From an uncultured Gemmiger sp. (GTDB lineage: Bacteria > Bacillota > Clostridia > Oscillospirales > Ruminococcaceae), in NCBI GenBank assembly GCA_944388105.1, contig CALXHN010000015.1:1-38491 (forward strand): a stretch of 38,491 nucleotides of DNA, read 5' to 3'. The notes under the pieces are model-generated. The model made no database searches. It was not told where the DNA came from and worked only from the letters and a program-made list of their open reading frames with translations. How positions within the stretch are numbered: position 1 is the first letter of the stretch; each line of letters opens with the position of its first letter. The position numbers were made by a program, and so were the translations under genes. This document shows positions 1 through 38,491 of this stretch, piece by piece.

Positions 1-27
1 AAAGAAGGCGGTCCTGCAACAACCGCC
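1..27 (-). terminator. Intrinsic terminator after the FeoA pair
   Basis: On the minus strand, just after the second FeoA stop codon, GGCGGT (22-27) and ACCGCC (7-12) can form a 6-bp stem followed by TTCTTT. The window edge cuts the region, so the T-tract and whatever lies beyond cannot be judged fully. If real, it ends the two-gene FeoA transcript; a feoB could still lie outside the window. Confidence 0.5.
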
Positions 28-31
28 CGCT

Positions 32-253
32 TTATACCAGTTCCACCATCTCCGCGTCCGCCTTGCGAATGCTGAGCTCATATCCACGGATATTCAGTTC
101 CATGGGGTCCCCCAGCGGCGCCACCTTGCGCACCAGGATCTGAACGCCTTTGGTCAGACCCATGTCCATGATGCGCCGGCGCACCGGACCTTCCCCGTGT
201 ACCTTGGCTACGGTGACGGTCTGCCCCACCTTGGCTTCTTTCAGCGTTTTCAT
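32..253 (-). CDS. FeoA family protein (second of a tandem pair)
   Basis: This 73-residue protein has the FeoA SH3-like fold pattern: an early V-G-Q-T stretch, a central R-R-R-I-M-D-M-G-L motif, then G-V-Q-I-L-V-R-K-V-A-P-L-G-D-P and a closing R-G-Y-E-L-S-I-R-K. FeoA proteins are small cytoplasmic partners of the ferrous iron transporter FeoB; no FeoB is inside the window. I chose ATG at 253 because a GGAGG lies 7 to 8 nt upstream; the longer frame to 286 has no ribosome site. It follows the other FeoA gene by 45 nt and shares its promoter, so the two are probably co-transcribed and controlled by the DtxR-type operators near 568-617. Confidence 0.9.
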   Translation of the reverse strand: MKTLKEAKVGQTVTVAKVHGEGPVRRRIMDMGLTKGVQILVRKVAPLGDPMELNIRGYELSIRKADAEMVELV

Positions 254-298
254 TGTATTGCCTCCTCCATACAAATCTATGGCCAACGGCTTGCCCGT

Positions 299-514
299 TC
301 AGCTGACCAGAATGCGGTTTGCCATGGTCTTGTCCAGTGCCACCCGACTGTCCCTGACCTGCAGAATCAGGTTGCCGGACAACTGGCTGACAATCACGAC
401 CCGCGTGTCCAGCACAAAGCCCAGTTCGGCCAGGTGCTGACGCACATCATCCCGTCCGGTGATCTTCCGGATGGTGTAGCTTTCTCCGATTTTGCCCATG
501 GTGATCGGCAGCAA
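299..514 (-). CDS. FeoA family protein (first of a tandem pair)
   Basis: This 71-residue protein is a second FeoA-like domain: G-E-S-Y-T-I-R-K-I-T-G-R-D-D, then H-L-A-E-L-G-F, V-I-V-S-Q-L-S-G-N-L-I-L-Q-V and a final D-S-R-V-A-L-D-K-T-M-A. Split FeoA pairs upstream of FeoB are common in Clostridia, and their role is support of Fe(II) uptake at the membrane. The start is TTG at 514: AAGGGG sits six bases upstream, whereas the in-frame ATG at 499 has no well-placed ribosome site. The gene is the first of its operon. Its promoter region carries the 18-bp palindromes also seen before the DtxR-family gene, which argues for metal-dependent repression. Confidence 0.85.
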   Translation of the reverse strand: MLPITMGKIGESYTIRKITGRDDVRQHLAELGFVLDTRVVIVSQLSGNLILQVRDSRVALDKTMANRILVS

Positions 515-567
515 ATTGTTCCCCTTCTTTCTGTCCTGTGCTGGTATGGCCCCGGATAAACGATATC

Positions 568-585
568 AGTTAGTTTTTACTAACT
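568..585. promoter_or_regulatory. DtxR-type operator, copy 1 (FeoA promoter)
   Basis: AGTTAGT-TTTT-ACTAACT is a perfect inverted repeat with 7-bp arms and a 4-bp spacer. It lies about 15 bp downstream of the proposed FeoA -10 element, where a bound protein would block elongation or open-complex formation. The same 18-bp frame recurs at 648-665, 1830-1847 and 1912-1929. The binding protein is inferred to be the DtxR-family product at 701-1078. Confidence 0.8.
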
Positions 586-599
586 TTCGGATCATTTGC

Positions 600-617
600 A
601 GTTTATAACCACTAACC
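600..617. promoter_or_regulatory. Degenerate DtxR-type operator (FeoA promoter core)
   Basis: AGTTTAT-AACC-ACTAACC fits the palindrome frame with one intact half-site (ACTAACC, 611-617) and a second half with two mismatches. It covers the proposed -10 and part of the spacer of the FeoA promoter. It is weaker evidence than the other copies and could be chance similarity in an AT-rich promoter. Confidence 0.4.
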
Positions 618-628
618 GGGAATGTCAA
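600..628 (-). promoter_or_regulatory. Promoter for the FeoA pair
   Basis: On the minus strand, a perfect TTGACA (623-628) is followed after 17 bp by TAAACT (600-605), a 4/6 match to the sigma-A -10. Operator-like palindromes lie over and just downstream of it. Confidence 0.6.
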
Positions 629-637
629 TCCTTTTTC

Positions 638-666
638 TTGCATTTCAGGTTAGTTTGTGCTAATGT
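638..666 (+). promoter_or_regulatory. Promoter of the DtxR-family gene
   Basis: TTGCAT (638-643), a 17-bp spacer, then TAATGT (661-666). The palindrome at 648-665 fills the spacer and overlaps the -10, an arrangement expected for autorepression. Confidence 0.6.
648..665. promoter_or_regulatory. DtxR-type operator, copy 2 (regulator promoter)
   Basis: GGTTAGT-TTGT-GCTAATG matches the 18-bp frame of copy 1 with a slightly degenerate right arm. It lies between the -35 and -10 of the regulator gene and overlaps the -10. Confidence 0.7.
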
Positions 667-700
667 TTTAAGTAAAGACCAATAAAGCGAGGCTTTTTTT

Positions 701-1078
701 ATGAAGATTCACCAATCTGCAGAAGATTATCTGGAAAAAATTCTTATGATCCAGGAGCGGAAGGGCGAAGTCCACTCCATTGACATTGCCAATGAGCTGG
801 GCTTTTCCAAGCCAAGTGTCAGCGTAGCCATGAAGAATCTGCGGCTGGCAGGTTATATTTCCATGGACGGTGCCGGCTGCATCACCCTGGAAGCACCGGG
901 ATACGAGATCGCCACCCGGATCTACCAGCGCCACAAGCTGCTGACCCGCATCCTCATGGCTTTGGGTGTGGATGAGGAGACCGCTGCAGAAGACGCCTGC
1001 AAGATCGAGCACGACCTGAGCCCCGAAACCTTCGACCGGCTGGCCGAATACGCCGAAAAGCATTTCCCCGAAGAATAA
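701..1078 (+). CDS. DtxR/MntR-family metal-dependent transcriptional regulator
   Basis: This 125-residue cytoplasmic repressor has an N-terminal winged helix-turn-helix (about residues 6-65, with D-I-A-N-E-L-G-F-S-K-P-S-V-S as recognition region) and a dimerisation/metal domain (70-125); there is no C-terminal SH3 domain, as in MntR. From remembered family alignments the metal ligands fall at D9, E12, H78, C100, E103 and H104. D9/E12 resemble Mn-sensing MntR, but C100 replaces the MntR glutamate and matches the DtxR cysteine, so metal preference is open. It is divergent from the FeoA pair and convergent with the DUF3793 gene, and all three promoters carry the same palindrome. Iron sensing is therefore the likely role. 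The ATG at 701 has a GAGG upstream at about nine bases. Confidence 0.92.
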   Translation: MKIHQSAEDYLEKILMIQERKGEVHSIDIANELGFSKPSVSVAMKNLRLAGYISMDGAGCITLEAPGYEIATRIYQRHKLLTRILMALGVDEETAAEDACKIEHDLSPETFDRLAEYAEKHFPEE

Positions 1079-1097
1079 TCTTTTTCCCAACGAAAAC

Positions 1098-1138
1098 AAA
1101 ACCGGCGCCCGCACGGAGAGTACACGGGCGCCGGTTTT
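1098..1138. terminator. Bidirectional terminator between the DtxR and DUF3793 genes
   Basis: AAAACCGGCGCCCG (1098-1111) pairs perfectly with CGGGCGCCGGTTTT (1125-1138). T-runs on both strands let it end the rightward regulator transcript and the leftward DUF3793 transcript. Confidence 0.9.
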
Positions 1139-1231
1139 GCTGATTCGGAAAGCCTTTTTCAAAAGATCGCAAATGGCTGTGTACGTTCTTTTTCAGGCTG
1201 GAAATAATCGAATTGGAAACAGTTGTCTGCA

Positions 1232-1798
1232 CTACACCGCCACGGTAAGGCGGGTGGGGGTGAATCCGCTGCGGTAACAGCGCAGATACACCTCCGTGCA
1301 TTTGCGGTATTGCGCAAAACGGGCACGCGCGGCATCCGGATCGCCGTATGCTTTCCAGTATCCCTTGCATGTATAATTTTTTCCCTTGTTCTGCACAAAC
1401 CCGACCACGTCCTCCAGGGGATATCCCAGGAAAACACCGATCTCATGCGGGAATTCCGCTTCCGTGCACAGACGCGACGAAAGATGCGCCAGCTGGGATT
1501 CCAAAGGACCTGTGCCATACCCGGCCTCTGCCAGATAGGCCTGTACCTCTGTCCGCTGCAGGATCTCCCGCAGGCGATTGGCACGGTACACATAGATGAG
1601 AAAGGCGGAGGTCAGCGAACAGGCCTTGAGCACCTGAATCTTTACGCCCCTGGATGCCAGCTGGGAACGCCAGACCGCAAGGGTTTTATGCATGGAGGCC
1701 GCATCCGGCTCCACCCAGCGGAACAGATTGGCCGGTTTGATGCCGGCCATGACCGGCGCACACTGGGTAATGAAGGCCACGCCAAAATCTCTGCGCAT
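1232..1798 (-). CDS. DUF3793 family protein
   Basis: This 188-residue protein matches my memory of the DUF3793 family: an N-terminal C-A-P-V-M-A-G-I-K-P-A-N-L-F block, a central E-F-P-H-E-I-G-V-F-L-G-Y-P-L-E-D-V stretch, and a C-terminal W-K-A-Y-G-D with Y-R-K-C. No signal peptide or membrane segment is visible, so it is probably cytoplasmic; no biochemical activity is known to me. I chose ATG at 1798 because GGGAGGTG lies just upstream; a GTG at 1807 falls inside that ribosome site. A strong promoter precedes it, with two copies of the palindrome that also sits on the regulator and FeoA promoters. It is therefore likely part of the same metal regulon. Confidence 0.8.
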   Translation of the reverse strand: MRRDFGVAFITQCAPVMAGIKPANLFRWVEPDAASMHKTLAVWRSQLASRGVKIQVLKACSLTSAFLIYVYRANRLREILQRTEVQAYLAEAGYGTGPLESQLAHLSSRLCTEAEFPHEIGVFLGYPLEDVVGFVQNKGKNYTCKGYWKAYGDPDAARARFAQYRKCTEVYLRCYRSGFTPTRLTVAV

Positions 1799-1829
1799 AA
1801 AAATCACCTCCCGGTTTTGTTGGTCCGTC

Positions 1830-1847
1830 GGTTAGCTAAAGCTAACC
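1830..1847. promoter_or_regulatory. DtxR-type operator, copy 3 (DUF3793 leader)
   Basis: GGTTAGC-TAAA-GCTAACC has perfect 7-bp arms with a 4-bp spacer. It lies in the leader of the DUF3793 transcript, 82 bp from copy 4 (centre to centre), so the two could act together or through a loop. Confidence 0.78.
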
Positions 1848-1911
1848 AATAAGTCAAAAACAGCCCATCTCGCCTTTTTCGCCAGAAAGCGAAGGGCAGG
1901 ATGGCGTCATC

Positions 1912-1929
1912 AGTTAGTCTTTTCTAACC
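1912..1929. promoter_or_regulatory. DtxR-type operator, copy 4 (DUF3793 promoter)
   Basis: AGTTAGT-CTTT-TCTAACC follows the same 18-bp frame. It begins about 10 bp downstream of the DUF3793 -10, covering the likely transcription start and early transcribed bases. Confidence 0.78.
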
Positions 1930-1938
1930 GATGCAATG

Positions 1939-1967
1939 ACTATATCACACTGCGGCTTTTCTGTCAA
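1939..1967 (-). promoter_or_regulatory. Promoter of the DUF3793 gene
   Basis: On the minus strand, perfect TTGACA (1962-1967), a 17-bp spacer, then TATAGT (1939-1944), a 5/6 match. This is one of the strongest sigma-A-like promoters in the window and is immediately followed by an operator palindrome. Confidence 0.8.
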
Positions 1968-2038
1968 GCACTTTCTGCTCAATTTTTTTATACAGACCTG
2001 TTTGTATCCCTGCAAGGTCCGCTTTCCCGGTTCCAGTC

Positions 2039-2067
2039 TTTCCAATTTTTTCCTGCTATGATATACT
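2039..2067 (+). promoter_or_regulatory. Extended -10 promoter of the GGDEF gene
   Basis: TTTCCA (2039-2044) and TATACT (2062-2067) are 17 bp apart, and TG at 2059-2060 gives an extended -10 (TGaTATACT). Confidence 0.65.
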
Positions 2068-2121
2068 AAAGGCACATCGTCAGCGCAGAATGATTCATCT
2101 TCAACACGGAGGAGGTGCGGC

Positions 2122-3234
2122 ATGGATCATATTCTGTACGTCGAAATCAACCTGATCTGCATTTTGATTGTGGTGCTGGAAATCGTGCAGCTGGCGCGGG
2201 ACATTGATAAGTCCCCCCGGGTACGACTTTTCACCGGTCTGATGTGCTGTGCCCTGCTGAGTTTTGGTTTTGACCTTGCCTGGGCCCTGCTGCATGCGGC
2301 CGGCGCGCCGGAACCCCTGAGCTGGACCGTCAACCAACTGTATTTCCTGGCTCTGAACCTGACCTCGGTTTTTTGGATGCTGTACGCCGAGACCTGTATG
2401 GAATCCTGCTGGCTGCAAAAGCGCAGCCTGTTCTGTCTTTCCCTGACGCCGGCCGCGGTCCTGCAGATCATCACCCTGGCAGGGCTGGTGTTTTACATCG
2501 GTCCGGAAGGATACCAGCGCGGCCCTTTGCACTGGTTCCAGGTGGCGGTCGCCTATCTCTACATCTTCTGGCCCGCCGGAAAGGCCTACATCAAATCCAC
2601 CCAGCGGCGCTATTACGCCCATCGATCCGAATACCGGATGCTGGCGTCCTTTGTGCTGTTCCCATTGTTGTTCTCCGCCCTGCAGCTATTTTTGGGCGGC
2701 GATGCTCCTATGCTGTGCGTGGGCATCACCTTGTCCATCATCCTGCTGTACCAGAACCGGCAGGCGCGGCTGATCTCCCGGGACCCGCTGACCGGCCTGA
2801 ACAACCGTACCCAGCTGATACAGTATCTTTCCGAGCACATCAAAAGCCACGACAAGACTTTGTATCTGCTGATGATGGACGCCAACCGGTTCAAGAACAT
2901 CAACGACACCTACGGGCACACCGCCGGAGACCGGGCACTGGTGCAGATTGCCACAGCCCTGAAGAAATCGGTGCCGCCCCGGTTCCTGATTGCACGGTAC
3001 GGCGGCGATGAATTCATTGTGGCCGGAGAGGCAGACAGCGAACCGGAGATCTGTCAGCTGCGGGACCGCATCATCCAGACCCTGGCACAAGAAAACGCGG
3101 CCAGCGGGGAGCCCTGGCACCTGTCCCTGTGTATCGGCTATGCGGCATACAGCGACAAGATGAACACCATCCCGGACCTGATCGAAGCCGCCGACCGGGA
3201 ACTGTACAAAGCCAAAAGAAACCTGACCCACTAG
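2122..3234 (+). CDS. Membrane-anchored GGDEF diguanylate cyclase
   Basis: The 370-residue protein has an N-terminal half with about six or seven hydrophobic segments (residues roughly 5-210) and a C-terminal GGDEF domain (about 220-370). The domain starts with D-P-L-T-G-L-N-N-R and carries an intact R-Y-G-G-D-E-F active-site motif, so it should make cyclic di-GMP from two GTP at the inner membrane face. The usual RxxD inhibitory site five residues before GGDEF reads R-F-L-I, so product feedback inhibition is probably absent. No PAS, GAF or EAL domain is visible. The ATG at 2122 follows AGGAGGTG. It is a single-gene transcript with its own promoter and terminator. What the membrane domain senses cannot be told. 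Confidence 0.9.
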   Translation: MDHILYVEINLICILIVVLEIVQLARDIDKSPRVRLFTGLMCCALLSFGFDLAWALLHAAGAPEPLSWTVNQLYFLALNLTSVFWMLYAETCMESCWLQKRSLFCLSLTPAAVLQIITLAGLVFYIGPEGYQRGPLHWFQVAVAYLYIFWPAGKAYIKSTQRRYYAHRSEYRMLASFVLFPLLFSALQLFLGGDAPMLCVGITLSIILLYQNRQARLISRDPLTGLNNRTQLIQYLSEHIKSHDKTLYLLMMDANRFKNINDTYGHTAGDRALVQIATALKKSVPPRFLIARYGGDEFIVAGEADSEPEICQLRDRIIQTLAQENAASGEPWHLSLCIGYAAYSDKMNTIPDLIEAADRELYKAKRNLTH

Positions 3235-3241
3235 CCCAATA

Positions 3242-3292
3242 AAACAGACAGCCCTCCGCCGGGAAGACCGGACGGAGGGCTGTCTGTTTTTT
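3242..3292. terminator. Bidirectional terminator
   Basis: AAACAGACAGCCCTCCG (3242-3258) pairs perfectly with CGGAGGGCTGTCTGTTT (3273-3289), followed by T-rich sequence. It sits between the convergent GGDEF and oligoendopeptidase genes and can serve both. Confidence 0.92.
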
Positions 3293-3299
3293 AGTCGGA

Positions 3300-4988
3300 T
3301 TACAGCTGATGCTGTTCGATCCAGGTTTCCACTTCCCGGGCCAGATCGGTGAGGCTGCCGGGGGTGAAGGGGACTTTCATGCCCGCAGCCTCGGCCAGCT
3401 CCGCATAAGAAGCGGTGCCGGCCAGGCGGGTCAGCTTGAGGTAACGCTGCCAGGCATCCTGATGGTCATGCAGCGCTGCAATAAAGAACTGCAGGGCAAT
3501 GACGGTGGCCAGACAGTAGTCGATGTAGTAGAAGGGGCACTCATAGATGTGCAGCTGGCGCTGCCAGCCCGCGCCCCGGCCGTAGAAAGGCAGGTCGCCG
3601 AACTCGTTCCAGGGACGGTACTTCTGTTCCAGCTTGAGCCATTCGGCATTGCGCTGTTCCGGGGTCAGGTCCGGATTCTGGTAGACAATATGCTGGAACT
3701 CGTCCACCATGCAGCCGTAGGGCAGGAATACGAAGCTGTCCTCGGCGTGATACAGTTCATACTTGTCGGTGTCGGGACCGAAGAAGAGATGATGCCAGGG
3801 TGCGGTGAGGAACTCCATGGACATGGAGTGGATCTCGGCGCTTTCCATGCCGGGACACTGCAGTTCCTGGGGGATCTCGGTGCGGGCGGCCAGATAGGCC
3901 TCCAGGGCGTGGCCGGCTTCATGGGTAAGCACATTCACATCTCCGGAAGTGCCGTTCCAGTTTGCAAAGATGAAGGGGGCTTTGTGGTCGGGGATGATTT
4001 CCTCATAGCCGCCGGTCATCTTGCCGGGACGGCTCATGACATCAAACATCTCGTTGTCCTGCATGAAGTCGATGAATTCCCCGGTGATAGGGCTCAGTTC
4101 ATGGTACATCTTGCGGGCACCGGCCATGAGCTCCTCATAGGTGCCGTGGGGTGCCGGATTGCCGTCCGCAAAGCAGACACCGGAATCCCAGAACATGGGA
4201 TGCTCGTTGCCGGTGCGCTTGGCACGCAGGTCCAGCATGCGGCGCAGCAGAGGCACCACCTGTTCTTCCACTTCCTTGCGGAAGGCGGCCACTTCCTTCT
4301 GTCCGTAACCGATGCGGTTCATGCGGACATAGCTCAGCTCGCTGTAATCCTTGTAGCCCAGAATGTGGGCCTGTTCGGTGCGATTCTTGACCAGCCGGTC
4401 ATACAGATCGTCGAACTCGGCACGATGGGCATCAAAGTAGGAGGCTTCAGCCTCATAGGCAGCCCGACGCATGGCAGGGTCCAGGCTCTGCTTGTAGGGC
4501 GTCAGCTGGGGGATGGTCAGCTGCTTGCCGTCCAGTTCTACCAGGGCGCCGCCGTACAGACGCTGATAGGCGCTGGTCAGGGTGTTTTCTTCCTTCTGCA
4601 GGTCGATGACCCGCTCGTCCATGGACAGCACCCGGTTCTTCAGGGTGGGCAGAACGGTGGAACCGAAGGCTTTTTCCAGGGCGTCGGCGTGGGGATTGGA
4701 CAGGATGGCCCGGGCGATTTCGGTCTCGGCATTGGCCACGGCAGGGCCGTTGGCATCAAACCAGTCCTGCTCGGCTGCCCAGGTCGTGTCACGGGTGTCC
4801 AGGGTATAATGGATATTGGCCAGCACCTGGGCGGTGCGGTAATGGGCCAGGAAGTCGTTTTCCTCCCGGTAAAGGTGGATCAGTTCTTCCCCGCTTTCGG
4901 CAGCGGCCAGACGGACAGCCAGACTCTTGCAGCCGGTAAGCACCGCCTCCAGATCCGGGCGCTGGTAAGGCATTTCAGAAAATTTCAT
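3300..4988 (-). CDS. M3 family oligoendopeptidase (PepF-like)
   Basis: This is a 562-residue zinc metallopeptidase of the thimet/oligopeptidase clan, which cuts short peptides in the cytoplasm; no signal sequence is visible. The zinc motif is H356-E-A-G-H360 in the context L-T-H-E-A-G-H-A-L-E-A-Y, with the third-ligand glutamate expected about 25 residues later in the E-S-A-E-I-H-S-M-S-M-E region, also typical of the family. Length matches the M3 oligoendopeptidase subgroup of about 560 residues. The open frame continues upstream to 5144, but ATG at 4988 has AAAGGAG 11 bases before it and agrees with family start points; the upstream part overlaps the divergent flavoprotein gene. It is monocistronic, and I saw no clean promoter. 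Confidence 0.92.
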   Translation of the reverse strand: MKFSEMPYQRPDLEAVLTGCKSLAVRLAAAESGEELIHLYREENDFLAHYRTAQVLANIHYTLDTRDTTWAAEQDWFDANGPAVANAETEIARAILSNPHADALEKAFGSTVLPTLKNRVLSMDERVIDLQKEENTLTSAYQRLYGGALVELDGKQLTIPQLTPYKQSLDPAMRRAAYEAEASYFDAHRAEFDDLYDRLVKNRTEQAHILGYKDYSELSYVRMNRIGYGQKEVAAFRKEVEEQVVPLLRRMLDLRAKRTGNEHPMFWDSGVCFADGNPAPHGTYEELMAGARKMYHELSPITGEFIDFMQDNEMFDVMSRPGKMTGGYEEIIPDHKAPFIFANWNGTSGDVNVLTHEAGHALEAYLAARTEIPQELQCPGMESAEIHSMSMEFLTAPWHHLFFGPDTDKYELYHAEDSFVFLPYGCMVDEFQHIVYQNPDLTPEQRNAEWLKLEQKYRPWNEFGDLPFYGRGAGWQRQLHIYECPFYYIDYCLATVIALQFFIAALHDHQDAWQRYLKLTRLAGTASYAELAEAAGMKVPFTPGSLTDLAREVETWIEQHQL

Positions 4989-5137
4989 GGGGTAAGGGTC
5001 TCCTTTCATGAGGTTTTGCGCTTGTCTTTTAGGATAACACACTTGCCACAAAAAGGAAAGCCGCTGCTTGCGTTTGACGGCGAAAAGAGGTAGTATAGAA
5101 CCAGGTGAAAACCATACCTGAAAGGGAGATGTTTGCA

Positions 5138-6151
5138 ATGACATATCAGGATATTGCAGCGCAGGCGCGCGGCCAGATGGGCCCCTGCAAAGCCTGTGCC
5201 GTATGCGACGGCCGTGCCTGCCGGGGGACCATTCCCGGCCCGGGCGCCAAGGGTGTGGGCGACTGCGCCATCCGCAACTATGCGGCCTGGCAGGCCGTTC
5301 ATGTGAACATGGACACGCTGTGTGAGCCCGGTACGCCGGACACCAGCTGCACCATGTTGGGGCATACCTTCAAGGTCCCGGTGTTTGCGGGCCCCGTGGG
5401 TGCCGTGCAGCTGCACTACGGCACCAAGTATGATGACCTTGCCTACAATGATATTCTGGTCCCCGCCTGCCGGGATGCGGGCATTCTGGCCTTCACCGGC
5501 GACGGAACCAACCCTGCCGTGATGGAAGCCGCCTGCCGGGTCATCGGCGCCAATGCCGGGTTCGGTGTTCCCACCGTCAAGCCCTGGGATACCGCCACCG
5601 TGGCCAGAAAAATGGCCCTGGTCCGGGAATCCGGCGCCTTTGCGGCTGCCATGGACATTGATGCCGCCGGATTGCCTTTCCTGAAGAATCTGGACCCGCC
5701 CGCCGGCAGCAAGACGGTGGAGCAGCTGGGCGAGATCATCCGGGATGCGGGTGTTCCCTTTATCGTCAAGGGCATCATGACCGTCAAGGGGGCCGAAAAG
5801 GCCGTGCAGGCCGGCGCGACCGGCATTGTGGTCTCCAACCACGGCGGCCGTGTGCTGGACGGCACCCCCGCCACCGCCGAAGTCCTGCCGGAAATTGCCA
5901 AGGCCGTGAAGGGCCGTGCGCTGATCCTGGTGGATGGCGGCATCCGCACCGGTCTGGATGTGTTCCGCGCCCTGGCATTGGGTGCCGACGCGGTACTGAT
6001 CGCGCGGCCTTTTGTCACCGCCGTGTACGGTGCCGGCGCCGAGGGCGTGAAGGCCTATGTGGACCAGCTGGCCGCCGAACTGGCCGACACCATGGCCATG
6101 TGCGGCGCCAAGACCCTGGCCGACATCACCCCGGATATGGTTCGGCTGTAA
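5138..6151 (+). CDS. FMN-dependent alpha-hydroxy-acid oxidase/dehydrogenase family protein
   Basis: This 337-residue TIM-barrel flavoprotein belongs to the lactate oxidase/glycolate oxidase superfamily, which oxidises 2-hydroxy acids to 2-oxo acids. Visible family signatures are I-V-K-G-I (FMN-binding lysine), V-S-N-H235-G-G-R with the catalytic histidine, then V-D-G-G-I-R-T-G and A-L-G-A-D-A-V-L-I-A-R-P. Unlike classical members it has an N-terminal cysteine cluster at C17, C20, C23, C28 and C43, so a metal or Fe-S centre is possible. In an anaerobe the electron acceptor is unlikely to be oxygen, and the true substrate is unknown. I chose ATG at 5138, nine bases after AAGGGAG; upstream in-frame ATGs overlap that site. 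The neighbours give no pathway clue. Confidence 0.85.
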   Translation: MTYQDIAAQARGQMGPCKACAVCDGRACRGTIPGPGAKGVGDCAIRNYAAWQAVHVNMDTLCEPGTPDTSCTMLGHTFKVPVFAGPVGAVQLHYGTKYDDLAYNDILVPACRDAGILAFTGDGTNPAVMEAACRVIGANAGFGVPTVKPWDTATVARKMALVRESGAFAAAMDIDAAGLPFLKNLDPPAGSKTVEQLGEIIRDAGVPFIVKGIMTVKGAEKAVQAGATGIVVSNHGGRVLDGTPATAEVLPEIAKAVKGRALILVDGGIRTGLDVFRALALGADAVLIARPFVTAVYGAGAEGVKAYVDQLAAELADTMAMCGAKTLADITPDMVRL

Positions 6152-6168
6152 CCGGTATAAAAAGCAAG

Positions 6169-6214
6169 AAGCCCCGGGCTGCATCTGCCAGAATGGCAGG
6201 CAGCCCGGGGCTTT
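6169..6214. terminator. Bidirectional terminator
   Basis: AAGCCCCGGGCTGC (6169-6182) pairs with GCAGCCCGGGGCTT (6200-6213), and the loop holds a further CTGCC/GGCAG pairing. T-rich tracts follow on both strands, between the convergent flavoprotein gene and plsY. Confidence 0.88.
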
Positions 6215-6274
6215 GTTTTGGTGTTCAGTATCAGCGATGTGGTCGGAACCGCCGCAATACGGTTCCGGGACAGA

Positions 6275-6946
6275 TTACTTTTCGTCGGATTCTTTCTTTT
6301 TCTGGCCGAAGCGGTACTCGGTGCCGTTGCGCAGGCGCTGGATATTGGACCGATGCATGTAAATGACCATGGCCGCCATGATGACGCTGCAGACAAAGAT
6401 AAAGATCAGGTTGGGCACGTCCGCACCGTGCCAAGCCCAGAAGCAGAGCGTCAGGATGGGATACACCGCCGCAATGATGATGCTGCCCAGGGAAACGATG
6501 CGGGTGATGGCAAACTCAATGAGGAAGATCACCACCAGCATCAAAAACACCAGGGGCTGCAATGCCAGAATGGCGCCGCCGCAGACCAGCACCCCCTTGC
6601 CGCCCTTGAAGCCGAACCAGACCGGCTTCATGTGGCCGATACAGGCAAAGATGGCGGCCAGATAGGCCCCGCAGGCCGGGTCCAGCTGAGGCACCAGGGC
6701 GGTGAACAGCCATTTGCCGATGAACACCGCCACAGCACCTTTGGCCACATCGCCGATAGCGGTGGCCGCTCCGGGCAACTTGCCGTAGGTACGCAGCATG
6801 TTGGTCATGCCGGCGCTGCCACTGCCGTGGGTCCGCACATCATCACGGCAGAGCAGGCGGGAAATGAGGATTCCGAAAACGATGCTGCCCAACAGGTAGC
6901 CTTCCAGGGCCACCAGCACAACAGCTGCAATGAGATTGAGAGTCAT
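6275..6946 (-). CDS. plsY: Acyl-phosphate:glycerol-3-phosphate acyltransferase
   Basis: PlsY is an integral membrane enzyme that transfers an acyl group from acyl-phosphate to glycerol-3-phosphate, giving lysophosphatidic acid, the first step of phospholipid synthesis in most Gram-positives. The 223-residue protein has at least five hydrophobic segments and the hallmark motifs G-S-G-S-A-G-M-T-N-M-L-R near residue 42 and K-G-G-K-G in the middle loop. A hydrophilic lysine-rich tail ends it. ATG at 6946 is preceded by AAGGGGAAGGA. It lies 18 bp after der and is the last gene of the DUF512-der-plsY transcript, an arrangement often seen in Clostridia. Confidence 0.95.
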   Translation of the reverse strand: MTLNLIAAVVLVALEGYLLGSIVFGILISRLLCRDDVRTHGSGSAGMTNMLRTYGKLPGAATAIGDVAKGAVAVFIGKWLFTALVPQLDPACGAYLAAIFACIGHMKPVWFGFKGGKGVLVCGGAILALQPLVFLMLVVIFLIEFAITRIVSLGSIIIAAVYPILTLCFWAWHGADVPNLIFIFVCSVIMAAMVIYMHRSNIQRLRNGTEYRFGQKKKESDEK

Positions 6947-6964
6947 GATTCCTTCCCCTTTCGC

Positions 6965-8296
6965 TTATCGGGCCGACCCGTCGCCGTGTTCACGCACAAG
7001 CATGCGCACCGGCGTGCCGGTCAGGCCGAAGTTCTCACGGATCTGGTTTTCGATATACCGCTGATACGAGAAGTGGAACAATGCCCGCTGGTTGACAAAG
7101 CAGACGAATGTGGGCGGGCGGGTGGAACTTTGGGTGATATAGAAGATCTTCAGGCGCTTGCCCTTGTCTGAAGGCGGCTGTACCCGCGCCGTGGCCCGGG
7201 CCAGCATCTCGTTGAGGGCGCCGGTGGGGATGCGGGTGCCGTTCTGCACATCCACATAGTGGATGGTCTCGAACAGCTTGTCAATGCGCTGGCCGGTCTT
7301 GGCGCTGATGAAGATGATGGGCGCGTAGGACATGAAGCTGAAGGATTCTTCCAGCTCCTTGCGCATGCGGTCCATGGTGTAGGTGTCCTTTTCCACCGCG
7401 TCCCACTTGTTCACCGCAATGATGCAGCCCTTGCCCTGTTCATGGGCGTAGCCCGCCACCTTGGAATCCTGTTCGGTAAAGCCCACGGTGGCGTCGATCA
7501 TGATGACGCAGACCCGGCTGCGCTCCACCGCCGCCAGACTGCGCAGCACGCTGAAGCGTTCCACGCCGCTTTCCACCTTGCCCTTTTTGCGCAGGCCGGC
7601 GGTGTCGGTGAAGATGAACTTGCCGTACTGGTTTTCCACCTCGGTGTCGATGGCGTCCCGGGTGGTACCGGCCTCATTGGCCACGATCAGGCGGTCTTCG
7701 CCCAGGATGTGGTTGATGAGGCTGGACTTGCCCACGTTGGGGCGGCCGATGACGGCCACCGGAATGCGGTCCTCGTCCTCCTGCTCCTCCTCCGAGAAGT
7801 TCAGATGGGCGCAGACGGCGTCCAGCAGGTCGCCGGTGCCGTGGCCGTGCACGCCGGAAACGGGCACCAGTTCCCCCAGACCCAGGGCGTAGAAATCGTA
7901 CAGCTCCATGGGCGGGTCGCCGATTTTATCACATTTGTTCACGGCCAGCACCACCGGCTTGCCGCTGCGCATGAGCATGGAAGCCACCTCGTGGTCCTGG
8001 GGTGTCACCCCGGCCCGCAGGTCGGTGACCATGACGATGCAGTCAGCGGAATCAATGGCCATCTGGGCCTGCTGACGCATGTGGGCCAGGATGCCGTCGT
8101 CAATGCTGGGTTCGATACCGCCGGTATCCACCAGCAGGAACCTGTGGCCGTTCCATTCGCAATCGCAGAAGATGCGGTCCCGGGTGACGCCGGGGGTATC
8201 CTCCACGATGGCGATGCGCTGGCCGGTGAGTTTGTTGAAGATGGTGGACTTGCCCACATTGGGGCGGCCCACGATGGCCACGATCGGTTTTGCCAT
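6965..8296 (-). CDS. der: Ribosome biogenesis GTPase Der (EngA)
   Basis: Der is an essential tandem GTPase that binds the 50S subunit during its maturation. The 443-residue protein has two G domains, each with a full G-R-P-N-V-G-K-S P-loop (residues about 8 and 180), switch motifs D-T-G-G and D-T-A-G, and base-recognition motifs N-K-C-D and N-K-W-D, followed by a C-terminal KH-like domain from about 355. Length is normal. ATG at 8296 follows GGAGG by nine bases, and that ribosome site lies inside the last codons of the DUF512 gene four bases upstream, so translation is probably coupled. The gene is co-transcribed with plsY. Confidence 0.98.
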   Translation of the reverse strand: MAKPIVAIVGRPNVGKSTIFNKLTGQRIAIVEDTPGVTRDRIFCDCEWNGHRFLLVDTGGIEPSIDDGILAHMRQQAQMAIDSADCIVMVTDLRAGVTPQDHEVASMLMRSGKPVVLAVNKCDKIGDPPMELYDFYALGLGELVPVSGVHGHGTGDLLDAVCAHLNFSEEEQEDEDRIPVAVIGRPNVGKSSLINHILGEDRLIVANEAGTTRDAIDTEVENQYGKFIFTDTAGLRKKGKVESGVERFSVLRSLAAVERSRVCVIMIDATVGFTEQDSKVAGYAHEQGKGCIIAVNKWDAVEKDTYTMDRMRKELEESFSFMSYAPIIFISAKTGQRIDKLFETIHYVDVQNGTRIPTGALNEMLARATARVQPPSDKGKRLKIFYITQSSTRPPTFVCFVNQRALFHFSYQRYIENQIRENFGLTGTPVRMLVREHGDGSAR

Positions 8297-8300
8297 GTGG

Positions 8301-9641
8301 TCATTCCTCCTTTGGCTTGTGAGGGGCGGATTTGAGCATCCGTACCCCCAGGTAGGCGCGGCAGCTGCCCGCGCCGTCGGTGGGGATCACCACCACCCGG
8401 CAGCCCAGGGCTTCGCCCAGCTGTTCGGGGGTGATATCGTCGAGGAAGCGGTCTTCCTCATCCTGCAGCATCACTTCGGGCACGGCCAGGATGTGTCCGC
8501 TGAGTTTGCCGCGGCATTGGTCGATGATGTCGGTGGCGGTAACCAGACCTGCCACGCTCACGTTGCCGCCGAAAAAGCGGTTTTCGATGGCGTGGACGGT
8601 AATGTGCACGCCGGGATAGCGGCGGTGGGTCTCCTGGGCCATCTGCTCGATGAGCGGGGCCGCCAGGGTGCCGGTAACCACGTCGATGCGGCGGGGCAGC
8701 ACCAGACGCCGGGGCTTGGCCAGCTCCTCCAGGAAGGTGTCATGGTAGCGCCGCCACATGCCCACGCCGTCCTCCAGCTGGGCGAAATCGTCATAGAACT
8801 CGGTGGGCGGGATCTCCCGTCCGGCGGTGAGATACCACTCGTCGCTGGGATAGACGATGCTGCGGCCGTACTGCTCCCGGCAGCGGCGGCTGTACTCTTC
8901 CAGGATATCCAGGGTCTGGGCGGCGGTCTCAGCGTCGTAAGCAGTCAGTTTGAACAGCTTGTCCCGGTAATCGGTGATGCCCGCCGGCACCGCCGCGATG
9001 CTGCCCACATGGGGCCGCAGGGCCAGCAGGTCGTCCAAGGTGCGGCGCAGCTCATCCCCGTCATTGATGCCCCGGCAGAGCACCAGCTGACAGTTCATCT
9101 CGATGCCGCCCTTGGCGAACATGTCCAGATACCGGAGGGTATCGGCGGCTTTCTTGTTGGCCATCATCCGCACCCGCAAAGCGGGGTTGGTGGTGTGCAC
9201 CGAAATGAAGATGGGGCTGATGTGCATCTTGATGATGCGCTCCACTTCCCTTTCGGAAAGGTTGGTCATGGTGATATAGTTGCCGTACAGGAAGGACAGG
9301 CGCTCGTCGTCATCCTTGAAATAGAGGGGCGCCCGCATGCCCGGGGGCAGCTGGTCGATGAAGCAGAACATGCAATGGTTATCGCAGCTGTGCTTTTCAT
9401 CCGCCAGATAGGTCTTGAAGTTGCAGCCGAAGGGCTCGTACTGCTCCTTTTCCACCGGGATGTCCCGCTGCCGGCCGTCCTCACAGACGGTGAGGGTGAA
9501 GCGCTCGGAGGCGGTGTAGAACTGATAGTCCAGGGCATCGCACAACGGGTTGCCGTCGATGGCCGTCAGCAGACAGCCGGCGCCCAGGCCCAGACGCTGG
9601 GCCACAGAGTTTTCGTCCACGCTTTGAACGACCAGCGGCAT
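8301..9641 (-). CDS. DUF512 domain radical-SAM protein
   Basis: This 446-residue protein joins an N-terminal PDZ-like segment (about 1-60, G-L-G-A-G-C-L-L-T-A-I-D-G), a radical-SAM-like cysteine motif C86-x3-C90-x2-C93, and a C-terminal DUF512 domain (from about 220) ending in V-V-I-P-T-D-G-A-G. Family members are conserved in Clostridia and often sit next to der, but I know of no assigned reaction. The cysteine spacing supports a [4Fe-4S] cluster that could cleave S-adenosylmethionine. ATG at 9641 has an AAAGGA ribosome site close upstream. It is the first gene of the operon with der and plsY, which hints at ribosome- or membrane-related work but does not prove it. Confidence 0.9.
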   Translation of the reverse strand: MPLVVQSVDENSVAQRLGLGAGCLLTAIDGNPLCDALDYQFYTASERFTLTVCEDGRQRDIPVEKEQYEPFGCNFKTYLADEKHSCDNHCMFCFIDQLPPGMRAPLYFKDDDERLSFLYGNYITMTNLSEREVERIIKMHISPIFISVHTTNPALRVRMMANKKAADTLRYLDMFAKGGIEMNCQLVLCRGINDGDELRRTLDDLLALRPHVGSIAAVPAGITDYRDKLFKLTAYDAETAAQTLDILEEYSRRCREQYGRSIVYPSDEWYLTAGREIPPTEFYDDFAQLEDGVGMWRRYHDTFLEELAKPRRLVLPRRIDVVTGTLAAPLIEQMAQETHRRYPGVHITVHAIENRFFGGNVSVAGLVTATDIIDQCRGKLSGHILAVPEVMLQDEEDRFLDDITPEQLGEALGCRVVVIPTDGAGSCRAYLGVRMLKSAPHKPKEE

Positions 9642-9676
9642 GATCCTTTCCCCTTTCCATTCGCATCAGTAACAGT

Positions 9677-9685
9677 AGTATACCA
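9677..9685 (-). promoter_or_regulatory. Extended -10 promoter for DUF512-der-plsY
   Basis: The minus strand reads TGGTATACT: TATACT at 9677-9682 with the extended TG motif. No good -35 lies at 16-18 bp, which is acceptable for an extended -10 promoter. Confidence 0.55.
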
Positions 9686-9700
9686 CGAAAATACGCAAAG

Positions 9701-9725
9701 AAAAAGAGGGGGCACTGGCCCCCTC
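9701..9725 (-). terminator. Terminator after rpmF
   Basis: On the minus strand GAGGGGGC (9718-9725) and GCCCCCTC (9706-9713) form a perfect 8-bp stem with a CAGT loop, followed by TTTTTCTTT. Confidence 0.9.
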
Positions 9726-9746
9726 CCCTGCTTTGAAAAAATCCGC

Positions 9747-9935
9747 TCAGGCTTCCTTGTTGACCTTAACGACTTCACGGCCTTTGTAGTAGCCGCACTT
9801 GCCACAAACCTGATGGGGCACCGTCAGCTCGCCGCACTGAGGACATTTCACCAGCGTAGGCGCTTCCAGCTTCCAGACATTGGAACGGCGCTTGTCGCGG
9901 CGGGCTTTGGACTGCTTTCTCTTAGGGACTGCCAT
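9747..9935 (-). CDS. rpmF: 50S ribosomal protein L32
   Basis: This 62-residue protein has the L32 start M-A-V-P-K-R-K-Q-S-K-A-R-R-D-K-R-R-S and a zinc ribbon with two cysteine pairs, C-P-Q-C and C-G-K-C, so it is the zinc-binding (C+) form of L32, which joins the 50S subunit. The gene follows the DUF177 gene by 24 bp and ends at a strong terminator; the DUF177-rpmF pairing is conserved widely in bacteria. ATG at 9935 is preceded by AAGGAGGTGCG, one of the best ribosome sites in the window. Confidence 0.98.
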   Translation of the reverse strand: MAVPKRKQSKARRDKRRSNVWKLEAPTLVKCPQCGELTVPHQVCGKCGYYKGREVVKVNKEA

Positions 9936-9959
9936 TTTATCGCACCTCCTTGGTGAATT

Positions 9960-10460
9960 TCAACTAAGCAGTTGTTTTAATATGCTAAGCCTTGCATCCA
10001 CAGGGGCGGCTTCGGCCGCCACTTGGCAGGCACAGCCTTCCGCTTTTCTTTTGCCGCAGATGGGGCATAGACCTTGGCAATCGGGGCTGCACAGCAGCAC
10101 CCGCGGGACCTCGAAGATCAGTTCCTGATAGGCGAGTTCCCGCAAATCCAGTTGACCCTGGTCATCCAGAGGCAGCTCGAAGTCGATGTCATCGAGATCG
10201 CGCATACGCACCAGATATTCCCGGGTGAAGTCGTAAGATTCATGCACAGGCGCCAGACAGCGGGCACATTCGGCCTCAATACTGGCCTTGACGTGCAGCG
10301 TCATCACCGCGCCTTCCTGGGTGGGATGAGCGGTAAACGCACATTCCAGCGGGTCGGGCACACGGAAACCATCCCAGTCAGCTGCCGAGAGATCGGCGGA
10401 AAACTGCGTTGTATAGGGGGTTTTCGCGCTTTGCAGAAAGTTCCGTATATCGAATTGCAT
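9960..10460 (-). CDS. DUF177 domain protein (YceD-like)
   Basis: This 166-residue protein has the DUF177 pattern: a mid-region cysteine pair in A-E-C-A-R-C-L-A-P-V, then acidic D-D-I-D-F-E-L, followed by L-R-E-L-A-Y-Q-E-L-I-F-E-V-P and a final C-x2-C-x2-C-P-I-C-G-K region close to the C-terminus. YceD family members are linked to 23S rRNA accumulation or ribosome assembly, and their genes sit upstream of rpmF, as here. The paired cysteines suggest zinc binding. ATG at 10460 follows GAGGTG by four bases. A consensus promoter stands directly upstream. Confidence 0.9.
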   Translation of the reverse strand: MQFDIRNFLQSAKTPYTTQFSADLSAADWDGFRVPDPLECAFTAHPTQEGAVMTLHVKASIEAECARCLAPVHESYDFTREYLVRMRDLDDIDFELPLDDQGQLDLRELAYQELIFEVPRVLLCSPDCQGLCPICGKRKAEGCACQVAAEAAPVDARLSILKQLLS

Positions 10461-10486
10461 ACTTCACCTCAAAAGGTCGCTTATCT

Positions 10487-10515
10487 AGTATACACAAGGA
10501 AGGGGGGCTTGTCAA
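10487..10515 (-). promoter_or_regulatory. Promoter of DUF177-rpmF
   Basis: On the minus strand perfect TTGACA (10510-10515), a 17-bp spacer, and TATACT (10487-10492). A near-consensus housekeeping promoter, fitting high expression of a ribosomal protein gene. Confidence 0.85.
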
Positions 10516-10570
10516 CCAAAATCTGCAAAAAACCGCAAGAAATTGTTTTTGGGCCTTTCCCTGCCACAAG

Positions 10571-10602
10571 AAAAGGGGCGGTGCCCCGAAAGGACCGCCC
10601 CT
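10571..10602 (-). terminator. Terminator after the P-loop gene
   Basis: Minus-strand AGGGGCGGT (10594-10602) pairs with ACCGCCCCT (10574-10582), then TTTTCTTG. Confidence 0.85.
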
Positions 10603-10615
10603 GCCGCACTGCGGT

Positions 10616-11020
10616 TTACAGATACTTTTTGATGCCTTCGGGCAGATCTTCCACGTTGGCGGAAACGGTGACAACCACTTCCACGTTGTTGGCGGTGATC
10701 TTGTCGATTTCGGCCAGGACCTTGGTGGCCTGCTCCATGTCGTGGTCCACGACCTTCAGGATGCCGTCGATGAACAGCTCGGTGATATCGTAGTTGCCGG
10801 CCAGAACGCCTGCAACAAAGCCGTAGAACATCTCGGCGCCCTTGATGTCATACTCGTCCACATCCAGCAGACGGGCCTTGTGGTTGATCTCGGTGGTGAG
10901 CTTCATGGACTTTTCAATAACGACGATGTTGCCGGCCGAAGTGCGGGTGGCCTGGTCGATCATGTCGATGAGGGTCTTGGTCTTGCCGGAGCCTTTGGCG
11001 CCTACGATGAGTTTGATCAT
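10616..11020 (-). CDS. Small P-loop NTPase of unknown function
   Basis: I do not recognise a named family for this 134-residue protein. It opens with a Walker A motif, G-A-K-G-S-G-K-T (residues 7-14), and has a Walker B-like I-T-E-L-F-I-D-G near residue 80. A T-V-S-A-N motif near the C-terminus sits where other P-loop proteins carry a sensor residue. It has no membrane segment. It lies 40 bp after pgi and ends at a terminator, so it is probably co-transcribed with pgi. ATG at 11020 follows AAGGAGG by nine bases. It could be a nucleoside-kinase-like or ATPase switch protein. Database names for such proteins are often unhelpful, so no function is given. Confidence 0.85.
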   Translation of the reverse strand: MIKLIVGAKGSGKTKTLIDMIDQATRTSAGNIVVIEKSMKLTTEINHKARLLDVDEYDIKGAEMFYGFVAGVLAGNYDITELFIDGILKVVDHDMEQATKVLAEIDKITANNVEVVVTVSANVEDLPEGIKKYL

Positions 11021-11059
11021 AAGAGTGTGCCTCCTTAAAAGTAGTCGGGGAAACTATCC

Positions 11060-12394
11060 TCAGCCGTTGAGCTTGGCTTCCAGCTCAGCCTTCTGGGCTT
11101 CGTAGCCGGGTTTGCCCAACAGAGCGAACATATTCTTTTTGTAGCTTTCCACGCCGGGCTGGTCGAAGGGGTTGACCGACAGCAGGTAGCCGGACACGGC
11201 GCAGGCCTTCCAGAAGAAGTAGATCAGGGCGCCCACGTTGTAGGCATCCAGGCTGTCCACTTCAATCACACCCAGCGGCACGCCGCCGTCGGTGTGGGCC
11301 AGGATGGTGCCTTCCATGGCCTTGCGGTTGACAACCGACATGTTCTGGTTGGCCAGGAAGTTCAGGCCGTCGAAGTTGCCTTCCAGTTCGGGGATGAAGA
11401 AGTCCTCCCGGGTGTTCTTGATATCCACATAGGTCTCGAACATCACCCGGCTGCCGTCCTGCAGGAACTGGCCCATGGAGTGCAGATCGGTGGAGAAGAT
11501 GCAGGAAGTGGGCATCAGGCCCTTCTGGTCCTTGCCTTCGCTCTCGCCGAACAGCTGCTTGTACCATTCGTTCATCATGGTGAAGTCCGGCTCAAACGCA
11601 GCCAGAGTCTCCACCTTCTTGCCCTTGCGGTACAGGATGTTGCGGGTCATGGCGTAACGATAGGCATCGTTGTCCATGCTGCAGACACTGAACTGCTCCC
11701 GGGCATCAGCAGCGCCCTTCATCAGGGCATCAATATCGATACCGGCACAGGCAATGGGCAGCAGGCCCACGGCGGTGAGCACCGAGTAACGGCCGCCCAC
11801 GTCGTCGGGGACCACGAAGGTGGGCCAGCCCTGGGCGTCGGCCAGCTGCTTCAGAGTGCCGCGGGCACGGTCAGTGGTGGCGTAGATGCGCTTGTTGGCT
11901 TCCTCAGCACCAACGGAATCTTCCAGCAGCTTGCGCAGCACACGGAAAGCCAGAGCGGTCTCGGTGGTGGTGCCGGACTTGGAGATGACGTTGATGGAGA
12001 AGCGCTTGCCCTTGGTCATGCGGATGATGTCGTTCAGGGCCGTGGGAGAGATGGTATTGCCGCAGAAATAAATCTTCAGGCCGTCTTCGGTCTCGTTGTG
12101 GAACTGGCCCTTGACGGCCTCCACCACAGCGCGGGCGCCCAGATAGGAACCGCCGATGCCAGCGACCAGCAGCACATCGGAGTCAGAGCGGATCTTCTCC
12201 GCCGCCTGCTTGATGCGGGCAAACTCCTCTTTGTCATAATTGACAGGCAGGTCGAGCCAACCCAAGAAGTCATTGCCTGCGCCGGATTTCGTCTCCAGCT
12301 GGCGGTGGGCGAGCTCGACCTGCGGAAAGATAGCGTCATATTCTTCAGGACGGATAAATTTTGCCAGATGTTTGCCATTGTATTTGACACTCAT
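11060..12394 (-). CDS. pgi: Glucose-6-phosphate isomerase
   Basis: This 444-residue cytoplasmic enzyme interconverts glucose-6-phosphate and fructose-6-phosphate in glycolysis. The family signatures are visible: [10 protein letters not shown], the sugar-phosphate-binding [11 protein letters not shown] (residues about 138-148), and the second signature [11 protein letters not shown] in the middle. Length suits the short Gram-positive form. ATG at 12394 follows AGGAGGAG. A near-consensus promoter lies just upstream, and the P-loop gene follows 40 bp downstream with no terminator between them. Confidence 0.98.
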
Positions 12395-12426
12395 CGTTAG
12401 CTCCTCCTTTGATTGTTAGTAATTCC

Positions 12427-12455
12427 ATGATACCGTTTCGCAGCGGCCTTGTCAA
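12427..12455 (-). promoter_or_regulatory. Promoter of pgi
   Basis: Minus-strand perfect TTGACA (12450-12455), a 17-bp spacer, then TATCAT (12427-12432). Confidence 0.8.
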
Positions 12456-12474
12456 GCTTTGACGGCGCTGCTTT

Positions 12475-13662
12475 TCATTGCTTTTGCACAAAATTTTCGC
12501 CTTGCGGAATCAGGGACTGGGCAAGCCTGCCAAGGCAGAAGCCAAAACTGCGCGCCGCTACGTCACCCGCGGCCACAATGGGACAGGAAGCCAGCTCGGT
12601 GCCGTTGTTGAGAATTTTGATGGTGCCGAGCGTTTGTCCGGCGCTGACCGGTGCCTGCACCGCCGAAGGCAGCGTGATCTGGGACGTGAGTTCCCCCACC
12701 TGATCCTTGGGCATCAGGTAGCTGCCGGGAGCGGTATACTCCAGTTCCACCAGTTCTGTGGTCCCCCCTTCCACCGGCAGGTTTTGGGGGGTATCCTCCG
12801 GCAGGGTGGCGGCCATACTCTCGTAATTCACAAAGCCGTAATCCAGCAGGGCGGTAGCCGCGTTGAAACGGTCCTGACTGGAAGGCGATCCCAGCACCAC
12901 CGCGATCAAGCGCAGGTTGCCCCGCTGGGCACTGGCACTGATGCACACCCCCGCCTTGCCGGTCGTGCCCGTTTTCAGGCCGGTGATCCCGTTATAGTTT
13001 TTGAGCAGTTTGTTGGTGTTGATGAGCTGGGTGGTGCCGTTCCGCAGGTAATCCATCCAGATCATGCAGTAATCCTCCACCTCCGTGTGATGGAGCAGCA
13101 TCTCCCGGCTCATAATCGCCACATCCCGGGCGGTGGAAAGGTGCCCGTCAGTATCCAGGCCGCAGGCATTTTCAAAGTGGGTGTTGGTCATGCCCAGTTC
13201 GGCGGCCTTCTCATTCATCATGGCCACAAAGGCAGGCTCGCTGCCGCCCACATACTCGGCCACCGCCACGGCAGCATCATTGGCGCTGGAGATGCAGATG
13301 GCCTTGAGCATGTCATCAAGGGTCATCTGTTCCCCGGGTTCCAGCCAGATCTGGCTGCCGCCCATGCTGTAGGCATGTTCGGACACGGGGACATAGTCGT
13401 CCAGGGAAATTCTGCCGGCTTCCAGTGCCTCAAAAGTCAGCAGCAGGGTCATCACTTTGGTGATGGATGCAATGGGCCGCTGCTCGTCGGCATTTTTTTC
13501 GTACAGGACGGTGCCGGAGTCCTCATCAATCAGAATGGCCGCCTGACAGGGCACATCAAAATCCGCCGCGGTCGCGGGCTCGATATCCTGCGCCCAGGCT
13601 GACGGAACCGCTGCCAGACACAAGGTCAGGCACAACACCAGGCACACAAGCCGTTTTTTCAT
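12475..13662 (-). CDS. D-alanyl-D-alanine carboxypeptidase (PBP5/DacA-like)
   Basis: The 395-residue precursor has a signal peptide (M-K-K-R-L-V-C-L-V-L with a hydrophobic core and an A-Q-D cut region near residue 25). A serine-type carboxypeptidase domain follows, with all three active-site motifs: S66-I-T-K, S-A-N in I-S-S-A-N-D-A, and K-T-G-T. The C-terminal PBP5-like beta domain completes it. The enzyme removes the terminal D-alanine from peptidoglycan side chains outside the membrane; a sporulation-specific paralogue (DacF or DacB type) is also possible. I chose ATG at 13662 after GGGGAGG rather than the longer frame to 13710. I see no terminator before the pgi promoter, so some readthrough into pgi is likely. 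Confidence 0.93.
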   Translation of the reverse strand: MKKRLVCLVLCLTLCLAAVPSAWAQDIEPATAADFDVPCQAAILIDEDSGTVLYEKNADEQRPIASITKVMTLLLTFEALEAGRISLDDYVPVSEHAYSMGGSQIWLEPGEQMTLDDMLKAICISSANDAAVAVAEYVGGSEPAFVAMMNEKAAELGMTNTHFENACGLDTDGHLSTARDVAIMSREMLLHHTEVEDYCMIWMDYLRNGTTQLINTNKLLKNYNGITGLKTGTTGKAGVCISASAQRGNLRLIAVVLGSPSSQDRFNAATALLDYGFVNYESMAATLPEDTPQNLPVEGGTTELVELEYTAPGSYLMPKDQVGELTSQITLPSAVQAPVSAGQTLGTIKILNNGTELASCPIVAAGDVAARSFGFCLGRLAQSLIPQGENFVQKQ

Positions 13663-13729
13663 GCGGAAGCCTCCCCTTTTGCAAAACTCTTGCCCCATCC
13701 TATGCGGCACGGCGCCGGAATATGGCTGC

Positions 13730-13758
13730 TTGTGCTTTCGGCCGTTTGCCTTTATAAT
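13730..13758 (+). promoter_or_regulatory. Promoter of mtaB
   Basis: A perfect TATAAT (13753-13758) has TTGTGC (13730-13735) 17 bp upstream. Confidence 0.7.
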
Positions 13759-13799
13759 AGTAGAATCAGATTTTTTAGAGCAAAAGGATGGACCGAACT

Positions 13800-15101
13800 A
13801 TGCGCGTCAGCTTTTATACCCTTGGCTGCAAAGTCAACCAGAACGAGACCGGTGCCCTGGCCCAGCTGTTTGAGGCCAGCGGCTACACCGTGGTCGAGAC
13901 CGGCGAGGCCGCCGACGTGTATGTGGTCAACAGCTGCACGGTGACCAACTTCGGCGACCAGAAGAGCCGCAAATGGCTGCGCCGCCAGAAGCGGGAGCAT
14001 CCCGGCGCGGTGACCGTTCTCACCGGGTGCTACCCCCAGGCTTTTCCGGAGGAGGCAGCAGCCATTGCGGAGGCGGACGTGGTCACCGGGTCGGGTAACC
14101 GCCATGCCATTCTGCAGGCGGTGCAGAAGGTGCTGGACGGCACCGCCGAGCGGGTGGTGGACATCCGTCCCCACGAAAAGGGGGAAAAATTCGAGGAGCT
14201 GCCCATGGACCGCTTTGCGGAACACACCCGGGCTTTTGTGAAGGTGGAGGACGGCTGCAACCGCCGCTGCGCCTACTGTGTCATTCCCCGGGCCCGGGGT
14301 CCGGTGCGCAGTCGGGCAGAAAGCAGCATTCTGGAGGAGCTGCGCCGTCTGGTGCAGACCGGCTACCGGGAAGTGGTTCTGACAGCCATCAGTCTGCCCA
14401 GCTACGGCACCGACACCGGCACCGGACTGGCGGAGCTGGTGGAACATGCGGCGGCAGTTCCGGGCATTGACCGCATCCGTCTGGGCAGTCTGGACCCGGA
14501 CATGCTCACCGACGAGGATATCCGCCGTCTGGCCGCCGTGCCCCAGCTCTGCCCCCAGTTTCACCTGAGCCTGCAGAGCGGCTGCGACAAGACCTTGCGG
14601 GCCATGCGCCGCCCCTACACCACCGCCCAGTATGCCCAGGTAGTGCGCAAGCTGCGGGAAGCCTTCGGCGCCGAAGAACTGAGCCTGACCACCGACGTGA
14701 TCGTGGGCTTTCCCGGAGAGACGGAGGAGGACTTTGAAAAGAGCATGGAGTTTGTCACAGCCCAGCGCTTTCTGAAGGTGCACGTTTTCCCCTACTCCCG
14801 TCGTTCGGGCACACCGGCCTATGATTTCCCGGACCAGATTCCCGAGCACGAGAAGGAGGCCCGCAGCCGCCGCATGAGTGAGGCCGTGGAGGCCGTGCGG
14901 GCCCAGGAAGCGGCCGCCATGCAGGGACGCAAAGCCGAAGTGCTGCTGGAAACGCCCCTGTCCGCCACCCTCTTCACCGGATACACCAAGCAGTATCTGC
15001 CGGTGGCGGTCACCGCGCCCGGGCACAAAAGTGGAGACATCGTGACCGTGACCCTGGGAGAATGGGACGGGCAGCGCAGCAAAGCCGCGGCCGAAGAGTG
15101 A
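13800..15101 (+). CDS. mtaB: tRNA (N6-threonylcarbamoyladenosine(37)-C2)-methylthiotransferase
   Basis: MtaB is a radical-SAM enzyme that adds a methylthio group to t6A37 in ANN-decoding tRNAs. The 433-residue protein has the N-terminal UPF0004 domain (Y-T-L-G-C-K-V-N-Q-N-E-T, then V-N-S-C-T-V-T and L-T-G-C-Y), the radical-SAM cluster motif C-N-R-R-C-A-Y-C in V-E-D-G-C, the S-L-Q-S-G-C-D-x-T-L-x-x-M-x-R-x-Y signature, and a C-terminal TRAM-like region. ATG at 13800 matches family starts, with AAAGGA upstream; an in-frame ATG at 13788 overlaps that site. It is monocistronic, with a promoter before it and a terminator after it. Confidence 0.95.
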   Translation: MRVSFYTLGCKVNQNETGALAQLFEASGYTVVETGEAADVYVVNSCTVTNFGDQKSRKWLRRQKREHPGAVTVLTGCYPQAFPEEAAAIAEADVVTGSGNRHAILQAVQKVLDGTAERVVDIRPHEKGEKFEELPMDRFAEHTRAFVKVEDGCNRRCAYCVIPRARGPVRSRAESSILEELRRLVQTGYREVVLTAISLPSYGTDTGTGLAELVEHAAAVPGIDRIRLGSLDPDMLTDEDIRRLAAVPQLCPQFHLSLQSGCDKTLRAMRRPYTTAQYAQVVRKLREAFGAEELSLTTDVIVGFPGETEEDFEKSMEFVTAQRFLKVHVFPYSRRSGTPAYDFPDQIPEHEKEARSRRMSEAVEAVRAQEAAAMQGRKAEVLLETPLSATLFTGYTKQYLPVAVTAPGHKSGDIVTVTLGEWDGQRSKAAAEE

Positions 15102-15127
15102 ACCATCCGACTGTACAATTATTTTCA

Positions 15128-15160
15128 GGCAGAGGCGTACCGCACGTCTCTGCCTTTTTT
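15128..15160 (+). terminator. Terminator after mtaB
   Basis: GGCAGAGGCGT (15128-15138) pairs with ACGTCTCTGCC (15144-15154) with one G-U, then TTTTTT. Confidence 0.9.
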
Positions 15161-15198
15161 ATTGGCCAAAGGGCGCCCAAAAAAGAACGTCTCCTGTC

Positions 15199-15235
15199 AA
15201 TTTGGTGTTTTCCCCCGCAAATTTGTGTTTTCCCC
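15199..15235 (+). repeat. Tandem direct repeat upstream of the hydrogenase promoter
   Basis: AATTTGGTGTTTTCCCC (15199-15215) and AATTTGTGTTTTCCCC (15220-15235) are near-identical, 21 bp apart, or two helical turns. The second copy abuts the proposed -35. They could be activator half-sites or chance; no known binding protein is assigned. Confidence 0.6.
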
Positions 15236-15264
15236 TTGCCAAACGCGGCGGTTCTTGGTAATAT
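15236..15264 (+). promoter_or_regulatory. Promoter of the [FeFe] hydrogenase gene
   Basis: TTGCCA (15236-15241), a 17-bp spacer, then TAATAT (15259-15264). A TATAAA at 15286-15291 is an alternative -10 but lacks a well-spaced -35. About 85 bases of leader follow. Confidence 0.6.
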
Positions 15265-15272
15265 TTTAACAG
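15255..15272. promoter_or_regulatory. Rex operator
   Basis: TTGGTAA-TATT-TTAACAG matches the clostridial Rex consensus (TTGTTAA-N4-TTAACAA, from memory) at 12 of 14 fixed positions. It covers the proposed -10, so Rex bound at low NADH/NAD+ would block transcription. The rex gene itself is not in the window. Confidence 0.75.
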
Positions 15273-15355
15273 GAGCCACATGTTCTATAAAATTGCGGGA
15301 AAAGGCGTATTTTTCCGTGCGCTCCCAAAATGCGTATTAAGGAGAGTAAAGCGCA

Positions 15356-16879
15356 ATGAGAGGCATTTATACCCCTGTCACCGACATTCGGCGCAAAGTC
15401 TTTACCGAAGTTGCCCGGATGGCCTACGAAGTTACCGATAAGCAGGACATCGACTATCTGATGCGGGAACTTCCGTATGAGATCATCCCCGGCGAGGAAC
15501 GCTCGCTGCGCAGCAGCATCTTCCTGGAGAGAGCCATCGTGTCCGAACGTATCCGTCTGGCCATGGGTCTGTCCCTGCGTCCTCTGGATGAGAGTGTCTC
15601 GGCCAGCGAAGGTCTGGACAACATCATCACGGCGGACAAGTACTATGAACCGCCCCTGATCAACGTCATCAAGTACGCCTGCAACAAGTGCCCCGAAAAG
15701 CTCATCAAGGTCACGTCCCTGTGCCAGGGATGTCTGGCACATCCCTGCCAGGAAGTCTGCCCCAAGAAGGCCATCAGCTTCCGCAACGGCAAGAGCCACA
15801 TCGACCAGAGCCTGTGCGTCAAGTGCGGCCGCTGTGTGGCCACCTGCCCCTACAACGCCATCGTGCGTGTGGAGCGTCCCTGCGCCAAGGCCTGCGGCAT
15901 GGATGCCATTCACTCCGACGCTTACGGCCGTGCGGAGATTGATTACAACAAATGCGTGAGCTGCGGCATGTGCCTGGTGAACTGCCCCTTCGGCGCCATT
16001 GTGGACAAGGGCCAGATCTTCCAGCTGATCCAGTCCATCAAGCGCGGCGACCGTGTCATCGCCATCGTCGCCCCCGCTTTTGTCAACCAGTTCCCCGGCG
16101 TCACCCCTGCCAAGCTGCGGGAGGCCATGAAGCTGCTGGGCTTTGCCGGCATCTCCGAGGTTGCCATCGGCGCCGACCTGTGCACCATTGATGAGGCCAA
16201 GGACTTCATGGAAGAAGTTCCCGCCAAGCATCCCTTCATGGGCACCTCCTGCTGCCCCGCCTGGAGCGTGATGGCCAAGAAGCTCTTCCCCGAATATGCC
16301 GACTGCATCAGTATGACCATGACGCCCATGGTGCTGACCGCCCGCCTGATCAAGAAGGACGACAAGAACGCCCGCATCTGCTTCATCGGCCCCTGCGCCG
16401 CCAAGAAGCTGGAAGCCAGCCGCCGTTCCGTGCGCAGTGAAGTGGACTTCGTGCTGACCTTCGAGGAACTGATGGGCCTGTTTGAAGCCAAGGAGATTGA
16501 CTTCAGCTCCCTGCCCGACGATCCCACTGACAACTTCGACGAAGCCAGCGGCGACGGCCGTGGGTTCGCGGTTTCCGGCGGCGTGGCCCAGGCTGTGGTC
16601 AATGTCATCAAGAAGCTGGACCCCACCCGCGAAGTCAAGGTTGCTTCGGCCCAGGGTCTGGCGGATTGCCGCAAGATGATGATGATGGCCAAGGCCGGCA
16701 AGTACAACGGATACCTGCTGGAAGGCATGGGCTGCCCCGGCGGCTGCATTGCCGGCGCCGGCACCCTGGCCGACCCTGCCCGCAGCGCCGCCATGCTGGC
16801 CAAGTACAAGGCTCAGGCGCCCATGTCCAACCCGCTGGACACCCCGTACCGCGAGAATCTGGAAGCACTGAAGTACTGA
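15356..16879 (+). CDS. Monomeric [FeFe] hydrogenase (group B type)
   Basis: The 507-residue protein combines an N-terminal cysteine-rich segment (about 108-135), two ferredoxin-like [4Fe-4S] motifs (C-V-K-C-G-R-C-V-A-T-C-P and C-V-S-C-G-M-C-L-V-N-C-P), and the H-cluster domain. H-cluster motifs are T-S-C299-C300-P-A-W, G-P-C347-A-A-K-K and E-G-M-G-C460-P-G-G-C464, so all four ligand cysteines and the proton-relay cysteine are present. It should interconvert protons and H2 in the cytoplasm with ferredoxin as likely partner. Lack of a 2Fe-2S N-terminal domain and the motif wording suggest group B rather than group A. AAGGAGAG precedes ATG. It is monocistronic behind a Rex-site promoter; no maturase genes are nearby. 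Confidence 0.92.
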   Translation: MRGIYTPVTDIRRKVFTEVARMAYEVTDKQDIDYLMRELPYEIIPGEERSLRSSIFLERAIVSERIRLAMGLSLRPLDESVSASEGLDNIITADKYYEPPLINVIKYACNKCPEKLIKVTSLCQGCLAHPCQEVCPKKAISFRNGKSHIDQSLCVKCGRCVATCPYNAIVRVERPCAKACGMDAIHSDAYGRAEIDYNKCVSCGMCLVNCPFGAIVDKGQIFQLIQSIKRGDRVIAIVAPAFVNQFPGVTPAKLREAMKLLGFAGISEVAIGADLCTIDEAKDFMEEVPAKHPFMGTSCCPAWSVMAKKLFPEYADCISMTMTPMVLTARLIKKDDKNARICFIGPCAAKKLEASRRSVRSEVDFVLTFEELMGLFEAKEIDFSSLPDDPTDNFDEASGDGRGFAVSGGVAQAVVNVIKKLDPTREVKVASAQGLADCRKMMMMAKAGKYNGYLLEGMGCPGGCIAGAGTLADPARSAAMLAKYKAQAPMSNPLDTPYRENLEALKY

Positions 16880-16910
16880 TAGTTCGCCTTTACGGAACCT
16901 GACAGACAAG

Positions 16911-16946
16911 AAAGAGCCCCCGCACCGTTCGGTGCGGGGGCTCTTT
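16911..16946. terminator. Bidirectional terminator
   Basis: AAAGAGCCCCCGCACC (16911-16926) and GGTGCGGGGGCTCTTT (16931-16946) form a perfect 16-bp stem with a GTTC loop, between the convergent hydrogenase and rlmH genes. Confidence 0.95.
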
Positions 16947-16955
16947 GATTTATGT

Positions 16956-17441
16956 TTACTTGTGGTACTTCATACCGGCATTGATGGTACAGGCCCGGTA
17001 GAGCTGTTCGGTCAGCACCAGACGGGCCAGCTGATGGGGCAAGGTGATGCGTCCCAGAGAGATCCGCGCCTGGGCCGCCGCCTTGACCTGGGGAGAGAGA
17101 CCATGGGAGGAGCCGATAAGGAACGCCATGTCCCCCGCTCCGCTGTTGGCACGGTCCGCAATCATGGCGGCCAGGTCCTCGCTGGAAATCTGACGGCCCT
17201 CCACGCACAAAGCCACTACATAGGCCCCTTTGCGCACCGCCGCCAGCATGGCTTTGCCTTCCTTGTCCAGCGCCTTTTCAATCAGGGCCGGACTGGGATT
17301 ACGGTCGGACACCGGTGCTTCCGGCAGTTCGACAATGCGGAAATGACAGAATCCGCCCAGCCGTTTCTGGTACTCGGCCACACCCGCCGCAAAATACGCG
17401 GCATTGAGCTTTCCGACGCAGATCAGATCGATGTTTTGCAT
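16956..17441 (-). CDS. rlmH: 23S rRNA (pseudouridine(1915)-N3)-methyltransferase RlmH
   Basis: RlmH is a SPOUT-class enzyme that methylates N3 of pseudouridine 1915 in helix 69 of 23S rRNA. The 161-residue protein shows the SAM-binding knot: L-C-V-E-G-R near residue 73, F-L-I-G-S-S-H-G-L-S (usually F-x-I-G-G-x-x-G, here with G-S), and the C-terminal L-P-H-Q-L-A-R-L-V-L-T-E-Q-L-Y-R-A with final Y-H-K. Length is normal. It is the last gene of the murA-walJ-rlmH series, 10 bp after walJ, with a TGAGGTC ribosome site inside that gene's end. Confidence 0.97.
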   Translation of the reverse strand: MQNIDLICVGKLNAAYFAAGVAEYQKRLGGFCHFRIVELPEAPVSDRNPSPALIEKALDKEGKAMLAAVRKGAYVVALCVEGRQISSEDLAAMIADRANSGAGDMAFLIGSSHGLSPQVKAAAQARISLGRITLPHQLARLVLTEQLYRACTINAGMKYHK

Positions 17442-17451
17442 GGGACAGACC

Positions 17452-18240
17452 TCAGAATTCTATGTAGGTAGAAACTTCATTGCGGCTCTGGGCCTGGATC
17501 AGCACATCCCGTCCGGGCTGGATGCCTGCACTGAGCAGCACATTGTAGACGGTGGTCAGCGCCAGTTCCGGTGTATTGTTGGTCTGGCTCAGATGGCACA
17601 GCGCGAACTTTTTGCAGCCATCCTGGATCAGATCCAGCACCGCAGCGGCACAGGCACGGTTGTCCAGATGTCCCCGGTCACTGGCAATGCGGACCTTGAG
17701 ATAATACGGATACGGCCCGCCATGGAGGCTGAAGGCATCATAGTTGGCTTCCAGCGCCACCAGGCTGCACCCGGCCAGGTTTTCGGCCACCACCGGGGTC
17801 AGTTCACCCAGGTCAGTGGCCAGGGCCATGGTATGGCCGTCCGGCGTACGGATGCGGTAACCGCAGCAGGGCACGTCATGGCTGGTGGGAAAAGACTTTA
17901 CGGTGAAACCGCCGATCTCTTCCGTCCGCCCGTCCATGGCCACCGCGTCGATGGCCGGCGGCAAAGTGCCCCGGGATTCCAGCATGTCCAGCGTGGCCGC
18001 GCTGGAAAAGACCGGCACATTGTAATGCTTGAGGAAGGTTTCCAGGCCGGCCACATGGTCGGCGTGTTCATGGGTGATGAGGATGCCTTCGCAGTCCGAG
18101 ACGGCCAGCCCCAGGCTGGACAGCGCCTTCAGGGTGGTGCGGCAGCTCTTGCCCATGTCAATAAGAAGGTAACGGCCCTGGTGGACCACCAGGGCGCAGT
18201 TACCGGAAGAACCGGAATATAGAGTTGTGAACAAAGCCAT
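17452..18240 (-). CDS. walJ: MBL-fold metallohydrolase, WalJ/YycJ type
   Basis: This 262-residue protein is a metallo-beta-lactamase-fold hydrolase. It begins with F-T-T-L-Y-S-G-S-S-G-N-C, a start typical of WalJ/YycJ, and has the zinc-binding H-E-H-A-D-H motif (residues about 57-62), a second histidine in F-P-T-S-H-D and D-L-G downstream. In Bacillus, WalJ lies in the WalKR cell-wall regulation operon; here no walKR is present, and it lies between murA and rlmH. The role may be in DNA or cell-wall maintenance, but the substrate is unknown. ATG at 18240 is 13 bp after murA and has a GAGGTT ribosome site. Confidence 0.9.
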   Translation of the reverse strand: MALFTTLYSGSSGNCALVVHQGRYLLIDMGKSCRTTLKALSSLGLAVSDCEGILITHEHADHVAGLETFLKHYNVPVFSSAATLDMLESRGTLPPAIDAVAMDGRTEEIGGFTVKSFPTSHDVPCCGYRIRTPDGHTMALATDLGELTPVVAENLAGCSLVALEANYDAFSLHGGPYPYYLKVRIASDRGHLDNRACAAAVLDLIQDGCKKFALCHLSQTNNTPELALTTVYNVLLSAGIQPGRDVLIQAQSRNEVSTYIEF

Positions 18241-18253
18241 GGACGCAACCTCG

Positions 18254-19537
18254 TCACATGGCGCGGGTGACAGTATTCACCGGCGTTTCCACACGGCGGA
18301 TATCTGCCCCCAAAGCCTGCAGTTTTTCCACGATATTTTCGTATCCCCGTTCAATATGGGCGGTTTCATCGATCTCGCTCACGCCGTCGGCAGCCAGAGC
18401 GGCCATCACCATGGCAGCGCCGGCACGCAGGTCCAGCGCCCGCAAAGGAGCCGGACTCAGTTTCTTGACGCCCTCGATCACCGCCACCTGACCATCCACC
18501 TGAATGTTGGCACCCATCCGGATAAGCTCGTCCACATAACGGAAACGGTTTTCCCAGATGCCTTCGGTGACGATGGAAGTTCCCTCTGCCAGGGTCAGCA
18601 GCACGGTCATCAGCGGCTGCATATCCGTGGGGAAGCCGGGATGGGGCATGGTCTTGATTTTCAGGGGCTTCAGGGGGCCGGTGCGGCGGACGCGCATGGA
18701 GTCATCATACTCGGCCACTTCACAGCCGGCAGCCCGCAGCTTGGCGGTGATGGGTTCCATATGCTTGGGGATCACATTGTGCAGCAGCACGTCACCCTTG
18801 GTGATGGCGGCAGCCACCATGTAGCTGCCGGCTTCGATCTGGTCGGGAATGATGGAGTAATTGCATCCGTGCAGCTTTTTCACGCCGCGGATCTTGATCA
18901 CATCCGTACCGGCACCGTGGATGTCGGCCCCCATCATGTTCAGGCAGTTGGCCAGGTCCACAATGTGGGGTTCACGGGCCACATTTTCCAGCACCGTCTG
19001 GCCGTCGGCCATGGCAGCCGCCAGCATGGCGTTCATGGTGGCCCCCACCGAGACGGTATCAAAGAAGATATGCGCCCCGGTCAGGTGTTCCGACCGCACC
19101 CGGATCTGGCCGTATTCCACCGAGTCCTCCGCCCCCAGGGCAGTGAACGCCTTGAGGTGCTGATCAATGGGGCGGGGCCCCAGGTTGCACCCGCCGGGCA
19201 TGGCTACCTGGCCGGCACCGAACCGTCCCAGCAGGGCGCCCAGGAAATAATAGCTGGCCCGCATCTGCCGCGACAGCTCGTTGGAGACTTCGGTGCAGTT
19301 GATATGGGTGGTATCGATCTCGTAGGTATTTTTGCTGATCATACGGATGCCGGCGCCCAGCTCGCTCAAAATCTGCAGGGAAGCCATGACATCACTGATG
19401 CAGGGAAGATTTTCAATCAGGCATTTGTCCGCCGCCAGAATGGTGGCGGGCAGAATGGCAACGGCTGCGTTTTTGGCGCCGCCGATGACCACATCACCCG
19501 AAAGGGCGTTGCCCCCGCGAATCACAAACTTTTCCAA
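18254..19537 (-). CDS. murA: UDP-N-acetylglucosamine 1-carboxyvinyltransferase
   Basis: MurA transfers enolpyruvate from PEP to UDP-GlcNAc, the first committed step of peptidoglycan synthesis in the cytoplasm. The 427-residue protein has the G-G-A-K-N-A substrate motif (K22/N23 region) and the active-site cysteine C117 in P-G-G-C-N-L-G-P-R-P, equivalent to E. coli C115, so fosfomycin sensitivity is expected. The start is TTG at 19537, with AAAGGAGAG seven bases upstream; no in-frame ATG precedes it nearby. It heads the murA-walJ-rlmH operon and has its own promoter. Clostridia often carry two murA paralogues; only one is in this window. Confidence 0.97.
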   Translation of the reverse strand: MEKFVIRGGNALSGDVVIGGAKNAAVAILPATILAADKCLIENLPCISDVMASLQILSELGAGIRMISKNTYEIDTTHINCTEVSNELSRQMRASYYFLGALLGRFGAGQVAMPGGCNLGPRPIDQHLKAFTALGAEDSVEYGQIRVRSEHLTGAHIFFDTVSVGATMNAMLAAAMADGQTVLENVAREPHIVDLANCLNMMGADIHGAGTDVIKIRGVKKLHGCNYSIIPDQIEAGSYMVAAAITKGDVLLHNVIPKHMEPITAKLRAAGCEVAEYDDSMRVRRTGPLKPLKIKTMPHPGFPTDMQPLMTVLLTLAEGTSIVTEGIWENRFRYVDELIRMGANIQVDGQVAVIEGVKKLSPAPLRALDLRAGAAMVMAALAADGVSEIDETAHIERGYENIVEKLQALGADIRRVETPVNTVTRAM

Positions 19538-19626
19538 GTGGTTACTCTCCTTTGAGTTTCCGCCTGCGGTCTGCGGCGCACAGGTATCGCACCCGCGCCC
19601 AATGACAGGACCGCATTGTTATTTTT

Positions 19627-19655
19627 ATTATACACCTTGCCGCACTGTTTGAAAA
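19627..19655 (-). promoter_or_regulatory. Promoter of murA-walJ-rlmH
   Basis: Minus-strand TTTTCA (19650-19655), a 17-bp spacer, and a perfect TATAAT (19627-19632). Confidence 0.7.
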
Positions 19656-19731
19656 GTGTCGGCCTTATTATTTGCAGGGATTTGGTAAAAACACAGGGCC
19701 TGGCAAATTTTCTTTAGGCAGGGTGACGGCG

Positions 19732-21609
19732 TTACATATTACCAAAGAAGTTTCTTGCGCTGACCAATGTGCCGTTCTGGTACATTTCAAAATGGCAGTG
19801 GTTGCCGGTAGAGTTGCCGGTGGAGCCCACATAGCCGATCACCTGTCCGCGCTGTACCGCCTGTCCGACGGAGCAGCCCAGGGCCGACATGTGACCATAC
19901 AGGGTCCGCCAGCCGTTGCCATGGTCGATGATGACATAGTTGCCGTAGCTGTAATGATACCCGGCCGTGACGACCACACCGGAATCGGCGGCATAGATGG
20001 GCGTTCCGTAGGGGGCGCAGATATCGGCGCCCTTGTGGTAGGAGCTCATCCAGCGGCTGACGTAGGTGTAACCGGGCACCGGCCACATCCATTCGCCCGA
20101 ACCGTATGCGGCGGTCATGCCGCTCTTCAAACGGGTTCCCTTGACCACATACTCGGTCACAGGTTCTTTCAGGGTCTCCACCTTGACGATGTTGGTGGCG
20201 GTGACGGCACCATCCACATACACCACATCCTGGGTCAGTTCCTGGATGCCGTTTTCACCGGGGCTGGTGACCACCGTTTCGCCGAAGTCGTATTCGTCGC
20301 TTTCACTGGTGGAAGTCTCATAAGGCACATCCACGGTGTAGGTCTGCCGTTCAATGACTTCCACTTTCAGCAGTTCGGGAGAGGACACACCGGTGATCAG
20401 CTGCTGCCCCTCCTGCAAGGTCTCGTCCAGACCGGTGAGGTCCGGGTTGAGGGCTGCCAGAGAATCCCAGGAGACGCCGGTGGCGTCCACCACATTCTGC
20501 ACCGTTTCATCGGCCGCGGCGGTGTAGGTCACGGGACCGCCGCCCTCATTCATGGCAGAGATCACATCTCTGTAGGACATGACGGAATCCAGCAGATAGA
20601 TGCCGTCCACCAGGGTGATGTCATGTACAAAGCTGACCCGGCGATTGGGGTCAGAGGTATCTTCATAGGGCTGCTTCACACTTTCCAGGTATGCCCGCAG
20701 GTGGTCGCCTTCATTGATGACGAATCTCAGCTTCCCATCCACATAGACGGCGGTTCCCTCCCCGATCTCATCGCTGGAGGCTCCCAGAATGGCGTTGGCC
20801 ACTTCACTTTCGGTCATGGTCTCACCGTTGATGGCCAGAGTGTAGGTCGGGGAAATGTTCCACTGGCTGTCAGACCCTGTGTCCCCGGCGGTCTGCATCA
20901 TGCTCTTGGCGGTATCGATACGGCCCTGCACATCATCACGGGCGTTCTCGAATACCTGTTCATTGGCCACATAGCCCACCGACTCCCCGTCCACAATGAC
21001 GTTGAGCACATAGTCATACCCAAGGCCGGTCTTGACCACATAGAAAAGCCCCACAGCCGCCGCCACCGGCAGCAGATAGGACAAGGCATTCAGTACGACC
21101 GGGAAATACCGCCGTGCACCGCGCCGGAAATATTTCATCTTCTCCTTGCGGATCTGACGGGCGCTTTCATCGGGCAGGGCTTCTTCCAGTTCACCGATGT
21201 GTTTCAGGCCGGAGTGCATCCGCCGGAAGGGTTCGGTGAGGTCTTCCAGCAGGGTGATGAACCCCAGCAGGAACGGGCGTGCAATGGTCAGGATCAGCTG
21301 GCCGGCATGCAAGGCCACCACGCGGACGGTTTTTTCCACGCCGCGAACGGCGCAGATCATGGCATATTCCACCCAGAAACCGATGAGGTACAGCGCATTG
21401 CCGATGATGGTGGCATGGGGCAGGCGCCGCAGCATACCGGCCATGCGGGCACGGCGGGCTTTCTTTTTGGTGGTGCGGTGCCAGGACCGGACCGTCAGCC
21501 GGCAGCGAAGGTTATCCAGCCAGAGGGCCAGTTTACCGGGGCCGCGCCGCTTTTTGCGGCGGCCGGATTGCTGGCTCCCGGGTTTTTCGTCAAGTTGCGA
21601 AGGCTTCAA
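19732..21609 (-). CDS. M23 metallopeptidase with G5 and LysM-like domains
   Basis: The 625-residue membrane-anchored protein starts with a basic N-terminus and hydrophobic segments (about 60-110), and then has a membrane helix near 170-195 (V-L-N-A-L-S-Y-L-L-P-V-A). Outside the cell follow a long linker, a LysM-like motif (about 410-455), a G5 domain (about 460-530) and a C-terminal M23 peptidase domain. The zinc motifs H-K-G-A-D and H-C-H-F-E are intact, so it likely cuts peptidoglycan peptide cross-links. The start is TTG at 21609, with AAAGGAG seven bases upstream; the longer frame to 21657 also begins at a TTG, but without a ribosome site. It lies 58 bp after the rluA-like gene. The role may be cell separation, remodelling or sporulation. 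Confidence 0.88.
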   Translation of the reverse strand: MKPSQLDEKPGSQQSGRRKKRRGPGKLALWLDNLRCRLTVRSWHRTTKKKARRARMAGMLRRLPHATIIGNALYLIGFWVEYAMICAVRGVEKTVRVVALHAGQLILTIARPFLLGFITLLEDLTEPFRRMHSGLKHIGELEEALPDESARQIRKEKMKYFRRGARRYFPVVLNALSYLLPVAAAVGLFYVVKTGLGYDYVLNVIVDGESVGYVANEQVFENARDDVQGRIDTAKSMMQTAGDTGSDSQWNISPTYTLAINGETMTESEVANAILGASSDEIGEGTAVYVDGKLRFVINEGDHLRAYLESVKQPYEDTSDPNRRVSFVHDITLVDGIYLLDSVMSYRDVISAMNEGGGPVTYTAAADETVQNVVDATGVSWDSLAALNPDLTGLDETLQEGQQLITGVSSPELLKVEVIERQTYTVDVPYETSTSESDEYDFGETVVTSPGENGIQELTQDVVYVDGAVTATNIVKVETLKEPVTEYVVKGTRLKSGMTAAYGSGEWMWPVPGYTYVSRWMSSYHKGADICAPYGTPIYAADSGVVVTAGYHYSYGNYVIIDHGNGWRTLYGHMSALGCSVGQAVQRGQVIGYVGSTGNSTGNHCHFEMYQNGTLVSARNFFGNM

Positions 21610-21667
21610 AACAGAACTCCTTTCCGCGCCGGGAAGCGCGTACACAGGGAAATGCAAATGGTAATGG

Positions 21668-22612
21668 TCAGGCTTCCCCCGCTCCGGGATCGGTCAGCGG
21701 AAGAGCCCGCAGGGTCTCCTGCAGTGCCTCCCCGCAGGGAAGGCCGCAGGTGCGGCAGGCCACCGTAAAATCTGTCGGGGGCAGACTTTCAAACCGGTGG
21801 GGCGTGCCGAAGGGCGGTTCGGCAAAGGCCAGCACAGCGCAGTGCAGGGCATGGCGGTGCAGCAGAGTCTCTGCACCGCCGTACAGGGAATCCCCCGCCA
21901 GCGGGTGGCCGATATACGCCATATGCACCCGGATCTGATGGGTGCGTCCGGTGCGGGGCAGACAGGCCACCAGACTGTGGCCGCCCCCTGCTGCCAGCAC
22001 CAGATAATCGGTGCGGCTGGGCTTGCCGTCGGCGCGCACGCACCGCCCGATGATGGAATCACCCCGCCGGCCCAGAGGCGCATCAATGCTGCCGGGGCCG
22101 GGAGGAAGTTCCCCCTGGACCAGGGCCAGATAGCATTTGCGGGCGGAATCCGCCAGCCCCGGTGCCGCATAGGCATTCTGTGCCAGCAGCATCAGACCGC
22201 TGGTATTTTTGTCCAGCCGGTTGGTGGGCCGGAACACCCCCGTGCGGCCGCTGCGCTGCAGATGATACAGCCAGCCGTTTGCCAGTGTACCATCCGTATG
22301 GTTCAGGGTCGGGTGCACGGCCAGACCGGCGGGCTTGTCCACCACGGCGGCAAAATCACTTTCGTATACCAGGGTAAAGGGAACCGGCTGCGGCGTGACC
22401 GAAGTAGACGGCTCCGGCGGCAGGTCAAACCGGATGGTCTGGCCCGCATGCACGGGCTGGTCGGTATGCAGCGGCGCGTCGTCGGCAAAAAAGCCGCGGC
22501 CCTGGTGCTTGACCGCCTTGATGCAGGAGGCACTGACGCCCGCCTGACGCAAAAATACGCCCAGACGCCGGCCTTCCGCCTGCGGCGGCACCACAAACAC
22601 CAATGACTGCAA
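21668..22612 (-). CDS. RluA-family pseudouridine synthase
   Basis: This protein of about 314 residues isomerises uridine to pseudouridine in rRNA or tRNA. It shows the RluA signatures: an N-terminal S4-like part (L-G-V-F-L-R-Q-A-G-V-S), the catalytic-aspartate motif N-R-L-D-K-N-T-S-G-L-M, and C-terminal G-R-T-H-Q-I-R-V-H-M-A and H-P-L-A-G-D-S-L-Y-G. RluD versus RluB-type target cannot be told. I favour TTG at 22612: AAGGGGG lies 11 bases before it, and the peptide then starts like family members. An ATG at 22636 is the alternative, but it would lie only about nine bases from the predicted transcription start and has no ribosome site. It is divergent from rnpB. Confidence 0.9.
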   Translation of the reverse strand: MQSLVFVVPPQAEGRRLGVFLRQAGVSASCIKAVKHQGRGFFADDAPLHTDQPVHAGQTIRFDLPPEPSTSVTPQPVPFTLVYESDFAAVVDKPAGLAVHPTLNHTDGTLANGWLYHLQRSGRTGVFRPTNRLDKNTSGLMLLAQNAYAAPGLADSARKCYLALVQGELPPGPGSIDAPLGRRGDSIIGRCVRADGKPSRTDYLVLAAGGGHSLVACLPRTGRTHQIRVHMAYIGHPLAGDSLYGGAETLLHRHALHCAVLAFAEPPFGTPHRFESLPPTDFTVACRTCGLPCGEALQETLRALPLTDPGAGEA

Positions 22613-22651
22613 GACGCAGACTGCCCCCTTCCCCATACTTATACGGTTGCC

Positions 22652-22680
22652 ATTATAGCATAAAGCGACGTCTGTTGCAA
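22652..22680 (-). promoter_or_regulatory. Promoter of the rluA-like gene
   Basis: Minus-strand TTGCAA (22675-22680), a 17-bp spacer, and a perfect TATAAT (22652-22657). It stands back to back with the rnpB promoter, five bases between the -35 hexamers. Confidence 0.7.
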
Positions 22681-22685
22681 ACCGC

Positions 22686-22714
22686 TTGCCAAAATTTCAG
22701 CGATGTGGTATATT
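22686..22714 (+). promoter_or_regulatory. Promoter of rnpB
   Basis: TTGCCA (22686-22691), a 17-bp spacer, and TATATT (22709-22714) place transcription start at about 22721, where the P1 helix begins. Confidence 0.75.
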
Positions 22715-22720
22715 TTAACT

Positions 22721-23099
22721 CAACGAGTGGAACATACGACGGCGGGGCGGCGTTGGCGACAGCGACCGTCCTGAGGAAAGTCCGGGCTTCTCAGAGGCAT
22801 GACAACTGCTAACGGCAGCCGGGGGTGACCCCAGGGAAAGTGCAACAGAAATAGACCGCCGCCTTTTGGGCGGTAAGGATGGAAAGGCGAGGTAAGAGCT
22901 CACCAGCGCACTGGCGACTTTGCGGCTATGTAAACCCTGTCAGAAGCAACATCCGTATGGGACATATGTGGAAGCCTCGCACGTCCCGGAGATGGCATGA
23001 CGCCTGCGACCACGTGCCACAGGCGCGGAGCCTTGCGGTGACGCAAGGTCAAGATAGATCGTCGTTTGATACAGAACCCGGCTTACGGTCCAGTCGTTG
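22721..23099 (+). ncRNA. rnpB: RNase P RNA (bacterial class A)
   Basis: This catalytic RNA of about 379 nt trims the 5' leader from tRNA precursors. Conserved cores are visible: GAGGAAAGTCCGGGC near 22773, ACAGAAATAGACCGCC near 22846, AGGTAAGAGCTCACCAG near 22890, and GATAGATCG with TACAGAACCCGGCTTACGG near 23054-23088. CAACGAGTGGA (22721-22731) pairs with TCCAGTCGTTG (23089-23099) with one mismatch, forming helix P1 and setting both ends. The conserved stems indicate the ancestral class A shape rather than the Bacillus class B shape. It has its own promoter and terminator. Confidence 0.96.
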
Positions 23100-23100
23100 C

Positions 23101-23148
23101 AAAAACCGCGCCCGCCAGGAAGGGAGACCTTCCGGCGGGCGCGGTTTT
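23101..23148. terminator. Bidirectional terminator after rnpB and bofA
   Basis: AAAACCGCGCCCGCC (23102-23116) pairs with GGCGGGCGCGGTTTT (23134-23148), and the loop holds GGAAGG/CCTTCC as a further stem. T-runs exist on both strands. Confidence 0.9.
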
Positions 23149-23156
23149 CATTTGAT

Positions 23157-23405
23157 TCAGAGCAAAGGAATGAGCAGCAGCAGAATGACCCCGGGCAGGC
23201 CCAGCACGGCAGCCACAAATCCGGTAAAAGCATTCAGCGGCAGGGTCACGCCGGTATAGGGGGACAGCAGCGCCACCGCCGCCAGCCCCGACAACCCGCA
23301 GAGCGCACCTGCCAGCACACTGCGCACCGGATGCCGCCCCGCTGCGGCCGCGCGGGCCACTGCCAACAGGCATCCGCCCCCCACAGCCCACATCAGCGGC
23401 GACAA
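23157..23405 (-). CDS. BofA-like protein (pro-sigma-K processing inhibitor family)
   Basis: The 82-residue protein has two hydrophobic segments (about 3-25 and 30-50) and a C-terminal stretch reading T-L-P-L-N-A-F-T-G-F-V-A-A-V-L-G-L-P-G-V, which is the strongly conserved BofA ending. In B. subtilis BofA holds the SpoIVFB protease complex inactive in the outer forespore membrane; many Clostridia keep BofA without the SpoIVF genes, so the role here may differ. The start is TTG at 23405 with GGGGAGG nine bases upstream. It overlaps the YaaL-like gene by 13 bases and ends the sipL-spoIVA operon. Confidence 0.82.
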   Translation of the reverse strand: MSPLMWAVGGGCLLAVARAAAAGRHPVRSVLAGALCGLSGLAAVALLSPYTGVTLPLNAFTGFVAAVLGLPGVILLLLIPLL

Positions 23406-23629
23406 GAGGACTCACCTCCCCGCAGGTCCCGCAAAAGCGCCCGACAGCGGCATTCCAGGGCTGCATGCTCATAGATCAGCTGTTCCACCGCAAACCGGTC
23501 CTGCGCTTCCTGAAAAGCCGCTTCGTTGGCCCGCAGATCCCGGTATGTCCGGCGCAATGCGGCGACAGCGGCCGCGCGGGCCTTGCGCGCCGCCCGTTCC
23601 CGGTTGCTGTCCGGCAGAAAAAATCCCAT
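23393..23629 (-). CDS. YaaL-like (DUF2508) small protein
   Basis: The 78-residue basic, helical protein has a charged N-terminus and an I-Y-E-H-A-A-L-E-C-R-C-R-A-L-L-R-D-L segment that resembles the DUF2508/YaaL pattern (Y-x-L-x-A-x-E-x-R-Y-x-x-L-L). In Bacillus yaaL sits directly before bofA, and the same pairing occurs here, which supports the call. Function is unknown; no motif suggests catalysis. ATG at 23629 follows GGAGGGAGG. It lies 20 bp after spoIVA. An unrelated small helical protein is the alternative. Confidence 0.62.
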   Translation of the reverse strand: MGFFLPDSNRERAARKARAAAVAALRRTYRDLRANEAAFQEAQDRFAVEQLIYEHAALECRCRALLRDLRGGESSCRR

Positions 23630-23649
23630 GGCCTCCCTCCTTCCCCGCT

Positions 23650-25125
23650 TCAGAGCAGGATGCAGATCAGGCCGTCGCAGCCTTCATTGATGATGCGTTC
23701 CAGGGTGGTCTGCAGCCGGGACCGGGCAGCCTGGGGCATGTGCAGAAGCTTGGCCTGCAGGCCTTCGTTGACCAGCTCGTTCAGGCTCTTGCCGAAAATA
23801 TTGGTGCTCCACAGCTTGCCGGGATCACTTTCAAAATCCTTGAGCAGGTTGCGGATGAGTTCTTCCCCCTGTTCCTCACTGCCCACGGTGGGCGAAAGTT
23901 CGGTGTGGATGACCGCCCGCATGATGTGCAGGGAAGGCGCACTGGCCGACAGGCGCACCCCGTACTGCCCGCCCTGGCGCACGATCTCGGGCTCTTCCAG
24001 CTTGAGCTCATCCAGCCCCGGCATGACAATGCCGTAGCCGGTGGCTTCCACCTGGGCCAGGGCCCCCTTGAGCTTCTCATAAGCCCGTTTGGCCCGGGCC
24101 AGATCCACGATGCAGGGCAGAAGGCTGGCTTCATCCACAATGTCCAGGCCGGTCTGCTCCCCAAGGATCTTGTAAAAGATATCCTGGGCGATCCCCAGGC
24201 GCAGGTGCACCGTGCCGGTGGCCAGGTCCATGCCGATGAGGGTGGCTTCGGTGCTGTATTCGCAGTCGATCTGCAGGTTGCGGCGGCTCACGTCCCCCAT
24301 CTTGCGGGCCTTGGAGGCCATTTCCAACAAGGCACCGTAGACCGCGCTCTGCAGCCAGTGGCCGGGTTCCAGCATGGTGACCCAGGGCGGCATGGTCACC
24401 GCGATCTCCCGGATGGGGAATTCATACAGCAGCTTCTGCAGCACTTCGTCCAGCTTTTCGGCGGTGACTTCCAGGCAGTTGATGGGCACCACCGTGCGGC
24501 CGTACTGCTCCTGCAGCTCCTCCGCCAGGGCGCGGCTGGCCTCGCTGTCCGGGTCGGTGCAGTTGAGCAGAATCAGATAGGGCCGGCCGCTCTCTTCCAG
24601 TTCCTGCATGATCCGGCGTTCGGCGTCCACATAGGCCTGCCGCGGAAGATCGGCGATGGAACCGTCGGTGGTGACGGCCAGACCGATGGTGGAATGTTCC
24701 CGGATGACCCGCCGGGTACCGGTCTCGGCGGCCAGATCAAAGGGCACGGCAGCGTCGAACCAGGGGCTTTTGACCAGCCGGGGTTCGCCGTTTTCCTCAT
24801 GGCCGAGGGCGCCGTCCACCATGTAGCCCACGCAGTCGATGAGCCGTGCACGGAAACTGCCCCCGCCGGAAAGTTCGATCTCCACCGCCTGTTCGGGAAT
24901 GAATTTGGGTTCGGTGGTCATGATGGTGCGTCCGGCAGCGGACTGGGGCAGTTCATCGGTGGCGCGGGCGCGCTGGGCGTCCTGCTTGATATGCGGCAGC
25001 AGCATGAGCTCCGCAAACCGCTTGATGAAACTGCTCTTGCCGCTGCGCACCGGCCCCACAACACCGATGTAGATATCGCCGCCGGTGCGTCGGGCCATAT
25101 TCTGGTAGATCTGTTCCTGGGTCAC
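23650..25125 (-). CDS. spoIVA: Stage IV sporulation protein A (spore coat ATPase)
   Basis: SpoIVA is an ATPase that polymerises on the forespore surface to form the basement layer of the coat. The 491-residue protein has the Walker A motif G-P-V-R-S-G-K30-S-S near the N-terminus, T-T-E-P-K-F (switch-like) at about 66, and the conserved C-terminal end G-C-D-G-L-I-C-I-L-L. Length matches the family. The start is GTG at 25125, with an AAGGGGGA ribosome site. It follows the sipL-like gene by 21 bp, and a sigma-E-like promoter lies before that gene. Mother-cell expression early in sporulation is expected. Confidence 0.97.
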   Translation of the reverse strand: MTQEQIYQNMARRTGGDIYIGVVGPVRSGKSSFIKRFAELMLLPHIKQDAQRARATDELPQSAAGRTIMTTEPKFIPEQAVEIELSGGGSFRARLIDCVGYMVDGALGHEENGEPRLVKSPWFDAAVPFDLAAETGTRRVIREHSTIGLAVTTDGSIADLPRQAYVDAERRIMQELEESGRPYLILLNCTDPDSEASRALAEELQEQYGRTVVPINCLEVTAEKLDEVLQKLLYEFPIREIAVTMPPWVTMLEPGHWLQSAVYGALLEMASKARKMGDVSRRNLQIDCEYSTEATLIGMDLATGTVHLRLGIAQDIFYKILGEQTGLDIVDEASLLPCIVDLARAKRAYEKLKGALAQVEATGYGIVMPGLDELKLEEPEIVRQGGQYGVRLSASAPSLHIMRAVIHTELSPTVGSEEQGEELIRNLLKDFESDPGKLWSTNIFGKSLNELVNEGLQAKLLHMPQAARSRLQTTLERIINEGCDGLICILL

Positions 25126-25146
25126 AGGAGGGTCCCCCTTTCAAAG

Positions 25147-26688
25147 TTACAGAGCCGCCGGGATCAGCAGACAAGCGGCCTGGGTGGTGGTTTCCTGACC
25201 AGCTTCGGTCAGGTCGTTGGCGGCGGCCAGGTCCCGGGCCCGGGCATGGTAGCGCTTGGCAATGTCAAAGATGCGCTCCCCCGCCTGGGCGTAGTAGAGA
25301 TAGAGCGCCGGACCTTCCGCTTTGTCGGGGTATTCCTCCCCCAGCTCCACCGTCTGGACCACTTCCCGGCTCTGCACATACAACAGCTGTCCGTGGACGG
25401 ACACCTCCACCTCCACCCGCATGCGGTCTCCGCTGCGGCTGCTGGACACCCGCAGGACACTGACCCCGGCATGCACCACAAAGTCCGCGGCCTGACCGGA
25501 CCAGGTATCCGGCATCTGCCAGGTAAAGGGCTTGTCATAACAGGTCATTTCTCCCCGGGCGTCAGCGCAAAGCACATGGGCAACCCCACGGCCGGTCAGG
25601 CGGACCGCGCCAGGGTCGCCTTCCGCTTCCACGGCCTGGGCACCGCCCAGGGTGACAAAGCAGCCGCGCACCACGGCTTCCGGGTCGGGCAGGGTATCCT
25701 CCACACTGACCGACAGGGTGGTATCCAGGTCGGCGGCCTTTTGCAGCAGGCGGCAGGGACTGGTGGTGACCTCGGTCTGGCAGAGGGTAGAGTAAGCATC
25801 CGCCACGGCGGTGTATTCCACAGCACGCCAGATTTCGGCGTGCAGCTTCCAGGTCACGGTGAGCAGGGGTTCGTCCCCGGGATTATCCCCGGCAGCCAGG
25901 GTGGAGGAAAGGATCTCGGCCCAGCAGCAGCACATGTCCCCTTCCGCGGCGCCTTCCATATCCACCGTCTGGCGCACCGGCAGTTCCTTCTGACGCACCG
26001 ACAGTTCTTCCTCCCCTTCGGCACGGTAGACCGCTTCCAGCCGCAGGATGCCCTGACAGCTGATCTGGCCGGTCTGCACCGTACAGCCCTGGGGCAGATA
26101 GCAGCCACCGATATCCAGGATGGCTTCCCCGGTACCGGGCAGCGGGAAGGTGGTTTCGGCGGTGCAGGCTTTTTCCACAGCGGCCACAGGGGCCGTACCG
26201 CACAGGGTCTGGGTGCGCTGCTCAATGCCGCAATCTGCCAGGGAGGTCAGCAGTTCCCGCTCCTCCAATTGCAGAGCCGCCACGCAAAGGGTGTAGGCCC
26301 CCCGAAGATCGATGCGGTGCTCGCTGATAGCGCGGCAGTTGCAGTATTCCACCTCGCCCCACAGTCGGGCCGGACCGGAGGCATACCGGCCGGCGGGAAG
26401 TTCCACCGATTTTTCAAAGGAAAATTTCTGCTCGGTGCGCCACAGCCGTGCACCGGTCTCGTCCGACTGGTAGAAGACGGTGCACCGCAGATACCCGTCT
26501 CCCTGCCAGCGGGACCCGGTCAGGTCGTTGTGCATGACCACCGGTTCAATGAGGCACTTGACGATCTTGAACACGGCGGGCAGGTAGTCCGGGATCAGGA
26601 TCTCGGTCTCCACCGGCAGTTCCAGCCGCGTCTCCCATCGCCCGCCATAGGCGGTGATGGTGTTGTTGAACACCTTCAGTTCCATCAT
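25147..26688 (-). CDS. SipL-like SPOCS (DUF3794) and LysM protein
   Basis: The 513-residue protein has SPOCS/DUF3794-type repeats (about 30-140, 180-290 and 300-440 by pattern) and a C-terminal LysM-like domain (about 460-505, Y-Y-A-Q-A-G-E-R-I-F-D-I-A-K-R-Y). In Clostridioides difficile, SipL binds SpoIVA through its LysM domain and is needed for spore coat assembly; next-door spoIVA here fits the same pair. I chose ATG at 26688, eight bases after GGGAGG; a second ATG at 26685 follows immediately. The longer frame to 26826 crosses a terminator. It heads the sipL-spoIVA-yaaL-bofA transcript. Confidence 0.9.
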   Translation of the reverse strand: MMELKVFNNTITAYGGRWETRLELPVETEILIPDYLPAVFKIVKCLIEPVVMHNDLTGSRWQGDGYLRCTVFYQSDETGARLWRTEQKFSFEKSVELPAGRYASGPARLWGEVEYCNCRAISEHRIDLRGAYTLCVAALQLEERELLTSLADCGIEQRTQTLCGTAPVAAVEKACTAETTFPLPGTGEAILDIGGCYLPQGCTVQTGQISCQGILRLEAVYRAEGEEELSVRQKELPVRQTVDMEGAAEGDMCCCWAEILSSTLAAGDNPGDEPLLTVTWKLHAEIWRAVEYTAVADAYSTLCQTEVTTSPCRLLQKAADLDTTLSVSVEDTLPDPEAVVRGCFVTLGGAQAVEAEGDPGAVRLTGRGVAHVLCADARGEMTCYDKPFTWQMPDTWSGQAADFVVHAGVSVLRVSSSRSGDRMRVEVEVSVHGQLLYVQSREVVQTVELGEEYPDKAEGPALYLYYAQAGERIFDIAKRYHARARDLAAANDLTEAGQETTTQAACLLIPAAL

Positions 26689-26727
26689 GTATGTCCTCCC
26701 TTGTGTTGCTTTGGGCTTTCTTGTGCA

Positions 26728-26756
26728 ACTATATGCGCCAGGGAAAGGAAATAGCA
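26728..26756 (-). promoter_or_regulatory. Sigma-E-like sporulation promoter of sipL-spoIVA
   Basis: Minus-strand TGCTATT (26750-26756) and CATATAGT (26728-26735) are 14 bp apart. They resemble the sigma-E consensus (about KMATATT-N14-CATACANT, from memory) at most positions, including the -10 CATA and final T. No sigma-A promoter of similar quality was seen there. Confidence 0.6.
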
Positions 26757-26796
26757 TAAGGCAGGACAAGTTTTGTGTGCCGGAATTTGGGGCAAA

Positions 26797-26824
26797 GAAA
26801 AAAGCCCCGCCCGAAGGCAGAGCC
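26797..26824 (-). terminator. Terminator after spoVM
   Basis: Minus-strand GCTCTGCC and GGCGGGGC form an 8-bp stem with two G-U pairs and a TTCG-type loop, followed by TTTTTT. Confidence 0.75.
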
Positions 26825-26859
26825 AATTGAAAATGATGGAGCCGGACAGCACAGGGGGT

Positions 26860-26928
26860 TCAGACCTTGAACACCGCGCGCAGAATCCAGCGGAAAGCAG
26901 GCGGACATTTGACAATGACGATTCGCAT
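26860..26928 (-). CDS. spoVM: Stage V sporulation protein M (SpoVM), 22 residues
   Basis: A tiny frame of 23 codons encodes M-R-I-V-I-V-K-C-P-P-A-F-R-W-I-L-R-A-V-F-K-V. Aligned without gaps to the 26-residue B. subtilis SpoVM (from memory), it keeps K7, P9, I15, R17 and A18, the residues around the amphipathic helix; P9 and R17 are known to matter. GGAGG lies six bases before the ATG. The position directly after thiN and before the sipL/spoIVA genes matches the conserved thiN-spoVM order. SpoVM binds the convex forespore membrane and recruits SpoIVA. It ends four residues earlier than the Bacillus protein. It is separated from sipL by a terminator and may be read from the thiN transcript or a weak promoter nearby. 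Confidence 0.82.
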   Translation of the reverse strand: MRIVIVKCPPAFRWILRAVFKV

Positions 26929-26991
26929 GGCGCACCTCCAACCTCGTTTTTGTCTGGGGTGAGCCATACTATGCCATGCCGGCGGCAGGTG

Positions 26992-27675
26992 TTACCCGTC
27001 GGCGCGGGAAAGCACCACCAATCCGTATCCGCTGCGGCAGGAAAGGGTTGCCCGGGGAGCCGTGAACTCGTTGCTGACTCCCAAAGGATAATCCGGGGTG
27101 AGGGTGGCGTTTTCCAGCGGGTAAAATACCCCCTGTTCCCCCACGCCCTGCAGGGGCCCATCCAGCGGGAAGAGAGAAAGGTACATCCACTCCCCTTTTT
27201 CCAGGACCAGGGGCTGACCGGGGCACAGCACATGCAGTTCACTGCGGTCATTGGCCAGGGTGACATTGACCCCGGCTTTGGCCATGAACAGAGCGGTGTT
27301 CAGGTTGGCCAGAGTATGTTCCAACCGGGCTCCGCCCAAAGCCCCCAGAAACACGACTTCCCGGCATCCGTGTTCCACCAGCCAGCGGGCGGCGTAGTGG
27401 GTGTCGGTATCGTCCTTCACATGGGGCAGAATGATGGTCCCCGCCGGGACCGGGTCCGGACGCGGCGCTGAGTCAAAGTCCCCCAGCAGCAGATCCGGCT
27501 GCACACCCAGCCGGTCAGCGTTCCGGTACCCTGCATCACAGGCAATGACAAAGGTATCGGGTGTCAGATAGCGACGCATATCCGCCGTGACCGGCACGGC
27601 AGAAAGCACCGCCGCGTGGGTGCAGGGCGCGGCGGGCTTGGATTCCTGATGCAATTGCGGGTCGGTGTGGGTCAC
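26992..27675 (-). CDS. thiN: Thiamine diphosphokinase
   Basis: ThiN pyrophosphorylates thiamine with ATP to make the cofactor thiamine diphosphate in the cytoplasm. The 227-residue protein has the family motifs A-C-D-A-G-Y, L-L-L-G-D-F-D-S, K-D-D-T-D-T-H-Y-A, and G-A-L-G-G-A-R-L-E-H-T-L-A-N, followed by a C-terminal substrate domain. I chose GTG at 27675, whose GTGA overlaps the rsgA stop and which has GGAG eight bases upstream; the GTG at 27684 abuts the ribosome site. In Bacillus rpe lies between rsgA and thiN; here it is absent and the two genes overlap. Confidence 0.94.
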   Translation of the reverse strand: MTHTDPQLHQESKPAAPCTHAAVLSAVPVTADMRRYLTPDTFVIACDAGYRNADRLGVQPDLLLGDFDSAPRPDPVPAGTIILPHVKDDTDTHYAARWLVEHGCREVVFLGALGGARLEHTLANLNTALFMAKAGVNVTLANDRSELHVLCPGQPLVLEKGEWMYLSLFPLDGPLQGVGEQGVFYPLENATLTPDYPLGVSNEFTAPRATLSCRSGYGLVVLSRADG

Positions 27676-28532
27676 CGTTCCCACTCCTTTCGTTGGCTGG
27701 CTTCCTCGTACATGGCCAGATAGCTTTCATACCGGGTGGGAGAGATGAGGCCTTCTTCCAGAGCAGCCCGCACCGCACAGCCTTTTTCGCTGCGGTGGGA
27801 GCAGCCGGTGAACTGGCATCTGCCGAAGTAGGGCTCGAATTCCGGGAAGGCATGCTGCAGCTCTTCCTTGGGGATGCGGCAGAGTTTCTGGGCTTCCAGG
27901 CTGGCAAAACCGGGCGTGTCCGCAATGCGGCCGCCGCAGCTTTCAAAAATTTCCACTTCCCGGGTGGTATGCCGGCCCCGGCCCAGCTTCTGGCTGATAT
28001 CGCCGGTGGCCCGACGCAGTTCCGCGTCCAGTGCATTGAGCAGGGTGGACTTGCCCACCCCGGAGTTGCCGCAGAAGGCACACAGATTCCCCTTGATATA
28101 GCCGCGCAGTTCGTCCAGGCCTTCCCCTGTCTCATAGTGCAGCTGCACCACCGGAATGGTACTCTTTTCATAGGCTGCCACCAGTTTGTCGGCAGCCGCC
28201 AGGTCCGCCTTGGTGATGACCAGCACCGGGCGCACATCCTGGTAGACCGCTGCGGCGGTGAGTTCGTCCAGGATGCGGGTACTGGGGACCGGCTGGGTGG
28301 TGCTGGCCACAATGAACAGCACATCCAGGTTGGCCACCGGCGGGCGGATGAATACATTTTTGCGGGGCAGGATCTCCTCAATGGCGGCTTTGTCGGCGCT
28401 CAGGGTCACATTGTCCCCTGCCACCGGCGTGATGCCCCGCTTGCGGAACACACCCCGGGCCCGACATTCCACGATGCCGTCCTGGGTGCGCACATAATAG
28501 AAGCCGCCGATTCCTTTTGTGATATAGTCCAT
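27672..28532 (-). CDS. rsgA: Ribosome small subunit-dependent GTPase RsgA
   Basis: RsgA is a circularly permuted GTPase that helps late 30S subunit assembly. The 286-residue protein has an OB-fold N-terminus, the G4 motif I-T-K-A-D before the P-loop G-N-S-G-V-G-K-S-T, then D-T-P-G-F, and a C-terminal zinc module with C-R-x-x-x-C-x-H-x-x-E-x-x-C (here C-Q-F-T-G-C-S-H). The ATG at 28532 overlaps the pknB stop as TAATG, so the genes are translationally coupled. The stp-pknB-rsgA-thiN order is a classic Firmicutes arrangement. Confidence 0.97.
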   Translation of the reverse strand: MDYITKGIGGFYYVRTQDGIVECRARGVFRKRGITPVAGDNVTLSADKAAIEEILPRKNVFIRPPVANLDVLFIVASTTQPVPSTRILDELTAAAVYQDVRPVLVITKADLAAADKLVAAYEKSTIPVVQLHYETGEGLDELRGYIKGNLCAFCGNSGVGKSTLLNALDAELRRATGDISQKLGRGRHTTREVEIFESCGGRIADTPGFASLEAQKLCRIPKEELQHAFPEFEPYFGRCQFTGCSHRSEKGCAVRAALEEGLISPTRYESYLAMYEEASQRKEWER

Positions 28533-30442
28533 TAGCCCTCGTGATACAGGAAGCCGCTCTGTTCGCCGTACACGTTGCCATCGCCGGTCTTCCAGCGGCG
28601 TTCGGTGTTGCCGTCGCCCAGGTCTTCATACCATTCTTTGATGATCGTGTTGGGATCGCCGTTCAGCGTATCGCCGGTGCTGGGAGCGGCGGTCACTTCC
28701 GGCACACCGGTGGAAACGTACAGGACCACCACACCGTTGATGCTGGTCTGGGTGCCGGCACTGGGATTCTGGGACAGAACCGTGCCCAGGGGCTGGTCGC
28801 TGGCCTGTTCCACCACCTTGGTGACCAGGTTCAGGGCACGCAGTTCACTGCGGGCCTCCCCTTCGGTCAAGCCTTCCACGGCAGGAACGATGACGCTGGT
28901 GTCCACCGAGGGCTTGGCCACATACAGAATGACCGTGGAACCGCCTTCCACCTGGTTGCCGGCGGCAGGGTCGGTGCGGATGACCGTACCTTCGCCCACG
29001 CTGTCGTTGGTCTCCCGCTTGGTCACCACCGAGACGCCCAGATCGGTAAGGGTCTGCTTGGCGGTGGCTTTATCATTGCCGGCCACATCGGGCAGGGTGA
29101 CGTATTCGGTGCCCAGGCTGACTTTCAGGGTGATCTTCTGCTGCTCCTTCACAGTACGTCCTGCGGCGGGAGACTGCTGAAAGATGGTTCCGGCAGGATA
29201 GCTGGAGTTGTACTCCTGCACAATGTCGGGGTCCAGGAGGGAAAAGTATTCCGAGGCACGAAATTCGTCCTCCGTCATTCCCACGAAGTCGATGAGCTGG
29301 ACATTGGCGCGGTTGGAGAACAGCGGGTTGGTGGAGTTGGTGAAGATCAGGTACACCAGGATGAAGGCGCCGATGACAAACGCCACTGCCATGCCGAAGA
29401 AGATCGGCAGCAGAGAGAAACCTTTTGCCTTTGCGGCGGACTTTGCTTTTGCGTTGCGCACGCCCTTACCTTTGCCCTTTCCTCCCGCAGTGGGCGCGCC
29501 GGCGCGCCGTGCCTGCTGGGTGCTGATGCCAGACTTGGTACCGCCCACCACCTTGTTGATGGTCTTGCTGGGCGAGTCCTGGGTGTTGTATTCGTACTCA
29601 AACCGGATGCTGGGATTCTGCTTGAAGGCCCGGATGGCTTCCAGCATCTCCGCCGCGCTCTGATAGCGGGCATCAGGGTCCTTTTCCATCGCCTTCTCGG
29701 TGATCTGGCGCAGGCCTTCCGGCACATTGGGAGCCACTTCTGCCAGAGGCTTCGGCTTTTCGGAGATCTGCATGATGGCAATGGACACCGTACCGGTGCC
29801 ATCGAAGGGAAGGCGGCCGGAAAGCATCTCATACAGCATCACGCCCACCGAATAGATGTCGGTGCGGGCATCGGTGCGGTCTCCCTTGGCCTGTTCGGGG
29901 CTGATATAATGCACCGAACCAATGGCTTTATCGCTGATGGTCTGGCTCTGGGCGCGGGAGAAGCGGGCGATGCCGAAGTCCATCATCTTGATGGAACCGT
30001 CCGCCTGCAGCATAATGTTCTGCGGTTTCACGTCCCGGTGAACGATGCCCTTGGAGTGGGCGTGTTCCAGGGCTGAAAGCACCTGGGTGGCAAAATGCAC
30101 GACCTCTTTCCAGGTCAGGGCACCGCCGCGCTGCTTGAGGTATTCTTTCAGGGTGATGCCGTCGATATACTCCATCACGATATACTGCAGCTGGTCGGTC
30201 ACCGAAACATCGTACACCTTGACGATGTTGGGATGATCCAGGATGGAGATGGCCTTGCTTTCGTTCTTGAAACGGCGGACCAGTTCCTCATTGCCCAAGA
30301 ATTCTTCTTTCAGGACCTTGACCGCGATCTCGTTGCCGGTGCGGATGTCCCGGCCTTTGTAGACGTTGGCCATGCCGCCCACACCGATCAGGCTTTCGAT
30401 GAGATAACGGCCGTCCAGTTTTTTACCAATCAGGTTATCCAT
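28532..30442 (-). CDS. pknB: PASTA-domain Ser/Thr protein kinase
   Basis: The 636-residue membrane kinase has an N-terminal kinase domain (about 13-275) with G20-V-G-G-M-A-N-V-Y, catalytic lysine K42, H-R-D-V-K-P-Q-N and D-F-G-I-A-R. A basic linker and one membrane helix follow (about 350-375), then three extracellular PASTA repeats (about 390-600) and a polar tail. PASTA kinases sense muropeptides or lipid II and control growth, division and spore germination. ATG at 30442 follows GGGAGG. It overlaps the phosphatase gene stp by eight bases, so kinase and phosphatase are co-made. Confidence 0.97.
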   Translation of the reverse strand: MDNLIGKKLDGRYLIESLIGVGGMANVYKGRDIRTGNEIAVKVLKEEFLGNEELVRRFKNESKAISILDHPNIVKVYDVSVTDQLQYIVMEYIDGITLKEYLKQRGGALTWKEVVHFATQVLSALEHAHSKGIVHRDVKPQNIMLQADGSIKMMDFGIARFSRAQSQTISDKAIGSVHYISPEQAKGDRTDARTDIYSVGVMLYEMLSGRLPFDGTGTVSIAIMQISEKPKPLAEVAPNVPEGLRQITEKAMEKDPDARYQSAAEMLEAIRAFKQNPSIRFEYEYNTQDSPSKTINKVVGGTKSGISTQQARRAGAPTAGGKGKGKGVRNAKAKSAAKAKGFSLLPIFFGMAVAFVIGAFILVYLIFTNSTNPLFSNRANVQLIDFVGMTEDEFRASEYFSLLDPDIVQEYNSSYPAGTIFQQSPAAGRTVKEQQKITLKVSLGTEYVTLPDVAGNDKATAKQTLTDLGVSVVTKRETNDSVGEGTVIRTDPAAGNQVEGGSTVILYVAKPSVDTSVIVPAVEGLTEGEARSELRALNLVTKVVEQASDQPLGTVLSQNPSAGTQTSINGVVVLYVSTGVPEVTAAPSTGDTLNGDPNTIIKEWYEDLGDGNTERRWKTGDGNVYGEQSGFLYHEG

Positions 30443-31196
30443 TTGTATCCTCCCTTGATTGATCCGTACTTTCCACTCCCAACAGCAGGACGGTGATGTT
30501 GTCCTGCCCGCCGCCGCGCAGAGCACGGTCGATCAGCAGCCGGGGCGCATCAAAAAAAGCTGACTCCTGCAGAATCAGAGAAATCTCCTCATCGGGGACC
30601 ATATTGGTCAGGCCGTCGGTACACAAAAGAAGAATATCGCCGGCCGCCACTTCACAGCGGTTATATTCGGGAACAATGCTGGCCGATACCCCCAGTGCCC
30701 GGGTGATGAGGTTCTTCTGGGGATGCAGTGCCGCCTGTTCCCGGGTGATCTGGCCGCTGTCCACCAGCTGCTGCACCATGGAATGATCCCGGGTGATCTG
30801 GCGGATGGTCCCGGCGTGCCACAGGTAGGCGCGGGAATCCCCCGCATGGACCACATGGGCCATATTGCCGTATACATAGGCACAGACACCGGTGGTGCCC
30901 ATGCCCAGCATGTCCGGGTCGGAGGTGGCTTTTTCGTACACGGCGCGGTTGGTCAGATCAAATCCATGCAGGATGAACTGCTTTTCCTCACCGTGGCGCA
31001 GGCAGCGCAGCTGGCGGTCAAAATACTGCAGCATGCTGGCGGTGGCAATGGCCGAAGCCACACGGCCGCCGTTGGCGCCGCCCATTCCGTCGCACACCAC
31101 ACCCCAGCCGGAGCCATCGGTCAGCTGTCGGGCACAGAAATTATCCTGATTTTCCTGGCGGCAGCTTCCGATATCGGTGAGCCCTGCGATCTTCAT
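30435..31196 (-). CDS. stp: PP2C-type Ser/Thr phosphatase (Stp/PrpC)
   Basis: The 253-residue phosphatase reverses PASTA-kinase phosphorylation in the cytoplasm. PP2C motifs are present: N-Q-D near the start (R-Q-E-N-Q-D-N-F), V-C-D-G-M-G-G for metal binding, H-A-G-D-S-R-A-Y, D-H-S-M and L-L-C-T-D-G-L-T-N, with the last G-G-Q-D-N-I-T-V. ATG at 31196 has GGAAGG upstream. It lies 29 bp after rlmN and overlaps pknB. Confidence 0.97.
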   Translation of the reverse strand: MKIAGLTDIGSCRQENQDNFCARQLTDGSGWGVVCDGMGGANGGRVASAIATASMLQYFDRQLRCLRHGEEKQFILHGFDLTNRAVYEKATSDPDMLGMGTTGVCAYVYGNMAHVVHAGDSRAYLWHAGTIRQITRDHSMVQQLVDSGQITREQAALHPQKNLITRALGVSASIVPEYNRCEVAAGDILLLCTDGLTNMVPDEEISLILQESAFFDAPRLLIDRALRGGGQDNITVLLLGVESTDQSREDTNG

Positions 31197-31225
31197 GCAG
31201 TCAGGTCCTTCCTTTCACAGTATAC

Positions 31226-32287
31226 TCAGGCCTGCCCGTTTTGGGCGGCCTGCTTGGCATCTTCCCGCCGCAGCTGTCCGCAGGCGGCAGAGATGTCGGC
31301 GCCGAGACGGCGGCGCACCGTGGCATTGACGCCCAGGTCTTCCAGCATCTGGCGGAAACGGCGGACGTTTTCTTCGTCGGTGGCGGAATAGGGGCTGCCG
31401 TCCACCGGGTTGATGGGAATCAGGTTCACATGAGCGCCCATCCCCCGGATCAGGTCCGCCAGCTTGCGGGCCATGGCCGGGGAATCGTTGACGCCCCGCA
31501 CCATGGAATACTCAAAGCTGATGCGCCGTCCGGTGATCTTCTGGTACCGGCGGCAGGCTGGGATCAGTTCTTCCAACGGGTAGGCGTCATTCACCGGCAT
31601 CATGCTGCTGCGCACGGCGTTGTCCGGCGCATGCAGGGAGACCGACAGGGTCAGCTGCAGCTTGCGCTGGGCCAGCTCGTCAATCTTGGGCACCAGGCCG
31701 CAGGTAGACAGGCTGATGTTGCGCATGCCGATATTCAACCCTTCCGGGCAGGAGATGATCTCCAGAAAGTCCATGACGTTATCAAAGTTGTGCAGAGGTT
31801 CCCCGATGCCCATGAGCACGATGTGGGAAACCCGTTCGCCGGTGTCTTTCTGGGCGGTGTAAATTTCGGAAGCGATCTCTCCGGGGGTCAGGTCCCGCAC
31901 CCGCCCCGCCTGGGTGGAGGCGCAGAACCGGCATCCCATGGCGCAGCCCACCTGGGTGGACACGCAGACGGTGTTGCCATAGTGATAGCGCATGAGAACC
32001 GTTTCGATACAGTTGCCGTCTGCCAGCTGAAGCAGATACTTCACCGTGCCGTCCTTGGACTGCTGGCGCCGCCGGATGGTGGGCGCCGCCAGGGTGCAGG
32101 TCTGTTCCAGGGTCTGGATCAGGGACTTGGGCTGGTCGGTCATGGCGGAAAAATCCGTGACGAGCTTCTGATGCACCCACTTGAAGATCTGTTTGGCCCG
32201 GAACGCAGGCAGCCCCATCCCCTTGACATAGTCGGTCAAGTGGGACAGGGTCAGGTCGGTCAGGCACACAGGGCGCTGGTCCGTCAA
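31226..32287 (-). CDS. rlmN: Dual-specificity 23S rRNA/tRNA (adenine C2) methyltransferase
   Basis: RlmN is a radical-SAM enzyme that methylates A2503 of 23S rRNA and A37 of some tRNAs. The 353-residue protein has C-x3-C-x2-C in S-T-Q-V-G-C-A-M-G-C-R-F-C-A-S, G-x-G-E-P-L, and the C-terminal reactive cysteine in I-S-A-A-C-G-Q-L. I chose TTG at 32287: AGGTG lies six bases upstream, while the GTG at 32296 sits inside that ribosome site. It is 76 bp after rsmB; an extended -10 (TGGTATGAT, 32305-32313) may give it a weak promoter of its own. Confidence 0.97.
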   Translation of the reverse strand: MTDQRPVCLTDLTLSHLTDYVKGMGLPAFRAKQIFKWVHQKLVTDFSAMTDQPKSLIQTLEQTCTLAAPTIRRRQQSKDGTVKYLLQLADGNCIETVLMRYHYGNTVCVSTQVGCAMGCRFCASTQAGRVRDLTPGEIASEIYTAQKDTGERVSHIVLMGIGEPLHNFDNVMDFLEIISCPEGLNIGMRNISLSTCGLVPKIDELAQRKLQLTLSVSLHAPDNAVRSSMMPVNDAYPLEELIPACRRYQKITGRRISFEYSMVRGVNDSPAMARKLADLIRGMGAHVNLIPINPVDGSPYSATDEENVRRFRQMLEDLGVNATVRRRLGADISAACGQLRREDAKQAAQNGQA

Positions 32288-32363
32288 TGAATCCACCTCT
32301 TTCTATCATACCATGTTCTGGTCATTTTGGGGTCACGAAAGGATGTAAAATTTACGAAAACTT

Positions 32364-33680
32364 TTACGGTTTACGCTCCAAAACTGCCACAAAGAAGCCG
32401 TCAAAGCCGTCCGTTCCGGGCAGGAACAGCGTGCCGCAGGGGGTAACCCTGGCCTGGGCAGGCAGTTTTTTGGGCGGGATAACGGCAAAATCCGGGTTAT
32501 CCCGCAGGAACTGCGCCACAACTTCCTCATTCTCGTTTTGGTTCACCGTACAGGTAGAATACACCAAACGACCGTTTTCGGCAAGGTATTTGGAACCATT
32601 TTGTAATATCTTTTTTTGCAGGGCAGACAGCGCATCCAGCCCTGCCAGGTCCTTGTACCGGATGTCCGGCTTCTTGCCGATGACCCCCAGCCCCGAGCAG
32701 GGCACATCGCACAGGACCCGGTCGAAAGGCGCTTTCAGCAGCGCTTTGTTGGGCTGGGAGGCGTCTGCCTGAAACGGGTGCGCGCAGGTCACCCCGCAGC
32801 GGGCGAAGGCTTTTTCCAGTAGCGGCACGCGGGAAGCCACGGCCTCGCCGCTGAACAGCTCTCCCCTGTCTTCCATGGCCTGGGCCATGGTCAGGCTTTT
32901 ACCGCCGGGGGCGGCGCACAAGTCCAGTACCCGCATGCCGGGAGCGGCCTGTACGCTGTCTGCCGCAAACTGGCTGGCCAGTCCCTGTACATGGAACAAC
33001 CCCTGCCGGAACGCTTTGGTGGCGGCAGGGCTGCCCGGGAACTGCACCCGCAGGCAGTGGGCCCATGGCCCCGGCTCCACGGTGCAGCCCTCTTTGGTCA
33101 GGCTTTCGGTAAGGGCGGACGCGTCGGTTTTCAGGGAATTCACCCGCACCCAGGTGGGAGCGGGCAGGTAGAAAGCTGCGGCAATGGCCTCCGCTTCCTC
33201 CCCGTACTGCCGCTGCAGCAGCTCCGCCACGGAGGCGGAAAGGCTGTAATAGGTCTGCAGCCGCCGGGAAAGGTCAGGAAAATCTTCCGGTCCGGGGCGG
33301 CAGGCGGCGGCACGGCGGAGCACCGCGTTGACCATACCCGCCGCGCTGGTCTTGCCGAAAGCCCGGGCCAGCTTCACCGATTCATTGACGGCAGCGGGCA
33401 GGGGTACTTCCATATAGGAAGCCTGGGCCAGTCCGGCCCGCAGGATGGCCCGCACGGGGGCGTCCAGCTTGCGCACCGGCTTTTTGAGAAAGCGGTCCAG
33501 GGTCCAGTCCAGCAGGTTGCGCCGTTCCAGCACCGTGTAAAAGATACGGGCGGCGAAGGCAGCGTCCCGGCTTTCCAGCGGGGGGCGGCAGCGGCTGAGT
33601 TCCGCATCCAGTACCAGGTTGGCATAGCCATCCTGTTCCTGACGTACCAGGGCCTTGACGGCCAGGTAGCGGGCGGTCAC
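32364..33680 (-). CDS. rsmB: 16S rRNA (cytosine(967)-C5)-methyltransferase
   Basis: This 438-residue enzyme methylates C967 of 16S rRNA. It has an N-terminal NusB-like helical domain (about 1-130) and a SAM-binding domain with L-D-L-C-A-A-P-G-G-K, D-V-P-C-S-G-L-G (first cysteine) and S-T-C-T-V-N-Q-N-E-N (second cysteine). The start is GTG at 33680, overlapping the fmt stop as GTGA. It is part of the def-fmt-rsmB-rlmN run. Confidence 0.97.
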   Translation of the reverse strand: MTARYLAVKALVRQEQDGYANLVLDAELSRCRPPLESRDAAFAARIFYTVLERRNLLDWTLDRFLKKPVRKLDAPVRAILRAGLAQASYMEVPLPAAVNESVKLARAFGKTSAAGMVNAVLRRAAACRPGPEDFPDLSRRLQTYYSLSASVAELLQRQYGEEAEAIAAAFYLPAPTWVRVNSLKTDASALTESLTKEGCTVEPGPWAHCLRVQFPGSPAATKAFRQGLFHVQGLASQFAADSVQAAPGMRVLDLCAAPGGKSLTMAQAMEDRGELFSGEAVASRVPLLEKAFARCGVTCAHPFQADASQPNKALLKAPFDRVLCDVPCSGLGVIGKKPDIRYKDLAGLDALSALQKKILQNGSKYLAENGRLVYSTCTVNQNENEEVVAQFLRDNPDFAVIPPKKLPAQARVTPCGTLFLPGTDGFDGFFVAVLERKP

Positions 33681-34597
33681 AGGCTGTCCCCCGCCTTGAG
33701 GCGGCGTCCGGCCGCCCAGGCGGTACCGGCCATAGGTTTACCGCCTTCCGGCGTGACGGTGAGCAGCTGCACCGCGCCCTCCCCGCAGGCGATGGTCAGC
33801 GGCTTGAGTGCCAGCACCGTACCCGCCGGGGCGGCGTTTTCATTGGGAGCCACGCGGCTTTCCAGAACCTTGACCTTTTTGCCGTCCAGTTCAAAGAAGG
33901 CGGCGGGCCAGGGGTTCATCCCCCGCACCCAGTTGTGGATGTGGGCGGCAGACTGGGTGAAGTCGAACCTGGCCATCTCCTTTTTGAGAGGCGGCGCCTG
34001 AGTGGCCTGGGAATCATCCTGGGGCTGGGGGGTCAGTTCCCCGGCAGCCAGTTTTTCCACCGCGGTGACCAGGGTTTTGGCGCCGATGGCCGAAACCTGG
34101 TCGAACAGCTCCCCACTGGTGGTCTCGGGGCCGATGGGCACCCGCTCCACCATGAGGATATCCCCGGTATCGCAGCCTTCGTCCAGCTGCATGATGGTGA
34201 CGCCGGTCTCGGCATCGCCGTTGAGCACCGCCCACTGGATGGGCGCCGAGCCGCGGTACTTGGGCAGCAGGGACACATGCAGATTGATGCAGCCCAACGG
34301 CGCAATGTGCAGCAGTTCCGGCGGCAGGATACGGCCGTAGGCCACCACCACCACCAGATCAGGGGCCAGCTCCCGGAAGATCGGTTCGGCCTTGCCGTCC
34401 CGCAGGGTGGCGGGCTGCCACACCGGAATATTATGCTGCACCGCCAGCTGTTTGACCGGGGGTGCGGTGAGGATCTGTTTGCGGCCCACCGGCTTGTCGG
34501 CGCGGGTGAACACACCCACGATCTCATGCCCCGCCGCAATCAGCGCGGCCAGACTTTCGGCGGCAATGTCCGGAGTGCCCATGAACAGGATACGCAT
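33677..34597 (-). CDS. fmt: Methionyl-tRNA formyltransferase
   Basis: Fmt formylates Met-tRNAi with 10-formyl-tetrahydrofolate to start translation. The 306-residue protein has the catalytic region N-L-H-V-S-L-L-P-K-Y-R-G-S-A-P-I and D-T-G-D-I-L, and a C-terminal OB-like domain. ATG at 34597 overlaps the def stop as TAATG. Its partner deformylase is encoded directly upstream. Confidence 0.98.
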   Translation of the reverse strand: MRILFMGTPDIAAESLAALIAAGHEIVGVFTRADKPVGRKQILTAPPVKQLAVQHNIPVWQPATLRDGKAEPIFRELAPDLVVVVAYGRILPPELLHIAPLGCINLHVSLLPKYRGSAPIQWAVLNGDAETGVTIMQLDEGCDTGDILMVERVPIGPETTSGELFDQVSAIGAKTLVTAVEKLAAGELTPQPQDDSQATQAPPLKKEMARFDFTQSAAHIHNWVRGMNPWPAAFFELDGKKVKVLESRVAPNENAAPAGTVLALKPLTIACGEGAVQLLTVTPEGGKPMAGTAWAAGRRLKAGDSL

Positions 34598-35115
34598 TAT
34601 TCTTTGCCCTCGTCTTCGGGGTAGTCATCCTCATAGAAATGGGTGGCCAGATCCATGATGGTGATGCCGTCCAGATGGTTGTTCTCGTGCTGGATGCAGC
34701 GGGCAAACATGTCATCGGCTTCCAGTTCAAACCACTCCCCGTGGCGGTCCTGGGCCCGGACTTTTACATGCTTGGCACGCTTGATGGCGCCGTTATGTCC
34801 CGGGAAGGACAGACAGCCTTCATACAGTTCCACCTGCTCGTCGCTGAGTTCCAGGATCTCCGGGTTGATGAACTCCATGATGGGCAGGCGCTCCCCTTCC
34901 GGCAGCGGATCGGGAGCGTTGCGGTCATCCAGGGAGATGAAGATGCGGCGCATGACGCCCACCTGCGGCCCTGCCAGACCCCAGCCGTCGGCGTCGTACA
35001 GGGTCTCTTTCATATCGTCCAGCAGAGTGGCCAGACGGTCGTCAAACTTGGTGACGGGGCGGCAGACTTTCTTCAGGATCGGGTCGCCGTCCTGGACAAT
35101 AGTGCGAAGTGCCAT
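34597..35115 (-). CDS. def: Peptide deformylase
   Basis: Def removes the formyl group from nascent proteins using Fe(II) or Zn. The 172-residue protein has motif 1 as G-W-G-L-A-G-P-Q, motif 2 as E-G-C-L-S (metal cysteine) and motif 3 as Q-H-E-N-N-H-L-D, in which both metal histidines and the catalytic glutamate are present but the usual aspartate of HExDH is asparagine. ATG at 35115 follows GGAGG by nine bases. It is 44 bp after priA and coupled to fmt. Confidence 0.95.
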   Translation of the reverse strand: MALRTIVQDGDPILKKVCRPVTKFDDRLATLLDDMKETLYDADGWGLAGPQVGVMRRIFISLDDRNAPDPLPEGERLPIMEFINPEILELSDEQVELYEGCLSFPGHNGAIKRAKHVKVRAQDRHGEWFELEADDMFARCIQHENNHLDGITIMDLATHFYEDDYPEDEGKE

Positions 35116-35159
35116 GATATAGAACCTCCAAAAATCGTATCTGTTGTATCTGACGGCTT

Positions 35160-37418
35160 TTACAAATCGCCGTCCGAATTGAAATCAATGACCACGCCGG
35201 CCTTGCCGGGTAGTTTTTCGGCCGCGTAGGCATCCAGCGCTGCCCGCAGCAGGGCACGGAACCGGGCGTCGTTGCGGCATTTCAGGGTCAGTTTGTATCG
35301 GTACCGCCCGCCCAGCATCAGGATGTTCATGGGCACGGGGCCCAGCATCCGCAGCGGCAGGTCCGGGTGTTTGGATGCCAGTCCGGCCATAATCTGACTG
35401 AAGCGGCTGGCTGCGGTGAACACCGCCCCTTCCTGAGCGCCGGTAAAGCCCACGACGCACAGGGCACAGAACGGCGGATACAGACACAGGCGGCGGAAAG
35501 AGATCTCTTCCTGATAAAAGGCAGGATAATCCTGTCGGGCCGCCAGCTGCAACACAGGATGTTCCGGCACCGCCGTCTGAATGAGCGCGCGGCCGGGCAG
35601 GTCGGCGCGGCCGCCCCGTCCCACCACCTGGGTGATGAGACTGAACACGCTTTCGTACGCGCGGAACCCCTGCCCGAAAAGCAGGGAGTCGATGCCCAGC
35701 ACCCCCACCAGGGTCACCTTTTCAAAATCCAGACCTTTAGCTACCATCTGGGTGCCCAACAGGATATCGTACTCCTGGCGGGCAAACTTGGTCAGCATGG
35801 TCTCATGCGCGTTCTTCTGACCGGTGGAATCCTGGTCCATGCGCAGGATGCGGGCAGACGGCAGCAGTTCGTGGAGTTCTTCCTCCACCCGCTGGGTCCC
35901 GAAACCGCTGTACAGCAGTTTGCCGCCGCATTCCGGACAGCGGGCCGGCGCCGGATGGACCTGGTGGCCGCAGTGATGGCACATCAGGGCCTGCCGGTTT
36001 TTGTGATAGACAAGGGGCACGCTGCAGTTGGGACATTTGATCACCTGGCCGCAGTCGGCACACATGGCCACCGTGTTATAGCCACGGCGGTTGAGCAGCA
36101 GGATGCTCTGTTCCCCGCGGCGCAGGTTTTCCGCCAGTTCTCCGGCCAGCTGGGCGCTGATCTCCCGGGGGTTGCCGGCGGTCATCTCGGCCCGCATATC
36201 GGCAAACTCCACCGTGGGCAGCGGGCGGCCGCCGTACCGTTCCCGCAAGGTGACCATCCCCATCCGCCCTGCCTGGGCGGCGTAGGTGGTCTCGATGCGC
36301 GGGGTGGCCGAGGCAAAAACCAGCAGGGCGTTTTCCGCCGCAGCACGTTTTCTGGCCACCTCATGGGCGGAGTAGCGGGGGGCGGATTCACTCTGGTAGG
36401 TGTGTTCCTGCTCCTCATCCAGAATGATGAGCCCGATATCTTTCAGCGGCGCAAAGATCGCGCTGCGGGTCCCCACCACGATATCCGCATTTCCCTGCTG
36501 GATCATCCGCCACTGCAAAAGGCGTTCGGTGTTGTTCAGCGCACTGTGCTGCACGGCAAGGCGACTGCCGAACATGGCTTTCAGGCGGCGGATCATCTGG
36601 GGGGTGAGGCCGATCTCCGGCACCAGCACCAGCGCCCGACGCCCCTGGGCCAGGGTGTGCTCAATGAGCTTGAGGAAGACCGCCGTCTTGCCGCTGCCGG
36701 TAACACCGTACAGCAGTGCTGCCCGGGGCTGTCGGGCATCCAGGTCCGCTCTGAGCCGGTCAAAGGCTGCCTGCTGTTCGGCAGAAAGTTCCACCGGACG
36801 GGGATCAAAGGGGATATCCGAAAACAGATCCAGAGACTTGAAGCGTTCCTCCGCCTGCAGGATCCCCTTTTTGCACAGAGCATCCAGGGTGGTCCGGCCC
36901 ACCCCCTGTTCCTCCAGGTCGTGGCGGGACATGGGGCCGCCGCGCAGCAGTTCCACCGCGGCCTGCTGCCGTGGTCCGGGCTTTGGCCTGGCAGGCAGTT
37001 CCCCCACCAGGGTGTACACCGTTTCCACCGGGCGGCTCAGACGGTTCTGCACCACCGGTTTTCCGTTTTCCACACCGGGACGGTACTGGGCCCCGTACGG
37101 GATGATGGCCTTGACGGCCTCGTACCAGGTGCAGAAATACCGGTCCTTCAGGAAACGGACCAGATCCAGCAGGTCGGGGGTCAGACGGGCGTCTTCCGGT
37201 GCGGCGGCCAGCAGGGTCTTGAGCCGCGGGTCCGGGTCGGCTTCTTCCTCCATCTGCAGTACCACCGCCATGCGGGGCCGGTCGCCACGGCCGAAAGGTA
37301 CCAGCACGATGCCGCCCGGCCACAAATGGCCGTCCAGTTCTGCGGGGACAAGATAGGAGTACAACTTATCGAAATGAATGGTGGCGTCATTCACCGCCAC
37401 CTTTGCAATCATGGACAA
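35160..37418 (-). CDS. priA: Primosomal protein N' (replication restart helicase)
   Basis: PriA reloads the replication machinery at stalled forks. The 752-residue helicase has Walker A G-V-T-G-S-G-K-T, Walker B D-E-E-Q-E-H, and a zinc-binding insert with eight cysteines (C-A-D-C, C-P-N-C, C-H-H-C, C-P-E-C). Length is normal. TTG at 37418 is six bases after GGAGG; an ATG two codons later (37412) is the alternative. It is 28 bp after gmk. coaBC, often found between, is absent here. Confidence 0.96.
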   Translation of the reverse strand: MSMIAKVAVNDATIHFDKLYSYLVPAELDGHLWPGGIVLVPFGRGDRPRMAVVLQMEEEADPDPRLKTLLAAAPEDARLTPDLLDLVRFLKDRYFCTWYEAVKAIIPYGAQYRPGVENGKPVVQNRLSRPVETVYTLVGELPARPKPGPRQQAAVELLRGGPMSRHDLEEQGVGRTTLDALCKKGILQAEERFKSLDLFSDIPFDPRPVELSAEQQAAFDRLRADLDARQPRAALLYGVTGSGKTAVFLKLIEHTLAQGRRALVLVPEIGLTPQMIRRLKAMFGSRLAVQHSALNNTERLLQWRMIQQGNADIVVGTRSAIFAPLKDIGLIILDEEQEHTYQSESAPRYSAHEVARKRAAAENALLVFASATPRIETTYAAQAGRMGMVTLRERYGGRPLPTVEFADMRAEMTAGNPREISAQLAGELAENLRRGEQSILLLNRRGYNTVAMCADCGQVIKCPNCSVPLVYHKNRQALMCHHCGHQVHPAPARCPECGGKLLYSGFGTQRVEEELHELLPSARILRMDQDSTGQKNAHETMLTKFARQEYDILLGTQMVAKGLDFEKVTLVGVLGIDSLLFGQGFRAYESVFSLITQVVGRGGRADLPGRALIQTAVPEHPVLQLAARQDYPAFYQEEISFRRLCLYPPFCALCVVGFTGAQEGAVFTAASRFSQIMAGLASKHPDLPLRMLGPVPMNILMLGGRYRYKLTLKCRNDARFRALLRAALDAYAAEKLPGKAGVVIDFNSDGDL

Positions 37419-37446
37419 ACAGGTCCTCCCCTCTTGTGCGGGCGGA

Positions 37447-38019
37447 TCAATCCTCCTGCATCAGGCGATGCCGGATAATGCCGTAGATGCGGTCGGCGCA
37501 ATCCTGCACCACATCGTTGACCACATGTTCGTCGTAGTCGGCGGAGCGGGCAATCTCGGTTTCGGCACGCTTGAGGCGTTTCTGGATGACCTCCTCGGTC
37601 TCGGTACCGCGGCAGCGCAGGCGGTGTTCCAGCTCCTGCATATCCGGCGGCAGTACAAAGATGGTGGTGGCTCCCGGGTACAGCCGCTTGATGTTGCCGG
37701 CGCCCTCCACCTCGATGACCAGAATGACCGGTTCTTCCGCCTTCATGTGGCGTTCGATCTCGGAACGCAGGGTCCCGTAATAGTTCTCGCAATAGCAGGT
37801 GTATTCCACGATGCCATCCGCGTCCAGCGCTTCCTTGAAATGTTCCTTGCTGAGGAAGTGGTAGTTGACGCCATCCACTTCCCCTTCCCGCATGGGACGG
37901 GTGGTGGCGGACACCGTCTTCTTCACATCCGGATGGTCACCGAGCAGCTTGGACACAACGGTATCCTTGCCGGTGCCGGACGGCCCCGACACAACAAACA
38001 GGTACTTTTCACCTTTCAT
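37447..38019 (-). CDS. gmk: Guanylate kinase
   Basis: Gmk converts GMP to GDP using ATP. The 190-residue enzyme has the P-loop G-P-S-G-T-G-K-D-T, the GMP-binding T-T-R-P-M-R-E-G-E-V-D-G-x-x-Y, and an adenine-side R-x-x-x-A-x-x-E-I motif. ATG at 38019 has a GGGGAT site upstream. It stands 63 bp after remA. No rpoZ follows it, although gmk-rpoZ is the usual order. Confidence 0.97.
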   Translation of the reverse strand: MKGEKYLFVVSGPSGTGKDTVVSKLLGDHPDVKKTVSATTRPMREGEVDGVNYHFLSKEHFKEALDADGIVEYTCYCENYYGTLRSEIERHMKAEEPVILVIEVEGAGNIKRLYPGATTIFVLPPDMQELEHRLRCRGTETEEVIQKRLKRAETEIARSADYDEHVVNDVVQDCADRIYGIIRHRLMQED

Positions 38020-38082
38020 ACTTTAGCATCCCCTATTCTTTTGCTTTCCTATACACCTGTATCCATCTATAAGCACACCGGA

Positions 38083-38328
38083 TCACGGTGCGGCTTCCTC
38101 CTGCGTGCGACCGAGAATGGTTTCCGGCGGAAAGGCCGAGAGAACCACATGGTCGGAGTCCATGATGAGCACCGACTGGGTGCGGCGGCCGTAGGTGGCA
38201 TCAATGACGGCACCCTTGTCCCGGGCGTCCTGCACGATACGCTTGATGGGTGCGGATTCCGGACTGACCGCGGCGATGAGCCGGTCGGCATTGACCAGAT
38301 TGCCGAACCCGATATTGATCAGTTTCAT
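38083..38328 (-). CDS. remA: RemA-family (DUF370) regulator
   Basis: RemA is a small DNA-binding regulator that activates biofilm matrix genes in Bacillus. The 81-residue protein has the family start [12 protein letters not shown] and the [17 protein letters not shown] motif. ATG at 38328 has AAGGGG five bases before it, overlapping the yicC stop. The yicC-remA-gmk order is conserved in Firmicutes. Confidence 0.93.
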
Positions 38329-38337
38329 ACCTGCCCC

Positions 38338-38491
38338 TTATTCGATGTTCTGGATCTGTTCCCGGATCTTCTCGATCTCAGATTTGAGAGCCACCACCAG
38401 GCGGGTCAGGGCAGCGTCCTGGCACTTGGAGCCGATGGTGTTGGCTTCCCGGTTCAGTTCCTGGGTCAGGAAATCCAGTTTGCGGCCGATG
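38338..38491 (-). CDS. yicC: YicC/YloC-family endoribonuclease (C-terminal fragment)
   Basis: Only the last 50 codons are in the window; the gene continues past its end. They read [21 protein letters not shown] and end in a [10 protein letters not shown] helix, which is the well-conserved C-terminus of the YicC family. YicC-type proteins are RNA endonucleases. The stop codon is 9 bp before remA, so the two are co-transcribed. Confidence 0.93.

Follow-up and report, generated by a model that had tools for sequence, protein, structure and literature searches.

Palindromic boxes beside a DtxR/MntR-type regulator gene point to an iron-linked regulon in gut Clostridia

Genes and palindromes at the dtxR locus

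The stretch of DNA analysed here (38.5 kb from an uncultured Gemmiger sp., hereafter the window) carries near one end a gene for a DtxR/MntR-type regulator, located between two FeoA genes and a gene of the DUF3793 family. Pfam confirmed all of these gene names, which had been given in an initial annotation. The genes, predicted promoters and predicted operators are arranged as follows (operators have no strand).

32..286, minus strand: FeoA-domain protein 2 (PF04023, E 1.1e-19)
299..514, minus strand: FeoA-domain protein 1 (PF04023, E 6e-15)
568..585: predicted operator 1, exact, AGTTAGTTTTTACTAACT; shortly past the predicted start point of feoAA
600..617: predicted operator 2, two mismatches, degenerate arm AGTTTA
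600..628, minus strand: predicted feoAA promoter, TTGACA (628-623), 17 bases, TAAACT (605-600); 10 of 12 consensus positions
638..666, plus strand: possible dtxR promoter, by eye, TTGCAT (638-643), 17 bases, TAATGT (661-666)
648..665: predicted operator 3, two mismatches; covering the spacer between the likely -35 and -10 of dtxR (promoter by eye)
701..1078, plus strand: DtxR/MntR-type two-domain repressor, 125 residues (Pfam PF01325 and PF02742)
1232..1807, minus strand: DUF3793 protein, 191 residues (PF12672, E 2.1e-54)
1830..1847: predicted operator 4, exact, GGTTAGCTAAAGCTAACC; in the DUF3793 gene leader
1912..1929: predicted operator 5, one mismatch; 10-27 bases past the predicted DUF3793 -10 hexamer
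1939..1967, minus strand: predicted DUF3793 promoter, TTGACA, 17 bases, TATAGT; 11 of 12 consensus positions

In four relatives (L134, L141, L152 and L114), feoB comes next after the feoA genes; the feoB gene expected beside the feoA genes of the window is not seen because the contig ends there.

The initial annotation had proposed a small metal regulon defined by five 18-bp palindromes on three promoters. Scored against the pattern RGTTAGYNNNNRCTAACY, all five were found at the positions given there, two being exact, one having one mismatch and two having two mismatches; its wording that the motif "occurs at" 648 and 1912 was too generous because these sites deviate at two and one positions, respectively. 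At up to one mismatch, the window contains three sites, compared with a mean of 0.01 in 100 shuffles, and at up to two mismatches five sites, compared with a mean of 0.42 and a maximum of three, none of the 100 shuffles reaching five. With three mismatches allowed, nine sites were found against a shuffle mean of 4.94; since 7 of the 100 shuffles matched this number, we regarded the pattern at this threshold as noise and dropped the sites.

The palindromes overlap or follow promoters, as had been claimed, when the predicted promoters are used. The degenerate arm AGTTTA of site 600-617 is complementary to TAAACT, the predicted -10 hexamer of feoAA, and the right arm of site 648-665 overlaps the likely dtxR -10. 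The promoter scan of the window did not pick up the dtxR promoter assigned by eye, of which TTGC and CTAA are kept in all seven aligned sequences. This alignment of the window and six relatives covered the three sites in the feoA-dtxR gap and left out those at 1830 and 1912. Both GTTAG and CTAAC arms of site 568-585 are kept in 7/7 sequences, as are GTTAG and CTAA of site 648-665. AGTTTA of site 600-617 is also kept in 7/7, and this site is the least secure of the three because its CTAAC arm is kept in just five of the seven. Judged by their sequence, the five palindromes look like genuine binding sites of a metal-sensing repressor.

Spacing and half-site of the box

We searched the dtxR loci of 80 relatives (465 kb) for GTTAG-Nk-CTAAC with k from 0 to 20 and obtained 47 matches at k=6, a single match each at k=2 and k=8, and none at the other 18 values. 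Because 47 of the 49 matches fall at k=6, this exclusive spacing was not chosen post hoc. The 47 matches are spread over 20 of the 80 loci, and 60 loci are without the strict GTTAG-N6-CTAAC. At base 5 of the half-site, the left arms carry T in 23, C in 19, A in 4 and G in 1 site, and the right arms, read on the opposite strand, C in 20, A in 14, T in 10 and G in 3. Thus the G found at this position in the TTAGG of the IdeR operator is present in only 4 of 94 half-sites, and no match to TTAGGNNNNCCTAA with up to one mismatch was found within the window.

The initial annotation had taken the spacing as a possible mark of a new operator class, a reading that found no support. The 19-bp DtxR/IdeR box TTAGGTTAGSCTAACCTAA consists of two interleaved TTAG-N6-CTAA units. 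According to the accessible part of a study of IdeR, the one-dimer target is redefined as the 14-bp TTAGGNNNNCCTAA (PMC8464063), whose TTAG-N6-CTAA geometry is also that of the box described here, and excerpts of a preprint describe the Bacillus subtilis MntR site as 18 bp comprising two 9-bp inverted repeats (PMC11275975), with which the box agrees in length and symmetry. In favour of a new class with its own spacing, the 18-bp palindrome has only one of the two units that interleave in the 19-bp box, and G is rare at base 5; such a class is nevertheless very improbable given that the one-dimer geometry for IdeR and the 18-bp inverted repeat for MntR are already in print.

Distribution of the box and its neighbouring genes

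The notion of three promoters is correct within the window and too narrow for the genome, in which boxes also lie on other contigs. At up to one mismatch, the genome contains seven sites against one control site, and on other contigs such sites precede genes for enolase, an ABC exporter unit and a ZIP transporter. The random genome-wide scatter that would have spoken against a regulon was looked for and was absent, even with one of the seven sites rejected. At up to two mismatches, there are 19 sites against 10 for the control, so about half are expected by chance. The rejected candidate operator precedes a gene that we named by eye as Xaa-Pro aminopeptidase (contig C98, and also genome G008); we read it by eye as a terminator because it forms part of a GGGGCAGGGTT...AACCCTGCCCC hairpin with T-rich DNA after it.

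We found 229 sites in 35 genomes of the genus, compared with 30 for the reversed pattern, and 335 in 293 Clostridia genomes, compared with 21. The exact box is present in 121 of the 293 sampled Clostridia genomes and the reversed control in 21. Counted without regard to kinship, the exact motif occurs in 111 of the 169 genomes whose regulator homologue is strong, and in five each of the 60 with a weak homologue and the 64 with none; running counter to this association, 58 of the 169 are without an exact site and 10 of the 124 others have one. Within the genus, higher regulator identity goes with more sites (Spearman 0.66, 33 genomes), the mean being 9.0 sites at an identity of at least 60% (21 genomes) and 2.6 below (12 genomes). 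Two incomplete genomes without a regulator match were left out of this comparison (G018, 71% complete with 6 sites; G024, 68% with 4 sites).

The boxes precede, each in at least two genomes, genes for feoA, feoB, dtxR, DUF3793, flavodoxin, a ZIP transporter, a FecCD permease accompanied by a Peripla_BP_2 protein, an ABC exporter, pyruvate formate-lyase (PFL) and a NifU-like protein. The only strong FeoB match of the genome itself (contig C83) fuses FeoA to FeoB, is encoded next to hydrogenase-like genes and shares 41% identity with the FeoB of the G008 operon; no box with up to three mismatches was found at this fusion. Of 30 loci with the gene of the manganese exporter, mntP, eight have a box with up to two mismatches upstream (control 0/30), 30 of the 36 matches having been checked. 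Seven of these eight boxes lie over TTGACT, possibly the -35, and the seven loci make up the entire near clade (regulator identity of at least 82%). A manganese riboswitch was suspected from the mntP leader, for which no Rfam match reached the gathering score. Several class-level boxes adjoin genes without an evident metal link, e.g., a flagellar-type gene (L231), and may be due to chance.

Promoter overlap, iron-acquisition targets and co-occurrence with the regulator support the proposal of a palindrome-defined metal regulon of the adjacent DtxR-type regulator. Apparently, the sites of the window represent one locus of a larger, iron-linked gene set common to gut Clostridia.

The regulator

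The regulator belongs to the DtxR/MntR superfamily, with both Pfam domains over the cut-off (PF01325, 41.5 bits; PF02742, 58.3 bits). Its AlphaFold2 model (pLDDT 93.5) matches the folds of MntR and DtxR (best E 6.5e-9), MntR being the nearest both in fold and in sequence. It does not reach the NCBIfam MntR equivalog cut-offs (88.1 vs. 153 bits and 69 vs. 138 bits), and it ends at residue 125, without the SH3-like third domain of DtxR/IdeR iron sensors. The presumed metal ligands are D9, E12, H78, C100, E103 and H104, of which all except residue 9 are identical in 80/80 relatives; residue 9 is Asp in 37, Asn in 25 and Met in 18. Of the MntR ligand pair Asp8 and Glu99, the former has its counterpart in Asp9, whereas Cys100 replaces the latter in all 80 relatives. 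The DtxR/IdeR set is represented by Cys100, E103 and H104, but position 9 is Asp (Met in 18/80). The protein alignment used 56 of the 81 available sequences (the window and 80 loci); L074 was left out because of a stop within its translation. By its sequence, the regulator is a two-domain, MntR-like protein whose metal site is a hybrid (Asp9, Cys100).

Proposed regulation and alternative readings

The palindromes are probably single-dimer operators of the adjacent DtxR/MntR-type repressor, most likely Fe(II)-sensing and autoregulated (probability of roughly 0.77). We infer that the regulator binds these sites, represses upon binding and takes iron as its signal. At high levels of the metal, most likely Fe(II), a metal-loaded dimer would sit over or just past the feoAA, dtxR and DUF3793 promoters and block transcription, including that of dtxR itself. 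When iron falls, the dimer would leave, turning on ferrous uptake (Feo, with ZIP and FecCD importers in relatives) together with iron-sparing functions, namely flavodoxin with DUF3793, pyruvate formate-lyase and enolase. The simple reading of PFL as a low-iron route is weakened because low iron lowers a pfl branch in Clostridioides difficile, according to excerpts of PMC6311696.

The B. subtilis MntR half-site differs in sequence from the box described here. As far as the available parts of the cited papers extend, the described systems resemble ours in different respects. The Saccharopolyspora IdeR operator TTAGGNNNNCCTAA shares the TTAG/CTAA arms six bases apart and the one dimer per palindrome predicted here, and the IdeR/DtxR family controls iron homeostasis genes (PMC8464063); unlike in IdeR, base 5 is mostly C, T or A and the third domain is lacking. 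B. subtilis MntR (PMC11275975, preprint) shares the 18-bp length, the dyad, the two-domain regulator and promoter-overlapping sites, one of them over a -35, but differs by Glu99 in place of our Cys and by our targets, which look iron-related. Porphyromonas gingivalis PgMntR has the same hybrid Asp/Cys/Glu/His site, compared with Met10/Cys102/Glu105/His106 in DtxR, and its gene is linked to Feo-type transport; unlike our regulator, with FeoA encoded by separate genes, it carries two C-terminal FeoA domains (PMC4805248).

PgMntR lends weight to a manganese-sensing MntR that represses Mn(II)-carrying Feo/ZIP importers and acts at mntP, the iron-related appearance being Fe/Mn cross-talk. With the identical ligand set, it responds to Mn, recognises the promoter of an operon encoding a Feo-type Mn transporter, did not bind that of the iron transporter, and has its DNA complex destabilised by Fe2+ (available text of PMC4805248). 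The fold and sequence nearest MntR, Asp9 and the mntP boxes, near clade included, point in the same direction. Yet Glu99 of MntR is replaced by Cys throughout, boxes of the same form remain in relatives with Asn or Met at residue 9, the scores fall far under the MntR equivalog cut-offs, and flavodoxin, FecCD permease with Peripla_BP_2, PFL and NifU-like targets fit iron, which makes this reading unlikely. Still less probable is that a Fur-family protein uses the boxes. The genome encodes four Fur-family proteins besides its one DtxR-family gene, and the genes under Fur control in C. difficile and C. acetobutylicum include feo and a flavodoxin. The C. difficile regulon resembles the one proposed here in putting both under iron control; its repressor family and box are unrelated, the Fur box being AT-rich in the portion seen of PMC6311696. 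Here, the half-site and spacing are DtxR-type, box number and presence follow the DtxR-type protein, and boxes precede that protein's own gene.

Unexpected members and implications

Boxed enolase and boxed DUF3793 are unexpected members of the predicted regulon. Among the 30 loci in Clostridia with the highest DUF3793 scores, flavodoxin adjoins in 25, and a box with up to two mismatches is present in 22 (reversed control 1/30). The structure model of DUF3793 is of low quality (pLDDT 65, with residues 142-191 unreliable), and its comparison with the PDB gave no match at E ≤ 0.001. Among the open-licence PMC papers searched, the term DUF3793 appeared in a single one, apparently on fungal splicing.

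Enolase is boxed in eight genus genomes with a close form of the regulator, and no enolase match was found in 17 of the 35; the upstream regions of loci L313 and L314 are only partly covered, the starts lying off the matched part. Speculatively, and we consider it rather unlikely, the enolase of this genus may serve under iron starvation, as the metal-sparing counterpart of a hidden iron-dependent route from 2-phosphoglycerate to phosphoenolpyruvate, under the same switch that pairs flavodoxin, with DUF3793 as helper, against ferredoxin. Rumen bacteria without enolase, including some Butyrivibrio and Prevotella, are an unexplained published observation (PMC6118326, available part), on which the regulon gives a handle because enolase is boxed in the eight genomes. 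If true, the hidden route would account for the roughly one half of the genus genomes that, like those rumen bacteria, show no enolase.

The clostridial iron-control literature that we searched, in its accessible parts, is about Fur (including PMC6311696). Among the matches listed from open-licence PMC papers, we recognised no earlier description of this Clostridia regulon, which may still have been published. As opposed to this focus on Fur, a DtxR-type repressor and its box here mark a regulon of Clostridia, and the regulon offers a functional lead for the uncharacterised DUF3793 as an iron-limitation protein travelling with flavodoxin.

Palindromes at the Predicted feoAA, dtxR and DUF3793 Promoters

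The window is the entire contig C15 of a draft genome. A mismatch search of it recovered all five 18-bp palindromes of the initial annotation, with GTTAG and CTAAC arms six bases apart (hereafter boxes). With up to one mismatch, the window holds three boxes against a mean of 0.01 in dinucleotide shuffles of the window, and with up to two mismatches five against a mean of 0.42 (largest 3). The boxes and their surroundings are as follows.

299-514 and 32-286, minus strand: two FeoA proteins
568-585: box, exact; arms invariant when the window is aligned with six relatives
600-617: box, two mismatches; AGTTTA invariant in the same alignment, CTAAC arm in 5/7
628-600, minus strand: predicted feoAA promoter, TTGACA-17-TAAACT (promoter scan)
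648-665: box, two mismatches; GTTAG and CTAA invariant in the same alignment
701-1078, plus strand: DtxR-type regulator, 125 aa; likely dtxR -10, TAATGT, assigned by eye
1232-1807, minus strand: DUF3793 protein
1830-1847: box, exact, in the DUF3793 leader
1912-1929: box, one mismatch
1967-1939, minus strand: predicted DUF3793 promoter, TTGACA-17-TATAGT (promoter scan)

The promoter scan found three promoters on 1.67 kb where 1.3 were expected; the assignments therefore rest mainly on position and conservation. Site 600-617 has a degenerate arm complementary to the predicted feoAA -10 hexamer, and the degenerate arm of 648-665 overlaps the likely dtxR -10. Because these two mismatched copies coincide with promoter elements and retain invariant parts, their weakness may reflect double duty as promoter elements. 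Judged from the alignment, 600-617 is the least certain of the five candidate operators. At sites 568, 600, 648, and 1912, RNA polymerase would be blocked at the promoter or just past it, and site 1830 could act as a roadblock.

Directly past the DUF3793 promoter lies the gene of a GGDEF protein (2122-3234) with its own predicted promoter at 2039-2067 (promoter scan); the mismatch search detected no box with up to two mismatches from 1930 to the start of this gene. The window also encodes a bacterial class A RNase P RNA at 22724-23100 on the plus strand (217.9 bits).

Spacing and Half-Site

We counted GTTAG-Nk-CTAAC for k=0 to 20 in 465 kb of dtxR loci from 80 relatives, the best 80 of 116 confirmed matches, close relatives included. 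The spacing k=6 gave 47 matches in 20 of the 80 loci, k=2 and k=8 one each, and every other k none; three control arrangements gave at most 3 matches at any k. At base 5 of the half-site, the left halves of the 47 sites have T 23, C 19, A 4, and G 1, and the right halves, read on the opposite strand, C 20, A 14, T 10, and G 3. The letters of the 19-bp DtxR/IdeR box form two interleaved TTAG-N6-CTAA units, one of which is bound by one IdeR dimer according to PMC8464063, whose authors propose TTAGGNNNNCCTAA. The spacing had initially been suggested as perhaps defining a new operator class; since the IdeR single-dimer unit is already published, the geometry is known. As far as our literature search shows, the new parts are the TTAGY-type half-site and the regulon in Clostridia.

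Distribution of the Box

Among 293 Clostridia genomes (requested completeness at least 90%), 121 carry a total of 335 exact sites; control sites number 21. The motif is present in 111/169 genomes with a regulator match at about E <= 1e-20, in 5/60 with a weaker match, and in 5/64 with none (111/169 versus 10/124, Fisher P 3e-25 in a test that ignores shared ancestry). Against this co-occurrence, 58 of the 169 genomes lack an exact site, and in two genomes with four sites apiece, G119 and G315, the search of the 293 genomes did not find the regulator.

The genome of the window contains 7 sites with up to one mismatch against 1 for the reversed control pattern, and 19 against 10 with up to two; the 35 genus genomes contain 229 against 30. 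The whole-genome scan suggested in the initial annotation placed boxes before feoAA and a ZIP transporter gene, among others. With at most one mismatch, the boxed units in the own genome are feoAA/dtxR, DUF3793 (two boxes), enolase (contig C60), an ABC exporter (C96, where a second box has two mismatches), and a ZIP transporter, of which contig C100 contains no more than the gene start, named by eye from its likeness to locus L142 of genome G008. The target of the C96 box is uncertain because a choloylglycine hydrolase-like gene lies on its opposite side. A box on C98 (up to one mismatch) was rejected as an operator and read as a terminator. The same palindrome at L018:5458-5475 and L143:2005-2022, ahead of a gene resembling Xaa-Pro aminopeptidase, looks by eye like part of a terminator hairpin; box scans would probably count it falsely as a site.

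In other genus genomes, boxes precede feoB, flavodoxin, methyltransferases, an FecCD permease with a Peripla_BP_2 protein, pyruvate formate-lyase (PFL) at five distinct sites (L111/L140, L125, L127, L194, and L197), and a NifU-like protein (L136 and L195); “NifU-like” and “DUF4405-like” are our own labels, without a family match in domain searches. A boxed ECF S component of the MptD family (TIGR02185), seen in one genome only (L147:6038-6678), might transport an iron compound or cofactor. Some boxes adjoin genes to which no name could be put. Genome G009 encodes a second DtxR-type paralogue (L149:3576-4785), which adjoins DUF3793; two exact boxes separate the two genes, and a methyltransferase gene close by is boxed as well; second matches also occur in G026 and G034. 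An unboxed FeoA-FeoB fusion (L315:6072-8426), adjoining hydrogenase-like and HypB-like genes (names by eye), is a separate Feo system.

The Regulator and its Metal

The regulator shares 98% identity with that of Gemmiger formicilis An812. Its AlphaFold2 model (pLDDT 93.5) is closest to the solved MntR folds of B. halodurans and B. subtilis, with DtxR and IdeR lower in the list. E12, H78, C100, E103, and H104 are identical in 80/80 relatives, and residue 9 is D in 37, N in 25, and M in 18; relatives with Met have the same box (L101, L102, and L103). PMC4805248 gives the DtxR iron site as Met10, Cys102, Glu105, and His106, and the MntR manganese site as Asp8, Glu99, Glu102, and His103. As its ligands mix the two sets, the predicted metal site is a DtxR/MntR hybrid, in which residue 9 varies among relatives and the Cys is constant. 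The same hybrid set occurs in Porphyromonas gingivalis MntR, which reportedly responds to manganese and forms a complex weakened by Fe2+ (PMC4805248); therefore, the ligands alone cannot settle the metal.

The targets flavodoxin, Feo, FecCD importers, PFL, and the NifU-like protein point to iron, which we place ahead of manganese by roughly four or five to one, as a judgement and not a computed value. The MntR fold and Asp9 argue for manganese, as does mntP, a manganese exporter gene named by eye. The genus genomes gave 36 mntP matches, and 8 of the 30 examined have a box upstream, against 0/30 for the reversed control (boxed loci: L020:5665-5682 and L267-L272, L277, and L288). In seven of the eight, the box covers TTGACT, a possible -35, and these seven constitute the entire near clade with regulator identity of at least 82% (G000, the own genome, and G008, G011, G017, G023, G031, and G033). 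The mntP leader has no Rfam match at gathering score. The box would fit an iron repressor that shuts mntP off at plentiful iron and allows manganese release while Feo/ZIP uptake is on. It would also fit manganese-dependent control; B. subtilis MntR activates in a manganese-dependent manner from sites including one over the -35, as described in PMC11275975.

Enolase and DUF3793 in the Presumed Iron Regulon

Enolase was found in 18/35 genus genomes, and in 12/19 of those with at least 90% completeness and at most 5% contamination; the genus search gave no match even in the single-contig genomes G026 and G034, rated 99% complete. The loci are G000:C60:3659-4948 and 17 others (L297-L314), and the upstream check covered 16 of the 18, as L313 and L314 could not be included. 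Within 450 bases of the start, 9/16 have a box with up to one mismatch and 10/16 with up to two (reversed control 0). In eight of these nine loci the boxes lie between -112 and -75, and the genomes have regulator identity of at least 60%, a range that also includes G033, whose enolase has no box. Absence of enolase is also reported, without explanation, from rumen Butyrivibrio, Prevotella, and Lachnospiraceae (PMC6118326). One might speculate about an iron-dependent substitute for enolase; loss under other selection is another reading, and so is a failed search, against which stands the recovery of enolases down to 65% identity.

DUF3793 occurs in 97/293 Clostridia genomes. Structure prediction yielded no good model of the protein, and the window contains no flavodoxin after its gene. 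Among the 30 best-scoring loci, which are not independent (several come from one genus), flavodoxin adjoins DUF3793 in 25, and a box with up to two mismatches is present in 22, always on the upstream side (reversed pattern 1/30); in L246 and L250, it lies ahead of dtxR, which itself precedes DUF3793. By guilt by association, DUF3793 may thus act in iron limitation together with flavodoxin.
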